Part shown: positions 1 through 64,000 of the stretch, in pieces
Position numbering within the stretch: the first letter of the stretch is position 1
How the letters are laid out: every line of letters starts with the position of its first letter
Source: Arthrobacter cupressi
GTDB lineage: Bacteria; Actinomycetota; Actinomycetes; Actinomycetales; Micrococcaceae
Length of the DNA: 64,000 nt
Direction of reading: 5' to 3'
Assembly (NCBI RefSeq): GCF_900099975.1
Contig: NZ_FNEI01000002.1
Location: forward strand, 348,427 to 412,426
Translations under genes and position numbers: made by a program
Notes under the pieces: model-generated
What the model was told of the DNA's origin: nothing
Databases searched by the model: none
Seen by the model: only the letters and a program-made list of their open reading frames with translations

Positions 1-1194
1 TCCGACGGCGACAAGCGCTACGGCCTGAAGGACAAGCAGTCCACCTTCGGCTGGGAACTTGACGACCCGCGCTGGGACACCCGCAACCCCGGCTACGAGA
101 ACGAAGCCAACCGCTTCGGCTGGATCGTCGAGGTGGACCCGATGGATCCGACGTCGACCCCCAAGAAGCACACGTCCCTGGGCCGCCTGAAGCACGAAGG
201 CGCCAACATCCAGATCGCCGCGAACGGCAAGGCTGTGGCCTACACCGGCGACGACGAGCGCTTCGACTACCTCTACAAGTTCGTCTCCAAGGGCACCTTC
301 CGCACCGGCACCACCGTGGCCGACCGCGAGCTCAACAAGACCCTGCTGCACGAAGGCGATCTCTACGTTGCGCAGTTCACCGGCGATTCCCCGGTCTCCG
401 AAATCACCGGAACCGGCGCCCTGCCCTCCGACGGCTCCTTCGACGGCACCGGCCGCTGGCTGCCGCTCGTGGTCAACGGCGCATCCGCCGTTGCGGGCAT
501 GACCGTCGCCGAGGTTCTGGTTTACACCCGCCTCGCCGCGGACAAGGCCGGCGCCACCAAGATGGACCGTTGCGAAGACGTCCAGCCGAACCCGGCCACC
601 GGCAAGGTCTACGTCGCCTGCACCAACAACTCGGATCGCGGCAAGGTGGGCAAGGAAGGTGCCACCGAGATCAACCCGCGCAACCTCAACCGCGACGGCC
701 ACGTGGTGGAGATCATCGAGGACGGCGGAGACCAGACCGCCACCACCTTCACCTGGAACCTGCTGCTCGTCGCCGGCGACCCAGCCAAGAACACCAGCAC
801 ATACTTCTCCGGCTACCCCGCGGACAAGGTGTCCCCGATCTCCTGCCCGGACAACCTCGCGTTCGACTCCGTGGGCAACCTGTGGATCTCCACCGACGGC
901 GCCCCGGGCGTCATTGGCTACAACGACGGCCTGTTCAAGGTCACGCTGGAAGGACCGGAGCGCGGCAAGGTGGAGCAGTTCCTCTCGGTTCCGCGCGACG
1001 CCGAGACTTGCGGCCCGATCGTCCACGACGAGGAACGCCATGTCTTCGTTTCCGTGCAGCACCCGGGCGAGGAAGGCTCGTACGAGGCGCCGAACTCCTA
1101 CTTCCCGGATTATGTGCCCGCCGGAAGCCAGGCAAAGCCCGGCCAGTTCAAGGGCCCGCGCCCGGCGGTCGTCCAGGTGTACCGCGTGGACTGA
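1..1194 (+). CDS. PhoX/DUF839-family phosphatase, 3' part
   Basis: The reading frame is already open at base 1, so the N-terminus lies outside the window; the first in-window ATG (133) is internal. The visible ~397 residues match the C-terminal part of the PhoX family, secreted Ca/Fe-dependent phosphatases (beta-propeller) that are usually exported by Tat and release phosphate from organic esters. Typical blocks include the CEDVQPNP and NLAFDSVGNLW segments and acidic, glycine-rich loops that bind metal. It ends with a normal stop at 1192-1194, followed by a long inverted repeat. Family assignment is confident; the Tat signal cannot be checked here and the true substrate is not shown by sequence. 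Confidence 0.88.
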   Translation, partial: SDGDKRYGLKDKQSTFGWELDDPRWDTRNPGYENEANRFGWIVEVDPMDPTSTPKKHTSLGRLKHEGANIQIAANGKAVAYTGDDERFDYLYKFVSKGTFRTGTTVADRELNKTLLHEGDLYVAQFTGDSPVSEITGTGALPSDGSFDGTGRWLPLVVNGASAVAGMTVAEVLVYTRLAADKAGATKMDRCEDVQPNPATGKVYVACTNNSDRGKVGKEGATEINPRNLNRDGHVVEIIEDGGDQTATTFTWNLLLVAGDPAKNTSTYFSGYPADKVSPISCPDNLAFDSVGNLWISTDGAPGVIGYNDGLFKVTLEGPERGKVEQFLSVPRDAETCGPIVHDEERHVFVSVQHPGEEGSYEAPNSYFPDYVPAGSQAKPGQFKGPRPAVVQVYRVD

Positions 1195-1212
1195 CGCCGC
1201 CCGAAAAGGAAC

Positions 1213-1270
1213 GCGGGGTCACTTCGCGCCCATGTTTGGAGGAGCAAACATGGGCCGTAAGTGACCCCGC
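1213..1270. terminator. Long imperfect palindrome between phoX-like gene and menD
   Basis: A 12-bp outer stem (1213-1224 with 1259-1270) and a 10-bp inner stem (1229-1238 with 1245-1254) are separated by a 4x4 internal loop, with a 6-nt apical loop GAGGAG. There is no T-tract. It follows the phoX-like stop and may end or protect that transcript. Similar two-stem palindromes of unrelated sequence occur at 11419, 34483 and 44370. Confidence 0.6.
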
Positions 1271-1304
1271 GGTGCCACATCTGCCCGCCAAATAGACTGG
1301 GACA

Positions 1305-3014
1305 GTGACTTCCCCGGACTCCCTGACCTCGCTCGCCGCCGCACGGATCGCCGTCGCCACCCTGCTCGACGCCGGCGTGCGGCATGTGGTGGTGTCTCCC
1401 GGTTCGCGCTCGGCACCCATGGCCTACGCGCTCGCGGAGGCCGAAGCTGCCGGCCGGGTCACCCTGCTGGTGCGGATCGACGAGCGCTCGGCCGGGTTCA
1501 CGGCCCTGGGCCTGGCCCTGTCCACCGCCACCCCGGCCGCCGTGCTCACCACCTCCGGGACCGCGGTCGGGAACCTGCTGCCCGCGGTCATGGAAGCCAA
1601 CCACGCCGCCGTGCCGCTTGTGGTCCTCTCCGCGGACCGGCCCGCCGAACTCCACGGCACCGGGGCGAACCAGACCACCCTTCAACTGGACCTCTTCGGC
1701 GAACACGTCCGCTTCGCCGTCGACGTTCCGGCCGGGGACAACCCGCAGCGGGCGGTCCGCACCGCGCTGCACGCCGCCAGCGGCGCCCTCGAAGGGACCC
1801 CGCCCGGGCCCGTGCAGCTGAACCTCGCCTTCCGCGAACCCCTCGTCCCGGAACCCGGGGAGGCGCTGCCGGCCCGCGAGGGCCGCGGGATCTTCCATTA
1901 CGACGCCGGCCCGGAGGTCCTGGAACTGCCGGCCGCCTCCGCGGAACTGCCCGAGCGGCGCACCGTGGTGCTGGCCGGACACGATGCCGGCGCCGTCGCC
2001 GAGGCGTTCGCGCGCGCCCACGGGCTGCCGCTGCTCGCCGAACCGTCCTCCAACGCCCGCTTCGGCCCCAACGCAGTGGGCCCGTACCGGCTGCTCCTGG
2101 AGCACTTCTCCGCCGAGTCCGCGCTGCCGATCGAACGCGTGGTGGTGTTCGGCCGTCCCACGCTGTCCCGGCCGGTGTCCGCCCTGCTGGCGCGGACGGA
2201 GGTGGAGACCGCCCTGTACGAGCCCGTTCCCGTGGCCTGGTACGAACACGGCCGCCGCCGCGAGACACCCTTTGAAACCCTCGCTGCCCTCGGCGAATTC
2301 GCCGGCCGCGGCGCCTCCGGCTGGCTCGATGCCTGGCTGCTCGCCGGTGCCGCCGCCCAGCACGCACTGGACGGCGTCCTCTCCGCCGAAGCCTCACCCA
2401 CCGGGCCCTCGATCGCCGCCACCGTGTGGCAGCACGCCCGCGGCCGGCTGGTCCTGGGCTCCTCCAACGGCATCCGCGACGTGGACCTCGCCGGGCAGCC
2501 GCATCCGGCGCCCCTGGCCACCGTGGACGCCAACCGCGGACTCTCCGGGATCGACGGCACCATCGCCACCGCCACCGGGATCGCCCTCGGCTCGGGCCGC
2601 GAAACCACGCTCCTGCTGGGCGACCTCACCTTCCTGCACGACGCCGGCAGCCTCCTGCTCGGCAGCGGGGAACCGGAGCCGGACCTGCGGATCGTGGTCC
2701 TCAACGACTCCGGCGGTGCGATCTTCGGGCTCCTGGAGCACGGCAAGGTGGAAGCGGACGGCGGCTACGGCGCCGCCGTCGAACGGCTCTTCGCCACCCC
2801 GCACAGTGCGGACATCAAGGCGCTCGCCGCGGCGTACGGCGTCGCGTACTCCCTGGCAGGCACGACGGCGGACCTAGCCGCCGCGCTGAATTCGCCTCTG
2901 AAGGGGCGCAGCATCGTTGAAGCCCGCACGGAGCGCGCAGGACTCCGGGCGCTCCACGGGCGCATCAAAGCGGCTGTGGGCGAGGCCGCCGCGAAAGTAC
3001 TGGCGGCGGCGTAA
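1305..3014 (+). CDS. menD: 2-succinyl-5-enolpyruvyl-6-hydroxy-3-cyclohexene-1-carboxylate synthase (MenD)
   Basis: ThDP- and Mg-dependent enzyme that joins isochorismate to the succinic semialdehyde unit derived from 2-oxoglutarate, the first committed step of menaquinone synthesis; cytoplasmic. The 569 residues match family length. The N-terminal PYR domain carries VVVSPGSRSAPMA and the RIDERSAGF block with the conserved Glu; the C-terminal PP domain carries GLSGIDG and the LLGDLTFLHD / VVLNDSGGAIF ThDP-Mg region. Start is GTG 1305; there is no Shine-Dalgarno, but TAGACT ends exactly 6 nt before the GTG, suggesting a leaderless mRNA. It stands apart from the other men genes (29.9-34.5 kb), as is common in actinobacteria. 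Confidence 0.95.
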   Translation: MTSPDSLTSLAAARIAVATLLDAGVRHVVVSPGSRSAPMAYALAEAEAAGRVTLLVRIDERSAGFTALGLALSTATPAAVLTTSGTAVGNLLPAVMEANHAAVPLVVLSADRPAELHGTGANQTTLQLDLFGEHVRFAVDVPAGDNPQRAVRTALHAASGALEGTPPGPVQLNLAFREPLVPEPGEALPAREGRGIFHYDAGPEVLELPAASAELPERRTVVLAGHDAGAVAEAFARAHGLPLLAEPSSNARFGPNAVGPYRLLLEHFSAESALPIERVVVFGRPTLSRPVSALLARTEVETALYEPVPVAWYEHGRRRETPFETLAALGEFAGRGASGWLDAWLLAGAAAQHALDGVLSAEASPTGPSIAATVWQHARGRLVLGSSNGIRDVDLAGQPHPAPLATVDANRGLSGIDGTIATATGIALGSGRETTLLLGDLTFLHDAGSLLLGSGEPEPDLRIVVLNDSGGAIFGLLEHGKVEADGGYGAAVERLFATPHSADIKALAAAYGVAYSLAGTTADLAAALNSPLKGRSIVEARTERAGLRALHGRIKAAVGEAAAKVLAAA

Positions 3015-3141
3015 CCCCCTGCTTTCGACGCGCTACCCTTCGTTCGAGGTGCTTCCCGCCCGACGCGCCGCGAATTCGCGCGTCGCTGGGCATCAACCGG
3101 GGCGCTGGGAGTGAACCGGGTCGCCGGGAACGGGCACGAGG

Positions 3142-3150
3142 TTGTCCACA
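3142..3150 (+). promoter_or_regulatory. DnaA-box-like nonamer upstream of nuclease-like gene
   Basis: TTGTCCACA matches the high-GC DnaA-box consensus and is followed by TAGC. It lies 52 bp before the start of the 3203 gene. The paralogue at 34923 has the related TTCTTCACATAGC at 34863-34875, at about the same distance. Function is unknown; the nonamer may occur by chance. Confidence 0.35.
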
Positions 3151-3202
3151 TAGCGGTTCCAGTGGCTTTCGCGGCCGCTGTTCCGGATGTGAGGCTCGAG
3201 CA

Positions 3203-4153
3203 ATGACGGACATCCCACGGCTCATCCTTGCCCGAGACTCCGCCGTTCATGGCGCCAGCGCGAAGGACCTCGCCCGGCAGGCGAAGTCCGGTGTGCTTCA
3301 CCGGGTGCGGCGGGGAGTATACGTGGAGCGGGCCTCGTGGGCGGCGCTGAAGCCGTGGGAACAATACCGGCTGCGGGTCAGCGCGGCCGCCGAAACCTTT
3401 GAAAGCCGTACCGTGTTCGCGCGGCAGTCGGCGGCGTCGGTGCACGGAATTCCCACGATTGGCAGCCATTCCGTGTGTGCCCTGACTTTCCGGAACGACG
3501 GCGGCCGCTCCAGGGCCGGTGTGGTGCGGCACTTTGCCGATCCTGCGGGCGTCGAGATCCGCAAGGTGGATGGCCTGCTGGTCACTGACCGGCTCCGTAC
3601 CGTCTTGGACCTGGCCGCGCACACGCCGTTCGTCGAAGCCGTTGTACCAGTGGACCATATCCTGAAGCGTGACCGGGAGCGCGGTTTTCCGGCCCTTGGC
3701 AAAGAGGAACTGCTTGCCGCGGCCGAGGGCCGGTACAGCGCGGCGGCGATGCGCAGGATCCATGCGGTGGTGTCATTCGCGAATCCTTTGTCCGGGTCCG
3801 CCGGTGAATCGTACAGCCGGGCCCTGATGCATGCCGCTGGATTTGAGCCACCCATCCTGCAGCAGGAATTCAGGGACCAGCGTGGCTTGATCGGATACAC
3901 GGATTTTTACTGGAAAAAGGCCCGGCTCGTAGGCGAATTCGATGGTTTCGCGAAGTACCAAAAGGAGGAGTACCTCAACGGGATGACGCCTGCGGAAGCT
4001 GTGGTCAAGGAGAAGGAGCGGGAGGACCGGATCCGAGCCACCGGATGCGGCGTGAGCCGTTGGGTATGGCGGGAGCTGATGGATCCTGCACGTTTGGAGA
4101 AGAAACTGCTGGCGGCCGGCGTGCCACGGCGCCCTGCCCGGTCGGCCCTGTGA
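3203..4153 (+). CDS. AbiEi-like winged-helix / PD-(D/E)XK-like (DUF559-type) protein
   Basis: 316 residues. Residues ~8-40 look like the winged-helix found at the N-terminus of AbiEi-type antitoxins (AKDLARQAKSGVLHRVRRGVY). Residues ~190-300 contain a possible PD-(D/E)XK core: an Asp in GYTDFYW, then GEFDGFAKY, then a basic/acidic helix ending in EREDRIRATG. No AbiEii-type nucleotidyltransferase toxin is adjacent, so a classical type IV toxin-antitoxin pair is not supported. ATG 3203 is preceded by GAGG. Gene 34923-35753 is a second member of this family in the window. Function is unknown; a solitary nuclease or DNA-binding regulator is possible. Confidence 0.75.
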   Translation: MTDIPRLILARDSAVHGASAKDLARQAKSGVLHRVRRGVYVERASWAALKPWEQYRLRVSAAAETFESRTVFARQSAASVHGIPTIGSHSVCALTFRNDGGRSRAGVVRHFADPAGVEIRKVDGLLVTDRLRTVLDLAAHTPFVEAVVPVDHILKRDRERGFPALGKEELLAAAEGRYSAAAMRRIHAVVSFANPLSGSAGESYSRALMHAAGFEPPILQQEFRDQRGLIGYTDFYWKKARLVGEFDGFAKYQKEEYLNGMTPAEAVVKEKEREDRIRATGCGVSRWVWRELMDPARLEKKLLAAGVPRRPARSAL

Positions 4154-4365
4154 ATTCGACGCGTTTCCTGGATTCCGACGCGCTTCGCTCCTCGCGCACC
4201 GGGACGCCGGGTGTCGTCAGGAAGTTTGGGCGGCGCCGGGGAACTCGCGTGTCGTGGGTAAGTGAGCGCGGCATGCCTGCAGGACCATCGAACCGGGACC
4301 CATCGAACAGGACCGGTCGATGCCCGGCGTTCGCCTCGACGCCTGGTATCGAGCACAATAGCCCC

Positions 4366-5373
4366 ATGGCCAACAGCAATGCCCGGCTTCCCCGCCTTGA
4401 GGATGTGGCGGAGCGCGCAGGAGTTTCCCATCAGACCGTTTCCCGGGTGATCAACAAGCACCCCAACGTCAGCAAAGCCACCCGCGAACGGGTCGAGGCC
4501 GCCATCGCCGAGCTGGGCTACCGGCGGAACACGGCGGCCCGGAGCCTGGTGACCAGGCGCTCGCAGACCATCGGCGTTCTGGGCAGCGAACTCTCGCAGT
4601 ACGGCCCGGCCAACACCCTGCTGGGCGTGGAGCAAGCGGCACGGGATGCCGGATACTTCGTCAGCATCGCGGCGGTGCGGACCGTGAGCCGCGAGGCGAT
4701 CTTCGACGCCATCCAGCACTTCCTGGACCAGTCGGTGGACGGGATCGTGGTGATCGTGCCGCACGCGGAAACCCTCCTCGCCCTGGAAGAACAGGCGCCG
4801 GGCATTCCCGTGGTGGCGGTCGGGGCCTCCGGCAGCGAGACTGTCAGCGGAGCCATGGTGGACCAGAGACGGGGCGCCGAGCTCGCCGTCCGGCACCTGA
4901 TCGAGCAGGGCCACGACAGGATCGGCCATATCGCCGGGCCCCAGGACTGGATCGACGGCGCCGCCCGCGCCGAAGGCTGGAGCGCGGCCCTGCGGGCTGC
5001 CGGACTCGCCGACGACCTCCTCGTGGAAGGGGACTGGAGCGCGGGCAGCGGTTACGAAATCGGCCGGGGCCTCGCCGCCGAGCGCGCCGCCACTGCGATC
5101 TTCGTCGGCAACGACCAGATGTCCCTGGGCCTGCTCCGGGCCTTCAACGAGGCCGGGGTGCGGGTACCCGAGGACGTCTCCGTGGTGGGCTTCGACGACC
5201 AGCCGGAGTCGGGCTATTTCACCCCGCCGCTCACCACGGTCCGCCAGGACTTCGAGGAACTGGGCCGGCGTTGCATGGACCTGATGCTCGCCGCCCTGGC
5301 GAACGGCGAGACCGCCACTACCGTGGTGGAGCCGGAACTCGTGATCCGCCGGAGCACCGCAGCCCTGGCCTGA
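4366..5373 (+). CDS. LacI-family transcriptional repressor (arabinose regulon, copy 1)
   Basis: 335 residues, full length for the family. The N-terminal helix-turn-helix (LEDVAERAGVSHQTVSRVIN, then NVSKATRERV) is followed by the hinge and a periplasmic-binding-protein-like effector domain ending in the typical SVVGFDDQPESGYFTPPLTT block. ATG 4366 is chosen because it places the HTH at the N-terminus; an open frame further upstream (to 4045) overlaps the preceding gene and lacks family similarity. The start lacks a clear Shine-Dalgarno; CACAAT ends 6 nt upstream. It sits 103 bp before araB, whose promoter contains a LacI-type operator. It is closely similar to the regulator at 10324, including the recognition helix. 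Confidence 0.92.
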   Translation: MANSNARLPRLEDVAERAGVSHQTVSRVINKHPNVSKATRERVEAAIAELGYRRNTAARSLVTRRSQTIGVLGSELSQYGPANTLLGVEQAARDAGYFVSIAAVRTVSREAIFDAIQHFLDQSVDGIVVIVPHAETLLALEEQAPGIPVVAVGASGSETVSGAMVDQRRGAELAVRHLIEQGHDRIGHIAGPQDWIDGAARAEGWSAALRAAGLADDLLVEGDWSAGSGYEIGRGLAAERAATAIFVGNDQMSLGLLRAFNEAGVRVPEDVSVVGFDDQPESGYFTPPLTTVRQDFEELGRRCMDLMLAALANGETATTVVEPELVIRRSTAALA

Positions 5374-5401
5374 CACCTCCAGCGCATGTGACGGGGGGCA
5401 C

Positions 5402-5431
5402 TTGACGGATGAATTTGTTAGCGCTCACAAT
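5402..5431 (+). promoter_or_regulatory. araB promoter with embedded LacI-type operator
   Basis: -35 TTGACG (5402-5407), 18-bp spacer, -10 CACAAT (5426-5431). The operator TTGTTAGCGCTCACAA (5415-5430; half-sites differ by one base) fills the spacer and the -10, a classic steric-repression layout. araB has a good Shine-Dalgarno (TTGGAGGATTC) before ATG 5476. Confidence 0.85.
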
Positions 5432-5475
5432 GGAGGCAGTCCGCGAAGCGGCGGGCGGCATTTCTTGGAGGATTC

Positions 5476-7191
5476 ATGGACGTCACTGCAGACGGCAGCG
5501 AAAAATATGTCATCGGGGTGGACTACGGCACCCTGTCCGGCCGGGCCGTCGTGGTGCGGGTCCGGGACGGCAAAGAGCTCGGCAGCGGGGTGTTCGACTA
5601 CCCGCACGCGGTGGTCACCGACGCCCTGCCGGCGGACGTGGCAGGCGACGGCGCGGCCCGGCTTCCCGGGGAATGGGCGCTGCAGGTGCCGGAGGACTAC
5701 CGCGGGGTGCTCAGGCACGCGGTTCCCGCCGCCATCGCCGACGCCGGGATCGACCCGGCCGCCGTCGTCGGAATCGCCACGGACTTCACCGCCTGCACCA
5801 TGGTGCCCGTCACCGCGGACGGCACGCCCCTGAACGAGGTGCCCGGTTTCGCGAACCACCCGCACGCGTACGTGAAGCTGTGGCGGCACCATGCCGCGCA
5901 GCCCCAGGCCGACCGCATCAACGCCCTCGCCGAAGAGCGCGGGGAAGCGTGGCTTCCGCGCTATGGGGGGCTGATTTCCTCCGAATGGGAGTTCGCCAAG
6001 GGCCTCCAGTTGTTGGAAGAAGATCCCGAAGCCTACGCGGCGATGGACCACTGGGTGGAGGCCGCGGACTGGATCGTCTGGCAGCTGTGCGGAAACTACG
6101 TCCGTAACGCCTGCACCGCCGGCTACAAGGGTATTTACCAGGACGGGCGATACCCCTCGGAGGAGTTCCTCGCCGCCCTGAACCCGCAGTTCAAGGACTT
6201 CGTCAGCGCCAAGCTTGACCACACCATCGGCCGGCTGGGCGACGCCGCCGGCTACCTGACCGCCGAGGCCGCCGCCTGGACCGGGCTGCCGGAGGGCATC
6301 GCGGTGGCCGTGGGCAACGTGGACGCCCACGTCACCGCCCCCGCGGCCCGGGCCGTGGAGCCCGGCCAGCTCGTGGCCATTATGGGCACCTCAACCTGCC
6401 ATGTCATGAACGGTGCCGAGCTGCGGGAAGTCCCCGGCATGTGCGGCGTGGTGGACGGCGGCATCGTGGACGGACTGTGGGGCTACGAAGCCGGCCAGTC
6501 CGGCGTCGGAGACATCTTCGGCTGGTTCACCAAATACGGTGTCCCGCCCGCATATCACCAGGCCGCCGCCTCTGCCGGTCAGGCCATCCACGAATACCTC
6601 ACCGAACTCGCGTCCGGGCAGGCCATCGGCGAGCACGGACTGGTGGCGCTCGACTGGCACTCCGGCAACCGCTCCGTACTGGTGGACCACGAGCTCTCCG
6701 GCGTGATCGTCGGCCAGACCCTCGCAACGAAACCCGAGGATATCTACCGGGCCCTGCTCGAGGCCACGGCGTTTGGCACCCGCACCATCGTGGACGCGTT
6801 CCGGGACTCCGGGGTTCCGGTGCAGGAATTCATCGTGGCCGGCGGCTTGCTGAAGAACCGGCTCCTCATGCAGATCTACGCTGACGTCACCGGCCTGCAG
6901 CTCTCCACGATCGGCTCCGCGCAGGGCCCGGCCCTGGGTTCGGCCATCCATGCCGCCGTCGCCGCCGGCCAATACCCGGACATCCGGGCCGCGGCCGCCG
7001 CCATGGGTGCGGAGCCGGGCGCGGTGTACACCCCGATCCCGGAAAACGTCGCGGCCTACGAGGAACTCTTCCGCGAGTACCGCACACTGCACGACTACTT
7101 CGGCCGGGGAAGCAACGAGGTCATGCACCGGCTCAAGGCCATCCAGCGTGCCACGCGCAACGCCACCATCCTGGAAGGAGCCAACGCATGA
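5476..7191 (+). CDS. araB: Ribulokinase
   Basis: FGGY-family kinase that phosphorylates L-ribulose to L-ribulose 5-phosphate with ATP, the second step of L-arabinose breakdown. The 571 residues match AraB length. The N-terminal ATP-binding start VIGVDYGTLSGRAVVV, the substrate-loop region GIATDFTACTMVPV, and C-terminal IMGTSTCHVM and FIVAGGLLKNRLLMQIYADV are typical. First gene of araB-araD-araA-epimerase; its stop overlaps the araD start (ATGA). Expression should depend on the LacI-type operator at 5415-5430. Confidence 0.96.
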   Translation: MDVTADGSEKYVIGVDYGTLSGRAVVVRVRDGKELGSGVFDYPHAVVTDALPADVAGDGAARLPGEWALQVPEDYRGVLRHAVPAAIADAGIDPAAVVGIATDFTACTMVPVTADGTPLNEVPGFANHPHAYVKLWRHHAAQPQADRINALAEERGEAWLPRYGGLISSEWEFAKGLQLLEEDPEAYAAMDHWVEAADWIVWQLCGNYVRNACTAGYKGIYQDGRYPSEEFLAALNPQFKDFVSAKLDHTIGRLGDAAGYLTAEAAAWTGLPEGIAVAVGNVDAHVTAPAARAVEPGQLVAIMGTSTCHVMNGAELREVPGMCGVVDGGIVDGLWGYEAGQSGVGDIFGWFTKYGVPPAYHQAAASAGQAIHEYLTELASGQAIGEHGLVALDWHSGNRSVLVDHELSGVIVGQTLATKPEDIYRALLEATAFGTRTIVDAFRDSGVPVQEFIVAGGLLKNRLLMQIYADVTGLQLSTIGSAQGPALGSAIHAAVAAGQYPDIRAAAAAMGAEPGAVYTPIPENVAAYEELFREYRTLHDYFGRGSNEVMHRLKAIQRATRNATILEGANA

Positions 7192-7880
7192 GCACCCTCC
7201 TGGACACCATCGCCGGGGTCCGCAGCGAGGTCTGCGCATTGCACGCCGAACTGACCCGCTACGAACTGGTCGTCTGGACCGCCGGGAACGTCTCCGGCCG
7301 CATCCCCGGCCACGAGCTGATGGTCATCAAGCCCTCGGGCGTCTCCTACGACGAACTCACGCCCGAGCTGATGGTGGTCACCGACCTGCACGGGACTCCC
7401 GTGGACGGACACGGAACCGTGGAATGGGGCAATCCCGGGCTGTCGCCGTCGTCGGACACCGCCGCCCACGCCTACGTGTACCGGAACATGCCCGACGTCG
7501 GCGGCGTGGTCCACACGCACTCCACCTACGCCACCGCCTGGGCCGCGCGCGGCGAGGAAATCCCGTGCGTGCTGACCATGATGGGCGACGAGTTCGGCGG
7601 CTCCATCCCGGTGGGCCCCTTCGCACTGATCGGCGACGACTCGATCGGCCGCGGCATCGTGGACACCCTCACGGCCTCCAACTCCCCGGCGGTCCTCATG
7701 CAGAACCACGGCCCCTTCACCATCGGCAAGGATGCACGGGCCGCCGTCAAGGCCGCCGTGATGTGCGAGGAAGTGGCCCGCACGGTCCACATCGCGCGGC
7801 AACTCGGCGAACCCCTGCCCATCGACCGGGCCAAGATCGATTCCCTCTACGAGCGCTACCAGAACGTTTACGGCCGCTAA
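7188..7880 (+). CDS. araD: L-ribulose-5-phosphate 4-epimerase
   Basis: Zn-dependent class II aldolase-fold enzyme converting L-ribulose 5-phosphate to D-xylulose 5-phosphate, which enters the pentose phosphate pathway. 230 residues, the usual size. Visible family features are GNVSGRIPG, the VIKPSGVSY phosphate loop, the metal ligands in VVHTHSTYATAWA, and QNHGPFTIGKDA near the C-terminus. ATG 7188 overlaps the araB stop by 4 nt and is preceded by GGAAGGAG, so translation is coupled. Confidence 0.95.
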   Translation: MSTLLDTIAGVRSEVCALHAELTRYELVVWTAGNVSGRIPGHELMVIKPSGVSYDELTPELMVVTDLHGTPVDGHGTVEWGNPGLSPSSDTAAHAYVYRNMPDVGGVVHTHSTYATAWAARGEEIPCVLTMMGDEFGGSIPVGPFALIGDDSIGRGIVDTLTASNSPAVLMQNHGPFTIGKDARAAVKAAVMCEEVARTVHIARQLGEPLPIDRAKIDSLYERYQNVYGR

Positions 7881-7913
7881 GCGTCCGCCGTCCAAGACTT
7901 TCAAGGAGACACC

Positions 7914-9434
7914 ATGCCCCCCGCCAACACCACGTCCCTGGACCACTACGAAGTCTGGTTCCTCACCGGCAGCCAGCACCTCTACGGGGAAGACGTCCTG
8001 AAGCAGGTCGCCGCCCAGTCCCGGGACATCGCCGACGCCCTGAATGCATCGCACGACGTGCCGGTCAAGCTGGTCTGGAAGCCGGTGCTCACCGATGCGG
8101 ACGCCATCCGCCGCACCGCCCTGGAGGCGAACTCCAACGATGCGGTGATCGGCGTGACCGCCTGGATGCACACCTTCAGCCCGGCCAAGATGTGGATCCA
8201 GGGCCTGGACCTGCTCCGCAAGCCGCTGCTCCACCTGCACACGCAGGCCAACAGGGACCTGCCCTGGGCGGACATCGACTTTGACTTCATGAACCTCAAC
8301 CAGGCAGCACATGGCGACCGGGAATTCGGCTACATCCAGTCCCGCCTCGGCGTGCCGCGCAAGACCGTGGTGGGCCATGCCTCCAACCCGGAGGTCGCCC
8401 GCCAGCTCGGGGCCTGGCAGCGCGCCGCCGCGGGCTGGGCCGCCGTCCGCACCCTGAAGCTGACCCGTTTCGGCGACAACATGCGCAACGTCGCCGTCAC
8501 CGAGGGCGACAAGACCGAAGCCGAGCTGCGCTTCGGCGTCTCGGTCAACACCTGGTCCGTCAACGAACTCGCCGAGGCCGTGCACGGTGCGGCGGAGTCC
8601 GACGTCGACGCCCTTGTTGCCGAGTACGAGCGGCTCTATGAGGTGGCGCCGGAGCTGAAGGCCGGCGGTGCCCGCCACGAGTCCCTGCGCTACAGCGCCC
8701 GGATCGAGCTGGGCCTGCGGAGCTTCCTCGAGGCCAACGGCTCCGCGGCCTTCACCACCTCCTTCGAGGACCTGGGCGCGCTGCGGCAGCTCCCGGGCAT
8801 GGCCGTCCAGCGGCTCATGGCCGACGGCTACGGCTTCGGCGCCGAGGGGGACTGGAAGACCGCCATCCTGGTCCGCGCGGCCAAGGTCATGGGCGGGGAC
8901 CTGCCCGGCGGCGCTTCCCTCATGGAGGACTACACGTACCACCTCGCACCGGGCGCGGAAAAGATCCTCGGCGCGCACATGCTCGAAGTCTGCCCCTCCC
9001 TGACCGCCAAGAAGCCGCGCGTCGAGATCCACCCCCTGGGCATCGGCGGCAAGGAAGACCCGGTCCGCATGGTGTTCGACACCGACGCCGGCCCCGGCGT
9101 GGTGGTCGCGCTGTCCGACATGCGCGACCGATTCCGCCTGGTGGCCAATGCCGTGGACGTCGTGGACCTCGACGAGCCGCTGCCCAACCTGCCCGTGGCC
9201 CGCGCCCTCTGGGAACCGAAGCCCGACTTCGCCACCTCAGCCGCAGCCTGGCTCACCGCCGGTGCCGCGCACCACACGGTGCTGTCCACGCAGGTGGGCC
9301 TGGAGGTCTTCGAGGACTTCGCCGAGATCGCCCAGACCGAACTGCTCACCATCGGCGAAGGCACCACCCTCAAGCAGTTCAAGAAGGAACTGGCCTGGAA
9401 CGCCGCCTACTACAAGCTGGCCGGCGGGCTGTGA
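7914..9434 (+). CDS. araA: L-arabinose isomerase
   Basis: Converts L-arabinose to L-ribulose, the first intracellular step of the pathway; Mn-dependent. The 506 residues match AraA. The N-terminus [19 protein letters not shown] is a near-signature; [25 protein letters not shown] (conserved catalytic Glu region) and [12 protein letters not shown] follow in order. ATG 7914 follows AAGGAGACACC. The gene order B-D-A differs from E. coli B-A-D but is common in Actinobacteria. Confidence 0.97.
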
Positions 9435-10345
9435 CCAAGCACCGGGCTGTGAACGAATACCGCATCAGTTCGGGGGAGTACAGTGCCGCCATCACGGCAC
9501 GCGCCGCGGCGCTGCGCGAACTCCGCTACCGGGAACGGGACCTGGTGGTCCCGTTCCCGGCCGGCGGCCCCATCCCGGATTTCCGCGGCATCATCGCCGC
9601 GCCCTGGCCCAACCGGGTCGCCGACGGCCGCTACACCTTCGACGGCACAGAGTTTGAGCTACCCGTCAACGAAACCGACCGTGGCTGCGCACTGCACGGC
9701 CTCGTCTTCGAACTGGACTGGACCCTGGAGTCGCACGATGGGACGTCGGTGACCCTGTCCTGCACACCGGAGCCAACGGCGGGGTATCCGCATGCGCTGC
9801 GCATCGCCGTCGAGTACCTGCTGACGGACGCCGGACTGCACAGCCGCGTCACCGCGGCCAACCTCGGCAGCACCACCGCGCCCTACGGTGTGTGCCCGCA
9901 TCCGTACCTCGTGGCAGGGGCCTCGCCCCTCGATGAGTGGACCCTCGAGCTCCCCGCCGCCACGTTCCTGGAGGTGACGCCGGACCGCCTGCTGCCGAAG
10001 GACACACGCCCCGTGGAAGGCCACCCCTTCGACTTCCGGGCGCCGCGACCGATCGGCGCCACCGGGATCGACCACGCCTTCACGGACATCGCGTTCGACG
10101 ACGCCGGCCACGCGCGCGTCCTGGTCACGGACCCGGGAGGGACCGGCGTCGGGATGTCCTGGGACAGCAGTTGCGCCTGGCTGCAGATCCACACCGCGGA
10201 CAAAGAACCCCCGGCGGCAAACCGGCTGGGCCTGGCCGTGGAACCCATGAGCTGCCCGCCCGATGCCTTCAATAGCGGAACCGACCTGGTCCGGCTCGGG
10301 GCTGGCGCCACGCACGAGGCGGCGTGGACCATCTTCGCAATGTGA
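9431..10345 (+). CDS. Aldose 1-epimerase family protein
   Basis: 304 residues of the galactose-mutarotase fold. It interconverts alpha and beta anomers of a sugar, here presumably L-arabinose given the operon. Blocks visible: [24 protein letters not shown], the catalytic-His region CALHGLVF and CPHPYLVAG, and [19 protein letters not shown] near the C-terminus. The GTG start overlaps the araA stop (GTGA). Its last 22 bases overlap the longest form of the downstream LacI gene. Exact sugar specificity is not visible. Confidence 0.9.
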
Positions 10346-11394
10346 CCGGTCTTCGCAGTGTGACCGGTGCTGTGCCCGGGGCGCCCGCAGGCACCGCGCC
10401 GCGTCCTCCCGTGATGGAGGACGTGGCGCGCCTGGCAGGAGTGTCCCACCAGACCGTCTCCCGCGTCCTCAACGCCCATCCCCACGTCAGCGACGCCACA
10501 CGGATGCGGGTGGAGCGTGCCATCGCCGAACTCGGCTACCGCAGGAACACTGCCGCCCGCCGGCTCGTCACCCGCCGCTCCCAGGCCACCGGCGTCCTGG
10601 GCGCAGGAATGGGCTTCTACGGACCCGCCAACACCCTCCTAGGCGTCCAGGAGGCCGCCCGCGGGCACGGCTACTCCGTGAGCATGGCCAGCCTGAGCCG
10701 CGTCACGCCGTCGGGCATCAGGGACGCCCTCGAACACTTCATGCTCCAGCCCGCGGACGGCATCGTGGTGATCGCGCCGCATCAGACCATGCTCGCCTCC
10801 CTGCACACCATCGCCGTTCCCGTCCCGCTGGTGTCGGTGGGTTTCGGGGCGGGGGACCGCCGGGGCGATGTCGCCGTGGACCAACGCGCCGGCGCCGCGC
10901 TCGCCGTGCAGCACCTGCTGGATCTTGGCCACACAGAAATTGCCCATATCTCCGGACCGCCCGACTGGACCGATGCCGCCGCCCGCTCCGAGGGCTGGCG
11001 CCGCACCCTGGACGGTGCAGGAATTGCCGGCGGCCCCCTCATCCCGGGTGACTGGAGCGCCGAAAGCGGCTACCGCGCGGGACTCCGGCTGGCGGCGACG
11101 GGCCGGGTCACCGCCGTGTTTGCCGGCAACGACCAGATGGCGCTGGGTGCGCTGCGCGCCTTCGGCGAGGCGGGCCTCCGCGTGCCGGAGGACATCAGCG
11201 TGGTCGGCTTCGACGACCAGCCCGAAGCCGCGTATTTCGTCCCGCCCCTCACCACCGTCAACCAGGGCTTCACCGAACTCGGGGCCCGCTGCATTCGCAT
11301 GCTGCTGGCCGAGATGGAAGGCGGGCCCGCCGGAACCGGCACGGTGCTCAGCCCCGGCCTTGTGGTCCGGGCGTCGACGGCGCCTCCCGCATAG
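10324..11394 (+). CDS. LacI-family transcriptional repressor (arabinose regulon, copy 2)
   Basis: Up to 356 residues. The HTH begins at MEDVARLAGVSHQTVSRVLN, and the effector domain again ends with SVVGFDDQPEAAYFVPPLTT. Long identical stretches with the 4366 regulator (recognition helix, AELGYRRNTAAR, YGPANTLLGV) point to duplication and probably the same operator. Three in-frame GTG starts exist (10324, 10342, 10360). The first overlaps the epimerase gene; the others lie in or after an 18-bp tandem duplication, and no Shine-Dalgarno decides between them. Last gene of the ara operon, followed by a strong bidirectional terminator. Confidence 0.9.
   Translation: MDHLRNVTGLRSVTGAVPGAPAGTAPRPPVMEDVARLAGVSHQTVSRVLNAHPHVSDATRMRVERAIAELGYRRNTAARRLVTRRSQATGVLGAGMGFYGPANTLLGVQEAARGHGYSVSMASLSRVTPSGIRDALEHFMLQPADGIVVIAPHQTMLASLHTIAVPVPLVSVGFGAGDRRGDVAVDQRAGAALAVQHLLDLGHTEIAHISGPPDWTDAAARSEGWRRTLDGAGIAGGPLIPGDWSAESGYRAGLRLAATGRVTAVFAGNDQMALGALRAFGEAGLRVPEDISVVGFDDQPEAAYFVPPLTTVNQGFTELGARCIRMLLAEMEGGPAGTGTVLSPGLVVRASTAPPA
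10333..10368 (+). repeat. 18-bp tandem duplication at the epimerase/lacI junction
   Basis: CTTCGCAATGTGACCGGT (10333-10350) is followed directly by CTTCGCAGTGTGACCGGT (10351-10368), one difference. The first copy contains the epimerase stop codon, and both copies carry an in-frame GTGACC that could start the LacI gene. Confidence 0.85.
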
Positions 11395-11418
11395 CCACTC
11401 CCGGCAACCGTCACAGAC

Positions 11419-11473
11419 AGTACGACGGCGGCCCCGCACCTTTTCGCGAAAGGTGCCGGGCCGCCGTCGTACT
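11419..11473. terminator. Bidirectional terminator between convergent lacI and mmsB-like genes
   Basis: A 16-bp stem (11419-11434 with 11458-11473), one mismatch, then an 8-bp inner stem (11436-11443 with 11449-11456) around loop TCGCG. It lies between two converging stops, 25 bp after one and 11 bp after the other. Confidence 0.85.
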
Positions 11474-11483
11474 TGCTCCGTAT

Positions 11484-12776
11484 TTAGACCTTGCTCGGGG
11501 TGCGGTCGCCGGGGACTGCCACCGGTTCGGCCGGGGGCGTGGCGTCCTCCGCAGCGGGCGGGGTGGTCCTGAACCTGAAGCGCTTGGCGATGGAGGATCC
11601 GCCGCCTGCGCGGTTCTTGTTGAAGATGTCGAAGCCTACCGCGAGCAGGAGCACCAGGCCCTTGATGAGCTGCTGGTAATCGGTGCCGAGGCCCAGGATG
11701 GACATGCCGTTGTTGAGGACACCCATGATGAGGCCGCCGATCATGGCCCCGGCTACGGTGCCGATGCCGCCCTGGACCGCGGCGCCGCCGATAAATGCTG
11801 CGGCAATGGAGTCCAGTTCGAAGCCGGTGCCGCCCGCAGGCTGCGCGGAGTTGAGCCGGGCGGTGAAGATCAGGCCGGCCAGGGCGGCGAGGACGCCCAT
11901 GTTCACGAAGAGCCGGAACGTGACGGCCTTGGTTTTGATGCCGGAGAGCTGCGCGGCGTGCAGGTTCCCGCCGATGGCGTAGGTGTGCCGGCCGAAGATG
12001 CTGTTGTTCATCAGCGCGGAGTAGCCGATCACCAGCGCGGCGAGGACCACCAGCACGATCGGGGTGCCGCGGTAGCTGGCCAGCAGGAAGGTGATGGCCA
12101 GCATGAGCAGGGCGATGAACGCCGTCTTGGTGGCGAACCAGGCCAGGGGTTCGTTCTCGAGGTTGAACTTCCGGCGGACGCGGCGTTCCTTGATGGACTG
12201 GAAGAGCAGCGCCGCCGTCCCGACCACGCCCAGGAGGACGGTGAGCCACTCCAGCACCGAGGTGCCGCCGGAGATGTCCGGCAGGAAGCCGCCGCCGAGG
12301 GCGCGAAGCTCGTCCGGGAACGGGGTGATCTGCTGGTTCTTCAGGGTGATGAGGGTCAGGCCGCGGAAAATGAGCATGCCGGCCAGCGTCACGATGAAGG
12401 CGGGGATGCCCACGTAGGCGATCCAGTACCCCTGCCAGGCACCGACCAGGGCTCCCACCAGCAGGCACGCGGGAATCGCGGCCCACCAGGGCCAGCCCCA
12501 GTGCACGATCATCACGCCCGCCACGGCCCCGATGAAACCGGCGATGGAGCCCACGGACAGGTCGATGTGGCCGGCGATGATGACCATCACCATGCCGATG
12601 GCAAGGATCAGGATGTAGCTGTTCTGGACGACGAGGTTGGTGACGTTCTGGGGTTGGAGCAGGATGCCGTCGGTCAGGAGCTGGAACAGCAGGACGATCA
12701 GGATCAGGGCGACGAAAATGCCGACTTGGCGGAGGCGGCTTGCCAGGAAGCCGAGGGATTCTCGTAGGGCGGACAT
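11484..12776 (-). CDS. mmsB: Sugar ABC transporter permease (MmsB/XylH type)
   Basis: 430-residue inner-membrane permease of the monosaccharide (CUT2) class. About ten hydrophobic segments are visible, with the family motif HIDLSVGSIAGFIGA and the C-terminal GFELDSIAAAFIGGAAVQGG. A polar loop of ~50 residues with charged KERRVRRKFNLENEP in mid-protein makes it longer than RbsC, as in MmsB/GguB. It ends the chvE-mmsA-mmsB operon on the minus strand, 5 bp after the ATPase stop. From context it probably imports L-arabinose or xylose. Confidence 0.93.
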   Translation of the reverse strand: MSALRESLGFLASRLRQVGIFVALILIVLLFQLLTDGILLQPQNVTNLVVQNSYILILAIGMVMVIIAGHIDLSVGSIAGFIGAVAGVMIVHWGWPWWAAIPACLLVGALVGAWQGYWIAYVGIPAFIVTLAGMLIFRGLTLITLKNQQITPFPDELRALGGGFLPDISGGTSVLEWLTVLLGVVGTAALLFQSIKERRVRRKFNLENEPLAWFATKTAFIALLMLAITFLLASYRGTPIVLVVLAALVIGYSALMNNSIFGRHTYAIGGNLHAAQLSGIKTKAVTFRLFVNMGVLAALAGLIFTARLNSAQPAGGTGFELDSIAAAFIGGAAVQGGIGTVAGAMIGGLIMGVLNNGMSILGLGTDYQQLIKGLVLLLAVGFDIFNKNRAGGGSSIAKRFRFRTTPPAAEDATPPAEPVAVPGDRTPSKV

Positions 12777-12781
12777 TCTCG

Positions 12782-14332
12782 CTATTCCTTCTCTTGGGTC
12801 ATGTAGTGCATGAGGGTCTCCTGGGAGGCCTCGGATATGGGGACTTCGCCAGTGACGTGCCCGGCGGACAGCGTGTAGATCCTGTCGCAGATGCCCAGCA
12901 GTTCGGGAAGCTCCGAGGAAATGACAATGACTGCTTTGCCCTCGGCCGCGAGGCCCGCGATGATCGTGTAGATCTCGTACTTGGCGCCGACGTCGATGCC
13001 GCGGGTGGGCTCGTCAAGGATCAGCACATCGGGGTCCGAGAACATCCATTTGCTCAGCACCACCTTCTGCTGGTTGCCGCCGGAGAGCTTCCCGGTGATC
13101 GCCGACACCGCGGGAGCCTTGATGTTCATGCTCCTCCGGTAGCCGTTGGCCACGGTGGTTTCCCGGTTCTTGTCCACCCAGCCCCGCTTGGCGAGCTTGG
13201 GCAGGGCGGCCATCGAGATGTTCCGCTTGATGTCCTCGATCAGGTTCAGGCCGTAGTGCTTGCGGTCCTCAGTGGCGTAGGCGATCCCGTGGGCGATCGC
13301 CCCGGGGACTGTGGACGTATCGATTTCCTTGCCGTACTTGAACACCTTCCCGGAAACGGCCTTGCCGTAGCTGCGGCCGAAGACACTCATGGCCAGCTCG
13401 GTACGGCCGGCTCCCATCAGCCCGGCCAGCCCCACCACCTCGCCCTTGCGGACATGGAGGCTGGCGTTGTGCACCACGATGCGGCTGTGGTCCTGCGGGT
13501 GCTGGACAGTCCAGTCTTCGATGCGCAGCACCTCCTCGCCGATCCGGGGCGTGCGGTCCGGGTAAAGGCTGTCCAGGTCCCGGCCCACCATGCCCCGGAT
13601 GATGCGTTCCTGGGTGATCTGGCCCTGGCCCCCTTCACCCCCGCCCAGGCGCAGGGTCTCGATCGATTTGCCGTCCCGGATGATGGTGACGGCGTCCGCC
13701 ACCTTGCGGATCTCGTTGAGTTTGTGGCTGATGATGATGCTGGTGACGCCCTGTCCCTTCAGGTGCAGGATGAGGTCCAGCAGATGGTTCGAGTCCTCGT
13801 CGTTCAGCGCCGCGGTGGGCTCGTCCAGGATGAGGAGCTTGACCTCCTTGGACAGGGCCTTGGCGATCTCCACCAGTTGCTGCTTGCCAACGCTGATGTG
13901 CTGGATGGGGGTCACGGGGTTCTCGTCCAGGCCCACCCTGGCCAGCAGCTTGGCGGCCTCCAGATTGGTCTTGCGCCAGTCCACCCAGCCGCGGGGAGCG
14001 ATCTCGTTCCCCAGGAAGATGTTCTCTGCGATGGACAGGTAGGGGCTGAGGGCGAGTTCCTGGTGGATGATCACGATGCCGCGCTTCTCGCTGTCGTTGA
14101 TCGACGTGAAGGCGCACGGTTCGTTTTCGAAGAGGATTTCGCCGTCGAAGGTGTTGTGCGCGTACACGCCGGAAAGCACCTTCATCAGGGTCGATTTGCC
14201 GGCCCCGTTTTCACCGCAGATCGCATGGACCTCGCCGCGGTTCACATCCAGGGTGACGTCCTGGAGAGCCTTGACGCCGGGGAAGGTCTTGGTGATCCCG
14301 CGCATCTGGAGAATGGGTACATTCATGGTCAA
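12782..14332 (-). CDS. mmsA: Sugar ABC transporter ATP-binding protein (MmsA/XylG type, double NBD)
   Basis: 516 residues with two ABC domains in tandem, typical of CUT2 ATPases. The N-terminal domain has Walker [17 protein letters not shown], signature [16 protein letters not shown] and Walker [12 protein letters not shown]. The C-terminal domain has an altered Walker A ([12 protein letters not shown]), signature [14 protein letters not shown] and [14 protein letters not shown]. It energises the permease encoded 5 bp downstream. The binding protein is encoded 24 bp upstream. Confidence 0.95.
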
Positions 14333-14356
14333 TTCCCGCTGGTCCCGTGGAGCCTG

Positions 14357-15481
14357 TTACTTGACGTCCGCTTCGGTGTAGTAGCCGGCGTCGATCAGTT
14401 CCTGCTTGTAATTGTCCTTGGTGACGATCACGGACTTCAGCAGGTAGGCGGGAACCACCTTGACCTTGTTGTTGTAGGTCTTGGAGTCGTTGATTTCCGG
14501 CTCCTGGCCCTTCAGCGCGGCGTCCACCATCTTCACGGCCTGCTCACCGAGCTTGCGGGTGTCCTTGAAGATCGTGGAGTACTGCTCCCCGGCGATGATG
14601 GACTTGACCGAACCCTTTTCCGCGTCCTGGCCGGTCACCACCGGCAAGGCACCCTTGGAGTAGCCGCCCGTGCTGGTCAGGGCCGAGATGATGCCGATGG
14701 ACAGGCCGTCGTAGGGCGAAAGCACGCCGTCGAGCTTCTTGCCGGAACCGTAGGCGGCGGTGAGGATGTCTTCCATGCGCTTCTGCGCCGTGGACGCCTG
14801 CCAGCGCAGGATCGCTGCCTGTTCGAACTTGGTCTGGCCGCTCGGTACCTTGAGGGTTCCGGCGTCGAGGTACGGCTTGAGGGTGTCCATCGCCCCGGTC
14901 CAGAAGAAGTTCGCGTTGTTGTCGTCCGGGCTGCCGGCGAACAGTTCCACGTTGAAGGGGCCCTTGCCCTCGACCTTCTTGCCGGAAGCATCCACCAGGC
15001 CGAGTCCGGTCAGCAGCGAGGTTGCCTGCTGAACGCCCACCTCGTAGTTGTCGAAGGTGGTGTAGTAGTCCACGTTGGGGGTGCCGTTGATCAGGCGGTC
15101 GTAGGCGATGACCTTGACGTTCTGTTCCTTGGCCTTGGCCAGGACGTCGGTCAGGGTGGTGCCGTCGATCGCCGCCACGATGAGGGATTTCGCGCCCTTG
15201 GTCAGCATGTTTTCGATTTGCGAGACCTGCGTGGGAATATCGTCATTGGCGTACTGGAGGTCCGTCTTGTAGCCCAGCTTCGCGAGGGACTCCGAGACAT
15301 TCTTGCCGTCCGCGATCCACCGTTCGGAAGTCTGGGTCGGCATGGAGATTCCCACCAGGGCGCCGGAGGCATCGGCGCTGCTGGTTCCACTGGCGGCGCC
15401 GGGGCGGCTGCCGCACGCCGTGGTGCCTGCTGCGAGGGCCAGGACGACGGCGACGGCGCCCAGGAGTTTCTTGATTCTCAC
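14357..15481 (-). CDS. chvE: Sugar ABC transporter substrate-binding lipoprotein (ChvE type)
   Basis: 374 residues. The N-terminal signal ends in a lipobox (AAGTTACGS), so the protein is lipid-anchored outside the membrane. The body is a type I periplasmic-binding fold of the ChvE/XylF class: [46 protein letters not shown]. First gene of the importer operon, with a ~145-nt 5' leader containing the LacI operator at 15609-15622. Ligand is probably arabinose/xylose/galactose; the sequence does not say which. Confidence 0.93.
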
Positions 15482-15608
15482 GTTGTTCTCCTTCCGCGGC
15501 CCGCTGGGGGCGGCGAATCGTGCTTGCGCGGGGAGCGTCGGTGCTCACCGCGTGGCCGGCCATCTGCGCCCGGCATTTCGTCTCAGTACTGGTGCTTTCT
15601 GCTGGCGC

Positions 15609-15661
15609 TGTTAGCGCTAACAATCAAAGCTTATGATATCCCCCGTCGTCCTGTGAAGCAA
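15609..15661 (-). promoter_or_regulatory. Promoter and LacI-type operator of the chvE-mmsAB operon
   Basis: On the minus strand: -35 TTGCTT (15661-15656), 17-bp spacer, -10 TATCAT (15638-15633). The perfect 14-bp palindrome TGTTAGCGCTAACA (15609-15622) lies just downstream of the predicted start site, where a repressor would block early elongation. The core is the same as at araB. Confidence 0.85.
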
Positions 15662-15679
15662 CTCACAAGACGACGGGGG
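15640..15679 (-). terminator. Stem-loop after the GH43 gene, overlapping the chvE promoter
   Basis: A perfect 11-bp stem CCCCCGTCGTC/GACGACGGGGG (15640-15650 with 15669-15679), extended inside by TGTGA/TCACA. It lies 76-115 bp past the GH43-AbfB stop and spans the -35/spacer of the chvE promoter. No T-tract. Confidence 0.55.
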
Positions 15680-15700
15680 CGGGTATTTGGTGGTGGCTCG

Positions 15701-15757
15701 AACTCAGCGCCGCGCCAAACTCAGCGCCGCGCCAAACTCAGCGCCGCGCCAAACTCA
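15701..15757. repeat. 17-bp tandem repeat copying the end of the GH43 gene
   Basis: Three exact copies of AACTCAGCGCCGCGCCA (15701-15717, 15718-15734, 15735-15751), then AACTCAGCG, which contains the real stop codon (TCA at 15755-15757). On the minus strand each copy contains a TGA, so the array is a run of duplicated C-terminus/stop units in the 3' UTR. Confidence 0.9.
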
Positions 15758-17200
15758 GCGCTGCAGGAAGAACGTGGCCGCGCCGCGCTCGTCCTTGCCG
15801 GCTTTGGCGACGAGCAGCACGCCCCCGCGCAGGAGAAGGTAGCTGCCCGGGGCGTCCACCGACTCAAACGAGACGCCCGAGGCATCCGACAGGCCCCCGC
15901 GCTGCAGGAACGCCGACGACGAACCCTCCGTGGCCGCGATTGTCACCGCCGTTCCCTGCACGCGCAGGTAGTGGCCCTTGGCCAGGACCGGTTCGATGGC
16001 CACCGAGTTCTTCCGGGCGTAGCCGGGCGCGATCCGGAACTGTGACGCCCCCAGTGCGGGGGAGGAAGCCGCGGTGACGGTGACGCCGTCGTGTGCCAGG
16101 AAAGTACCCCGCGCGGAGGCGGGCTCCAGTCGGAACGGAAGTTCGCCGTCGCCCACCGGCACGCCGAAGTCCGGAGTGCCGTCCGCGCGCCAGTGCAGGT
16201 GCTGGACGCGTGCGTGCCTGTTGGGGTCGTAGAGCGGGTCACCCACGATGGCCCGGTAGGACCGGGCGTGGTAGACGAGCACGTCCTTCCCGTTTTCGTC
16301 CACGGTGAAGGAGTTGTGCCCCGGGCCGTACTGCTTGGAACCGTCGTTGGTGGTGAACACGGGCAGCGGGTTCTTGGACCAGGAGGCGGCATCGAGCAGA
16401 TTGGCGGAGGCGTCCGCCGTGAGCAGGCCCATGCAGTAGTTGGCATCGGTGGCGCTCGCGGAGAAAGTGACGAAGATGCGTCCGTTCCGTTCCAGGACGG
16501 CCGGTCCCTCGTTCACCTTGTAGCCGCGGATTTCCCAGTCCAGCGTCGGAACGGCGATGCGGACCGGGGTGCTGGACAGGGTGGACGGCGACGCCATGGA
16601 CGCGATGTAGAGGCTGGAGTTCACGCCGGTGTCGCTTTGTGCCCAAAGCAGGTAGCGCGTGCCGCCGTGCTCGAAAGTGGTGGCGTCCAGGGAGAAGGTG
16701 TCCGCGTGGGTGTACACGCGCACAGGCGGTCCCCACACGGCGTTTGTCGGATCGGCGGCGTCCGTGGAGATGACGTAGATCCGCACCCGGAAGACGTCAT
16801 TGCTGTCGCCCGCCGCGAAGTAGATGTGCCATTGGCCGTCGAAGTGGTGCAGTTCCGGGGCCCAGATGTGCCCGCCCATGGTGCCGGACGCGGGACGCGT
16901 CCAGACCACCGTCTCCTGTGCACCGCCGAGGCCGGCGATCGTGGGGGAAGAGCGCAGGACAATCCGGTCGTACTCGGGCACGGACCCCGTGAAGTAGTAC
17001 TTTCCGTCGGTGTGCTTCATCAGCCACGGGTCCGCCCGCTTGGGGACGACAGGGTTGATCACGGGGGTTTCCTGCGCCGGGGCGGCACCGGCGGCCGGGG
17101 CGAGCACGAGGCTGCCCGCACCGGTGCCGGCGAGCGCGGCTGCGGCCGCAGCGGCGGTCCCCGAACCGAGCAGCAGGCGGCGGGACAAGTGGCGTTTCAT
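15755..17200 (-). CDS. Secreted GH43 arabinanase/arabinofuranosidase with AbfB domain
   Basis: 481 residues. Start ATG 17200 gives a twin-arginine signal (MKRHLSRRLLLGSG, then an Ala-rich stretch) and has AAAGGA upstream; a longer open frame to 17344 is unlikely. The GH43 five-bladed propeller shows the three acidic residues expected: Asp in KRADPWLMK, Asp/Glu region WAPELHHF, and Glu in VNEGPAVLE. Residues ~345-481 resemble an AbfB (CBM42, beta-trefoil) arabinose-binding domain. Probably releases arabinose from arabinan or arabinoxylan outside the cell. Last gene of the ytfQRT-yjfF operon. Confidence 0.88.
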   Translation of the reverse strand: MKRHLSRRLLLGSGTAAAAAAALAGTGAGSLVLAPAAGAAPAQETPVINPVVPKRADPWLMKHTDGKYYFTGSVPEYDRIVLRSSPTIAGLGGAQETVVWTRPASGTMGGHIWAPELHHFDGQWHIYFAAGDSNDVFRVRIYVISTDAADPTNAVWGPPVRVYTHADTFSLDATTFEHGGTRYLLWAQSDTGVNSSLYIASMASPSTLSSTPVRIAVPTLDWEIRGYKVNEGPAVLERNGRIFVTFSASATDANYCMGLLTADASANLLDAASWSKNPLPVFTTNDGSKQYGPGHNSFTVDENGKDVLVYHARSYRAIVGDPLYDPNRHARVQHLHWRADGTPDFGVPVGDGELPFRLEPASARGTFLAHDGVTVTAASSPALGASQFRIAPGYARKNSVAIEPVLAKGHYLRVQGTAVTIAATEGSSSAFLQRGGLSDASGVSFESVDAPGSYLLLRGGVLLVAKAGKDERGAATFFLQR

Positions 17201-17265
17201 ATCCAAGAGGTGGTCCTTTCGACGGGCATGGGCTTGCTGTGGATGTGGGCTTGCTTCGGGCGGGG

Positions 17266-18282
17266 TCAGCCGGTTTTGCGGGTGAACAGCCGCTGCAGCA
17301 GGATGAAGGCCAGCAGGAGGGCGCCGATCACGATCTTGGTCCACCAGGAGCTGAGGGTTCCGTCGTAGGCGATGAAAGTCTGGACGATGCCCAGGACCAG
17401 CACCCCCACCACCGAGCCCAGGACATACCCGGTTCCGCCGGTCAGGAGGGTCCCGCCGATCACCACCGCGGCGATCGCGTCGAGTTCCATTCCCTGGGCG
17501 GCGAGGCTGTAGCCGGAGAGGCTGTAGAAGGAGAACAGGATGCCGGCGATCGCGGAGCAGAGGCCGCTCAGCACGTACACCAGGACCTTGGTGGTGCGCA
17601 CGGGCAGGCCCATCAGCATGGCCGAGTTCTCGTTGCCGCCGATCGCATAGACGGTCCGGCCAAAGCGGGTGTGGTGCAGCACGAAGAACGCTGCCGCGAC
17701 GATGGCCAGCGCCAGCACCACGCCGGGGGAGATGAAGAGCTCGCCCGGGAGCGGGATCTGGGCCTGCGCCATGCCGGTGAAGAAGCCTTCGGTCACGGGG
17801 ATCGAATCGAGGCTGATGACGTAGCAGAGGCCGCGGGCAAGGAACATGCCGGCCAGGGTGACAATGAAGGGCTGGATGTCGAAGTAGTGGATGATCAGGC
17901 CCATCGCGAGCCCCAGGGTGCTGCCGATCAGCAGGACCAGGATGATCACCGCGGCCGGGTTCCAGCCCTGTTGCAGCAGCGTCGCGGCCACCATCATGGA
18001 GAGCGCGACGACGGCCCCCACCGAAAGGTCGATCCCGCCGGTCAGGATCACGAAGGTCATGCCGACGGCCAGGACGATCAGGAAGGTGTTGTCTATGAAC
18101 AGGTTCAGGAACACCTGGCCGGACAGGAAGCTCGGGTACATGCCGGCACCCACGGCGAACATGGCGAGGAAGAGCCCCAGCGTTGCGAGGGTGGGGGCGT
18201 AGCGGGCGTTGCCCCGCAGCTGCCGGCGCGGTGCGGCGGTTTTCCCGGCTGCGCGGCGTGCGAGCGTTGAGGACAGGGACAT
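17266..18282 (-). CDS. yjfF: Sugar ABC transporter permease (YjfF type)
   Basis: 338-residue CUT2 permease with ~9-10 membrane segments. Typical features are VILTGGIDLSVGAVVALS, VTLAGMFLARG and the C-terminal GMELDAIAAVVIGGTLLTGGTG. ATG 18282 overlaps the stop of the upstream permease by one base (TGATG), so the pair is translationally coupled and forms a heterodimeric channel. In E. coli the YtfQRT-YjfF system takes furanose sugars; next to arabinofuranosidases, arabinofuranose is a reasonable inference. Confidence 0.92.
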   Translation of the reverse strand: MSLSSTLARRAAGKTAAPRRQLRGNARYAPTLATLGLFLAMFAVGAGMYPSFLSGQVFLNLFIDNTFLIVLAVGMTFVILTGGIDLSVGAVVALSMMVAATLLQQGWNPAAVIILVLLIGSTLGLAMGLIIHYFDIQPFIVTLAGMFLARGLCYVISLDSIPVTEGFFTGMAQAQIPLPGELFISPGVVLALAIVAAAFFVLHHTRFGRTVYAIGGNENSAMLMGLPVRTTKVLVYVLSGLCSAIAGILFSFYSLSGYSLAAQGMELDAIAAVVIGGTLLTGGTGYVLGSVVGVLVLGIVQTFIAYDGTLSSWWTKIVIGALLLAFILLQRLFTRKTG

Positions 18283-19361
18283 CAGAGGGCCACCTTTTCC
18301 TTGGCGGGTTCCATTGCGGCGGATTGGGCGTTGGTCTTCAGGCGGGCGAAGACCTTGCGGGCCTTCGGTGCCTGGAGGAGGCAAACGGTGATGACCACGA
18401 GGGCCTTGAAGACGAGGGTCACTTCCGGCGGAATCCCGAGGGTGTAGACCGTGGTGGTCAGGGTCTGGATGATGAACGCGCCCACCACTGTGCCGGTGAG
18501 CGTGTACCGGCCGCCTGCCAGGGAGGTGCCCCCGATCACCACGGCGAGGATGGCGTCCATCTCGATGTACAGGCCGGCGTTGTTGGCGTCCGCCGCCGTG
18601 ACGTTCGAGCTGATCATGAGGCCCGCGAAGGCGGCGCAGACGGCGCTGAAGACGTAGACGATCCACACGATGTTCCGCGACCGCAGGCCGGCGAGGCGGC
18701 TGGCGACCGGGTTGATCCCGACGGCTTCGATGAGGGTGCCCAGCGCGGTGCGCCGGGTCAGGACGGCCGCTAGGGCAAAAACGGCTGCCGTGATCAGGAT
18801 CGAGACCGGCAGGGTGAAAACGTATCCGGCCCCGATCGCCTTGTAGTTGTCGTTGGAGACCGAGATGATCTGTCCGCCGGTGATGAGCTGCGCGATCCCG
18901 CGGCCCGCCGTCATCAGCACGAGGGTGGCGATGATCGGCTGGACGCCGATGGTTGACACCAGGAATCCGTTCCACGCGCCCACCGCGAGGCCGGCGACGA
19001 CGGCGATGAGGACCGCGGTGAGTGCGGTCGCCGGGGAGCCCGGTTCCGGGGACGCGGCGATGTAGGCGCAGGACCCCGCCCCTGCGATCGCCACCACGGC
19101 TCCCACGGAAAGGTCGATGCCGCGGGTGGCTATCACCAGGGTCATGCCCAGGGCGATGAGGATGGTCGGTGCGCCGTTGCGCATGATGTCGATGAGGCTG
19201 CCGTACAGGTGCCCGTCCTGCATCCTCAAGGCAAGGAAGTCGGGGCGGAAGAGCTGGTTGAGCAGCAACAGGGCGGCCAGCGCGATCACCGGCCAGGCGA
19301 GGCGGTGCGCGAGGATGGTCTTGAGCGGGTGGCCCGGTTTGGCGGGCTGCTGCGATGTCAT
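18282..19361 (-). CDS. ytfT: Sugar ABC transporter permease (YtfT type)
   Basis: 359-residue CUT2 permease with a cytoplasmic N-terminus and ~9-10 hydrophobic segments. Motifs are IATRGIDLSVGAVVAIAGA, QPIIATLVLMTAGRGIAQL and YIEMDAILAVVIGGTSLAGG. Its start overlaps the ATPase stop by 4 nt (ATGA) and its stop overlaps the yjfF start, so translation is tightly coupled. It pairs with YjfF as the membrane part of the second sugar importer. Confidence 0.93.
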   Translation of the reverse strand: MTSQQPAKPGHPLKTILAHRLAWPVIALAALLLLNQLFRPDFLALRMQDGHLYGSLIDIMRNGAPTILIALGMTLVIATRGIDLSVGAVVAIAGAGSCAYIAASPEPGSPATALTAVLIAVVAGLAVGAWNGFLVSTIGVQPIIATLVLMTAGRGIAQLITGGQIISVSNDNYKAIGAGYVFTLPVSILITAAVFALAAVLTRRTALGTLIEAVGINPVASRLAGLRSRNIVWIVYVFSAVCAAFAGLMISSNVTAADANNAGLYIEMDAILAVVIGGTSLAGGRYTLTGTVVGAFIIQTLTTTVYTLGIPPEVTLVFKALVVITVCLLQAPKARKVFARLKTNAQSAAMEPAKEKVAL

Positions 19362-20881
19362 TGGGTACCTCCGGCGATGACCGCCATGACGTCTTCCACG
19401 GAGACGCCGTCGTTGTTGATTTCGGCTACCTTCGCCCGGTCCTTGATGACCGCGACCCTGTCGCTGACGCGCAGGACTTCTTCGAGCTCGGAGGAGATGA
19501 AGAGCACGGACATGCCCTCGGCGGCGAGCCGGTTCACGAGTTTCTGGATCTGGGTCTTCGCCCCGATGTCGATGCCGCGGGTGGGCTCGTCGAGGATGAG
19601 GAGCTCCGGGTGCGTCACGAGCCAGCGGGCCAGGAGAACCTTCTGCTGGTTGCCGCCGCTGAGATTCCGGATGAGCGCATCAGGGTTGGCGGGCCGGATG
19701 TCCAGGGCCTCGATGTACTCGGCCACCAGTTCGTCCTGGGTGCGCCGGGGAATGCGGCGGGCCCAGCCCCGGCTCGCCTGCATGGCGAGGACCAGGTTGT
19801 CGCGGACGGACAGGTCCCCGATCAGCCCTTCCTTCTTGCGGTCTTCCGAGCAGAAGGCGATCCGCTGGTCGATCGCGGCGCGCGGTGAGCGGATTTTCTG
19901 TTCGCTTCCCTTGATCCTGATGAGTCCTTCGTCCGCCTTGTCGGCTCCGAAGAGCAGCCGGGCGATCTCGGTGCGGCCGGCGCCCAGCAAACCCGCCAGG
20001 CCCAGGACCTCGCCCGGGTGGATGGACACGTCAACGTTGGCCACGGAGCCCTTGCGGCCCAGGCCTTGGGTTTCCAGGAAGGGTATGCCATCCCCGGAGC
20101 GGGCGCGGGTGCGGGCCGGAGCTTCGTCCAGTTCGGCCAGGGCCTCGAGCTCCTTGCCGATCATCTTGGAGATCAGGCTCATGCGGGAGAGGTCGCGGGT
20201 GAGGTATTCGCCCACGAGTTTTCCGTTCCTGAGCACCGTCATCCGGTCGGAAATCTCGTAGACCTGCTCCAGGAAATGGGAAACGAACAGTATGGCGACG
20301 CCGCGGTCCCGCAGCTGGCGGATGACGCCGAACAGCTGCGCCACTTCGCCCGCGTCGAGGCTTGAGGTGGGCTCGTCCAGGATCAGGACCTTGGCGTTGA
20401 CCTCCACGGAGCGGGCGATGGCGATCAGCTGCTGGACCGCGATGGAGTGGCTGGAGAGCAGGGACCCGGGATCAACATGCTCCAGGTGCAGTTCCGCGAG
20501 CACCTCCCTGGTCCGCGTGCGTACCGCTTTCCAGTCGATCGCACCCAGGCGCCGCGGCTCCCGGCCCAGCAGGACGTTTTCCTCGACGGTGAGGTTGGGG
20601 CAGAGATTGACCTCTTGGTAGACGGTGCTGATGCCAGCGGCCTGGGATTCCGCCGGGGCTGCGAAACGCTTTGTTTCCCCGAGGACCGTGATGGTTCCGG
20701 AGTCGATCGTGTACACCCCTGTCAGGGCCTTGATCAGGGTTGACTTCCCGGCGCCGTTCTCGCCCATCAGGGCGTGGACCTCGCCTTGGAAGAGCCGGAA
20801 GCCGACGCCGTCAAGCGCCTTCACTCCCGGGAAGCCGATGGAAATATCGGTCATCTCGACGACCGGAACGATTTCGTTCAT
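19358..20881 (-). CDS. ytfR: Sugar ABC transporter ATP-binding protein (YtfR type, double NBD)
   Basis: 507 residues with two ABC domains. The first has Walker [17 protein letters not shown] and Walker [13 protein letters not shown]; the second has a weak Walker A (GLLGAGRTEIARLL) with signature [15 protein letters not shown] and [17 protein letters not shown] 20881 is chosen over an upstream in-frame start (20953) because it begins the conserved domain and follows AAGAGG. Supplies energy to YtfT/YjfF. Confidence 0.94.
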   Translation of the reverse strand: MNEIVPVVEMTDISIGFPGVKALDGVGFRLFQGEVHALMGENGAGKSTLIKALTGVYTIDSGTITVLGETKRFAAPAESQAAGISTVYQEVNLCPNLTVEENVLLGREPRRLGAIDWKAVRTRTREVLAELHLEHVDPGSLLSSHSIAVQQLIAIARSVEVNAKVLILDEPTSSLDAGEVAQLFGVIRQLRDRGVAILFVSHFLEQVYEISDRMTVLRNGKLVGEYLTRDLSRMSLISKMIGKELEALAELDEAPARTRARSGDGIPFLETQGLGRKGSVANVDVSIHPGEVLGLAGLLGAGRTEIARLLFGADKADEGLIRIKGSEQKIRSPRAAIDQRIAFCSEDRKKEGLIGDLSVRDNLVLAMQASRGWARRIPRRTQDELVAEYIEALDIRPANPDALIRNLSGGNQQKVLLARWLVTHPELLILDEPTRGIDIGAKTQIQKLVNRLAAEGMSVLFISSELEEVLRVSDRVAVIKDRAKVAEINNDGVSVEDVMAVIAGGTQ

Positions 20882-20971
20882 CCTCTTGTCTTTTCTGTGC
20901 TGGGTCTGCCTTGGGGGCGGAAACCCGTGCGGCGGCAGGATGTGCCGCCGCACGGGGCGGGCGGGAACCGG

Positions 20972-21958
20972 CTAGTAGGGCCGCGTGGCCAGGACCTGCT
21001 TCGCCTGCTCCTGGGTGAACGTGGTTTCCTCGGTGACGACGCGCTCGGGCACGCTCTCGCCGGCGACGACCTTCTTGGCCAGCTCCATGAGCTGGTCGCC
21101 GAGCATCGGGCTGCATTCGACGATGAAGTTGATCTTGCCGTTGCTCAGGGCGGTCATGCCGTCCTTGACAGCGTCGATGGTGATGATCTTGATGTCCTTG
21201 CCCGGGACCTTGCCGGCGGCTTCGATGGCTTCGATCGCGCCGAGGCCTTCGTCATCGTTGTGGGCAAAGACCACGTCGATGTCGGCGTTGTTCTTCAGGA
21301 ACGCCTCCATCACCTGCTTGCCGCCGCTGCGGGTGAAGTCGCCGCTCTGGGAAGCGATGACCTTCAGCTTCGGATCGGACTTGATGGCCTCCGCGAAGCC
21401 CTCCTTGCGGTCGTTTGCCGGGGCGGACCCGGTGGTGCCCTGGATTTCGACGATGTTCACGGTGTCCGTGGCGGACTTCGAATCCGCCACCAGCCATTCG
21501 CCGGCCTTCTTGCCTTCTTCCACGAAGTCGGAGCCCAGGAAGGTCTTGTACAGGGACTTGTCTGCCGAATCCACGGCGCGGTCGGTGAGGATCACCGGGA
21601 TCTTCGCGTTCTTGGCTTCCTTCAGCACGGTGTCCCAGCCCGATTCCACCACCGGCGAGAAGGCGATGACATCGACCTTCTGCTGGATGTAGGAACGGAT
21701 GGCCTTGATCTGGTTCTCCTGTTTCTGCTGGGCATCGGAGAACTTCAGCTCGACGCCGGCCTTCTTGGCCGACTCCTGGACGGACTTGGTGTTGGCGGTG
21801 CGCCAGCCGCTTTCGGCGCCGACCTGGGCGAAGCCCATAGTGATCTTGTCGGAGCCGGAGCCGGAGCCGCCCGCCGCGCCGGCACCCGCGGAACCGCCGC
21901 AGGCGGTCAGGGTCAGCATGGATGCGGCGGCCACCGCAAGCAGGGATTTCTTGAACAC
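20972..21958 (-). CDS. ytfQ: Sugar ABC transporter substrate-binding lipoprotein (YtfQ type)
   Basis: 328 residues. The GTG start at 21958 has a strong Shine-Dalgarno (GGGAGGAAATT) and gives a clean lipoprotein signal ending in LTLTACGG. The mature part has GFAQVGAESGWRTANTKS and VDVIAFSPVVESGWDTVLKEA, typical of the YtfQ galactofuranose-binding family. First gene of the operon; its promoter holds a LacI operator at 22048-22063. Ligand is probably a furanose sugar, by inference arabinofuranose. Confidence 0.93.
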   Translation of the reverse strand: MFKKSLLAVAAASMLTLTACGGSAGAGAAGGSGSGSDKITMGFAQVGAESGWRTANTKSVQESAKKAGVELKFSDAQQKQENQIKAIRSYIQQKVDVIAFSPVVESGWDTVLKEAKNAKIPVILTDRAVDSADKSLYKTFLGSDFVEEGKKAGEWLVADSKSATDTVNIVEIQGTTGSAPANDRKEGFAEAIKSDPKLKVIASQSGDFTRSGGKQVMEAFLKNNADIDVVFAHNDDEGLGAIEAIEAAGKVPGKDIKIITIDAVKDGMTALSNGKINFIVECSPMLGDQLMELAKKVVAGESVPERVVTEETTFTQEQAKQVLATRPY

Positions 21959-22046
21959 AATTTCCTCCCGGAGGCGTAGGTACATGCAGGCGGGAGAAAC
22001 TCGTACACCGCCATTGCTGCAAGTGAGCTGATGCGCTCTGCGAAAC

Positions 22047-22075
22047 ATTGTGAACGCTAACAATTTGGTCGTCAA
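22047..22075 (-). promoter_or_regulatory. ytfQ promoter with embedded LacI-type operator
   Basis: Minus strand: -35 TTGACG (22075-22070), 17-bp spacer, -10 CACAAT (22052-22047). Operator TTGTTAGCGTTCACAA (complement of 22048-22063) covers spacer and -10, the same arrangement as at araB. Confidence 0.85.
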
Positions 22076-22135
22076 GTAGCCTGCGTCACAAATCCGGCGC
22101 GCCCAAGGTCGCCGTCGGGGCTTTCCGGAAAGCCC

Positions 22136-22200
22136 TTTACAAGGCGTGCGGCCATGGCGAATACTCGTTTCCGGCGACACGGTTGTTAGCGTTCACAACC
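22136..22200 (+). promoter_or_regulatory. Promoter and LacI-type operator of the GH51/GH43 operon
   Basis: Candidate -35 TTTACA (22136-22141), 18-bp spacer, -10 AATACT (22160-22165). The operator GGTTGTTAGCGTTCACAACC (22181-22200; two mismatched pairs) lies downstream of the predicted start. The 305-bp gap 21959-22263 contains only this and the divergent ytfQ control region. Confidence 0.75.
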
Positions 22201-22263
22201 AAGTGTTTCCCCAGATCCTGCCCGTAGCCCGGCGGACCATTCAATGGAGAAAGGCTGTTTCCC

Positions 22264-24801
22264 ATGTCAAGCAAAGCAACTAGTCCCGCCAGGCGGGCCT
22301 GCACCATGGTGCTTGCCGGCTCCCTGGCCGCAGCGGTGCTGGCCCTCTCGCCGGCCCTCGGAGCAAGCGCCGAACCACCGGAGCACCGGACCATCACCAT
22401 CGACGCCGCCGGCTCGGGACCCTCGATCGACCCGACCATGTATGGGGCGTTCTTCGAGGACATCAACCAGGGCGCCGACGGCGGCATCTACGCCGAGCTC
22501 GTCCAGAACCGGTCCTTCGAATTCAACTCCGCCGACAACCGCGCATTTACCCCGATGACCGCCTGGGAAACCCTGCGGCGCGGCAGCGACGGAACGGTCG
22601 CCGTCGTCAATGACGGCAACCGGCTGAACGAAAACAACCGGAACTACCTGCAGATCGACGCCACCGCGGCCGGCGCGGGAAGCGGTGCCGGGGTCGGCGT
22701 GCGCAACAGCGGATGGAACGCCGGGCAGAAACTCGAGGCAAAGAAGAAGTACAACTACTCGGTGTGGGCACGGACCTCCAACCCCGCCGGCTCCACGCTC
22801 GCGGTGACGCTGGAGACGCCGGAAGGCGCCCGGCTGGCCCTGGCCACTATCAAGGTCAAGGGCGACCGGTGGGCCAAGTACGGTGTCACCCTGTCGCCCA
22901 AGTCCTCCACTGGCGCCGGCCGGCTGGCCACCGTGGTCCAGGGAACGGGCACCGTCCGGCTCGACATGGTGTCCCTGTTCCCCGAGGACACCTGGAACGG
23001 CAGGGAAAACGGCCTGCGCAAGGACCTCGCCGAGAAGATCGATGACCTGAACCCCGGATTCCTGCGCTTCCCCGGTGGCTGCATCGTCAACACCGGCAGC
23101 TACGACAGCTACACGGCGCCCAACTACACCCGGGCACGCACGTACCAGTGGAAGGACACCATCGGCCCGGTGGAGCAGCGCCCCGCCAACCGGAACTTCT
23201 GGGGCTACAACCAGACGTACGGCCTGGGCTACATGGAGTACTTCCAGTGGGCCGAGGACATGGGCGCCGTCCCCGTGCCCGTGGTCCCGGTGGGCGTGAC
23301 CGGCTGCGGCGACAGCAACCGGGCCCCGGACCAGGCAACCCTGGACCGCTACATCCAGGACACCCTGGACCTGATCGAATTCGCGAACGGCGACGCCGGC
23401 ACCGAGTGGGGTGCCAAGCGCATCGCCTACGGCCACCCCGCGCCCTACAAGCTCGACCGCATCAGCCTGGGCAACGAGGAGTACAAGCCCGAATTCAAGG
23501 CCTACTTCACCCAGTTCTACAACGCCGTGCGCAAGGCCCACCCCGAGATCAAGATCATCGGCAACACCGGCCCGTTCAGCCAGGGTCCGGAGTTCGAGGA
23601 CCTCTCCGCGTTCAACGCCACCACGGGCGTGGACCTGGTGGACGAGCACTACTACAACGAGCCGTCCTGGTTCCTGAACAACAACCACCGCTACGACTCG
23701 TACAGCCGTGACAGCTACAAGGTGTTCCTCGGCGAATACGCCTCCAAGGGAAACAAGCCGGAGAACGCGCTGGCGGAAGCCTCCTACATGACCGGCCTGG
23801 AGCGGAACGCGGACGTGGTCAAGATGGCGTCCTACGCGCCGCTGATCGCCAACGAGGCCAACACCCAGTGGAGCCCGGACATGCTGTTCTTCAACGGCAC
23901 GTCCGTCCGGACCACCCCCAATTACGAAGTCCAGAAGCTGTTCATGAACAACGTCGGGACCAAGGTGGTGCCCAGCACCCAGGACAACCCGGCCTCCACC
24001 GTCGTGCCGATCTCCGGCAAGATCGGCCTCTCCACCTGGGCCACGTCCGCCCGCTACGACAACGTCAAGGTCACCGGCGCGGACGGCACCGCACTGTTCA
24101 GCGATGACTTCTCCGGGACGGCGGCAGCCTGGACCGGCAACGGGACGGGCTCCTGGTCCGTCCAGGACGGCGCCTACGTGCAGTCCAGCACCACCGCCCA
24201 GAACACGATGGTGACGGCCGGAAGCGGCGACTGGAACAACTACACGTTCAGTACGAAGGCCACCAAACTGGCGGGCTCGGAAGGCTTCCTCGTCGCCTTC
24301 GGCGTCAAGGACACCGGGAACTACTACTGGTGGAACCTGGGTGGCTGGAACAATACGAAGTCCGTCGTCGAAAAGGCCGTCAACGGCGGCAAGACCAACG
24401 TCCTGGAAAAGAACACCGTGATCCAGACCGGCCGCGAATACGACATCCGGATCGAGGTCACCGGACGCACGGCCAAGCTCTACCTGGACAACGTCCTGTG
24501 GGGCACGGTGGACGACACGCAGGCCGACCCCGTCTACTCCGTGGTCACCAAGGACGAAACCTCCGGCGACACCATCGTGAAGGTGGTCAACGCCTCCGCC
24601 GACAAGACCCCGGTGGACATCAGGGTGGCCGGCGCAGCCGGCATCGGCACCACGGCCGCCGTTACCACCCTCACGCAGACCGCCGACGGGCAAAACCTGG
24701 CTCCGGCGTCGAGCACCTTCAGCGGCGCCGGCGCCGCCTTCACCTATGAGTTCGAGCCCAAGTCCGTGACCTTCATCCGGCTCGCCGCAGCCGGCAAGTA
24801 G
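22264..24801 (+). CDS. Secreted GH51 alpha-L-arabinofuranosidase with inserted sugar-binding-like domain
   Basis: 845 residues. A Sec-type signal (to about residue 36, GASA-EPPEH) precedes the GH51 fold. The general acid/base Glu is in SLGNEEY (around E405) and the nucleophile Glu in VFLGEYAS (around E491). Residues ~80-230 resemble a CBM4/9-like module, and residues ~590-745 (FSDDFSGTAAAW ... YYWWNLGGW) a concanavalin-like module inserted before the final beta-sandwich. It removes terminal alpha-L-arabinofuranosyl groups outside the cell. First gene of an operon with the 24829 enzyme, under the operator at 22181. Confidence 0.92.
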   Translation: MSSKATSPARRACTMVLAGSLAAAVLALSPALGASAEPPEHRTITIDAAGSGPSIDPTMYGAFFEDINQGADGGIYAELVQNRSFEFNSADNRAFTPMTAWETLRRGSDGTVAVVNDGNRLNENNRNYLQIDATAAGAGSGAGVGVRNSGWNAGQKLEAKKKYNYSVWARTSNPAGSTLAVTLETPEGARLALATIKVKGDRWAKYGVTLSPKSSTGAGRLATVVQGTGTVRLDMVSLFPEDTWNGRENGLRKDLAEKIDDLNPGFLRFPGGCIVNTGSYDSYTAPNYTRARTYQWKDTIGPVEQRPANRNFWGYNQTYGLGYMEYFQWAEDMGAVPVPVVPVGVTGCGDSNRAPDQATLDRYIQDTLDLIEFANGDAGTEWGAKRIAYGHPAPYKLDRISLGNEEYKPEFKAYFTQFYNAVRKAHPEIKIIGNTGPFSQGPEFEDLSAFNATTGVDLVDEHYYNEPSWFLNNNHRYDSYSRDSYKVFLGEYASKGNKPENALAEASYMTGLERNADVVKMASYAPLIANEANTQWSPDMLFFNGTSVRTTPNYEVQKLFMNNVGTKVVPSTQDNPASTVVPISGKIGLSTWATSARYDNVKVTGADGTALFSDDFSGTAAAWTGNGTGSWSVQDGAYVQSSTTAQNTMVTAGSGDWNNYTFSTKATKLAGSEGFLVAFGVKDTGNYYWWNLGGWNNTKSVVEKAVNGGKTNVLEKNTVIQTGREYDIRIEVTGRTAKLYLDNVLWGTVDDTQADPVYSVVTKDETSGDTIVKVVNASADKTPVDIRVAGAAGIGTTAAVTTLTQTADGQNLAPASSTFSGAGAAFTYEFEPKSVTFIRLAAAGK

Positions 24802-24828
24802 CCGGTCCTTTCGTTTCAAGGAGTTTCC

Positions 24829-27069
24829 ATGACCCATGTTCCATTGCGGGCCCGAAGCGGCCCGGCCCTGCTGACGGCGGCGGCGCTGCTGCTCGGTTCA
24901 GTTGCCGCCGGCACCACGGCGCATGCCGCCGTCGATGACGGACTGGTCCTCAAGTACAACCTCACGGAAACCGCCGGCACCGTGGCGGCCGACAGCTCCG
25001 GCAACGGGCGCGATGGCGTGATCAGCGGCGACGCCACCCCGCTGGGCGGCGAAGGCCTGCAGCTCGGCGGCAACGACGGCTACGTCAGACTGCCGAACGA
25101 CGTCATGCGCGGCCTCGACTCCATCACGGTCTCCACGGACGTGAAGATCGCCCCGGACCAAGGCACGCCCTACTTCATCTGGGGCCTGGGCAACACCAGC
25201 AACGGCGCCGGCAACGGCTACCTCTTCACCACCGGCAACTCGTACCGGACCTCCATCGCCACCGGCAACTGGTCCACCGAACAAACCCTCAGCGCCAACC
25301 GTGACCTGGCACGCGGCGCGTGGAAGACCATCACCTACACCCTCAGCGGCGGAACCGCCGTCCTCTACGAGGACGGCACCGAAGTGGCGCGGAAGACCGG
25401 TGTCACCATCACGCCCGGCAGCATCGGCGGAGGCACGACGACGGCCAACTACCTTGGGCGCTCCGTCTACAGCGCGGACAAATACCTCAAGGGCCAGGTC
25501 CGCGACTTCCGCATCTACAACCGCGCGCTCTCGGCAGGCGAGGTGCGCGAGCTCGGCTACGTTTCCCCGGAACAGCGCGTGGCCCTGGACCTGCAGGAAC
25601 TGTCGCTCGGCGACACCTCGGGCGTCACGGCAGACCTCACGCTGCCTGCCGCCGGACCTAACGGCTCCAGCTTCACCTGGACCTCTTCCGACCCGGCCAC
25701 GGTGTCCGCGGACGGCAAGGTGACCCGGCCGGCCTACCGGACGGGCAACGCCACCGTGACCCTCACCGCAACGGCCAGCTCCGGCCTTGCCTCGGCGTCG
25801 AAGTCCTTCACCGTGACGGTGCTGGAAGACATCAGCGAGCGGCAGAAGGCCAGCGAAGCCGCCGCTGCGCTCACCGTCTGGGACGCCGGCGCGATCCGCG
25901 GAAACATCACCCTCCCCACGGCAGGGCTGCACGGCACCAAGGTGGACTGGAAGTCCTCGGACCCTGCCGTCATCACCGCGAGCGGCGAAGTCACCCGGCC
26001 TGCCTACGGCGAAGCACCGGTGGAACTGCGGCTGCTGGCCACCGTCACGGCCGGAAAAACCAAGGAGCAGAAGCGGTTCCGCGTCACGGTGCTGCCGCTG
26101 CCCAAGGCCGAAGCCAAGGAAGGCTACGCCTTCGCGTACTTCACGGGCAACGACCTCGCCGGCGAGAACATCTACATGGCAGCCAGCCGTGGCAACGACG
26201 CCCTGAAATGGGACGAACTCAACGGCGGCAAGCCCGTGCTCAATTCCAGCCTCGGCACCAAGGGCCTGCGCGACCCGTTCGTCATCCGCTCCCCGGAAGG
26301 CGACAAGTTCTACCTGATCGCCACCGATCTCTCGATCGGCAGCGGCACCAGCTGGGACGCTTCCCAGCGCCAGGGCAGCCGGTACATTGAGGTCTGGGAA
26401 TCCACCGACCTGGTCAACTGGTCCGCTCAACGGCACGTGAAGGTTTCCCCGGACACCGCCGGGAACACCTGGGCACCGGAAGCGCACTATGACGAAAAGA
26501 TCGGCGCCTACGTGGTGTACTGGGCCTCGAAGATCTACGCCGCCAGCGACCCCAGCCACACCGGCGGCACCTACAACAAGATGATGTACGCCACCACGCG
26601 GGACTTCCGCACCTTCACCGAGGCCAAGGTCTGGAACGATCCCGGCAACTCGGTGATCGACTCCACGGTCATCGAGGAAGGCGGCACCTTCTACCGGTTC
26701 ACCAAGGACGAGGGCCAGGTCTCGGGCTGCCTGGACATCATGCAGGAGAAGTCGGACGACCTCCTGGCGGTGGACCTCCCGGCCACCAACCCGCGCAACT
26801 GGACCCTGATGGGCAACTGCATCGGCAGGAACGCAGGAACCGGCGGGGTGGAGGGACCCACGGTCTTCAAGTCGAACACCGGGGACAAGTACTACCTCTT
26901 CGTCGACGAATTCGGCGGCCGCGGCTACATTCCGCTGGAAAGCGCCAGCCTGGAAAACCCGGACTGGAAGCTATCGGCCAACTATGAGCTGCCCCGGGCC
27001 CCGCGCCACGGCACGGTCCTGCCGGTCACCAGGACCGAGCTGGAACGGCTGCGCAGCCAGCTCGGCTAA
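24829..27069 (+). CDS. Secreted LamG - Ig-like x2 - GH43 glycosidase
   Basis: 746 residues with a signal peptide ending near AHAAVDDG. Residues ~35-245 form a LamG/concanavalin domain (VVADSSGNGRDG-type start, VRDFRIYNRALSAGEV end). Residues ~250-430 hold two repeats of an atrophied Ig-like domain (TWTSSDPATVSADGKVTRPA and DWKSSDPAVITASGEVTRPA). Residues ~440-746 are a GH43 domain with Asp in GLRDPFVIR, TWAPEAHYD and Glu in GVEGPTVF. Probably acts on arabinan side chains or oligosaccharides. 27 bp after the GH51 gene; the operon ends at a strong terminator. Confidence 0.9.
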   Translation: MTHVPLRARSGPALLTAAALLLGSVAAGTTAHAAVDDGLVLKYNLTETAGTVAADSSGNGRDGVISGDATPLGGEGLQLGGNDGYVRLPNDVMRGLDSITVSTDVKIAPDQGTPYFIWGLGNTSNGAGNGYLFTTGNSYRTSIATGNWSTEQTLSANRDLARGAWKTITYTLSGGTAVLYEDGTEVARKTGVTITPGSIGGGTTTANYLGRSVYSADKYLKGQVRDFRIYNRALSAGEVRELGYVSPEQRVALDLQELSLGDTSGVTADLTLPAAGPNGSSFTWTSSDPATVSADGKVTRPAYRTGNATVTLTATASSGLASASKSFTVTVLEDISERQKASEAAAALTVWDAGAIRGNITLPTAGLHGTKVDWKSSDPAVITASGEVTRPAYGEAPVELRLLATVTAGKTKEQKRFRVTVLPLPKAEAKEGYAFAYFTGNDLAGENIYMAASRGNDALKWDELNGGKPVLNSSLGTKGLRDPFVIRSPEGDKFYLIATDLSIGSGTSWDASQRQGSRYIEVWESTDLVNWSAQRHVKVSPDTAGNTWAPEAHYDEKIGAYVVYWASKIYAASDPSHTGGTYNKMMYATTRDFRTFTEAKVWNDPGNSVIDSTVIEEGGTFYRFTKDEGQVSGCLDIMQEKSDDLLAVDLPATNPRNWTLMGNCIGRNAGTGGVEGPTVFKSNTGDKYYLFVDEFGGRGYIPLESASLENPDWKLSANYELPRAPRHGTVLPVTRTELERLRSQLG

Positions 27070-27082
27070 GGCCTGCGGACAC

Positions 27083-27117
27083 ACGAAAGGCTCCGGCAAA
27101 ATGCCGGAGCCTTTCGT
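27083..27117. terminator. Bidirectional intrinsic terminator
   Basis: Perfect 16-bp stem (27083-27098 with 27102-27117), loop AAA. It separates the converging GH43 and amino-acid ABC operons. Confidence 0.9.
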
Positions 27118-27149
27118 TGTACTGCGCTTCGGGGAAGGCGGGCCGCGCC

Positions 27150-27956
27150 TTAGTCCTCTGCGACCTCGATGTGGGTCGGGTCCAGGACCCGGCGCAGGAA
27201 TTCCTGCGTGCGCGGCTGCTGCGGGGCGCCGATGACGCGCTCTGCGACGCCTTCCTCAACCACCACGCCGCCGTCCATGAAGACCACACGGTCGGCCACT
27301 TCGCGGGCGAAGGCCATTTCGTGCGTGACCACCAGCATGGTCATGCCTTCGCGGGCGAGCTTGCGCATGACGGCGAGCACGTCGCCGACCGTTTCGGGGT
27401 CGAGCGCCGAGGTGGGCTCGTCGAAGAGCATCAGCTCGGGGTTCATGCTGAGCGCACGGGCGATCGCAACACGCTGCTGCTGACCGCCGGAGAGCTGGTC
27501 CGGGAAGCGCTTGGCGAGGTGACCCAGGCCCACGCGGTCCAGGTTCGCCTGGGCGATCTTGTCCGCCTCGGCCTGGGACCGCTTGAGCACCTTGGTCTGG
27601 GCGACCGTGCAGTTCCGCAGCACATCCAGGTGCGGGAAGAGGTTGAACTGCTGGAAGACCATGCCCACCTTGCGGCGCATCTTGTCGATGTCCACGTCGG
27701 GGTCGGTGGCTTCGAAGCCGCCCACGTGGATGGCGCCCTGGTTGGGCTGTTCGAGCAGGTTCACGCAGCGCAGGAGGGTGGACTTGCCGGAGCCGGAAGG
27801 GCCGATCAGGCAGACCACCTCGCCCGGCTTCACTTCCAGGCTGATGCCCTTGAGGACCTCATTGCTGCCGTAGGACTTGCGGAGGTCCTTGATTGACACG
27901 CCGGCAGCGTGCACCGTCTGGGCGCCGCCGGGCTTGGTGGTTTCGACGTCGTTCAT
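27150..27956 (-). CDS. Polar amino-acid ABC transporter ATP-binding protein (GlnQ type)
   Basis: 268 residues, single ABC domain: Walker [16 protein letters not shown], signature [15 protein letters not shown], Walker [15 protein letters not shown], and the PAAT-class ending [24 protein letters not shown]. Energises the permease encoded 10 bp upstream. With the binding protein at 28847 it forms a complete importer for glutamine, glutamate or a similar polar amino acid; specificity is not readable from sequence. Confidence 0.95.
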
Positions 27957-27966
27957 GGCTTCCTGC

Positions 27967-28758
27967 CTATCGCTTGGTCCGCGCGCTGCGGCTTTCGAAC
28001 TTCCGGGCCAAGAGGCTCAACGGGATGGTGACCACCAGGTAGAAAGCGCCTGCCACCAGCAGGGGCGTCAGGCCGGCGCCGAGGCTCGAGATGCCGTCGC
28101 GGCCGAACTTGGTCAGTTCGTACTGCGAGGCGGTCAGGCCCAGCACGTAGATCAGCGAGGAATCCTTGGTGAGCAGGATGATCTCGTTGGTCAGCGGGGG
28201 CAGCACGATCTTGAAGGCCTGCGGGATGATGATGGTTACCATGGCCCGCCACTGCGGCATGCCAAGGGACCTGGCGGCTTCCAGCTGACCCTTCGGGACA
28301 GCCTGCAGGCCGGCGCGCAGCGTTTCGGCGATGTAGGCCGCAGCCACCATGCCCAGGGACACCATCACCACCACGAAAATGGGCCACTGCACCCCGAAGG
28401 CCAGCGGGACGCCGTAGCCGAAGGCGATGAAGACCAGCAGGGCGGGGATGCCGCGGAAGAACTCGATGTAGCCGGTGGCTATCCAGCGGTACAGCGGGAA
28501 GCTGGAAAGCTTCATCAGGGCCAGCAGCAGGCCGCCGGACAGGCCCAGTGCGAAGCCGAGCGCGGTGTAGATGAGCGTGTTTACCAACCCGGTGGTGAAG
28601 ATGCCCGGGAACATCGGGCCGATCTTGCCGAAGTTGAAGACGTTGGCGCTGATGGCTTTCCAGTCGGTGGCCAGCAGCAGGGCGGCGATGGCCACCACAA
28701 AGATTCCTGCCTGGACGTTCAGGCTGATTTTGGCTCGTTGACGCGCGGTCATTGCCAT
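27967..28758 (-). CDS. Polar amino-acid ABC transporter permease
   Basis: 263 residues of the HisM/GlnP class with about five to six membrane helices. The conserved cytoplasmic loop [23 protein letters not shown] contacts the ATPase. ATG 28758 is used; an in-frame ATG two codons later is a possible alternative. Separated from the upstream binding-protein gene by a stem-loop, so it is probably expressed at a lower level. Confidence 0.94.
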
Positions 28759-28788
28759 GGTGTTCTCACATTCATGTTGCGCAACTGA

Positions 28789-28818
28789 GGCCCCGTGCAG
28801 AGTGCTTCACACGGGGCC
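28789..28818 (-). terminator. Stem-loop between binding-protein and permease genes
   Basis: 9-bp stem GGCCCCGTG/CACGGGGCC (28789-28797 with 28810-28818), 12-nt loop, no T-tract. Likely partial termination or 3'-end protection that raises the binding-protein to permease ratio. Confidence 0.65.
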
Positions 28819-28846
28819 CCGTTGCGTTTGTCTCAGGCCGGACGGT

Positions 28847-29653
28847 CTACTTGGCGGCTTCGCCGAAGTAGGTGGTTTCGAGCTTCTTCAGGGTGCCGTC
28901 ATCGGTGAGGCGCTTGAGGGTCGCGTTGACCTTCTCGGCCATGGCGGTGTTGCCCTTCTTGATGGAGATGCCGAGCTTCTCGCCGGTTGCGTAGTTCTCC
29001 ACGCGCTTGAACTTGGAGTCATCCTTGATGGCGTAGCCGAGCACGGACTGGTTGCCCAGGGCGGCGTCGATGGTGCCTGCCTTGAGGGCCTGGACCAGGA
29101 GGCCGGTGTCCTCGAACTGCTGCGCGTCGATGCCCTTGTCCTTGGCGTACGCTGCGCCGGTGGTGGCCTGCTGCACGCCCACCTTCTTGCCCTTGGCGCT
29201 GTCGATGTTGGTGATGCCGGAGGCCTCGGAGGCGACGAGGGTGAGGTCGTCGTTCAGGTACGGGTCCGAGAAGTCCATGACGTTCTTGCGGGTGTCCGTG
29301 ATGGAAATGGAGGAGATGGACACGTCGCAGCCGGTCAGGGCGGTGCCCGTTTCGATGGCTTCGAAGGAGCTGTCCACAATGTTCAGTTCGGCGTTCAGGT
29401 CCTTGGCGAGCTCATTGGCGATGTCGATGTCGAAGCCGACGATCTTGCCGTCCTTCTGGTATTCGAAGGGCTCGTAGGGGATGTCGGAGCAGACCGTGAG
29501 CTTGCCTGCGTTGATCAGGCTGACCGAGCCGGAGCTGCTGGCCGCGGGTGCAGGGGCGCCGCCGCCGCAGGCGGTCAGGGCGAGTGCGCCGGCAGCGAGA
29601 AGACCTGCTGCCTTCACCTTGGAACTGCCGAGGAACGAACGGGAGATATGCAT
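28847..29653 (-). CDS. Amino-acid ABC transporter substrate-binding lipoprotein
   Basis: 268 residues. The signal peptide ends in a lipobox (ALALTACGGG). The SBP_bac_3 (family 3) body shows LTVCSDIPYEPFEYQKDGKIVGFDID, DVSISSISITDTRKNVMDFS and the Arg/Asp ligand-binding residues of this class. First gene of the importer operon; a -10-like TACACT lies ~45 bp upstream (29703-29698 on the minus strand) and AAAGG precedes the start. Confidence 0.94.
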   Translation of the reverse strand: MHISRSFLGSSKVKAAGLLAAGALALTACGGGAPAPAASSSGSVSLINAGKLTVCSDIPYEPFEYQKDGKIVGFDIDIANELAKDLNAELNIVDSSFEAIETGTALTGCDVSISSISITDTRKNVMDFSDPYLNDDLTLVASEASGITNIDSAKGKKVGVQQATTGAAYAKDKGIDAQQFEDTGLLVQALKAGTIDAALGNQSVLGYAIKDDSKFKRVENYATGEKLGISIKKGNTAMAEKVNATLKRLTDDGTLKKLETTYFGEAAK

Positions 29654-29854
29654 TTGTTTACCTTTTGTTGCGGGGGACGCGAAGCAAATCGGTCTTTAGT
29701 GTAGCGCCGACCATGAGATGTTCGTCACAGGAAACTAAGTTTCACTATTGGATAACCAAGTCGCGGAAAAATCAAGCCTATCCGCACTGCCCGCGTCTGT
29801 AATCCCGGATTCTTCGCCCCGCAGACGTGAAGCGAGAACCTCACGGAAACAGAA

Positions 29855-31180
29855 TCAGCGCTGAATGCCCAAGGATTCGAGCATCGGACGGAACTTCGCC
29901 CACGTCTCGGCGAGCTCGGTTTCCGGAACCGAGCCCTCAACAATCCCGCAGCCTGCGAACATCCGCACCGAGGTGGGCGACTCGATCACGGCCCCGCGCA
30001 GCGCGATGCCCCATTCGCCGTTGCCCGCGGCGTCCAGCCAGCCCACGGGTCCGGCGTACGGGCCGCGGTCCATGTGTTCGAGGCGCCGGATCAGTTCACC
30101 CGCCACGGTGGTCGGCGTGCCGCAGACGGCGGCCGTGGGGTGCAGGGCGTTGATGAGCGCCAGGCAGGTGGGCACGTGCCCTTCGATGTCGGCGAGCTCG
30201 GCCTTCACGTCCGACGCCAGGTGCCACACGTTCGGCAGTTCCAGGATGAACGGCTCACTGTGGGCATTCATTGCCTCGGAAAACGGCGCCAGCTGGGTGG
30301 TGAGCGACTGGATGGCGATCTCGTGCTCGTGCCGCTGCTTCTCCGATCCGGCGAGCACGCGTTCCGCATAATCCATGGGGGAGCCGGCCACGCCCTCGGC
30401 ATCGCGGCGGTCCAGCGTGCCGGCCAGTACCCGCGCCTGCGCGGTGCGCCCTTCCACCTGGATCAGCATTTCCGGTGTCGCGCCCACCAGGCCGTCCACG
30501 CCGTAGGTCCAGCACTCCCGGTAGTTTCGCGTAAGGTTCCGCAGCACTTCCGCTGGCCGCACGCCGTCGGGCAGGGTGGCCACGACGTCGCGCGCCAGCA
30601 CGAGCTTTTCAAGCTTTCCGGTGCGGATTTCGGCGACACCGTCCGCCACCGCCTGCTTCCAGTCCTCCTCGCTCAGCGAGCCGCTTTTCAGTGTGAAGGA
30701 CAGCCCGACGCCGGTGCTGCCGCGGGCAGGTGCCTCGAGTCCGGTATCCGGGACATCCAGCCAGCCCGCGAGGGCGGCGCGGGCGCCCGCCTCGGTGAGT
30801 TCGACGTCGTCGAGGGTCAACTGGGTGAGCCAGGAGCGCCCGTCGCGGATCCCCACCACGATTTCCGGCAGGATCAGCCGGGACTCGAACGGCGAAGTCT
30901 TGGAGAAGGCGAAGGTTCCGAAGGCCAGGGGGCCGGTGCCGGGAACGCCCACGTGGTCCTCGACGTCGGCCTCGATGACCATGTGCCGCCACCAGATGTC
31001 GGCCTCAAGGAAGCGCTCGGGGCCGCTGCCGGTGAACCGGGTGAGCTCGCCGAAGGCCACCAGTCCGTCCTCGCGGCGGGTCCAGCAGAGGGCGTCGTCC
31101 CGCACCAGAAACGACGGCAGCCCCCCGGCGGTGGCGTCTTCATCGAGGGGGACTGTCAAGGTGCGGAGCGTGCTCGTCAT
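29855..31180 (-). CDS. menF: Isochorismate synthase
   Basis: Mg-dependent chorismate-binding enzyme converting chorismate to isochorismate for menaquinone synthesis. With ATG 31180 it is 441 residues, normal for MenF/EntC; a longer frame to 31237 overlaps the divergent menG start. The chorismate-binding block contains KLVLARDVVATLPDG, GATPEMLIQVEG, VLAGTLDRR, and HPTAAVCGTPTTVAGELIRRLE. Divergent from menG, with only 44 bp between the starts. A siderophore role (EntC) is less likely, given the flanking men genes. Confidence 0.9.
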   Translation of the reverse strand: MTSTLRTLTVPLDEDATAGGLPSFLVRDDALCWTRREDGLVAFGELTRFTGSGPERFLEADIWWRHMVIEADVEDHVGVPGTGPLAFGTFAFSKTSPFESRLILPEIVVGIRDGRSWLTQLTLDDVELTEAGARAALAGWLDVPDTGLEAPARGSTGVGLSFTLKSGSLSEEDWKQAVADGVAEIRTGKLEKLVLARDVVATLPDGVRPAEVLRNLTRNYRECWTYGVDGLVGATPEMLIQVEGRTAQARVLAGTLDRRDAEGVAGSPMDYAERVLAGSEKQRHEHEIAIQSLTTQLAPFSEAMNAHSEPFILELPNVWHLASDVKAELADIEGHVPTCLALINALHPTAAVCGTPTTVAGELIRRLEHMDRGPYAGPVGWLDAAGNGEWGIALRGAVIESPTSVRMFAGCGIVEGSVPETELAETWAKFRPMLESLGIQR

Positions 31181-31203
31181 GATGGAACAACAGTACTCCG
31201 GGG

Positions 31204-31218
31204 ATTGTCTGAGACAAT
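31204..31218. promoter_or_regulatory. Palindrome in the menF/menG divergent promoter region
   Basis: ATTGTC-TGA-GACAAT, perfect 6-bp arms, in the 44-bp gap between two divergent men genes. GACAAT ends 6 nt before the menG GTG, so it may be a -10 of a leaderless transcript, an operator, or both. Confidence 0.45.
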
Positions 31219-31224
31219 TGCTGG

Positions 31225-31986
31225 GTGAACCGAGCATCCTTGGAAAAGCGTCCGGACGAAGTTGCGACGATGTTTGACGATGTCGCCCCCAAATACGATG
31301 TCGTGAACGATGTCCTCTCCATGGGGCAGACCCGGCGGTGGCGCCGCGTGGTGGTCGAAGCCATGGATGTCAGGCACGGGCAGCGGGTCCTCGATCTCGC
31401 CGCCGGAACCGGAACCTCCAGCGAGCCGTACGCGGACGCCGGGGTCGACGTCGTCGCCTGCGACTTTTCCCTCGGGATGCTCAAGGTTGGCAAGCGCCGC
31501 CGCCCGGACATCAACTTCGTGGCAGGAGACGCCACCAACCTTCCCTTCGCGGACAACAGCTTCGACGCCACCACCATTTCCTTCGGCCTGCGCAACGTCA
31601 ACGAGCCGCACAAGGCCCTCGCGGAGATGCTGCGCGTGACCAAGCCGGGCGGCCGCCTGGTGATCGCCGAATTCTCCGCCCCGGTGGTGCCCCTGTGGCG
31701 CACCATGTACACCGAATACCTGATGCGGGCCCTGCCGGCCATCGCCACCAAGGTCTCCTCCAACCCGGACGCCTACGTGTACCTCGCCGAGTCCATCCGG
31801 GCCTGGCCGGACCAGGACCACCTGGCCGCCTGGCTGCAGGACGCCGGCTGGCAGGATGTCACCTACCGCAACCTCAGCGGCGGCATCGTGGCCGTGCACC
31901 GGGCCCAGAAGCCGGGCGCAGCGCACACGGACAGCGTGCCGGTGGCCAAGCTGCGCCGCCAGATCAAGCCGCGCCGGGCCTCCTAG
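31225..31986 (+). CDS. menG: Demethylmenaquinone methyltransferase
   Basis: 253-residue SAM-dependent methyltransferase of the UbiE/MenG family. It methylates demethylmenaquinone, the last ring modification of menaquinone. Motif I is [15 protein letters not shown]; family signatures are [20 protein letters not shown] near the N-terminus and [24 protein letters not shown] start at 31225 with no clear Shine-Dalgarno. Followed after 25 bp by the menJ-like reductase and then a polyprenyl synthase, so this is a quinone operon. Confidence 0.95.
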
Positions 31987-32011
31987 TTTCCCTGCTTTAC
32001 ACAAGGACGTT

Positions 32012-33355
32012 GTGAACGTACTGATTGTTGGCGCCGGGCCCGCCGGGTCCACCGCCGCGTATTACCTTGCCCGCGCCGGCGTGGACGTGACAGTGCTGGA
32101 AAAGACCAGCTTTCCCCGGGAAAAGGTCTGCGGAGACGGCCTCACCCCGCGCGCTGTCCGCGAAATCCAAAAGCTCGGCCTGCCGCACGCCGAGGCGGAC
32201 GGCTGGCGCCGTAACAAGGGCCTGCGCCTGATCGCCGGCGGCCGCACCATCGAGCTGCCCTGGCCCGAGGTTTCGGACTTTCCCACCTACGGGCTGATCC
32301 GCACCCGGCTCGGTTTTGACGAGGAACTGGCCCGGCACGCCCAGTCGGCCGGAGCGATCGTGCTGGAACGGCACAGCGTCACCGAAGCGCTGCGGGCCGA
32401 GGACGGCCGCGTGATCGGCGCCCGGGCCGCGATCCTCGACGAGTCCGGACGCAAGACGGGTGAAACGCGCGACTTCCATGCCGACGTCGTGCTCGCCGCG
32501 GACGGCAACTCCACCCGCACGGCGGTCTCGCTCGGCATGCACAAACGCGACGACCGGCCACTCGGCGTCGCGGTGCGAACCTACTTCACCTCGCCGCGCA
32601 CGGACGACGACTGGATGGAAGGCTGGCTGGAACTGCCGGGCAAGTCCGGCAAGCCGCTGCCCGGGTACGGCTGGGTGTTCGGCGTCGGCGACGGCACCTC
32701 GAACGTGGGCCTGGGCATCCTGAACTCCTCGAAGGAGTTCGGGAAGCTGGACTATAAGCAGGTCCTGCGCGAATGGACCGCCGCCATGCCCGCCGAATGG
32801 GGCTTCACGCCGGAGAACCAGGTCGGGGAGATCCGCGGCGCCGCGCTGCCCATGGGCTTTAACCGCACCCCGCACTACTCGCCCGGGCTCCTGCTGCTGG
32901 GCGACGCCGGCGGCATGGTTTCCCCGTTCAACGGCGAAGGCATCTCGTACGCCATGGAGTCCGCGCGCTTCGCCGCGGAATTCATCATCGACGCTTCCGC
33001 CCGCACGGCTGCTTCGGGCGGGGCGTACGACGCCGACGCGCACCTGGCGCGGTACGCCGATTACGTGCGGGAGCAATGGGGTTCGCACTTCACGCTGGGC
33101 CGGGCCTTCGCCGCGTTGATCGGCAAGCCGGCCGTCATGAAGCTGGCCCTGCGTACGGGCATGCCGCTGCCGCTGCTCATGCGCTTCGTGGTGCGTATGC
33201 TGGCCAACCTCACCGATTCCTCCGCGAAGGGCCTCGAAGACCGCGTGATCAGGGTGCTCGAAGCCCTGGTGCCCGCCACGTCAAACACGGGCCCTTTGAC
33301 CGGCCCTGTGAAGGCCGCCGGCTCCGACACCGCGGTTTCCGCAACGACTAGTTAG
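32012..33355 (+). CDS. menJ: Geranylgeranyl-reductase-family flavoprotein (MenJ-like)
   Basis: 447 residues. Start GTG 32012 follows AAGGAC and directly opens the dinucleotide motif VLIVGAGPAGSTAAYYLARAG. Family features are the FPREKVCGDGLTPRAV block and LLLGDAGGMVSPFNGEGISYAMES. In mycobacteria MenJ saturates one isoprene unit of the menaquinone side chain; MK-9(H2)-type quinones are typical of Arthrobacter, which fits its place between menG and the polyprenyl synthase. Loosely membrane-associated FAD enzyme by family. The function is inferred from context. Confidence 0.85.
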   Translation: MNVLIVGAGPAGSTAAYYLARAGVDVTVLEKTSFPREKVCGDGLTPRAVREIQKLGLPHAEADGWRRNKGLRLIAGGRTIELPWPEVSDFPTYGLIRTRLGFDEELARHAQSAGAIVLERHSVTEALRAEDGRVIGARAAILDESGRKTGETRDFHADVVLAADGNSTRTAVSLGMHKRDDRPLGVAVRTYFTSPRTDDDWMEGWLELPGKSGKPLPGYGWVFGVGDGTSNVGLGILNSSKEFGKLDYKQVLREWTAAMPAEWGFTPENQVGEIRGAALPMGFNRTPHYSPGLLLLGDAGGMVSPFNGEGISYAMESARFAAEFIIDASARTAASGGAYDADAHLARYADYVREQWGSHFTLGRAFAALIGKPAVMKLALRTGMPLPLLMRFVVRMLANLTDSSAKGLEDRVIRVLEALVPATSNTGPLTGPVKAAGSDTAVSATTS

Positions 33356-33365
33356 GGTTAAGCCT

Positions 33366-34469
33366 GTGACTCACTCTGCCGAACACAGCTGGACGCACGC
33401 CGGGCACGGATTGCCCGACACCGCGGAACCCGCTCCCAGCACCACCGCGATCGCCACGGGACTGCAGCTTCCCGCGGGATTCGCCGCCATTGCCGCCGAC
33501 GCCGAGCTTGGCCCTGCCATCACCACCAACCTCGCCCGCGTGGAAAAGAAGCTCCGCGAGGCCATCGCCAACTCGGATCCGCTGGCTGACGCAACGTCGC
33601 GTCACCTGGTGGAAGCCGGCGGCAAGCGCATCCGGCCGCTGCTGACCCTGCTCTGCGCCCACCTGGGTGACGCCTCCCGCCCCGAAGTGGTGCAGGCCGC
33701 CGTCGTCGTCGAACTGACCCACCTGGCCACGCTCTACCACGACGACGTGATGGACTCCGCGCCCTTCCGCCGCGGCGCACCCACCGCGCACGAGGTATGG
33801 GGCAACTCCGTGGCGATCCTCACCGGCGACCTCATCTTCGCCCGCGCCTCGATCCTGGTCTCCGAGCTCGGTTCCCGCGCCCTGGGCATCCAGGCCCGCA
33901 CCTTCGAGCGCCTGTGCCTGGGCCAGCTGCACGAGACCGTCGGTCCGCGCGAAGACGAAGATCCCGTGGCCCACTACCTGTCCGTCATCGCGGACAAGAC
34001 CGGTTCCCTCGTGGCTGCGTCGGGCCAGCTCGGCGCCATCTTCGCCGGGGCAGACGAAACCTTCGAGGACGTGCTCGTGGAGTACGGCGAGAAGGTGGGC
34101 GTGGCGTTCCAGCTGGCCGACGACGTCATCGACGTCACCGGCGTCAAGGTCAAGTCCGGCAAGTCCCCGGGCACCGACCTCCGCGAAGGCGTGCCCACCC
34201 TGCCGGTGCTGCTGCTCCGCAAGGCAGCAGCCAACGGCGACCAGTCAGCGGTCTCGCTGCTGGAGCTGGTGGACGGCGACCTCTCCTCCGACGAGGCGCT
34301 GGCCGAAGCCGTTGCCGGGCTGCGCGAGCACCCCGTCACCGCCGAGTCCTGGGTGATCGCCCGCCAGTGGGCCGCCGAAGCCGTGGCCGCCCTGGCGCCG
34401 CTGCCCGAGGGCGTGGTGAAGGATTCCCTGAGCAACTTCGCGCACGCCGTGGTGGAGCGCAGCAGCTAA
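33366..34469 (+). CDS. Polyprenyl diphosphate synthase
   Basis: 367-residue trans-isoprenyl diphosphate synthase. Both Asp-rich motifs are present: YHDDVMD (about D126-D130) and QLADDVID (about D252-D256), plus GGKRIRPLLTLL and KTGSLVAASGQLGA. It condenses isopentenyl diphosphate with an allylic starter to make the long side chain of menaquinone. GTG start 10 bp after the menJ stop. Chain length cannot be read from the sequence with certainty; nonaprenyl would fit the presumed genus. Confidence 0.92.
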   Translation: MTHSAEHSWTHAGHGLPDTAEPAPSTTAIATGLQLPAGFAAIAADAELGPAITTNLARVEKKLREAIANSDPLADATSRHLVEAGGKRIRPLLTLLCAHLGDASRPEVVQAAVVVELTHLATLYHDDVMDSAPFRRGAPTAHEVWGNSVAILTGDLIFARASILVSELGSRALGIQARTFERLCLGQLHETVGPREDEDPVAHYLSVIADKTGSLVAASGQLGAIFAGADETFEDVLVEYGEKVGVAFQLADDVIDVTGVKVKSGKSPGTDLREGVPTLPVLLLRKAAANGDQSAVSLLELVDGDLSSDEALAEAVAGLREHPVTAESWVIARQWAAEAVAALAPLPEGVVKDSLSNFAHAVVERSS

Positions 34470-34482
34470 CTCTTTCGTGTGG

Positions 34483-34552
34483 CACCCAACTGACTCGCAC
34501 TTGTTGTCGTTTTGAGCACCCAAAACGACAACAACTGCCAGTCAGTTGGGTG
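34483..34552. terminator. Long imperfect palindrome after the quinone operon
   Basis: Outer 13-bp stem CACCCAACTGACT/AGTCAGTTGGGTG (34483-34495 with 34540-34552) and inner 14-bp stem (34501-34514 with 34521-34534), with a 5x5 internal loop. Follows the polyprenyl synthase stop by 13 bp. Confidence 0.6.
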
Positions 34553-34922
34553 TTCCTGCTTAACGGGTTAAACGGAATGACCCCGGCTTCCCGCAACGTT
34601 ACGAGTCAAACGTTGCGCGAAACCGGGGCCATAATCTCCGTTCGCATCAGACCCACCGGAGGCATTTAGTGAATCCGTGAAACAGCCTATGACAACTTTG
34701 TCATAAACGCAACCTTGGCGGTCAACTCTCATTTTCAGCGTCGCGCACGGCCGGGCTGGTTGGTGGGGACGGCTGTAGTGGGGCACTTTGGGCCCGGCCT
34801 CGGGCGGGGAAACGCTGAGCGACCGGCGTGTCGTGTCGAAGGGCCCCGGGATCGCGGACGGGTTCTTCACATAGCCGGGTTTGGGGCTTAACTTCAGGGC
34901 ACGTGAACCCCAGATTCAAACA
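34553..34922. other. Non-coding stretch with hairpin and small palindrome
   Basis: No credible gene. It holds a compound hairpin (CGCAACGTT/AACGTTGCG at 34592-34600 and 34609-34617, enclosed by CCCCGG/CCGGGG at 34581-34586 and 34623-34628) and an operator-like TATGACAA-CT-TTGTCATA at 34688-34705. TTCTTCACATAGC (34863-34875), resembling the motif before the 3203 paralogue, precedes the next gene. The segment 34828-34845 recurs after that gene (near 35814). Confidence 0.5.
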
Positions 34923-35753
34923 ATGGACATTCAGGACTTCCTCGGCAGGAGGGGCGGCGCTGCAAGGACTTCCGCCCTGCTCGGTGCGGGCTTTTCGAGG
35001 AGTAGCGTCGATGACGCATTGAAGGACGGGCAGATCCGCCGGTTGCGCAGGGGCTTGTACGGGCTTCCCGGTGACACCGGCTTAGTGGCGGCCTTCCGCG
35101 CCAACGCTCGGCTCACCTGCCTGTCGGCGGCCCCGATCTATGCCTTGTGGACCCTCCGGCCGGCATCGGGTTTTCACGTCTCGGCCGGGCACAAAGCCGT
35201 GGAGGGCATCCGGCATGGCCCATGCCGGCACCCCGCCCACCCCTACTTGCCAGTGGCAGGCCTGGCGGACGTGCTCCTCCATGCCTTGAGGTGCCTGCCT
35301 GAGCTCGAGGCTCTCGTGATGGTGCAATCCGCTGTCAGCCAAGGCAGCATCACCGTGGATTTCCTGCGGCGTAAGCTTCCCGGGAACCGCAACGGTGCCG
35401 CCCGCTCAGTGCTGGACCTCGTGATTCCGCGGGCCGATTCCTTGACGGAGGTCCTGGCCCGCACCCATTTCATCCGGGCGGGCCTCATGATCCGCATGCA
35501 CGCAGAGGTGCCGGGCGTGGGCGAGGTTGACTGCCTGATTGAGGACTGCCTGGCCGTTGAGCTTGACGGCGGCAGCCACATGGAGCCGCGGCAGGTGAAG
35601 AAGGACCAACGGCGGAACAACGCGGCGCTCGGTGCGGGGTTGCTGCCTTTGCGGTTTTACTACGACGACGTCGTGCACCATCCGGAGCGGATGGTGGCTC
35701 ACGTGCTTGGGGTTCTTGAGTTCCGCCGCCGGGGCGGCTTCGACGCAAAGTGA
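34923..35753 (+). CDS. Winged-helix / DUF559-like PD-(D/E)XK protein, second copy
   Basis: 276 residues from ATG 34923; an upstream TTG (34881) is possible but adds 14 unconvincing residues. The N-terminus (RTSALLGAGFSRSSVDDALKDGQIRRLRRGLYGLP) resembles an AbiEi-type winged helix. The C-terminal third has the candidate nuclease core: GEVDCLIEDCLAVELDGGSH and then KKDQRRNNAALGAGLLPLRF, which is Vsr/DUF559-like. Same domain order as 3203-4153 but strongly diverged. Solitary, with no visible toxin or modification partner. Function unknown. Confidence 0.75.
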   Translation: MDIQDFLGRRGGAARTSALLGAGFSRSSVDDALKDGQIRRLRRGLYGLPGDTGLVAAFRANARLTCLSAAPIYALWTLRPASGFHVSAGHKAVEGIRHGPCRHPAHPYLPVAGLADVLLHALRCLPELEALVMVQSAVSQGSITVDFLRRKLPGNRNGAARSVLDLVIPRADSLTEVLARTHFIRAGLMIRMHAEVPGVGEVDCLIEDCLAVELDGGSHMEPRQVKKDQRRNNAALGAGLLPLRFYYDDVVHHPERMVAHVLGVLEFRRRGGFDAK

Positions 35754-35876
35754 GTGCCGCCGTCGTGGGCTCCTTTGAACCGGCGGCAGGCCAGGGGAGG
35801 CGAAAGGCGGCGGTGTGTCGTGTCGAAGTGCCCCGCGACGGCTGCGACGAGGCCCCGCAACCGCCGGCCCCTGACC

Positions 35877-36299
35877 CTAGTCCTCGTCGCTGAAGGCCCA
35901 GTCGAACATGTCGAAGACGAACTCGGAGAATGTTCCGTCCTCGCTCTTCCACTGGCCGCGGACGTTGTTCCGGCGCCACACGATGGGGTCCGGGACGCTG
36001 AGCTCGGACACCCGGAAGCCCCAGGTGAAGCGCTCCTCCTCGTCCTCGAGGAACATGAGGAAGCCTTCGTCGTCCACCTCGAGTTCCTCGGGGTCCCAAA
36101 AGTAGTGGTACGCCTCCATGAGGTCTTCGCAGCCGCCGAGGGCCAAGTAGAACTCGCGCAGCACCAGGGGAATGGTGAAGGTGTGGGCGGAGAGGGCTTC
36201 ATCGAGCTCGGCCGGGGTCAGGCCGTCTTCTTCCTGCCATTCGTCCTCGAGATACTTCGGAACAAGCGCGCGGAACTTCTCGAGGAACATGTCAGTCAT
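35877..36299 (-). CDS. SMI1/KNR4 (SUKH)-like acidic protein
   Basis: About 140 residues, very acidic. LTPAELDEALSAHTFTIPLVLREFYLALGG fits the start of a SUKH fold, followed by LMEAYHYFWDPEEL and MFLEDEEERFTWGFRV. SUKH proteins are often immunity proteins against contact-dependent toxins, but no toxin gene is adjacent. Start is uncertain: ATG 36299 is used; ATG 36308 and TTG 36317 are in frame. 18 bp downstream of the 36318 membrane gene on the same strand. Confidence 0.75.
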   Translation of the reverse strand: MTDMFLEKFRALVPKYLEDEWQEEDGLTPAELDEALSAHTFTIPLVLREFYLALGGCEDLMEAYHYFWDPEELEVDDEGFLMFLEDEEERFTWGFRVSELSVPDPIVWRRNNVRGQWKSEDGTFSEFVFDMFDWAFSDED

Positions 36300-36317
36300 G
36301 GCTTCCATCCTAGCCAA

Positions 36318-37004
36318 TCAGGGGCGGCGGAATTTCTTCCGCTGGCGCACCCTGACCTTAGTGCCGTGGGCCGTCCGGTACCAGCCGCGCACCGCCAGCG
36401 GGACCCGCCAGCTCCAGCGCCAGGCGGCCACCCGGAACAGGAAGACGGCGGCCGCGACGAGGGCGGCGCTGGCCCCGTTGAACGTGCCGCTGTGCCAGAG
36501 CCACGCGGTCAGGACGGCGCCCAGGATAGCCGGGAGCGCGTATAGGTCGCGGTCGTTGAACAGCGAGGGAACCTCGTTGGCCGTGATGTCCCGCAGCACC
36601 CCGCCGCCCACCGCCGTCGTCACGCCCAGGACCACCGCGGCCATCGGGTGCAGCCCGGCCGCCAAGGCCTTGACCGTGCCGGTAATGCAGAACAGTGCGA
36701 GCCCGCCGGCGTCGAACAGGGTCAGCAGAGAGGTGAACCGCTGGACGCTGAAGAACAGGAAATACACCAGCCCCGCGGCCAGTACGGGCGGCAGCAGGTA
36801 CACCGGGTTGCTGAAGGCCGCGGGAACGCCGGCGCCGATGATGATGTCGCGGATCACCCCGCCGCCAAGCGCCACGAGGCTGGCCAGCAGGAGCGAGCCG
36901 ATGATGTCGAACTGCTTGCGGGCGGCCAGCAGCGAGCCCGATACGGCGAAGAAGAACACACCTGCCAGATCCAGCCACACCAGGGCCAGGTCGAAGCTGA
37001 TCAC
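36318..37004 (-). CDS. TRIC/UPF0126-family membrane protein
   Basis: 228 residues with about seven hydrophobic segments and an internal duplication: GGGVIRDIIIGAGVPAAF and GGGVLRDITANEVPSLF are the two copies of the signature. Bacterial members are related to trimeric intracellular cation channels; a glycine-transport role has also been proposed for some. The basic tail (KVRVRQRKKFRRP) is cytoplasmic by the positive-inside rule. Substrate not determinable. Confidence 0.88.
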   Translation of the reverse strand: MISFDLALVWLDLAGVFFFAVSGSLLAARKQFDIIGSLLLASLVALGGGVIRDIIIGAGVPAAFSNPVYLLPPVLAAGLVYFLFFSVQRFTSLLTLFDAGGLALFCITGTVKALAAGLHPMAAVVLGVTTAVGGGVLRDITANEVPSLFNDRDLYALPAILGAVLTAWLWHSGTFNGASAALVAAAVFLFRVAAWRWSWRVPLAVRGWYRTAHGTKVRVRQRKKFRRP

Positions 37005-37076
37005 GCGCGGGTCTCCTCAGTCGTCGGGGATTGTCATCAAGGCGGACAAGTACTGACCCAACGTTACGCTTGGGGC

Positions 37077-37781
37077 ATGAGCAAACCCGTCCTGATCGCC
37101 TGCGCCCACGGAACCCGCAACGCCGAAGGCCAGGCGGCCATCCGCCAGGTCCTCGCCGAGATCGAGGCGCTGCGCCCGGGACTGCCGGTCGTGGAGGCCT
37201 ACGTGGACGTCCAGGAACCCGAATTGTCCGCGGTGGTGGCCGGCCTGCCGGAGGGGACTGACGCCGTCGTCGTCCCGCTGCTGCTCGGCACCGGCTACCA
37301 CGTGAAGGTGGACATCCCCAAGGCGATCAAGGCCCGTCCCGAGGTCACCGCGGCACCGCCGCTGGGCCCGGATCCGCGGCTGGCTGAGTTGCTCGCCGAG
37401 CGGCTGCGGGAGGCCGGGCTTCGCGACGACGACGGCGTGCTGCTCGCCGCCGCCGGATCCTCGCTTCCGGATGGCTCGGTCGACTCCGAGGAGCAGGCGC
37501 GCCTGCTCGCCGAACTGCTGCCGAACAAGGTGCGGGTCGCGTACGGTGCCAGTGCCGAGCCGAACGTGCCCGACGGCGTCGCGGCCCTGCGCGGTGAAGT
37601 CACCGCGGACGGGGGACCGGGCAGGGTGGTGGTGTCCTCCTATCTGCTCGCCACCGGCTACTTCCATGACCAGCTGTTCAAGGCGGAAGCGGACATTGTT
37701 ACGGCGCCGGTACTGCCCTCGCCGGTGCTCGCCGAGATCGCGCTGGAACGTTACGACACGGCCGTCGCCAAGCGGGGCTAG
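37077..37781 (+). CDS. Sirohydrochlorin chelatase-like protein (SirB/CbiX family)
   Basis: 234 residues with two CbiX-like halves. The active-site His is in LIACAHGTRN, and a second HVK block follows (GTGYHVKVDIPKAIKARP). The likely role is insertion of iron into sirohydrochlorin to make siroheme for the sulfite reductase encoded 145 bp downstream. ATG 37077 is preceded by TACGCT-6 nt, without a Shine-Dalgarno, suggesting leaderless expression. Apart from Met1 it contains no Met and only one Cys. Confidence 0.85.
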   Translation: MSKPVLIACAHGTRNAEGQAAIRQVLAEIEALRPGLPVVEAYVDVQEPELSAVVAGLPEGTDAVVVPLLLGTGYHVKVDIPKAIKARPEVTAAPPLGPDPRLAELLAERLREAGLRDDDGVLLAAAGSSLPDGSVDSEEQARLLAELLPNKVRVAYGASAEPNVPDGVAALRGEVTADGGPGRVVVSSYLLATGYFHDQLFKAEADIVTAPVLPSPVLAEIALERYDTAVAKRG

Positions 37782-37890
37782 ACCAATCCGCAGGGGCCCG
37801 AAGCGGCAGCAGGCCGGGCGCGCCATTGCAAGGTCCACGGCGTGTTCGTGACGAAATATTTCCCTAGGTGACTCTTCGTTTCCCGCGTCA

Positions 37891-37920
37891 TTGTTGGTCA
37901 AATACGGGCCCACCTACAGT
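37891..37920 (+). promoter_or_regulatory. Sulfite reductase promoter, probably leaderless
   Basis: -35 TTGTTG (37891-37896), 18-bp spacer, -10 TACAGT (37915-37920), then 6 nt to ATG 37927. No Shine-Dalgarno lies before the ATG, so the mRNA probably begins at the start codon. Confidence 0.7.
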
Positions 37921-37926
37921 CGATGC

Positions 37927-39672
37927 ATGACTGATACAGCTCTAGCCGGAGCGTCCGCGGACCAGGCTGCTTCGAAGCGCCCGGCCCGCCCGTCCCGCCC
38001 TGCCGCAAAACCCCATGGCCAGTGGAAGGTTGACGGCACCACGCCGCTCAACGCCAATGAGACCTGGAAGCAGGAAGACAACGGACTGAACGTCCGCGAG
38101 CGTATCGAGTCCGTGTACTCCAAGAACGGCTTCGACTCGATCGACGGCACCGATCTGCACGGCCGCTTCCGCTGGTGGGGCCTCTACACCCAGCGCAAGC
38201 CCGGGATCGACGGCGGCAAGACCGCCACCCTCGAACCGCACGAGCTCGAAGACAAGTACTTCATGCTGCGCGTCCGCATCGACGGCGGTGCCCTCACCAC
38301 CGAGCAGCTGCGGGTCATCGGTGAAATCTCTGTCGACTTCGCCCGCGACTCCGCGGACCTCACCGACCGCCAGAACGTCCAGCTGCACTGGATCCGGGTC
38401 GAGGACGTCCCGGAAATCTGGCGCCGCCTCGAAGCCGTGGGCCTGTCCACCACCGAAGCCTGCGGCGACGTGCCCCGCGTCATCCTCGGCTCCCCGGTGG
38501 CCGGCATCGCCAAGGACGAGATCATCGACCCCACGCCGCTGATCCACGAGCTCTCCGAGCGCTTCATCGGCGACCCGGAACTGGCCAACCTGCCGCGCAA
38601 GTACAAGACCGCCATCACCGGCCACCCGTCCCAGGACGTGGTCCACGAGATCAACGACTTCGCCCTGGTGGGCGTGGTGCACCCCGAGCTCGGTGCCGGC
38701 TACGACCTCTGGGTGGGCGGCGGCCTGTCCACCAACCCGCGCCTCGCTGAGCGCCTCGGCGTGTTCGTCTCCGCGGACGTTGCCGCCGAGGTCTGGCTGG
38801 GCGTCACCAGCATCTTCCGCGACTACGGCTACCGCCGCATGCGCACCAAGGCCCGCCTGAAGTTCCTCATGAACGACTGGGGCCCGGCCAAGTTCCGCGA
38901 GGTCCTCGAGGACGAATACCTCGGCTTCAAGCTTCCGGACGGCCCCGCCGCGCCCAAGCCTTCCACACCCGGCGACCACGTGGGCATCCACGAACAGAAG
39001 GACGGCAAGTTCTTCATCGGCGTCACCCCCACGGTCGGCCGCGTTTCCGGTTCCATCTTGGTGAAGCTCGCCGACACCCTGGAAGCCCACGGCTCCCGCC
39101 GCCTCCGCACCACCCCGCACCAGAAGCTCGTGGTGCTGGACGTGGAGAAGGACCAGGTGGAACCGCTCGTGGCCGAACTGGACACCCTGGGCCTGTCCGC
39201 CCGCCCGTCCCTGTTCCGCCGCGGCACCATCGCCTGCACCGGCATCGAGTTCTGCAAGCTGGCCATCGTGGAAACCAAGGCCACGGCCGCCACCGCGATC
39301 GCCGAACTGGAGACCCGCCTGGCGGACCTCGTGGAGAGCAAGCAGCTTCCGCAGGCCCTGTCCCTGCACATCAACGGCTGCCCCAACTCCTGCGCCCGCA
39401 TCCAGACGGCGGACATCGGCCTGAAGGGCATGATGCTGCCGACCCCCGACGGCGACCCCACCCCGGGTTTCCAGGTGCACCTGGGCGGCGGACTGGCCAA
39501 CAACGACCGCGCCGAAGCCGGCCTCGGCCGCACCGTCCGCGGCCTGAAGGTCACCGCCGAGGACCTGCCCGACTACGTCGAGCGCGTTGTCCGGAAGTTC
39601 GTGGCCGTGGGCGCCGAAGGCCAGACCTTCGCCGAATGGGCACACTCTGCCGATGAAGGGGATCTCCAGTGA
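37927..39672 (+). CDS. sir: Ferredoxin-dependent sulfite (nitrite/sulfite) reductase
   Basis: 581 residues with two ferredoxin-like halves. The siroheme/[4Fe-4S] ligands are CTGIEFC (about C437, C443) and CPNSC (about C485, C489). Reduces sulfite to sulfide with six electrons. The family also includes nitrite reductases; the directly coupled cysH-cysD-cysN genes make sulfite the likely substrate. ATG 37927 fits the promoter position; the N-terminal ~35 residues are Ala/Pro-rich. Its stop overlaps the cysH start. Confidence 0.93.
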   Translation: MTDTALAGASADQAASKRPARPSRPAAKPHGQWKVDGTTPLNANETWKQEDNGLNVRERIESVYSKNGFDSIDGTDLHGRFRWWGLYTQRKPGIDGGKTATLEPHELEDKYFMLRVRIDGGALTTEQLRVIGEISVDFARDSADLTDRQNVQLHWIRVEDVPEIWRRLEAVGLSTTEACGDVPRVILGSPVAGIAKDEIIDPTPLIHELSERFIGDPELANLPRKYKTAITGHPSQDVVHEINDFALVGVVHPELGAGYDLWVGGGLSTNPRLAERLGVFVSADVAAEVWLGVTSIFRDYGYRRMRTKARLKFLMNDWGPAKFREVLEDEYLGFKLPDGPAAPKPSTPGDHVGIHEQKDGKFFIGVTPTVGRVSGSILVKLADTLEAHGSRRLRTTPHQKLVVLDVEKDQVEPLVAELDTLGLSARPSLFRRGTIACTGIEFCKLAIVETKATAATAIAELETRLADLVESKQLPQALSLHINGCPNSCARIQTADIGLKGMMLPTPDGDPTPGFQVHLGGGLANNDRAEAGLGRTVRGLKVTAEDLPDYVERVVRKFVAVGAEGQTFAEWAHSADEGDLQ

Positions 39673-40436
39673 CAGATCCCCAGCCGCTCCCCAACCTCGC
39701 AAGCTCGGCCGGGGACCCCAGCGGCCGTGGGCCCTCTCTGCGACCCGTCGAGGACCTCAAGGCGCTGGCCAAAGCCGGTGCCGAGGAACTGGGCTGGAAC
39801 CCCACCGCGCAGGACGTCATCGCCTGGGTGGCACGGAACTTCGAGCTGCCCGCCGTCGCCGTCGCCTGCTCCATGGCCGACGCCGTCCTGCCGGCCCTCG
39901 TGGCGGACCAGATTCCCGGCGTCGAGGTGCTTTTCCTGGAGACCGGCTACCACTTCCCGGAGACCTACGCCACGCGCGACGAGGTCGCCGCGAACCTGCG
40001 GGTGAACGTCGTGGACGTGCTGCCGGAGAACACCGTGGAGCAGCAGGACCGGCTCCTGGGCAAGGACCTGTTCGCCCGCGACGCCGCCCAGTGCTGCGCC
40101 CTGCGCAAGGTCCAGCCGCTGCGCCGCTCACTGGCCAACTACGAGGTCTGGTTCACCGGGGTGCGCCGCGACGAGGCCCCCACCCGGACCAACACCCCGG
40201 TTGTCACCTGGGACGAGTCCTTCGGCCTGGTCAAGGTGAACCCCATGGTCGACTGGACCTTCGACCAGCTGGTCGAGTACTCCGAGGACAACATCCTTCC
40301 CGTCAACCCCCTCCTCAGCCAGGGCTACCCGTCCATCGGATGCCAGCCCTGCACCCGCAAGGTGGCCCCGGGCGAAGACCCCCGCGCCGGCCGCTGGTCA
40401 GGATCCGACAAGACAGAATGCGGACTACACACATGA
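39669..40436 (+). CDS. cysH: Adenylylsulfate (APS) reductase
   Basis: 255 residues of the PAPS/APS reductase family. It carries the double-Cys plus CxxC set that binds a [4Fe-4S] cluster (AQCCALRKVQPL, about C142-C143; GCQPC, about C225-C228), the mark of enzymes that use APS directly. No APS kinase is present here, in agreement. The GTG start overlaps the sir stop (GTGA), and the stop overlaps the cysD start (ATGA). Confidence 0.94.
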   Translation: MTDPQPLPNLASSAGDPSGRGPSLRPVEDLKALAKAGAEELGWNPTAQDVIAWVARNFELPAVAVACSMADAVLPALVADQIPGVEVLFLETGYHFPETYATRDEVAANLRVNVVDVLPENTVEQQDRLLGKDLFARDAAQCCALRKVQPLRRSLANYEVWFTGVRRDEAPTRTNTPVVTWDESFGLVKVNPMVDWTFDQLVEYSEDNILPVNPLLSQGYPSIGCQPCTRKVAPGEDPRAGRWSGSDKTECGLHT

Positions 40437-41497
40437 GCACCCAAACAAGCAACGAGGAACTGGAGCTGTCTGTGCTGGAGAACGACATCGCCGAGACGCC
40501 GACTGCCGCCCAGGGAGTGGCATCGGGCCTGTCGGAGCCGCGCGTTGGGCTGATCGGAGATCAGCCGCGCGGCGAAGGGGCGGGGGCGGCAGACGGCGTC
40601 TCGGGCCGTCTGAGCAGCCTGGACACGCTCGAGTCCGAGGCCATCCACATCATCCGCGAGGTCGTGGCCGAGTTCGAGCGCCCCGCGCTGCTGTTCTCCG
40701 GCGGCAAGGACTCCGTGGTCATGCTGCACCTGGCCACCAAGGCCTTCTGGCCCGGTAAGGTGCCGTTCCCGGTGCTGCACGTGGACACCGGCCACAACTT
40801 CCCGGAGGTCATCGACTTCCGCGACCGCACCGTGGAGCGCCTCGGCCTGAAGCTCGTGGTGGGCTCGGTGCAGGAGTTCATCGACCGCGGCGAACTGGCC
40901 GAACGCGCCGACGGCACCCGCAACCCGCTGCAGACCGTGCCGCTGCTGGACGCCATTCAGCGCAATAAGTTCGACGCCGTCTTCGGCGGCGGCCGCCGCG
41001 ACGAGGACAAGGCCCGCGCCAAGGAGCGCATCCTGAGCCTGCGCGACGAGTTCGGCCAGTGGGACCCGCGCAACCAGCGCCCCGAACTGTGGAACCTCTA
41101 CAACGGCCGCCACACCGTGGGCCAGCACGTCCGCGCGTTCCCCATCAGCAACTGGACCGAGCTGGACATCTGGCGCTACATCGAGCGTGAGAACATCGAG
41201 CTGCCCAGCCTGTACTACGCCCACGAGCGCGAGGTCTTCGCCCGCGACGGCATGTGGCGCGCAGTCGGCGAGGTCTCCCAGCCGCTCCCGCACGAGGACG
41301 TCATCACCAAGACCGTCCGCTACCGGACCGTGGGGGACATGTCCTGCACCGGCGCCGTCGAGTCCGACGCGTACACCGTGGCCGACGTCGTTGTAGAAGT
41401 CGCCGCCTCCACCCTCACCGAACGTGGCGCCACCCGCGCAGATGACCGCATCTCCGAGGCCGCCATGGAAGACCGCAAGAAGGACGGCTACTTCTAA
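40433..41497 (+). CDS. cysD: Sulfate adenylyltransferase subunit 2
   Basis: 354 residues. The PP-loop LLFSGGKDSVVMLHLA binds ATP, followed by LHVDTGHNFPEVIDFRD and FGGGRRDEDKARAKERI. With CysN it makes APS from sulfate and ATP. An N-terminal extension of ~55 residues (acidic, then Gly/Ala-rich) precedes the usual start SLDTLESEAIHIIREV; E. coli CysD lacks it. ATG 40433 is supported by the 4-nt overlap with cysH; the next conserved start would be far inside. The stop overlaps the cysN ATG by one base (TAATG). Confidence 0.94.
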   Translation: MSTQTSNEELELSVLENDIAETPTAAQGVASGLSEPRVGLIGDQPRGEGAGAADGVSGRLSSLDTLESEAIHIIREVVAEFERPALLFSGGKDSVVMLHLATKAFWPGKVPFPVLHVDTGHNFPEVIDFRDRTVERLGLKLVVGSVQEFIDRGELAERADGTRNPLQTVPLLDAIQRNKFDAVFGGGRRDEDKARAKERILSLRDEFGQWDPRNQRPELWNLYNGRHTVGQHVRAFPISNWTELDIWRYIERENIELPSLYYAHEREVFARDGMWRAVGEVSQPLPHEDVITKTVRYRTVGDMSCTGAVESDAYTVADVVVEVAASTLTERGATRADDRISEAAMEDRKKDGYF

Positions 41498-42897
41498 TGA
41501 GCACCGAAACCGCACTGCTTGAAAGCGGCCTGCGCGAATCCACCCTGTTCCGCTTCGCCACCGCCGGATCCGTCGACGACGGCAAGTCCACCCTGGTGGG
41601 CCGGCTCCTGCACGACTCCAAGGCGATCCTCGCCGACCAGCTCGACGCCGTCGCCCGCACCTCCGCGGACCGCGGTTTTGGCGGTGACAAGGGCGGCATC
41701 GACCTCGCCCTGCTGACCGACGGCCTGCGTGCCGAGCGCGAGCAGGGCATCACCATCGACGTCGCGTACCGCTACTTCGCCACGGACCGCCGCAGCTTCA
41801 TCCTGGCCGACTGCCCGGGCCATGTGCAGTACACCAAGAACACGGTGACCGGCGCGTCCACCGCGGATGCCGTCGTCGTGCTCATCGACGCCCGCAAGGG
41901 TGTCCTGGAGCAGACCCGCCGCCACCTGTCCGTGCTGCAGCTGCTGCGCGTCGCACACGTGATCGTGGCCGTGAACAAGATCGACCTGGTCGACTTCAGC
42001 GAGGACGTGTTCCGCGCCATCGAAGCCGACGTCCAGCAGGTGGCCCGCGACCTGGGCATCGGTGCCGACGGCATCAGCGACGTCCTGGTGGTCCCGGTGT
42101 CCGCGCTCGACGGCGACAACGTGGTGGACCGCTCGGACCGTACCCCCTGGTACACGGGCCCCGCCCTGCTCGAGGTCCTGGAAACCCTGCCGGCCGCCGA
42201 TGAACTGGAAAGCCACCTGGAAAGCTTCCGCTTCCCGGTGCAGCTGGTCATCCGTCCGCAGGGCGCCCTGGCACCCGACGCCGTGGCCGGCGGGCTCGAC
42301 ACCGAGGCGTACCGAGACTACCGCGCCTACGCCGGGCAGATCACCGAAGGTTCCGTCAAGGTCGGCGACCAGGTCACCGTGCTGAGCCCGGGCCACGAAC
42401 CCCGGAACACCACCGTCACCGGGATCGACTTCGCCGGCAAGGAACTGCAGGAAGCAGCGGCTCCGCAGTCCGTTGCGATCCGCCTGGCCGAGGAGATCGA
42501 CATCGCCCGCGGTGACACGATCGCCGCCGCCGGCACCGTCGCGGACAGCACCGCGGACCTGTACGCCTCCTTGTGCTGGCTGTCGCCGAAGCCGCTGCGC
42601 GAAGGTGCCAAGGTGCTCGTGAAGCACGGCACCCGCACGGTCCAGGCCCTGGTGCGCAACGTCAGCGGCAAGCTGGACCTTGGGACTTTCAATGTCGAGG
42701 AAACCTCCACCCTGGAGCTCAACGACATCGGGCACGCCCAGCTCCGCCTCGCCGCGCCGCTGCCGGTGGAGAACTACCTGCGCCACCGCCGCACGGGCGC
42801 GTTCCTGGTGATCGACCCGCTGGACGGCAACACCCTTGCCGCCGGCCTCGTGAAGGACCACCCGGGCGACCACGAAGACGAGCGCTACGTCATCTGA
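41497..42897 (+). CDS. cysN: Sulfate adenylyltransferase subunit 1 (GTPase)
   Basis: 466 residues, EF-Tu-like GTPase that drives APS formation with CysD. G1 GSVDDGKSTLVGRLL, G3 DCPGH, G4 NKID. No fused C-terminal APS kinase, in keeping with the APS-type CysH. It has no Met after Met1 and only two Cys, a notable sulfur economy for this size. Ends the sir-cysH-cysD-cysN operon, which stops at the terminator at 42931. Confidence 0.95.
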   Translation: MSTETALLESGLRESTLFRFATAGSVDDGKSTLVGRLLHDSKAILADQLDAVARTSADRGFGGDKGGIDLALLTDGLRAEREQGITIDVAYRYFATDRRSFILADCPGHVQYTKNTVTGASTADAVVVLIDARKGVLEQTRRHLSVLQLLRVAHVIVAVNKIDLVDFSEDVFRAIEADVQQVARDLGIGADGISDVLVVPVSALDGDNVVDRSDRTPWYTGPALLEVLETLPAADELESHLESFRFPVQLVIRPQGALAPDAVAGGLDTEAYRDYRAYAGQITEGSVKVGDQVTVLSPGHEPRNTTVTGIDFAGKELQEAAAPQSVAIRLAEEIDIARGDTIAAAGTVADSTADLYASLCWLSPKPLREGAKVLVKHGTRTVQALVRNVSGKLDLGTFNVEETSTLELNDIGHAQLRLAAPLPVENYLRHRRTGAFLVIDPLDGNTLAAGLVKDHPGDHEDERYVI

Positions 42898-42930
42898 GGT
42901 TTGTCCGCCCGTGAAGGGCGCAGCCTGAAA

Positions 42931-42994
42931 CCGCAGCCTGTCCGCGGAACCGGAACCACAAGGTCCGGAACTGCGGACAGGCTGCGGCTTTTTC
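42931..42994 (+). terminator. Intrinsic terminator of the cys operon
   Basis: 15-bp stem CCGCAGCCTGTCCGC/GCGGACAGGCTGCGG (42931-42945 with 42974-42988) followed by CTTTTT. The loop region can pair further. Confidence 0.92.
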
Positions 42995-42999
42995 GCTCT

Positions 43000-43028
43000 T
43001 GACCCATAAACATCCGATGTTTATGCTC
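43000..43028 (+). promoter_or_regulatory. Fucosidase promoter with palindromic operator
   Basis: -35 TTGACC (43000-43005), 17-bp spacer, -10 TATGCT (43023-43028), then 5 nt to ATG 43034. The palindrome TAAACAT-CCG-ATGTTTA (43008-43024) fills the spacer and must be the binding site of a repressor not encoded nearby. The regulator is unknown. Confidence 0.85.
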
Positions 43029-43033
43029 GTTCA

Positions 43034-44329
43034 ATGCGTCCCACAGTGCACCACATCGAACCCACGCCGGCGCAGCTCGCCTGGCAGGCGGACCGGATGG
43101 GCGTCTTCTTCCACTTCGGCATCAACACCTTCCACGGCAAGGAATGGAGCGACGGCACCCTCCCGGCGTCGTCCTTCAACCCCACGCAACTGGACGCCGG
43201 ACAATGGGTCCGCACCGCGCGGGAGGCCGGTGCGAAGTACGTGGTGCTCACCGCGAAACACCACGACGGGTTCTGCCTGTGGCCCACCGCTCTGACGGAC
43301 TACTCGGTGGCATCTTCCCCGTGGAAGGGCGGAAAGGGTGACGTGGTGGCCGAGGTGGCCGCCGCGTGCCGGGAATACGGCATGAAGCTGGGCCTCTACC
43401 TCTCGCCCTGGGACCGTAACGCCGAGTGCTACGCCGATTCGAAGGCCTACGACGAGTTCTACCTCGGCCAGCTCCGCGAGCTCTGCAGCAACTACGGTGA
43501 ACTGCACGAACTGTGGTTCGACGGCGCCGGATCCGAAGGCCACGAATACGACTGGGCCTGGATCGCCGCACTCATCGAGGAACTGCAGCCTGGCGCCATG
43601 GTCTTCAACATGGGTCAGCCGACCATCCGCTGGGTGGGCAACGAGGACGGACTGGCCGCCGATCCCGTGGAGTACGTGGTGGAGCAGACCGACTTCTCCA
43701 ACTACACGGTGGTCACCACCAAGCTCGAGGAGGCCCTCTACCTGCCGCCGGAATGCGACGTCTCGATCCGCCGCGGCTGGTTCTGGCACGAGGACCAGGA
43801 ACCCAAGACCCTCGAGCACCTCCTGGCCATTTACTACCGCTCGGTCGGCCTTGGCGCCAACCTGCTCCTGAACCTGCCGCCGGACACCAGGGGGCTGATC
43901 CCGGAGGAAGACGTGGCGCGCGTGCGGGAGTTCGGCGCCGAGATCAACCGCCGCTTCGAAACGCCGCTGCCTGCGTCCGTCCGGGACCTGGGGGAGGGGC
44001 GTTGGGAACTGGACTTCGGGCAGCCCGTCACCATCGACCACCTGCTGCTCGCCGAGGATCTGTCCGGGGGCCAGCTTGTGCGGAGCCATCGGATCAGTAA
44101 CACCGACGACGGCGGCCTGCTGGCTTCCGGCGGGACGGTTCTTGCCTCCGGCGGGACGTTCGGATCCCAGCGCATCCACGCCTTTCCCGCCGTCACTGTC
44201 CGACGGCTCACCGTTGAGGTGGAGGGCGACGGCGCCCGGCTGGCCGCCGTCGACGGTTTCCGCACCGGCGCGGAAAGCGTGCCGGAGATCGCCTACCTGG
44301 CTCCCACCGACTACCCCGAGGACCACTGA
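43034..44329 (+). CDS. GH29 alpha-L-fucosidase
   Basis: 431 residues, no signal peptide, so probably cytoplasmic. GH29 features are MGVFFHFGINTFHGKEW, VLTAKHHDGFCLWP and the nucleophile Asp in LWFDGAGSEG (about D163). The C-terminal ~100 residues form a beta-sandwich. It hydrolyses alpha-L-fucosides taken into the cell; no fucose transport or catabolic genes are nearby. Expressed from its own promoter with a palindromic operator, likely leaderless, and ended by a strong hairpin. Confidence 0.9.
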   Translation: MRPTVHHIEPTPAQLAWQADRMGVFFHFGINTFHGKEWSDGTLPASSFNPTQLDAGQWVRTAREAGAKYVVLTAKHHDGFCLWPTALTDYSVASSPWKGGKGDVVAEVAAACREYGMKLGLYLSPWDRNAECYADSKAYDEFYLGQLRELCSNYGELHELWFDGAGSEGHEYDWAWIAALIEELQPGAMVFNMGQPTIRWVGNEDGLAADPVEYVVEQTDFSNYTVVTTKLEEALYLPPECDVSIRRGWFWHEDQEPKTLEHLLAIYYRSVGLGANLLLNLPPDTRGLIPEEDVARVREFGAEINRRFETPLPASVRDLGEGRWELDFGQPVTIDHLLLAEDLSGGQLVRSHRISNTDDGGLLASGGTVLASGGTFGSQRIHAFPAVTVRRLTVEVEGDGARLAAVDGFRTGAESVPEIAYLAPTDYPEDH

Positions 44330-44369
44330 ATCCCGGCACGGTTCCGCCGCTAAGCGGGGCCGGCTCCGG

Positions 44370-44444
44370 TGCCCGCCGGTCTCACCCCCGCAAGTGTTGG
44401 TTGCCCGCTCAAATTTGAGCGGGCAACCAACACTTCGGCGGGCA
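44370..44444 (+). terminator. Perfect 44-bp palindrome within a larger hairpin
   Basis: 44392-44435 is a perfect inverted repeat with no spacer (22+22 bp), enclosed by a 9-bp outer stem TGCCCGCCG/CGGCGGGCA (44370-44378 with 44436-44444) and followed by TTTT. Terminates the fucosidase transcript. Confidence 0.8.
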
Positions 44445-44538
44445 TTTTCGGCAGGCGCGGAAGCGTCCTTGCGTCGGACCGCCAACATTCCGGTATGTGA
44501 CGCCGGATGAAGTTGCGTGACCCCGGGTTTCCACGCCG

Positions 44539-44568
44539 TTGAACGGCAAACAGGCCAGTCCCTACTGT
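44539..44568 (+). promoter_or_regulatory. Promoter of the cysteine leader peptide / sulfonate-binding gene
   Basis: -35 TTGAAC (44539-44544), 18-bp spacer, -10 TACTGT (44563-44568), then 6 nt to the leader ATG 44575. The spacing means the RNA should start at the leader ATG (leaderless). Confidence 0.75.
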
Positions 44569-44574
44569 GAATCC

Positions 44575-44631
44575 ATGACCATGACGGACTGGTCCTTGCA
44601 CGCCCTTCCAAGGCGATGTTGCGGGACCTGA
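44575..44631 (+). CDS. Cysteine-containing leader peptide (uORF)
   Basis: 18-codon ORF encoding MTMTDWSLHALPRRCCGT, too short for routine gene finding. The tandem Cys codons (44617-44622) come just before the stop and lie in the 5' arm of a perfect hairpin. Leaderless short ORFs with tandem Cys codons upstream of sulfur genes are known as cysteine-responsive attenuators in mycobacteria. ATG 44575 is used; ATG 44581 is in frame. The downstream gene is a sulfonate-type binding protein, which fits sensing of cysteine supply. Confidence 0.8.
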   Translation: MTMTDWSLHALPRRCCGT

Positions 44632-44656
44632 TTTTTTCAGCCCCGCCCGCAACATC
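44615..44656 (+). promoter_or_regulatory. Cysteine attenuator hairpin
   Basis: Perfect 11-bp stem GATGTTGCGGG/CCCGCAACATC (44615-44625 with 44646-44656). The 5' arm contains both leader Cys codons; the leader stop is in the loop. The 3' arm ends 3 nt before the Shine-Dalgarno AAAGGA (44660-44665) of the next gene. Model (inferred): a ribosome stalled on Cys codons keeps the hairpin open and the gene is translated; with ample cysteine the hairpin closes and blocks initiation. Confidence 0.75.
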
Positions 44657-44671
44657 TTCAAAGGAACCCCA

Positions 44672-45814
44672 ATGTCACAAACCCCAGAGCAGAATCCCGG
44701 CACCGTCCGCATCGTTGCCGGTGAGAGCAGCAAGCCCAAGGCCGGCCGTGGCCTGAAGGTGGGCATCGCGGTCGGCCTGGCCCTGCTGATAGGCGGCGGC
44801 GCCGCTGTCGCTTCCGTGGTCGCCGGCAACAACAACGCCGCCCCGGCCGCGGCCGCGCCCACTCCGGCGGCGGAGCTGCGGCTGGGCTACTTCGGCAACG
44901 TCACGCACGCCCCGGCCCTGGTGGGCGTCAGCAAGGGGCTGATCGCCAAGGAACTGGGCGCCACGAAGCTCACCACCCAGGTCTTCAACGCCGGCCCGGC
45001 CGCGATCGAGGCCCTGAACGCCGGCGCGATCGATGCCACCTACATCGGCCCGAATCCGGCCATCAACTCCTTCGTCAAGAGCGGCGGCGAGTCCATCCGG
45101 ATCATCGCCGGCGCCGCCGCGGGCGGCGCGCAGCTGGTCGTCAAGCCCGGGATCAGCTCCGCGGCGCAGCTCAAGGGCAAGACCCTGGCCTCCCCGCAGC
45201 TGGGCGGCACCCAGGACGTGGCGCTGCGGGCCTGGCTGGGCAAGCAGGGCTACAAGACCTCCACCGACGGCAGCGGGGATGTGAACATCAACCCCACCGA
45301 GAACGCCCAGACCCTGAAGCTGTTCCAGGACGGCAAGATCGACGGCGCCTGGGTGCCCGAGCCCTGGGCCTCCCGCCTGGTGCTGCAGGCCGGCGGGAAG
45401 GTCCTGGTCGATGAGAAGGACCTCTGGGACAAGGGCGAGTTCGTCACCACCGTGCTGATCGTGAGCAAGAAGTTCGCCGACGAACACCCCGGGACCGTCA
45501 AGGCCCTGCTCAAGGGCCACGTGGCCTCGGTCGAGTGGCTGACCACGGCCCCGGCGGCGGAGAAGGCCTCGGTGATCAACGCCGCCCTGAAGGACAGCGC
45601 CGGCAAGCCGCTGGCCGCGGACGTGATCGCCCGGTCCCTGAAGAACATCACCTTCACCACCGACCCGCTGGCCGGGACCTTCCAGAAACTCCTGCAGGAC
45701 GGCATCGACGCCGGCACCACCAAACAGGCCGACATCACCGGCATCTTCGACCTCCGCACCCTGAACGAGATCACCGGCGCGAAGACCTCCGCCGCCGGCC
45801 TCGGCCAGGACTAA
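44672..45814 (+). CDS. Sulfonate-type ABC substrate-binding protein, membrane-anchored, sulfur-free
   Basis: 380 residues. Residues ~27-52 form one hydrophobic segment (VGIAVGLALLIGGGAAVASVVAG) after a basic N-terminus; there is no lipobox Cys, so it is probably held by an uncleaved anchor. The body is an SsuA/TauA-like fold: RLGYFGNVTHAPALVG, LNAGAIDATYIGPNPAINSF, GAWVPEPWASRLV. It has zero Cys and only the initiator Met. The cognate permease and ATPase are not adjacent; the gene is monocistronic with its own terminator. Likely binds organosulfonates or sulfate esters during sulfur limitation. Confidence 0.88.
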   Translation: MSQTPEQNPGTVRIVAGESSKPKAGRGLKVGIAVGLALLIGGGAAVASVVAGNNNAAPAAAAPTPAAELRLGYFGNVTHAPALVGVSKGLIAKELGATKLTTQVFNAGPAAIEALNAGAIDATYIGPNPAINSFVKSGGESIRIIAGAAAGGAQLVVKPGISSAAQLKGKTLASPQLGGTQDVALRAWLGKQGYKTSTDGSGDVNINPTENAQTLKLFQDGKIDGAWVPEPWASRLVLQAGGKVLVDEKDLWDKGEFVTTVLIVSKKFADEHPGTVKALLKGHVASVEWLTTAPAAEKASVINAALKDSAGKPLAADVIARSLKNITFTTDPLAGTFQKLLQDGIDAGTTKQADITGIFDLRTLNEITGAKTSAAGLGQD

Positions 45815-45824
45815 CAAACACCAC

Positions 45825-45869
45825 AACCCCCGGCTTCCCGGGCCACCACGGCCCGGGAAGCCGGGGGTT
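45825..45869 (+). terminator. Strong intrinsic terminator
   Basis: Perfect 20-bp stem (45825-45844 with 45850-45869), 5-nt loop ACCAC, followed by TCTCTTTG. It isolates the sulfonate-binding gene from the SulP gene. Confidence 0.92.
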
Positions 45870-45921
45870 TCTCTTTGCCGCCTGCACTGAACGCTCCCCC
45901 CCATCACGGCAAGGGAAACCC

Positions 45922-45950
45922 TTGGCCCGAAAGGCAGGATCGGACATCAT
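45922..45950 (+). promoter_or_regulatory. SulP promoter, probably leaderless
   Basis: -35 TTGGCC (45922-45927), 17-bp spacer, -10 CATCAT (45945-45950), 6 nt to ATG 45957; no Shine-Dalgarno. Confidence 0.55.
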
Positions 45951-45956
45951 CGGAAC

Positions 45957-47651
45957 ATGCGCCGCTCCGGAAAGACGCCATCCTGGGTGGTCCCGCCTGC
46001 CCTGCGCGGCTACAGGATCGAGTGGCTGCGCCACGATCTTGTGGCCGGGGCCACGCTTTTCGCGATCCTGGTCCCTGCGGGGATGGCGTACGCCCAGGCC
46101 GCCGGCCTTCCCCCGGTGACCGGCCTCTACGCAACGGTGGTGCCGCTCCTTGTCTATGCGGCAGTCGGGCCGTCGCGCGTGCTGGTATTGGGACCGGATT
46201 CTGCGCTGGCTCCAATGATTGTTGCGGCCCTGGTTCCCCTGGCCGCGGACAACGAGCAAAGATCCGTGGCACTGGCGGGCCTGCTGGCCCTGTTGATTGG
46301 CGGCATCCTGCTCCTCGGTTCGGTACTGAAGTTGGGAATCGCCACCGGGCTGCTGTCCAAGCCCATCAGGCTCGGTTATCTCAACGGCATCGCCCTGCTG
46401 GTGGCGGTGTCGCAGCTCCCCACGCTCCTGGGGATCTCCGTGGAAGGCGAAACCCCCTGGGAAAAACTCTTCGCAGCCGTTCCGAAGGTGCTCGCGGGCG
46501 AGACGAATTTGACTGCGCTGCTGCTCGGTCTGGTCTCGCTGGCGCTCATCCTGGTTCCCCGCTGGCTGAAATGGAAGGTACCGGGCGTGCTCATCGCGGT
46601 GGTGGTGGCCTGCATCGCGGTGGCCGTGCTGGGACTGCACGAGCAGGTGAAGGTGACCGGTGCACTCCCGCAAGGACTTCCTGCGCCGGCCCTCGGAGGA
46701 ATCGGATGGGCCGACGTCGTGACCCTGCTTCCCGCGGCCGCGGCAATCGCCCTCATCGTCTTCGTCGATACCGGAACCCTTTCCCAGTCCCTGGCGGCCG
46801 CCAAGGACGGCCGCGTTTCCGGTAACCATGAGATGGCGGCCCTGGGCGCCGCGAACGCTGCCAGCGGGCTGCTGGGTGGCTTCGCGGTCTCGGCCAGCAC
46901 GTCCAGAACGCCGGTGGCGGTCGAAGCCGGGGCGAAATCCCAGCTCACGGGTGCGGTTGGCGCCATTCTGGTGCTGGGTTTCATGCTCGTGGCGCCGGCC
47001 GTCACCGAGTTCCTGCCCGCCGCAACCCTTGCCGCGATTGTGATCGCCGCAGCCGCAGGCATAGCCGACCCGGCCGGAGTCCGCCGGCTCATCGGCCTGA
47101 GCCGCAGCGAATCGCTGGTGATGCTCGCGGCGTTCCTGGGGGTGACGATACTGGGGGTCCTTCCTGGCGTCGCCGTCGCCGTCGGGCTGGCGATCCTGGA
47201 CTTCCTGCGTCGGGCCTGGGACCCCTACCGGGCTGAACTGGTCGACGTGCCGGGCATTCCGGGGTACCACGACGTCAGCCGCCACCCGGAAGGCGAGCGC
47301 ATTCCCGGGCTGTTGATCCTGCGCTTCGATGCGCCGCTATTCTTCGGCAATGGGGCTTTGCTGGGGTCGTTTGTGCGCAGCGAACTTGACGAGGCGGCGG
47401 ACGGCACGAAACGCGTGATCCTGGCGGCGGAGCCTGTGACCGGGATCGACACGACAGCGCTGGACGAATTGGTGGAGCTGGACGAGTGGCTGGACCGCCA
47501 TGGCGTGGATCTGGTCTTTGCCGAACTCAAGGGCCCGGTCAAGGACCGATTGCTGCAGTACGGGGTGGGCGCCCGTTTCTCCCCCGAACACTTCTACCCA
47601 ACGGTAAGCGCCGCCGTGCGGGCGTTCCAAGGGGAGGATCGGCAGGGGTAG
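45957..47651 (+). CDS. SulP-family anion permease with STAS domain
   Basis: 564 residues. The membrane part (~residues 20-430) shows the SulP signature region DLVAGATLFAILVPAGMAYAQAAGLPPVTGLYATVVPLLVYA and VFVDTGTLSQSLA; about 11-14 helices. A C-terminal STAS domain (~440-550) contains ILAAEPVTGIDTTALDELVELDEWLDRHGVDLVFA. Probably takes up sulfate (or bicarbonate) in a secondary-transport manner. Next to the sulfur genes, sulfate is the favoured substrate; not proved by sequence. Confidence 0.92.
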   Translation: MRRSGKTPSWVVPPALRGYRIEWLRHDLVAGATLFAILVPAGMAYAQAAGLPPVTGLYATVVPLLVYAAVGPSRVLVLGPDSALAPMIVAALVPLAADNEQRSVALAGLLALLIGGILLLGSVLKLGIATGLLSKPIRLGYLNGIALLVAVSQLPTLLGISVEGETPWEKLFAAVPKVLAGETNLTALLLGLVSLALILVPRWLKWKVPGVLIAVVVACIAVAVLGLHEQVKVTGALPQGLPAPALGGIGWADVVTLLPAAAAIALIVFVDTGTLSQSLAAAKDGRVSGNHEMAALGAANAASGLLGGFAVSASTSRTPVAVEAGAKSQLTGAVGAILVLGFMLVAPAVTEFLPAATLAAIVIAAAAGIADPAGVRRLIGLSRSESLVMLAAFLGVTILGVLPGVAVAVGLAILDFLRRAWDPYRAELVDVPGIPGYHDVSRHPEGERIPGLLILRFDAPLFFGNGALLGSFVRSELDEAADGTKRVILAAEPVTGIDTTALDELVELDEWLDRHGVDLVFAELKGPVKDRLLQYGVGARFSPEHFYPTVSAAVRAFQGEDRQG

Positions 47652-47667
47652 GGGCAGACCCCTTTTC

Positions 47668-48513
47668 CTACGGCTCCGGTGCCGGCTCGATGCAGGCCAC
47701 AGCGAAGGGTTTGCTCGCTGATCTTTGCAGCGGATCACGAAGGCGCGCCTGGTACGGGCCGTCACGGAATGTGGCGCGCGGGTCCATTTGGACCACCAGG
47801 AGGGGTTCGGCGCGGCCGGCATCCAGCCGTACCACCATGCCGTCACGCTGGCCGCCGACGTACAGGGGCGTGGCCGGCTCGACGGCGGTTTCCCTGAGCC
47901 GGGCCCGATGCTCCGGCCCCGCTGCCAGAAACAGGATGCCGTGGGCGAGCCCGATCACCCTGAGCGGGACCACCCAGTCGCTCGGTTTGGGTTCCGGTGA
48001 CGGCGCCTGGCCCATCTGCGCAGGCGGCGACGTGGCCACCTTCAACAGCCGGACGCATTCCCGGCATGGGGTTCGCGCCCCGACGTCGGCCGCCATCGCC
48101 ACCTGCAGTCCCCTGGGAGCGGTGGCCCACTTGTCGGCTACAGCCTGGCACCAGCCGGGGTGGTACACGGTCCCGTGTTTCACGACGTAGACCTGATCGT
48201 CGCCGATGAGGGGCACGCCGTCCCGCCAAGCGGCTGGCTCTGCAGGCTTGAGGTCACCGAATTTCCCCGTCTTTGAAGAGGCAGGGTTGCCGGGCTTGAG
48301 GTACTTGCGGACCAACGGATTGAATCGCCGATTTGGTTTTGGAATGACGGGGCCTTTCCATCCGGCGGGAACGAGCGTCGTCCGCTCCCTGATTACCCCT
48401 TTCCTAGTTTGCTGGCTTTTCCTGCGAGTTGCCAGCCGACGGCGGCGACCCTCCCGCCGCGGTGGGCAGCGCCGTCGTCGTTCTTCCCTGCCAGGCGAGG
48501 GCCGGTCCTCCAT
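47668..48513 (-). CDS. Hypothetical protein with CxxC motif
   Basis: Up to 281 residues; family not recognised. From about residue 60 the composition is protein-like (DDQVYVVKHGTVYHPGWCQAV, ARTPCRECVRLL, LYVGGQRDGMVVRLDAGRAEPLLVV), but the first ~45 codons from ATG 48513 are Arg-rich and unlikely. TTG 48315 is a possible start; no Shine-Dalgarno decides. The single Cys in HPGWC plus CRECV could bind metal. Convergent with SulP (16 bp between stops). Function unknown. Confidence 0.55.
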   Translation of the reverse strand: MEDRPSPGREERRRRCPPRREGRRRRLATRRKSQQTRKGVIRERTTLVPAGWKGPVIPKPNRRFNPLVRKYLKPGNPASSKTGKFGDLKPAEPAAWRDGVPLIGDDQVYVVKHGTVYHPGWCQAVADKWATAPRGLQVAMAADVGARTPCRECVRLLKVATSPPAQMGQAPSPEPKPSDWVVPLRVIGLAHGILFLAAGPEHRARLRETAVEPATPLYVGGQRDGMVVRLDAGRAEPLLVVQMDPRATFRDGPYQARLRDPLQRSASKPFAVACIEPAPEP

Positions 48514-48922
48514 TCCTGCCGGAAAACTGCGCCAAGGCTGGGCAAAACTACGGCTGCCCTTGATCCACGGACGGCATGATTAAGCACCAGCAGCCCATGG
48601 AACCCGGGGCCGCTGGCACGGCAGGGAATCAGCAAATCTCCGGAACCTGGAGGAGCCATGAATCAGGGAGCACCCTTGGAAGAGGCACGGGTCGCCACCG
48701 GCCGGCGGGGCGGGCTGAAATGAAGCGGATATCAGCTTCCGGACGCTTGGGCCGGCCCTCCTCCGAAGGCGCAGACGTTCATGTGCCCAGCCAGATCAGT
48801 TGCCCGGCCGGACTCTGGTGGACCCCGTCGACCCCGGCAAAAGCATGGACCGCCGGTAACCGCATCCAGGACGACGGAGCCGAAATCTGGCCTGACTGCC
48901 AGGACTGAATCCGGACCGTTCG
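48514..48922. other. Stretch without a clear gene
   Basis: No recognised gene. A strong Shine-Dalgarno (GGAGGAGCC) precedes ATG 48658 of a 21-codon ORF (to 48723), whose stop overlaps ATG 48720 of a 62-codon ORF (to 48908). Both are plausible in layout but have no recognisable product, and they may be spurious. Confidence 0.3.
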
Positions 48923-50398
48923 TCAGGGAACCTGCGTCCAATTGGCGCCCGGTTCTGATTCCTGGGCCGCGGCTGCCGCTATTGATTCGGCCAGGCTCGT
49001 GTCGTTCCGCGAGATGAAGTAGTGGACCGCGGCAGCCACCATCGCTCCGATGAACCAGGAGAACGCCGAGAAGGCCCCAAACACAGGAACAAGCGCCAAC
49101 ACCACGGCCGGGACGGCCGAGACGACAAATGAGGCAACCGCCTTCCGGTTCCAGCCGTGGCTATAGGTGTAGTATCCCTGCTCCCTGAACAGGTCGGCCA
49201 CCAGCACGTGCTGCCGGCGGAGGACATAGTAGTCAACCATGATGATCCCGAACAACGGCCCGAGCAGCGCGCCGAGGCCCCCGAGGAACAGGTTGATGAC
49301 CACCGGGCTGTTGAACAGGTTCCACGGTGTGATGACAAGGGCGATCAAAGCCGAGATCAGGCCGCCGCGCTTGAAATCGATCCGCGCGGGCCAGGCGTTG
49401 GCGAGGTCGTAGGCCGGCGAAACGAAGTTCGCCACCACATTGATCCCCAGTGTTGCCACCGCGAAAGTGACGGCACCGAGCAGCAGGGCCCAGATGCTGT
49501 CGATGCGCCCGACAATTTCAACGGGATCATAGATGTACTCGCCATACACCTTGAAGGTCCCGGCCGTGACGACGACGGAAACCACGGAAAACGCGATGAA
49601 GTTGACCGGGAGCCCCCACAGATTGGCCGTCCACACGGCTTTGCGGCTGGGCGCGAACCGGGAAAAGTCGCAGAAGTTGAGCAACAGCGTGGAGAAATAC
49701 GTCACTGTCAGCGCCGTGGCGGCGAAGAAGGCGTGGGTGACACCCCAGGCCGCGTTGCCTCCCGGCAAGTCGAGTGAAATGTCCCAGCCGGCACTGATCA
49801 GGATGTAGATCACCAGCACGCCCATCACTGCCCAGACGGCAGGTCCGGCCCAGTCCTGGAACCTGCGGATCGTCTCCATGCCGTTGCGAAGCAGGAGAAG
49901 CTGCAGCGACCACATCAACAGGAATGCCAGCCAGCCAAGAAGGGATTCGCCCAGGAAATCGTTCCGGGTCAGTCCTTGGAGTCCTGGCCAGAGCTCCAAG
50001 GCAATGATGATGACGGCGCGGGAGGCCAGCCATGTCTGGATGCCGTACCAAGCGATGGCGACCAGGGCTCGAATCAGGGCGGGCAGGTTCGCGCCGAACG
50101 TGCCAAACGAGATCCGTGCGAGCACCGGGTACGGAACCCCGGTCTTCTGGCCGGCGTAGCCCGAAAAATTCATGAGGACGAAGACGATAACAATCCCCAC
50201 GACCAAGGCCAGGAACACCTGCCAGGCACCCAGGCCCAACGCGAACAGTCCTGCCGCGAACGTGTAACCGCCAAGCGAGTGAATATCCGACATCCACATC
50301 GCAAACAAAGAATAGAAACCCCACGAGCGGTGTTCGGCCGGCGCGAGATCTTCGTTGTAGAGGCGCCGGCTGACTCCCGGCGGAATGACGTGAGACAT
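48923..50398 (-). CDS. NCS1-family purine/pyrimidine/allantoin-type permease
   Basis: 491 residues, about 12 membrane helices. NCS1 features: APAEHRSWGFYSLFAMWMSDIHSLGGYTFAAGLF near the N-terminus (the conserved sodium/substrate region), GYAGQKTGVPYPVLARISFGTFGANLPA, and GLPVNFIAFSV. ATG 50398 has GAGGA upstream; the longer frame to 50470 is unlikely. Carries nucleobases, allantoin, hydantoins or a vitamin precursor; substrate not readable. Divergent from the iron-box operon, sharing a 250-bp intergenic region. Confidence 0.9.
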   Translation of the reverse strand: MSHVIPPGVSRRLYNEDLAPAEHRSWGFYSLFAMWMSDIHSLGGYTFAAGLFALGLGAWQVFLALVVGIVIVFVLMNFSGYAGQKTGVPYPVLARISFGTFGANLPALIRALVAIAWYGIQTWLASRAVIIIALELWPGLQGLTRNDFLGESLLGWLAFLLMWSLQLLLLRNGMETIRRFQDWAGPAVWAVMGVLVIYILISAGWDISLDLPGGNAAWGVTHAFFAATALTVTYFSTLLLNFCDFSRFAPSRKAVWTANLWGLPVNFIAFSVVSVVVTAGTFKVYGEYIYDPVEIVGRIDSIWALLLGAVTFAVATLGINVVANFVSPAYDLANAWPARIDFKRGGLISALIALVITPWNLFNSPVVINLFLGGLGALLGPLFGIIMVDYYVLRRQHVLVADLFREQGYYTYSHGWNRKAVASFVVSAVPAVVLALVPVFGAFSAFSWFIGAMVAAAVHYFISRNDTSLAESIAAAAAQESEPGANWTQVP

Positions 50399-50547
50399 CG
50401 TGTCCTCGCTTCCAGCACCTGCACGCGGAGCGCCGGCCCGGAGCTGGCCGGACGCACACCGGCAGCGCATCCATTGTGCGGTGGTGCCGGAATAGACACC
50501 GCCCCGTCGAAAAAGGCACTCCGTGAAGCCGGGCCGATTCGCCCGTT

Positions 50548-50579
50548 TTGGCCGCCGAACTTAGGTGAGCCTAAACTAA
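50548..50579 (+). promoter_or_regulatory. Promoter with DtxR/IdeR-type iron box
   Basis: TTAGGTGAGCCTAAACTAA (50561-50579) matches 17 of 19 positions of the DtxR/IdeR consensus TTAGGTTAGSCTAACCTAA. It overlaps the predicted -10 TAAACT (50572-50577; -35 TTGGCC at 50548-50553, 18-bp spacer), so Fe-loaded repressor would block transcription of the downstream ABC operon. Confidence 0.82.
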
Positions 50580-50648
50580 TGGGCGGGCCGATGGCCCGTG
50601 TTCAATCAGCCTGCTCCCCACGCAGGCCCCCTTCACCCAGGTGGTTTC

Positions 50649-52205
50649 ATGCGCATCTCCCTGCCTGCCTCCGTCTCATTGGGACTGGCGGCTCTCCTCA
50701 CGTTGACCGGTTGCGGCTTCACCGGATCCGGCACCGGGTCCGCCTCATCCTCCCAAGCTCCGGACAAGCAGCAGCGCATTGTGGTGGACAACTTCAGGGC
50801 ACCCGTGGCGAACTGGGCTCTTGAAAGCGACGCCGCCTACATCCTTTCCCTCTCGGGCTGCCTGGAAACACTGACCCGCTATGACGAGGCCGCCGGCAAG
50901 ATCGTCCCGTCGCTCGCCACGGAGTGGAAGCAGACGTCACCGCTGGAGTGGGACTTCACGATCCGCGGGGGCGTAAAGTTCCAGGATGGCAGCCCGCTGA
51001 CTGCGGAAGCCGTCGTCGGCTCCTTGCAGCGGGTCCTGAAAGCGGCCGTGCCAGCCAGGGCTTTCAACCCCAAGGTGGTCAGCAGCGTCAAGGCTCTCAA
51101 CGAACACACTGTCCGTGTCACGACCCCCACCGAGAGCCCCCTGGTTCCTTACCGCCTGGCCAGTGTGAACACCGGTGTGCTGTCCCCCGCGGCCTTTCAA
51201 GGCACTACCGTTGATCCGTTCCGCCACTGCACGGGCCCCTTCACTCCGGTATCCGAAAAAGCCAAGCAGTCCCTGACGCTCGACCGCAACGAAAACTACT
51301 GGGGCGGCGAGGTGCAACTGGCCGGCGCCGAGGTACGCTTCGTGACCGACGGCGCCACCCGCGCCACCCAGGTCCAGACCGGCGAAGCCGACGTCTCCCT
51401 TTCCATCCCGGTTTCCGGCCTTGCGGCCCTGGAATCCGACAGCAACGTCAAGGTCCTCAAGGCGGACTCCCCCCGCACGGCCACGCTCTACATGAACAAC
51501 GGCAAAGCGCCCTTCGACAGGGTTGCGTTCCGCAAGGCCGTCACGTCGGCCCTGGATCTTGAAGCCCTCGCCGCCAGCGTCTACGAAGGCGCCGCCATCC
51601 CGGCCAACGGGCCGTTTGCACCGTCCGAACCTTGGGCCGGCGGGAACCCGGGCGCCCCCACAAGGGACGTGGATAAGGCAAAGAAGCTGCTGGCCGACGC
51701 CGGCTACACCGCAGACCGTCCACTGGAGATCATCGCAATCGTCGAGCGGGCCGAGTTCGCCGACGTGGCAACAGTCATCCAGGACAACCTCAAGGCAGTG
51801 GGCGTTCCGGTGAGCATCCTGACCAAGGAGTACGCCGCCGTCGAGCCCGACCTGCTGGCCGGCAACTACGATATGGTCCTCAGCCAGCGCAACCGCCTGA
51901 TCGACATCGCCGATCCCATCGGGTTCCTGACCGCCGACTACACGTGCGATGGCACCTACAACCTCAGCCACTTCTGCAACAAGGAATACGACGCGATCAT
52001 CTCGAAGGCTTCCAAGACGGCCGATGCCAAGGAGCGCTACAGCCTCTACGCCCAGGCCGGCAAGATCCTGAAAGACCAGGCAGTCAATGTGTGGCTGGTC
52101 AACGAGCAGGCCATCGACGCCGTCCGTTCCAGCGTCCAGGGACACACCCAGGATCCGCTGGCACGCTACGTGCTCAGGGCCCAGACCGCCAAGCCCGCTT
52201 CCTGA
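50649..52205 (+). CDS. ABC transporter substrate-binding lipoprotein, family 5 (nickel/peptide class)
   Basis: 518 residues. The signal peptide ends in a lipobox (LLTLTGCGF). SBP_bac_5 fold: EWKQTSPLEWDFTIRGGVKFQDGSPLTAEAV, LDRNENYWGG and ADYTCDGTYNLSHFCNKEYD. ATG 50649 fits the signal peptide; a longer frame to 50598 adds a non-signal tail. Members bind peptides, nickel chelates or opine-type metallophores. The iron box upstream favours a metal-chelate or siderophore-like ligand (inference). Confidence 0.9.
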   Translation: MRISLPASVSLGLAALLTLTGCGFTGSGTGSASSSQAPDKQQRIVVDNFRAPVANWALESDAAYILSLSGCLETLTRYDEAAGKIVPSLATEWKQTSPLEWDFTIRGGVKFQDGSPLTAEAVVGSLQRVLKAAVPARAFNPKVVSSVKALNEHTVRVTTPTESPLVPYRLASVNTGVLSPAAFQGTTVDPFRHCTGPFTPVSEKAKQSLTLDRNENYWGGEVQLAGAEVRFVTDGATRATQVQTGEADVSLSIPVSGLAALESDSNVKVLKADSPRTATLYMNNGKAPFDRVAFRKAVTSALDLEALAASVYEGAAIPANGPFAPSEPWAGGNPGAPTRDVDKAKKLLADAGYTADRPLEIIAIVERAEFADVATVIQDNLKAVGVPVSILTKEYAAVEPDLLAGNYDMVLSQRNRLIDIADPIGFLTADYTCDGTYNLSHFCNKEYDAIISKASKTADAKERYSLYAQAGKILKDQAVNVWLVNEQAIDAVRSSVQGHTQDPLARYVLRAQTAKPAS

Positions 52206-52246
52206 TCCGCGATGTTTGACCTGAAGACCCCGGATGGGCCACAGCG

Positions 52247-53188
52247 GTGATCCGGTTCCTCGCTCGACGGACAGCGGCCCTGGTGGCCGCTGTCCTTCTT
52301 GCGTCTTTCGCAGTGTTCCTCATCCCGTACGTCACCCCCGGTGATCCCGTCCGCAAGATCATCCGTTCACGGGTGGCCGGGGACATCATCGACGACTCCG
52401 CCGTCCAGGCCCTGTCCGCCGAGCTTGGCCTCCACGACCCCCTGTGGGCGCAGTACCTGCGGTGGCTGGGGCACTTGGCCGGCGGTGACATGGGCTTGTC
52501 CTACACCAGCCGCACCCCGGTCATCGACCAAGTGATGCCTGCGCTTGGCATCACCGTCTCCATCGTCATCCTGACCCTGGCTGTGGCCGCCGCGGTGTCG
52601 CTGCTGCTGGGGGTTGCTGCCGCATTGAACGAAGGCCGCGTGCTGGACCGGACCATCAGCGCCGTCACCCAGGCGTTCATTGCCATCCCGGAATACTGGC
52701 TGGCCCCGATGCTGGTACTGGTCTTCTCCCTGCAGTTGGCAGTGCTTCCTTCGGCCGGCTGGAGCGGCCCCTCCTCCGCCGTCCTCCCGGTGGCAGTCCT
52801 GGCGCTGCGCCCCACCAGCTTCTTCACTTCCGCCGTCCGGGAAGGGATACTCCAGTCTCTGGCTTCCGACCACGTGGCAGCAGCCCGCAGCCGCGGGATG
52901 TCCCGGGCCGCGACCGTGGCGCGGCACGTCATTCCCAACGGCCTGCTTCCCCTCACCACGTCCGTTGCGATCTGGTTCGCCGGCCTGCTGGGCGGCTCGG
53001 TGATCGTCGAAGTCATGTTCTCCATTCCCGGCATGGGTCGATTGTTGTTCGACGGCGTGGTTAACAGCGATATTCCCGTGGCACAGGGAGCGGTGGTGGT
53101 TGTGGTGGCGCTGGCCGTGCTGCTCACCACCACCGCCGACCTCGTGCACACGTTCCTCAACCCCCGAATGAGGTCCACTGTTGCGTAG
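52247..53188 (+). CDS. ABC transporter permease (DppB/NikB class)
   Basis: 313 residues, six membrane helices. N-terminal FLIPYVTPGDPVRKI, the EAA-like loop DHVAAARSRGMSRAATVARHVIPNGLLPL, and VIVEVMFSIPGMGRLLFDGVVNSDIPVAQG are standard. GTG start, 41 bp after the binding-protein gene. Overlaps the next permease gene by 8 bp. Second gene of the iron-box operon. Confidence 0.93.
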   Translation: MIRFLARRTAALVAAVLLASFAVFLIPYVTPGDPVRKIIRSRVAGDIIDDSAVQALSAELGLHDPLWAQYLRWLGHLAGGDMGLSYTSRTPVIDQVMPALGITVSIVILTLAVAAAVSLLLGVAAALNEGRVLDRTISAVTQAFIAIPEYWLAPMLVLVFSLQLAVLPSAGWSGPSSAVLPVAVLALRPTSFFTSAVREGILQSLASDHVAAARSRGMSRAATVARHVIPNGLLPLTTSVAIWFAGLLGGSVIVEVMFSIPGMGRLLFDGVVNSDIPVAQGAVVVVVALAVLLTTTADLVHTFLNPRMRSTVA

Positions 53189-54026
53189 ACTCCCCCTTCA
53201 CCTTTGGGTGGCTTGCTCCATCCTTGCCGTGATCGTCCTTGGCGTGGTCCTGTCCCCCTGGCTGGCACCGTACCCGCCGGCTGAGCAGAACCTCGCCATC
53301 AGGCTCGCCCCGCCCGGCGGTGCCCACCTTTTGGGAACGGACCATCTGGGCAGGGACACCCTCAGCAGACTGCTCGACGGCGGCCAGTTCTCCCTGACGC
53401 TTGCGGCCCTTGCCACGGTGCTCACCGCCCTCGCGGGGACAGCCATCGGCGTGCTCAGCGCCAGGCGGCGGGGCTGGCTGGACGAGTTCCTCACGCGCAC
53501 CAACGATGTGCTGCTCGCCATGCCGGAAATGGTGGTGGCCCTGTTTCTGGTGGCAGTGCTGGGGACCGGCTACCACTCGCTGCTCCTGGCCCTGACGGTG
53601 ACCGGCTGGACCCCGTTTGCCCGGCTGGCACGTTCACTGGCCATGGACGTCTCAGCCCGCGGATTCGTTGAAGCGGCGCACGTGCTGCGCTGTCCGCCGT
53701 CGTTCATCGTGATGAAGCACATAATTCCACACCTGGCGGGCCCGCTCCTTGGGCAGGCCACGCTGCGTTTTGGCCATTTCCTCATCAACGTGGGCGCTTT
53801 GTCCTACCTGGGCCTGGGGGTCCAGCCACCGCAGTCCGACTGGGGCTCCATGCTCGCAGCTGCCCAGCCCTACGCGGCGCGGGCTCCGCTGACCATCCTG
53901 GCGCCCGGCCTGGTGATCTTTGCTGTTGCGCTTTGCGTGACACTCCTGGGCCAGCACCTTTCACGGACCTCCAAGATGACCCCGGCCCAGGTCCTGACGC
54001 CCGCGGCGGTGCCCGTCAATGCGTAA
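53181..54026 (+). CDS. ABC transporter permease (DppC/NikC class)
   Basis: 281 residues with LLGTDHLGRDTLSRLLDGG, the hallmark of this class, and the coupling loop ARGFVEAAHVLRCPPSFIVMKHIIPHL. TTG start at 53181 overlaps the previous gene by 8 bp; its end overlaps the ATPase gene by 8 bp. Partner of the preceding permease in the iron-regulated importer. Confidence 0.92.
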   Translation: MRRLPLHLWVACSILAVIVLGVVLSPWLAPYPPAEQNLAIRLAPPGGAHLLGTDHLGRDTLSRLLDGGQFSLTLAALATVLTALAGTAIGVLSARRRGWLDEFLTRTNDVLLAMPEMVVALFLVAVLGTGYHSLLLALTVTGWTPFARLARSLAMDVSARGFVEAAHVLRCPPSFIVMKHIIPHLAGPLLGQATLRFGHFLINVGALSYLGLGVQPPQSDWGSMLAAAQPYAARAPLTILAPGLVIFAVALCVTLLGQHLSRTSKMTPAQVLTPAAVPVNA

Positions 54027-55671
54027 CGGACTGGTAATCGAGGGCTTGAATGCAGGACTGCGGGATGCCGCCGGATCCCCCGGCATCCTTCACGACGTTA
54101 ATCTGCGGGTGGAACCGGGCGAATTCGTCGCCCTGGTGGGCGCCTCCGGCAGCGGCAAGACCATAACTTCCCTGTCCATCGCCGGGCTGCTTCCCGCGAA
54201 CGTTGCCATCCAGTCCGGGTCCATCCGGTTGGGCGGCACCGAGCTGCGCGGTCTCAGCGAGGCGGACCTGAACCGCGTACGCGGCGGACGCATCGGCATG
54301 CTGCACCAGCAGCCCAAACGCATGTTCAACCCGCGGATGACCGTGGAGCGCCACATCCGTGAGCCCCTCAAGCTGCATCGCGGTCTGCGGGGACGGGACG
54401 CCGGCGCCGAGGTCCTCCGGCTCCTCGCGGATGCGGGATTCGACCAGCCCAGGAACGTGGCCCGGGCCTACCCCCATCAGTTGTCCGGAGGAATGGCACA
54501 GCGCGCGATGATGGCCGTCGCGATGGCCGGAAAGCCCGAACTGCTCCTGGCCGACGAACCCACCTCGGCGCTGGACAAGGTACTTGAACGCCAGGTTCTG
54601 GAGCTGCTGGACCAGCAGCGGAGAAACCACGGCCTGGGTGTCCTCTGCATCACCCATGACCTGGCCACGGTGTCCGCGTTTGCCGACCGCGTGATCCTCA
54701 TGAAGGACGGCCGGATCCTGGAAGAGGGAGATACCCGGACCGTCCTGGTCTCCCCCCAGACCCACTGCAGCACCTGGGAACTCCTGCAGGCTTCGGCCTT
54801 GGATCCCCGGGCCGACACCATGGATCCCCGGGCCGCCGGGCCGGCTCCCCGCCCGTCGCCAGGGGAAGAAGCTGCCGGCGCGACGATCCTGGACCTCGCA
54901 GGCGTCACCAAAGCGTTCCCGTCCGGATTCCGCAAAACAACGGAGGCCCTCAAGGATGTCAGCCTGTCACTGCGGCAGGGCGAAATCCTGGGCGTGCTGG
55001 GGCAATCAGGTTCGGGTAAAAGTACATTGGCACGGCTCCTGGTGGGACTCGGCACGCCGGACTCGGGAAAGATCACCACGGCTCAAGGCGCCAATGTGCA
55101 ACTGGTGTTCCAAGAGCCCTACGACGTGTTCGACCCCCGCATGATATTGCGCAGGAGCCTTGAAGCACCGCTTCCGCGGTCAGCCATGACTGATGAGGAA
55201 CGCACCGACCGCGTGGACCGGGCGGTGAGAGAGGTTGAGCTCGACCCCTCCATTTTGGACCGCCGCCCTGGGCAATGCTCCGGAGGCCAGCTGCAGAGGC
55301 TGACCATCGCGCGTGCCCTCTTGCTTGAACCGGCTGTCCTTATCTGCGACGAAGCAACGTCGGCGCTGGATGCCATCACCCAGCGCAAGATCCTCGACCT
55401 GCTGCTCAGGCTGCACCGGAGCCGGGGATTGTCGCTGATCATGATCTCCCACGACATGAACGTGATCCGCTACATGAGCCACCGCGTGGCTGTCTTCTAC
55501 CGGGGTCAGGTCGTTGAGCTCGCCGCAGTGGCGGATTTCTTTGCCGAGCCGCGGCATGAACACAGCAAACAGTTGGTGGCGGCAGTCCAGCCGTTGACGC
55601 GGACCGTCCCGCGCGGTTCCGGCAGTACAACGGAAGAGGGAATTCTCGAGGGAGCGCCTGCAACGGCATGA
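54019..55671 (+). CDS. ABC transporter ATPase, fused two-domain (DppD-DppF/NikDE class)
   Basis: 550 residues with two complete ABC domains in one chain. Domain 1: Walker A GASGSGKTITSLSI, signature LSGGMAQRAMMAVAM, LLADEPTSAL. Domain 2 (from ~residue 290): [41 protein letters not shown]. Usually these are separate DppD and DppF proteins; fusion is common in Actinobacteria. Last gene of the operon; 16 bp before the convergent exonuclease gene. Confidence 0.94.
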   Translation: MRNGLVIEGLNAGLRDAAGSPGILHDVNLRVEPGEFVALVGASGSGKTITSLSIAGLLPANVAIQSGSIRLGGTELRGLSEADLNRVRGGRIGMLHQQPKRMFNPRMTVERHIREPLKLHRGLRGRDAGAEVLRLLADAGFDQPRNVARAYPHQLSGGMAQRAMMAVAMAGKPELLLADEPTSALDKVLERQVLELLDQQRRNHGLGVLCITHDLATVSAFADRVILMKDGRILEEGDTRTVLVSPQTHCSTWELLQASALDPRADTMDPRAAGPAPRPSPGEEAAGATILDLAGVTKAFPSGFRKTTEALKDVSLSLRQGEILGVLGQSGSGKSTLARLLVGLGTPDSGKITTAQGANVQLVFQEPYDVFDPRMILRRSLEAPLPRSAMTDEERTDRVDRAVREVELDPSILDRRPGQCSGGQLQRLTIARALLLEPAVLICDEATSALDAITQRKILDLLLRLHRSRGLSLIMISHDMNVIRYMSHRVAVFYRGQVVELAAVADFFAEPRHEHSKQLVAAVQPLTRTVPRGSGSTTEEGILEGAPATA

Positions 55672-55687
55672 AGCTTCCACGCTGCCC

Positions 55688-56626
55688 TCACGGGCGGAGG
55701 TCGAGGGCATCGAGCAATCGCCGCACCGGTCCGCCGAGGTTCCAGTCGCTCGCGAGGCTCTCGAGTTCAGTGCGTGCATTTCCGGTGACGGGGTGCAGCC
55801 GCGCTCCGGCGTCGTCGAGCGTGGGCAGCGCGAGGTCGCGCACAACATTCACGACGGCGGGCGCAACAGTCAGGTAGTCGGCGGAGGCAGCGAGTTTCGC
55901 ACGCACCGGCGCGGACAGCCCGCTGCCGGGGTCCGCCGCGGCCGCGAGCAACCCGTCCAGCGTGCCGTACGCCAAAAGCAGTGACGCCGCTGTCTTTTCG
56001 CCGATTCCGGCGACGCCCGGTAGCCCGTCGGAGGCGTCTCCCCGCAGCGCCGCGAAGTCGGCGTACTGTTCCGGCAGCACACGATACTTGCCAACGACCA
56101 CGGCATCGGTCACCACCTCAAGGTTCCGCATGCCCTTCGCCGTGTAAATGACGCGGACACCGCGCGAATCATCGACCACCTGGAACAGATCGCGGTCCCC
56201 CGTCACGACGTCGACCGGAAGGTCGGCCTGACTGGCGTAGGTGCCGATGACGTCGTCGGCCTCATGCCCGGCAGCCCCGACAACTGCGATGCCCGCCAGG
56301 CCGAGCACCCGGCGGATCATGGGAACCTGCCGCACAAGCGCCTCCGGCACCACCTCTACGTCCGGGGCACCCGCCACGTCCTCGGCGATCCTGTGCGACT
56401 TGTACGAGGGGATGAGATCCACCCGCCACCCAGGACGCCAATCCTCGTCCCAACACGCCACCAGATGCGTCGCGCCGTACTCCGTGACGAGCCGCGCGAT
56501 CATTTCCGCCAAGCCGCGGACAGCATTCACCGGCGTGCCGTCGTGGCTGCGGATCGAATCGGGCACGCCAAAGAAGGCGCGAAAGTACAGCGACGCGGTA
56601 TCAAGGAGCATCAAACGATCAGGCAT
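55688..56626 (-). CDS. Stand-alone 5'-3' exonuclease (PolA N-terminal-like / flap nuclease)
   Basis: 312 residues. The PIN-like nuclease core has LMLLDTASLYFRAFFGVPDSI, the acidic block GHEADDVIGTYASQ, VVTGDRDLFQVV, and the helix-3-turn region GVAGIGEKTAASLLLAYG. It acts on 5' ends or flaps of DNA, without a polymerase domain. Such stand-alone copies coexist with full-length PolA in many actinobacteria. Monocistronic on the minus strand; start ATG 56626. Confidence 0.92.
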   Translation of the reverse strand: MPDRLMLLDTASLYFRAFFGVPDSIRSHDGTPVNAVRGLAEMIARLVTEYGATHLVACWDEDWRPGWRVDLIPSYKSHRIAEDVAGAPDVEVVPEALVRQVPMIRRVLGLAGIAVVGAAGHEADDVIGTYASQADLPVDVVTGDRDLFQVVDDSRGVRVIYTAKGMRNLEVVTDAVVVGKYRVLPEQYADFAALRGDASDGLPGVAGIGEKTAASLLLAYGTLDGLLAAAADPGSGLSAPVRAKLAASADYLTVAPAVVNVVRDLALPTLDDAGARLHPVTGNARTELESLASDWNLGGPVRRLLDALDLRP

Positions 56627-56702
56627 AAGCGATCCTTACACCCAAGCAGTGCCGGACCCAAGGCTTTCCCCCACCCGATGCAGCATCGCCGACAGCGGCA
56701 AG

Positions 56703-57944
56703 TCACCGGTCCCCGCCCGCAGCGGACCCGCTAGGGACTACCGGCGCATCCCAATCGATGTGGTGGCGATAGACCCAGTCGAAATTGTCGTCGGCCTTCC
56801 TGGCGAGTGAGCGGAAGACGGCCCTCAATACAAAGTCTTCGAAGACCCGCTTGAATTGGCCGCGGACTTTCGGGGCGGCGTTCCTGCGACCCCATTCGAC
56901 CACCAGTTCCGCCCGGCTCCGGCGTTCGTTTTCATACCGGGACAATGCGGTAGGGATGTCTTCAGTGGAGATGTCCCGAAGCGATCGCCCGAGCGCGACG
57001 GCGTCTTCGATGGCCATGGAAGCACCTTGGCCGGACGACGGCGATGCAGCGTGGGCAGCATCTCCCACCAGGACCAGGGCGCCTCGATGCCAGCTGGGAA
57101 TGCTCGGAAAGTCGGAGGTGGTGTAGGGCCGGATAATCCCTTCAGTAGCGGCGATGATTTCGGCCATCGGAGTACGGTCCCCGGCCACGAGGTGGGTCAG
57201 CCAGGCCTTGCGGGCGGCATGGTCCAGGGCGGCCGGATCCTCCGATGAACGCTGGAGCGGGTTGGCAAACCACCAGATCCTGCCGTCCGGATCCTGCATG
57301 TAGCAATAGAAGCAGCGCTTGCCGAAGACCATCTTCATGCGCCCCGGCTCGACGTCGAGGAGCCCTGCCGGGAGCAGTCCGGCTTCGACGATCCCGCCGG
57401 TGTTGAGCAGGGGGATGTTGCGGGGAGCCGGGGACGTGGGATCGATCAGCGGCCGCACGGCCGAGTGGAGGCCGTCGGCGCCGACCACCAAATCTCCACG
57501 CACGGTGGTGCCGTCCGCGAAAACGGCCGTGACGCCGTCGGATGTTTCCTTGACCGAAGCGAGCCGCTTGCCGTACTCGACGCCGATCCCGCGCTGGGCG
57601 GCTGCCTTGCGGAACATGCCATACAGCTCGGAACGCGTCATGGTGCGCGCTGTGGTGCGGTCAGGGAGGGATCCGCCGTAGTCAAAGTCGATGAGGTGTT
57701 TCCCCGTACTGCCCAGGTACATGGACATCCTCGGGGTGCTGAAGCCCAGCCCGGCGGCTGCATCCTTAAGCCCGAGGGTTTCCAGGGCAGCGAAGCCATT
57801 CACGGCCACGGTCAGGAAGCCACCGACGCCGTCCGAGGGCGCACCGTAGGCCTCGAACACGGTGGCTTGGTGACCGGCTTTCTGCAATGAGATGGCGGTG
57901 GCGAGTCCGGCGATTCCGGATCCGATGACAAGACAGTTCAGCAC
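56703..57944 (-). CDS. FAD-dependent aromatic-ring-hydroxylase-type monooxygenase
   Basis: 413 residues of the PHBH fold. FAD-binding VIGSGIAGLATAISLQKAG at the N-terminus, the DG motif (DLVVGADGLHSAVRP) and the GD motif (LVLVGDAAHAASPSSGQGASMAIEDA). Probably hydroxylates an aromatic or polyketide-like compound with NAD(P)H and oxygen; the substrate cannot be inferred. Divergent from a MarR regulator across 106 bp, the usual layout for a substrate-induced detoxification or catabolic enzyme. Confidence 0.9.
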   Translation of the reverse strand: MLNCLVIGSGIAGLATAISLQKAGHQATVFEAYGAPSDGVGGFLTVAVNGFAALETLGLKDAAAGLGFSTPRMSMYLGSTGKHLIDFDYGGSLPDRTTARTMTRSELYGMFRKAAAQRGIGVEYGKRLASVKETSDGVTAVFADGTTVRGDLVVGADGLHSAVRPLIDPTSPAPRNIPLLNTGGIVEAGLLPAGLLDVEPGRMKMVFGKRCFYCYMQDPDGRIWWFANPLQRSSEDPAALDHAARKAWLTHLVAGDRTPMAEIIAATEGIIRPYTTSDFPSIPSWHRGALVLVGDAAHAASPSSGQGASMAIEDAVALGRSLRDISTEDIPTALSRYENERRSRAELVVEWGRRNAAPKVRGQFKRVFEDFVLRAVFRSLARKADDNFDWVYRHHIDWDAPVVPSGSAAGGDR

Positions 57945-57962
57945 GGCGGGCTCCCTCGAATT

Positions 57963-58032
57963 TATTTCGTTCGGTTAAAAGAAATATAGGCACGGCGCCG
58001 GGTGCCGTCAATCCTTTCGGTGCGACGAAATA
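57963..58032. promoter_or_regulatory. Inverted repeats in the monooxygenase/MarR divergent region
   Basis: TATTTCGT (57963-57970) and ACGAAATA (58025-58032) are exact inverted copies 54 bp apart, one near each promoter. They are candidate MarR-binding half-sites. TAGCCT ends 6 nt before the MarR GTG. Confidence 0.4.
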
Positions 58033-58050
58033 GTTTGCTAGCCTCGGAGC

Positions 58051-58584
58051 GTGGAGAATCAACCGAACGTCGGCACGCAGCGCCAGGAATTGCTTGAGGC
58101 GGTCCTCGCCTCAGGTCGGGAGCTTTCGACGGCGGCCGTCATGTTCCACACAAAGCTGTCGGAGCTGCGCGGACTGTCCGCCACGGAGGGGAAAGCGATC
58201 GACATCCTGCTGCGCTTCGGACCGATGACGGCCGGGGAATTCTGCGAACAATCCGGGCTGGCTCCGGCCTCGGTCACGGGATTGATGCAACGCCTTGAGA
58301 GCAAAGGTGTAGCGCGCCGGGTCCGGCACGAAGGCGACAAACGGAAAGTCCTGATCGAGCTCGTCGGAGACCAGGCCAAAGCCGCAATGCCCCACTTTGT
58401 CGACTTCATGGGCAGACTGGCCGGCCTCCTGGAGGGGTACAGCGACGAAGAACTGCGTGTCATCGCGGACTATTCGTCCAAAGCCGCGAGGATCCAGCAG
58501 GACGCGGCGGGGCGGCTGGGTGCCGGGTCCCCTGGCGACAAGGACGACGACGGCGACCGCGCGCCGTCGCCGGGCTCCGCTTGA
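58051..58584 (+). CDS. MarR-family transcriptional regulator
   Basis: 177 residues. The winged helix is in EGKAIDILLRFGPMTAGEFCEQSGLAPASVTGLMQRLESKGVARRVRHEGDKRKVLIEL, which is the standard MarR core with the basic wing. The C-terminal ~25 residues (GDKDDDGDRAPSPG) are disordered. GTG start, probably leaderless. Divergent from the FAD monooxygenase, which it likely represses until an aromatic ligand binds. Confidence 0.9.
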   Translation: MENQPNVGTQRQELLEAVLASGRELSTAAVMFHTKLSELRGLSATEGKAIDILLRFGPMTAGEFCEQSGLAPASVTGLMQRLESKGVARRVRHEGDKRKVLIELVGDQAKAAMPHFVDFMGRLAGLLEGYSDEELRVIADYSSKAARIQQDAAGRLGAGSPGDKDDDGDRAPSPGSA

Positions 58585-58646
58585 GCCGTTCCCTGCTTAG
58601 GGCCGCGCTTCAGCCATGTACGCAGCGGCCGTGACAGACTGAAGCC

Positions 58647-60236
58647 ATGCTGCTCGACGAGATCGTGAGGACCTCGGAAGCCGTTGCGACCACGCGCTCC
58701 CGGCTCGCGAAGGTCAACGAATTGGCAGGTCTGCTGCGCCGGCTCGACCCCGAAGACATCCCGACGGCGGTCGGCTTGCTCGCCGCTAAGCCTCGGCAAG
58801 GCCGAGTCGGGATCGGCTGGAGCGGTATGCGGGCAGCCAAGGTAGAGTCCGCTCCCGCTCCGCACCTCACCATTGCCGACCTCGACGCTGCGTTGGACCG
58901 GCTGCTTGCAGCCGCAGGCGCTGGCTCGACCGTTGACCGCGCCGCCACCCTTCGGACTCTGATGGCGGAAGCCACCGAGCGGGAGCAGGCCTTCATCGCC
59001 GGCGTGCTGGTCGGAGAACTTCGTACGGGTGCACTCGAAGGCGTACTGACGGATGCGATCGCCCGCGCCGCCGGCCGGCCGATCGAGGCCGTACGCCGCG
59101 CAGCAATGCTCTCCGGCGATCTCGGCGGGACGGCCCTCCTGGCGATCACGGGCACCCCAGCCCAGCTTAGCGCCGTCGGCCTCGTCGTAGGACGTCCCGT
59201 GCAGCCCATGCTCGCCGCAACCGCGGCCAGTGCCAGCGAAGCGCTGGAGGCCACGGGGGAAGCGTCGGTGGAATACAAGCTCGACGGCGCTCGAATCCAG
59301 GTTCACCGCGCCAACGACGACGTACGTATCTTCACCCGTACCCTGGCCGACGTGACCCATCGGCTGCCTGAGGTGGTGGAGGTGGTGCGCGGACTGCCCG
59401 TGCGCGATGTGATCCTCGACGGCGAGACTCTGGCCCTGGACGAGGACGGCGGTCCACGGCCGTTCCAGGAGACCATGTCCCGGTTCGGGGCCGACGCGGC
59501 GCGCACCACACTGCTGCATCCGTGGTTTTTCGACGTGCTGCACATCGACGGGCGCGACCTGCTCGACGAGCCGCTGTCCACACGCATCGGCGTGCTCGAG
59601 CGCATCGCCCCTGGTCACCGCATCCCGGGGAAAATCACCGGGGATGCGGCTGTCGCCGAGAAAGTGTCGCACGATGCGCTTGCCGCGGGCCATGAGGGTG
59701 TGGTGGTGAAGGCAGTGGGCTCGACCTACGCCGCCGGGCGCCGGGGTTCGAACTGGATCAAGGTGAAGCCGGTGCTCACTTACGACTTGGTGGTGCTCGC
59801 CTGCGAATGGGGGTCAGGACGGCGCACCGGACTGCTGTCGAACCTGCACCTCGGAGCCCTGGACCCAGACGGCGAGTTCGGTGAACCCGGCGGCTACGTG
59901 ATGGTGGGCAAGACTTTCAAGGGCCTCACCGACTCGCTGCTGCAATGGCAGACTAAAAGGTTCCAGGAGCTGGAGGTGCGGCGTACGGCAGGAACAGTCT
60001 GGACGCAGCCGGTCACCGTCGTCGAGATCGCCATCGACGGCGTCCAGCACTCTCCGCGCTATCCCGGTGGAATCGCCCTTCGGTTCGCGCGGGTCAGGCG
60101 CTATCGTGACGACAAGACGGCCGCGGAGGCCGACACCATCCAGACGTTGCGCGCACTGCTCCACACCCCACGGGGCAGAGAGGTATCGCCCCGGTCGGCG
60201 GAATCAGATTCGGGAAGAGACGCCCCACTCTCGTAA
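58647..60236 (+). CDS. ATP-dependent DNA ligase (LigB type)
   Basis: 529 residues. An N-terminal DNA-binding domain (~1-190) is followed by the adenylation domain with the active-site Lys in EYKLDGARIQV (about K211), motif III/IV region DVILDGETLAL and the motif V EGVVVKAVGSTY / WIKVKP. An OB-fold follows with VVEIAIDGVQHSPRYPGGIALRFARV. An accessory ligase, in addition to the NAD-dependent LigA expected elsewhere. Not linked to Ku or LigD here. CAGACT precedes ATG 58647 by 6 nt. Confidence 0.93.
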   Translation: MLLDEIVRTSEAVATTRSRLAKVNELAGLLRRLDPEDIPTAVGLLAAKPRQGRVGIGWSGMRAAKVESAPAPHLTIADLDAALDRLLAAAGAGSTVDRAATLRTLMAEATEREQAFIAGVLVGELRTGALEGVLTDAIARAAGRPIEAVRRAAMLSGDLGGTALLAITGTPAQLSAVGLVVGRPVQPMLAATAASASEALEATGEASVEYKLDGARIQVHRANDDVRIFTRTLADVTHRLPEVVEVVRGLPVRDVILDGETLALDEDGGPRPFQETMSRFGADAARTTLLHPWFFDVLHIDGRDLLDEPLSTRIGVLERIAPGHRIPGKITGDAAVAEKVSHDALAAGHEGVVVKAVGSTYAAGRRGSNWIKVKPVLTYDLVVLACEWGSGRRTGLLSNLHLGALDPDGEFGEPGGYVMVGKTFKGLTDSLLQWQTKRFQELEVRRTAGTVWTQPVTVVEIAIDGVQHSPRYPGGIALRFARVRRYRDDKTAAEADTIQTLRALLHTPRGREVSPRSAESDSGRDAPLS

Positions 60237-61043
60237 TATCGATGGCTCAGCAGTTCTGAAGTCGCAATGACCTGGTCGGCCCCCACCGCCGGAAGTCCGA
60301 GCGAACCGGCCACGACGCCTAAGGCGGGGTTGGGCAGTGGCGGCGTTCCCATCGGGTCCAGCAGATTGTTTGTCGGTCAGGGGTTCACTGCCCATCTGCA
60401 AGTCCGGCATATCCCGCATGACGGATCGCCCTTGCGGCCCCGGCGGTCCGGAATGTCCTCACAAGGATCAAAGAGAAATGCTCCGCCAGGAGGATCAGTG
60501 GGACGGCACGGGAAGCGATAACGACTACAGATATATCTTATTGCAATCATTGATATATCAATTCTATGATGGGTCGGGGTCCGCTGGAGGATCGATTGTT
60601 GACTCGATGAGGAGTAAGCCAGATGCACCGACGCGCGCACCATCTCGAACGGCCGGGCATTGATCTCCTTCAGCCTGGCGGAGGCCGAGACGCTCGGAAA
60701 ACTCGGAGGAACCACGTTTTCCCGCCATCCTGGCGACATCAACATTTCGACGGCACCGCAAAGTGTCAGGGCCATGAGCAGGGCGACCGCCGTCTGTTAC
60801 ACGGTCATCTGCCCCGGCCCTGAACGTCCGCAACGAGGGCGGAGCATGTCCAACTCATCGCGCGCACCGCTTAGGGACTACTCCAGCAACCATATCCGTC
60901 AGCGCTACTCGACCAGCGGTCTGGGTGAAGCAAGGCAGCAGTCCCTGTTCAACCGCACCGCAGATGCACCGGATCGGTTGCGGATCGAGCGGACACAACA
61001 GATGCAGTATTTCCCAGGCACCACATCCTAGAGAGAGAAAATA
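60237..61043. other. 807-bp region without a recognised gene
   Basis: No family could be recognised on either strand. The minus strand reads protein-like over short runs (e.g. PALGVVAGSLGLPAVGADQ at ~60270-60340, and ARLKEINARPFEMVRASVH near 60620-60690) but is broken by stops and frame changes, suggesting gene remnants. On the plus strand a 61-codon ORF (60846-61031) ends 12 bp before pntA. The base composition becomes AT-rich around 60515-60570. Confidence 0.4.
60529..60570 (+). promoter_or_regulatory. Strong promoter with two AT-rich palindromes
   Basis: -35 TTGCAA (60541-60546), 18-bp spacer, -10 TATGAT (60565-60570). The perfect 14-bp palindrome ATTGATATATCAAT (60549-60562) fills the spacer; AGATATATCT (60529-60538) lies just upstream, with centres 22 bp apart (two helical turns). 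This looks like a cooperative repressor site. The first clear downstream gene is pntA at 61044. Confidence 0.7.
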
Positions 61044-62606
61044 GTGACGCGTATAGGCATTGTGGCCGAGCTAGGTCGCGAAACGAGGGTGGCGGCAACG
61101 CCTGCCACTGTGAAGCAATTGCTGGGTTTGGGCTACGACGTTGTAGTCGAAAAAGGCGCCGGTGAATCTGCGTCCTTCCGGAACGAAGAATATGCTGCGG
61201 CGGGCGCTTCGATCGTAGGTGCCGAAGACGCGTGGGGCAGCGACGTGGTGCTCAGGATCAATCCGCCCACCGAGAACGAAATCAACCGCCTCGCAGATGG
61301 CGCCACCCTCATCAGCATGTTGAGCCCCGGGTTGCGGCCAGAGCTGGTAGAGGCCTTGGCAGCCCGACCCATCACCGCTCTTGCCTTGGATGCCGTACCA
61401 CGCATCTCCCGGGCGCAGTCAATGGACGTCCTTAGCTCAATGGCAAATATCGCGGGTTACCGGGCTGTCATCGAAGCAGCGCACGAGTTCGGCAGGTTCT
61501 TCACCGGACAAGTCACCGCGGCGGGCAAGGTGCCGCCGGCGAAAGTCCTCGTCGCTGGTGCGGGCGTCGCCGGCCTGGCGGCGATCGGAGCAGCGAGCAG
61601 CCTCGGCGCAATCGTGCGGGCAACCGATCCGCGGCCGGAGGTTGCGGATCAGGTGAAGTCCATCGGCGGGACCTACCTCAAGGTTGAGGTGGAGGAGGAA
61701 ATGAAGTCCTCCGACGGGTACGCGAAAGCAACGTCGGAAGCGTATAACCGGCGAGCGGCGGAAATCTACACCGAGCAGGCCCGTGACGTTGACATCGTCA
61801 TCACCACGGCCCTGATCCCGGGCCGTCCCGCACCGAAACTCCTCACGGCCGACGACGTAGCCGCAATGAAACCCGGCAGCGTGATCGTGGATATGGCGGC
61901 CGGGCAGGGCGGCAATGTGGAAGGCTCCGTGGCAGGGGAACGCATCGTTACGGAGAACGGTGTCGTCATCCTCGGCTACACGGATCTCCCCGCCCGACTT
62001 CCGGCCCAGGCATCCCAGCTGTACGGGACCAATCTCCTGAACCTCCTCAAACTCCTCACCAAGGACAAAGACGGCCAGCTCACCATCGACTTCGACGACG
62101 TGGTTCAGCGCTCCGTGACCGTGGTGCGTGACGGCGAAAAAACCTGGCCGCCGCCCCCCGTCCAAGTCTCCGCAGCACCCGCCGCCCAAGCGGACGCCAC
62201 ACGCGCAGAGGAGAGCCCTGCCGGCGAAGCAGCGAAGACGGGACTGAGCCCCGCCGGCAAAGCCGGTCTTATCGCTGCAGGAATTGCGCTCCTCTTCTGG
62301 ATCAGCGCGGTGGCACCGGCTCCCCTGCCGCAGCACTTTACCGTCCTGCTGCTCTCCGTCGTCGTCGGGTTCTACGTCATCGGCAAGGTCCACCACGCCC
62401 TGCACACTCCCCTGATGTCCGTCACCAATGCAATTTCCGGGATCATCGTCGTCGGCGCGTTGCTGCAAATCACCTCGGAAAACCCCATTGTGCAGGCCCT
62501 CTCCGCTGTCGCCGTCCTGCTTGCCAGCATCAACATCTTCGGCGGCTTCGCAGTCACCCGGCGCATGCTCGCGATGTTCTCCAAGGGAAATAAGGCGCAG
62601 GGATGA
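61044..62606 (+). CDS. pntA: NAD(P) transhydrogenase subunit alpha
   Basis: 520 residues. Residues 1-375 form the NAD(H)-binding domain [59 protein letters not shown]. The C-terminal ~110 residues contain about four membrane helices, as in the two-subunit E. coli form (not the split PntAA/PntAB). With PntB it couples hydride transfer between NADH and NADP to proton movement, supplying NADPH. GTG start follows AGAGAGAGAAA; the stop overlaps the pntB ATG. Confidence 0.95.
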
Positions 62607-64000
62607 GCACCATCTACGAAGCAACAGGAATTCTCACGAGGAGCACCACAGTGACCGACACCGCCGCGGGTCTGTTGACCGCAGAATCCGTGGCCGGAGC
62701 AGCGTACATCGTTGCGGGCCTGATGTTCATCCTCAGCCTTGCCGGTCTTAGCCGGCACGAAAAAGCACGCGCAGGGGTCATCTACGGCATTTCCGGAATG
62801 ATCATTGCCCTGGCAGCCACCATTTGGCTAACCCTTCAGGATGCCTGGGGCTCAGGCCACGGCCTCATGGGCCTCGTCCTGCTCCTTATCGCGGTCCTGG
62901 TAGGCGCGGCTATCGGCCTGTGGCGGGCCCGGGCAGTCCAAATGACCGGAATGCCCGAACTCATCGCCCTGCTGCACAGCTTCGTTGGCTTGGCCGCAGT
63001 GCTGGTCGGCTGGAACGGACACCTGGAAGCTCCCGAACTGCCCGAAGCCCTCCAAGGCATCCACCACGCGGAAGTGTTCATCGGGGTCTTCATCGGAGCC
63101 GTCACCTTCACCGGCTCTATCGTCGCGTACCTGAAGCTCTCCGCCCGGATGAAGTCGTCACCGCTGACCCTGCCGGGCAAGAACGTCATCAACCTCGGCT
63201 CCCTTGCCGCCTTCGTCGCCCTGACCATCTGGTACGTCAACGACACCCAACTGTGGCTGCTGATCGTTGTCACCCTCCTCGCCCTGGGGCTTGGCTGGCA
63301 CCTTGTCGCCTCCATTGGCGGCGGCGACATGCCCGTCGTCGTCTCCATGCTCAACAGTTACTCGGGCTGGGCGGCAGCAGCCGCAGGATTCCTGCTCAAC
63401 AACGATCTGCTGATCATCACGGGTGCCCTGGTTGGCTCCTCCGGCGCCTACCTGTCCTACATCATGTGCAAGGCCATGAACCGGTCCTTCCTCTCCGTGA
63501 TCGCCGGCGGCTTCGGCATCGAAGCCCCCAAAACCGCAGACACAGACTACGGCGAGCACCGTGAGATCTCTGCCCAGGCAACCGCAGAGCTACTCAGCAA
63601 TGCTTCCAGCGTCGTCATCACCCCCGGGTACGGCATGGCCGTGGCCCAGGCCCAATATCCTGTCGCGGAACTTGCACATCAACTCCGTGAGCGCGGCGTC
63701 GACGTCAAATTCGGCATCCACCCGGTAGCTGGCCGCCTGCCCGGACACATGAACGTCCTCCTCGCCGAAGCCAAAGTCCCCTACGACATTGTCTTGGAAA
63801 TGGACGAAATCAACGACGACCTCAACGAAACCACCGTCGTCCTCGTTATCGGAGCCAACGACACCGTCAACCCGGCCGCAGCAGAAGACCCAGGCAGCCC
63901 CATCGCCGGAATGCCTGTCCTCCGCGTCTGGGAGGCCGAAAACGTCGTCGTCTTCAAACGCTCCATGGCCGCGGGCTACGCGGGCGTCCAAAACCCCCTC
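62603..64000 (+). CDS. pntB: NAD(P) transhydrogenase subunit beta, C-terminus cut by window end
   Basis: 466 codons are visible with no stop. The first ~260 residues hold about 8-9 membrane helices ([21 protein letters not shown], the proton-channel region, and [21 protein letters not shown]). The NADP-binding domain III follows: [48 protein letters not shown], and [19 protein letters not shown] at the edge, so only a few residues are missing. ATG 62603 overlaps the pntA stop (ATGA); GTG 62651, preceded by GAGGAG, is in frame and gives an N-terminus closer to E. coli PntB. Confidence 0.93.

What the first reader, a model, noticed from the sequence alone, without database searches (positions are those of the whole stretch)
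44539..44672. Leaderless Cys-codon leader peptide with a perfect hairpin next to the Shine-Dalgarno of a sulfonate-binding protein
Seen: promoter TTGAAC-18-TACTGT placed 6 nt before an 18-codon ORF (MTMTDWSLHALPRRCCGT). Its two adjacent Cys codons lie inside the 5' arm of a perfect 11-bp hairpin, and the 3' arm ends 3 nt before the AAAGGA of the gene at 44672. Known: leaderless tandem-Cys ORFs act as cysteine-responsive attenuators of sulfur genes in mycobacteria. Inferred: ribosome stalling at low Cys-tRNA opens the hairpin and exposes the ribosome-binding site, i.e. translational rather than terminator-type attenuation, since no T-tract follows the 3' arm.
Basis: partly seen in the sequence, partly recalled or inferred. 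Interest (0 to 1): 0.85.

Follow-up and report, generated by a model that had tools for sequence, protein, structure and literature searches.

The report
Conserved cysteine-codon switch before sulfonate gene
In Arthrobacter, a tiny reading frame just ahead of a sulfonate-uptake gene carries a rare arginine-cysteine codon pair that recurs ahead of the same gene in four related genera, and ribosomes pausing there likely let the cell make the uptake protein when cysteine runs short.

Summary
The sequence facts in the finding are exact: promoter spacing, an 18-codon ORF 6 nt after the -10, TGT-TGC, a perfect 11-bp hairpin, AAAGGA 3 nt further on, no T-tract. Comparison changes their meaning. The tandem Cys is local (4 of 59 distinct uORFs). 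Conserved is one Cys codon near the stop in the rare pair CGA-TGT: 59 of 59 uORF DNAs in the genus (collected by requiring Arg-Cys, not codons) and 18 of 19 otherwise different uORFs before the same gene in other genera. The hairpin is one of the strongest forms of a hairpin with compensatory changes in the genus, but it does not cover the Shine-Dalgarno (SD). In 39 short leaders the SD is 1% unpaired (median); synonymous recoding of the preceding codons raises the mean from 0.09 to 0.34. Nineteen longer genus leaders, and all but a few other-genus leaders examined, lack this masking, so the output step is not universal. Best reading: a translational cysteine attenuator with a single-Cys sensor, a new variant of the leaderless Cys uORFs of mycobacteria. 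No expression data were available.

The parts
44517..44532 (+). upstream box GTGACCCCGGGTTTCC, shared with the sir promoter (37868) and seen in many relatives; candidate activator site
   Evidence: 2 exact matches plus 1 with one mismatch in the window; 0.41 expected at up to 1 mismatch, 2 of 100 shuffles reach 3; relatives
44539..44568 (+). promoter TTGAAC-18-TACTGT
   Evidence: conserved in relatives; not listed by the consensus scan; start site not mapped
44575..44631 (+). leaderless 18-codon uORF MTMTDWSLHALPRRCCGT
44614..44619 (+). rare codon pair CGA-TGT (Arg14-Cys15), proposed sensor
   Evidence: 59 of 59 distinct genus uORFs; 18 of 19 in other genera; CGA 3 of 93 Arg and TGT 0 of 8 Cys codons in four window genes
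44620..44622 (+). second Cys codon TGC, lineage-specific (most often CGC in relatives)
   Evidence: 4 of 59 distinct uORFs
44591..44597 (+). P1 5' arm GGTCCTT (codons 6-8), complementary to the SD
44661..44668 (+). P1 3' arm with the SD (AAGGAACC, one A bulged in the predicted fold)
44602..44614 (+). P2 hairpin (GCC/GGC here; GCCC-N5-GGGC in nearly all short relatives)
44615..44656 (+). P3 hairpin: 11-bp stem holding both Cys codons, stop codon in its loop; inner pairs compensated in relatives
44672..45814 (+). SsuA-family sulfonate-binding protein, the regulated gene

Best explanation
A leaderless 18-codon uORF with a conserved CGA-TGT (Arg-Cys) codon pair precedes the ssuA-type gene and likely acts as a cysteine-responsive translational attenuator. 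Shown by sequence and comparison: the uORF, the codon pair, its narrow distance to the SD within the genus, the SD-complementary codons 6-8, and compensated pairs in the hairpin that starts at the Cys codon. Inferred: (1) transcription starts at the A of the uORF's ATG and 70S ribosomes load there; (2) with enough Cys-tRNA(Cys) the uORF is read quickly, the leader folds into three helices and codons 6-8 hold the SD shut; (3) with little Cys-tRNA(Cys) a ribosome waits with TGT in its A site, P2 and P3 stay open, and that ribosome with the one behind it covers codons 6-8, so the SD is free and the binding protein is made. The second Cys codon of the window's clade would only strengthen the pause.
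For: Invariance: of 140 distinct upstream regions (same-genus loci, window included), 76 have a leaderless uORF with Cys and all 76 have Arg-Cys at most four codons from the end; 28 start the binding protein itself leaderless (0 of 28 hold CGATGT in the first 130 nt); 34 have no such box (33 if weak protein matches are dropped); 2 are others. Cys15 is kept while the next codon varies (CGC 34, CAC 11, TGC 4, AGC 4, TAC 2, stop 4 of 59), so the ORF may even end right after Cys. A synonymous TGC (L163) and a changed preceding codon (ACC-TGT, L224) both keep Cys. Other genera keep Cys near the stop in very different peptides. Cys-to-SD distance is 43-49 nt (39 leaders) and 46-55 nt (19 leaders). 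SD masking by the uORF 5' half: median unpaired 0.01 in 39 short leaders, 25 of 39 below at least 95% of 60 synonymous recodings; window 0.14 against a recoded mean of 0.47, 1 of 200 recodings as low. Most codon changes there (W/R, L/F) keep GG and TT; L128 and L098 do not. P3 inner pair at nt +6: G-C 26, A-U 10, G-U 1, unpaired 2 of 39; C-G 18 of 19 in the longer leaders. Setting: sir, cysH, cysD and cysN upstream, a sulP-type gene downstream (sir, cysH, cysD named from their translations, recalled).
Against: No start-site, ribosome or expression data. The 19 longer leaders show no SD masking (mean unpaired 0.37 against 0.32 recoded, 0 of 19 below 95% of recodings), and of 18 other-genus leaders only 3 are at or below 5% of recodings, 2 of them strongly masked, so masking cannot be the universal output step. 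The window's clade is among the less tightly masked short leaders (0.14, 0.24, 0.26, 0.29 against a median of 0.01). In the model a ribosome at TGT alone barely frees the SD (median 0.01 to 0.08; window 0.14 to 0.21); a footprint reaching 17-20 nt upstream or a ribosome behind it is needed (medians 0.26-0.42; window 0.46-0.51), L001 hardly responds at all (0.26 to 0.29-0.34), and a ribosome merely sitting on the start codon frees the SD as well if it covers 20 nt (0.37) though not if it covers 17 (0.02). Constraint on CGA and on the T of TGT goes beyond amino-acid sensing. One uORF (L027 and L176, same sequence) has lost the motif. P1 shows almost no covariation.
Confidence: 0.58

Rival explanations
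1. The uORF acts through the rare codon pair itself (slow CGA then TGT), setting ribosome spacing or delivery to ssuA independently of cysteine.
For: CGA and TGT are avoided codons (3 of 93 Arg, 0 of 8 Cys in four window genes) yet nearly invariant; among 44 of 53 tRNA genes seen, the only anticodon that can read CGA is ACG and the only Cys anticodon is GCA, so both codons are read by wobble.
Against: Cys is kept through a synonymous change (L163) and when CGA is lost (L224); the regulated gene is in sulfur uptake.
Confidence: 0.14
2. Rho-dependent attenuation: a C-rich spacer after the uORF loads Rho unless ssuA is translated or a paused ribosome blocks it.
For: Spacers look C-rich; no U-tract; proposed, as a weak prediction, for mycobacterial cys leaders in PMC1262725 (cysteine section read); could serve leaders without SD masking.
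Against: The spacer is only about 40 nt; upstream regions without the uORF look C-rich as well; not tested here.
Confidence: 0.11
3. CGATGT is a DNA or RNA site for a regulator (GGCGA-TG-TCGCC is an inverted repeat in longer leaders), and the ORF is incidental.
For: Hexamer nearly invariant; inverted repeat in longer leaders.
Against: The second half varies (CGC, CAC, TAC, TGC, AGC, stop) so the repeat is not kept; start, frame and a nearby stop are kept in very different uORFs; the leaderless paralogues under the same promoter lack it (0 of 28).
Confidence: 0.08
4. The ATG inside CGATGT is an alternative start for ssuA.
For: Conserved ATG.
Against: In frame with ssuA in only 20 of 58 leaders, about one third as chance gives; lost in L224.
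Confidence: 0.01

Closest known systems
Leaderless polycysteine uORFs of mycobacteria, cysteine-responsive attenuators (Canestrari 2020; not held, not read; known here through passages of PMC9031893, PMC9094748 and PMC13236596, and passages of the earlier PMC4633059)
   Same: Leaderless uORF with Cys codons, ahead of sulfur genes; described there as translational attenuation
   Different: Those have contiguous Cys codons; here one Cys in a nearly invariant CGA-TGT pair is the conserved state. The target ssuA and the SD-complementary codons were not mentioned in the passages I saw
Candidate Cys leader peptides of cys operons in Mycobacterium and Propionibacterium acnes and of cbs in Bifidobacterium longum (PMC1262725, passages and cysteine section read)
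   Same: Actinobacterial Cys leader peptides without terminators
   Different: Runs of Cys; no conserved terminator hairpin found there; Rho suggested as a weak prediction
Leaderless leader peptides of Streptomyces lividans, e.g. metL upstream of metNIQ, which contains RCMCRRMC (PMC8079986, passages)
   Same: Leaderless uORF with Arg-Cys clusters before a transporter gene
   Different: Read there as methionine-dependent; different gene
Leader genes that raise translation by ribosome reinitiation (PMC4833913; abstract, passages, background section)
   Same: Short leader gene upstream of a protein gene in Actinobacteria
   Different: Expected at short stop-to-start distances, with a peak at 10-11 bp in Actinobacteria; here 40 nt separate the uORF stop from the ssuA start

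Membership tests
Leaderless polycysteine cysteine-responsive attenuators | uORF starts at the 5' end of the mRNA | tested here: inconclusive
   -10 to ATG spacing of 6 nt, conserved; no 5' end mapped; weak consensus
Leaderless polycysteine cysteine-responsive attenuators | contiguous Cys codons near the stop | tested here: not met
   Present in the window (2 Cys) but in only 4 of 59 distinct genus uORFs
Leaderless polycysteine cysteine-responsive attenuators | lies upstream of sulfur-metabolism genes | tested here: met
Leaderless polycysteine cysteine-responsive attenuators | downstream expression responds to cysteine through translation of the uORF | not testable with these tools
   needs reporter or ribosome data
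Classical transcription attenuator (trp type) | intrinsic terminator with U-tract before the gene | tested here: not met
   no T-tract after P3; none listed in the leader
Known RNA families (Rfam 15) | match at the gathering score | tested here: not met
   0 matches in the window

The most novel reading that the evidence does not exclude
A single cysteine codon, made sensitive by a fixed rare-codon pair (CGA read by I34 wobble in the P site, TGT read by G34 wobble in the A site), is the cysteine sensor of an attenuator shared by several Micrococcaceae genera. The sensor has stayed fixed while the peptide, the RNA fold and even the way the SD is shut have turned over, and the control appears to have been lost more than once by fusing the first uORF codons to ssuA.
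Probability: 0.35. Interest if true: 0.75.

Novelty: new variant of a known kind. Interest (0 to 1): 0.6.

Why it matters
It would place cysteine-responsive leaderless uORFs in Micrococcaceae, on organosulfur uptake, and show that a run of Cys codons is not needed. The natural series (one Cys, two Cys, immediate stop, TGC, ACC-TGT, with or without SD masking, with or without uORF) makes the codon requirement directly testable.

Tried and rejected
Tandem Cys as the conserved feature: rejected (4 of 59). The 11-bp hairpin as the SD lock: rejected, it ends 3 nt short of the SD. Alternative start at the inner ATG: rejected by frame. RNAalifold on the MAFFT alignment gave a different local structure with no covariation (0 of 11 pairs with both sides changed); the 3' part looks misaligned there, so I counted pairs from single-sequence folds instead, which chooses partners by folding and so leans towards pairing. 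Arm-swap test of P3: own arms pair better than swapped in 28 of 39 short and 10 of 19 long leaders, weak. The pattern search with up to 3 mismatches matched 118 of 206 genus genomes, but its reversed control matched freely too, so I used only sites next to the gene. A sequence-only model of promoter and leader: one strong hit in the own genome (E 3e-23, next 0.0097) and 10 of 197 family genomes, 1 of 32 genera, three of these hits ending at or near the promoter. The other-genus uORFs were found only by reading upstream of the protein. NCBIfam gave nothing for eight uORF peptides of 20-34 residues; the window's 18-residue peptide was too short to scan. Literature searches: by titles and abstract starts none of the listed papers reports this leader in Arthrobacter; a 2014 paper on sulfur-gene attenuation cited in PMC4833913 was not looked up, and the Canestrari paper is not held; neither was read.

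Rows dropped: L169 (no AGGA found) from the folding set, leaving 58 of 59; L163 was outside the 59 because its start box differs; L241 not placed, leaving 18 of 19; L208 and L236 were added by eye to the 17 found by script. Recodings used codon weights from four window genes, also for other genera.

Full report
Observation. The fold is better than all 200 shuffles both for the 116-nt leader and for the 76-nt core. The promoter is weak by consensus and the scan did not list it. The downstream gene is an SsuA-family sulfonate-binding protein. Upstream lie a sulfate-assimilation cluster read as sir-cysH-cysD-cysN (CysN by NCBIfam; the others recalled from their translations) and an alpha-L-fucosidase-type gene (Pfam); downstream lies a sulfate-permease-type gene (Pfam; below the NCBIfam sulP cut-off).

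Conservation in the genus. Of 80 loci from named genomes, 20 carry the same arrangement: promoter, leaderless 15-22 codon uORF, then the binding protein. This gave 59 distinct uORF DNAs and 52 peptides. They were collected by asking for Arg-Cys, but nothing was asked about codons; all 59 use CGA-TGT. The check without that filter on 140 distinct upstream regions gives 76 with a Cys uORF, all 76 with Arg-Cys at the end; 28 with the binding protein itself leaderless; 34 without the box; and 2 others (L173, a leaderless fusion cut by the locus end; L027, a degenerate uORF). The codon after Cys is free, including stop. Only 4 of 59 have the window's TGT-TGC: the window, L141, L119 and L001.

Beyond the genus. 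The sequence-only model finds nothing outside the genus. The protein search in 197 family genomes gives matches in 17 of 32 genera. I read the upstream DNA of 59 other-genus loci, two of which (L222, L234) show the same region. Nineteen have a uORF with Cys near its end: 17 by script, plus L208 and L236 by eye. They lie in five genera (g7, g18, g24, g26, g28), with peptides unlike the window's, for example ending MPRCRARR, RRCRAA or QRCRMC. Eighteen of 19, in four genera, have CGA-TGT; the one in g28 has ACC-TGT. Of the rest, 11 distinct loci have a leaderless binding-protein gene (9 by script, L211 and L217 by eye); in many others the gene sits directly behind what looks like cysN, and in a few no box was recognised.

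RNA. In the 39 short leaders of the genus, codons 6-8 read GGTCCTT with few exceptions and are complementary to the SD AAGGA plus two following bases, usually pyrimidines. SD unpaired probability has a mean of 0.09 and a median of 0.01. Random synonymous recoding of the codons before Arg-Cys raises the mean to 0.34, and 25 of 39 real leaders lie below at least 95% of their recodings. For the window itself: 0.14 real, 0.47 recoded mean, 1 of 200 recodings as low. Its clade is less tightly masked than most short leaders (0.14-0.29). The 19 long leaders show no masking by these codons (0.37 against 0.32, 0 of 19). Among 18 placed other-genus leaders, three lie at or below 5% of recodings; two of them, both g26, are strongly masked (L243, L244: 0.06), which suggests masking arose more than once. 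The hairpin starting at the Cys codon shows compensated pairs: at nt +6, G-C in 26, A-U in 10 and G-U in 1 of 39 short leaders, C-G in 18 of 19 long ones (partners taken from single-sequence folds). The window's stem is one of three at about -23 kcal/mol (with L141 and L119); the other short leaders range from -9.3 to -19.7.

Mechanism. Blocking the bases under a ribosome at TGT frees the SD only modestly unless the footprint reaches 17-20 nt upstream or a second ribosome sits behind it. For the window the values are 0.14 free, 0.21 with a footprint 14 nt upstream, 0.48 at 17 nt, 0.51 with the whole 5' part covered, 0.21 with a ribosome at the stop codon. A ribosome on the start codon alone frees the SD in the short leaders if it covers 20 nt (median 0.37) but not 17 nt (0.02), so how specific the switch is for the Cys pause depends on footprints I cannot measure. 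On a leaderless message a following 70S would stand there; this is inference. CGA and TGT are avoided codons here (3 of 93 and 0 of 8 in four genes). Of 53 tRNA genes, 44 were seen; they include Arg anticodons ACG, CCG, CCT, TCT and Cys GCA only, so both codons are read by wobble; the nine unseen are 82-89 nt long. That an I34-A pair slows the next codon is recalled, not tested. Constraint beyond amino-acid identity is the part I cannot explain fully.

Evolution. Several leaderless ssuA genes begin with codons resembling the uORF start (MTSS..., MTPTDRIS...) joined to the binding-protein sequence, under the same promoter. This fits loss of the attenuator by deletion, or its gain by the reverse; direction and number of events were not tested.

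Placement. It works like the mycobacterial Cys uORFs as described by papers that cite them (passages), but the contiguous-Cys feature is not the conserved state, so I file it as a variant, not a plain member.

Noticed in passing
window 37868-37883 and 37927: The sir promoter shares the box GTGACNCNNNGTTTCC with the ssuA promoter and sir itself looks leaderless (TACAGT, 6 nt, ATG), hinting at a common sulfur regulator.
   Followed up: partly
window 45094-45815 and L226 1-723: The same genome holds a second, 99.4% identical copy of the last two thirds of the binding-protein gene at the edge of another contig (C34). In L226 it is followed by an ORF start that matches the ABC ATPase start seen downstream of ssuA in L001; the window copy is followed by a strong hairpin (45825-45869) and the sulP-type gene. 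Duplication or an assembly break.
   Followed up: partly
L010, L016, L018, L173 and others: ssuA paralogues whose own start codon takes the place of the uORF start under the same promoter.
   Followed up: partly
L240, L241, L243, L244: uORFs ending RCRMC or RCRMR; they resemble the RCMCRRMC of the Streptomyces lividans metL leader peptide (PMC8079986, passages).
   Followed up: no
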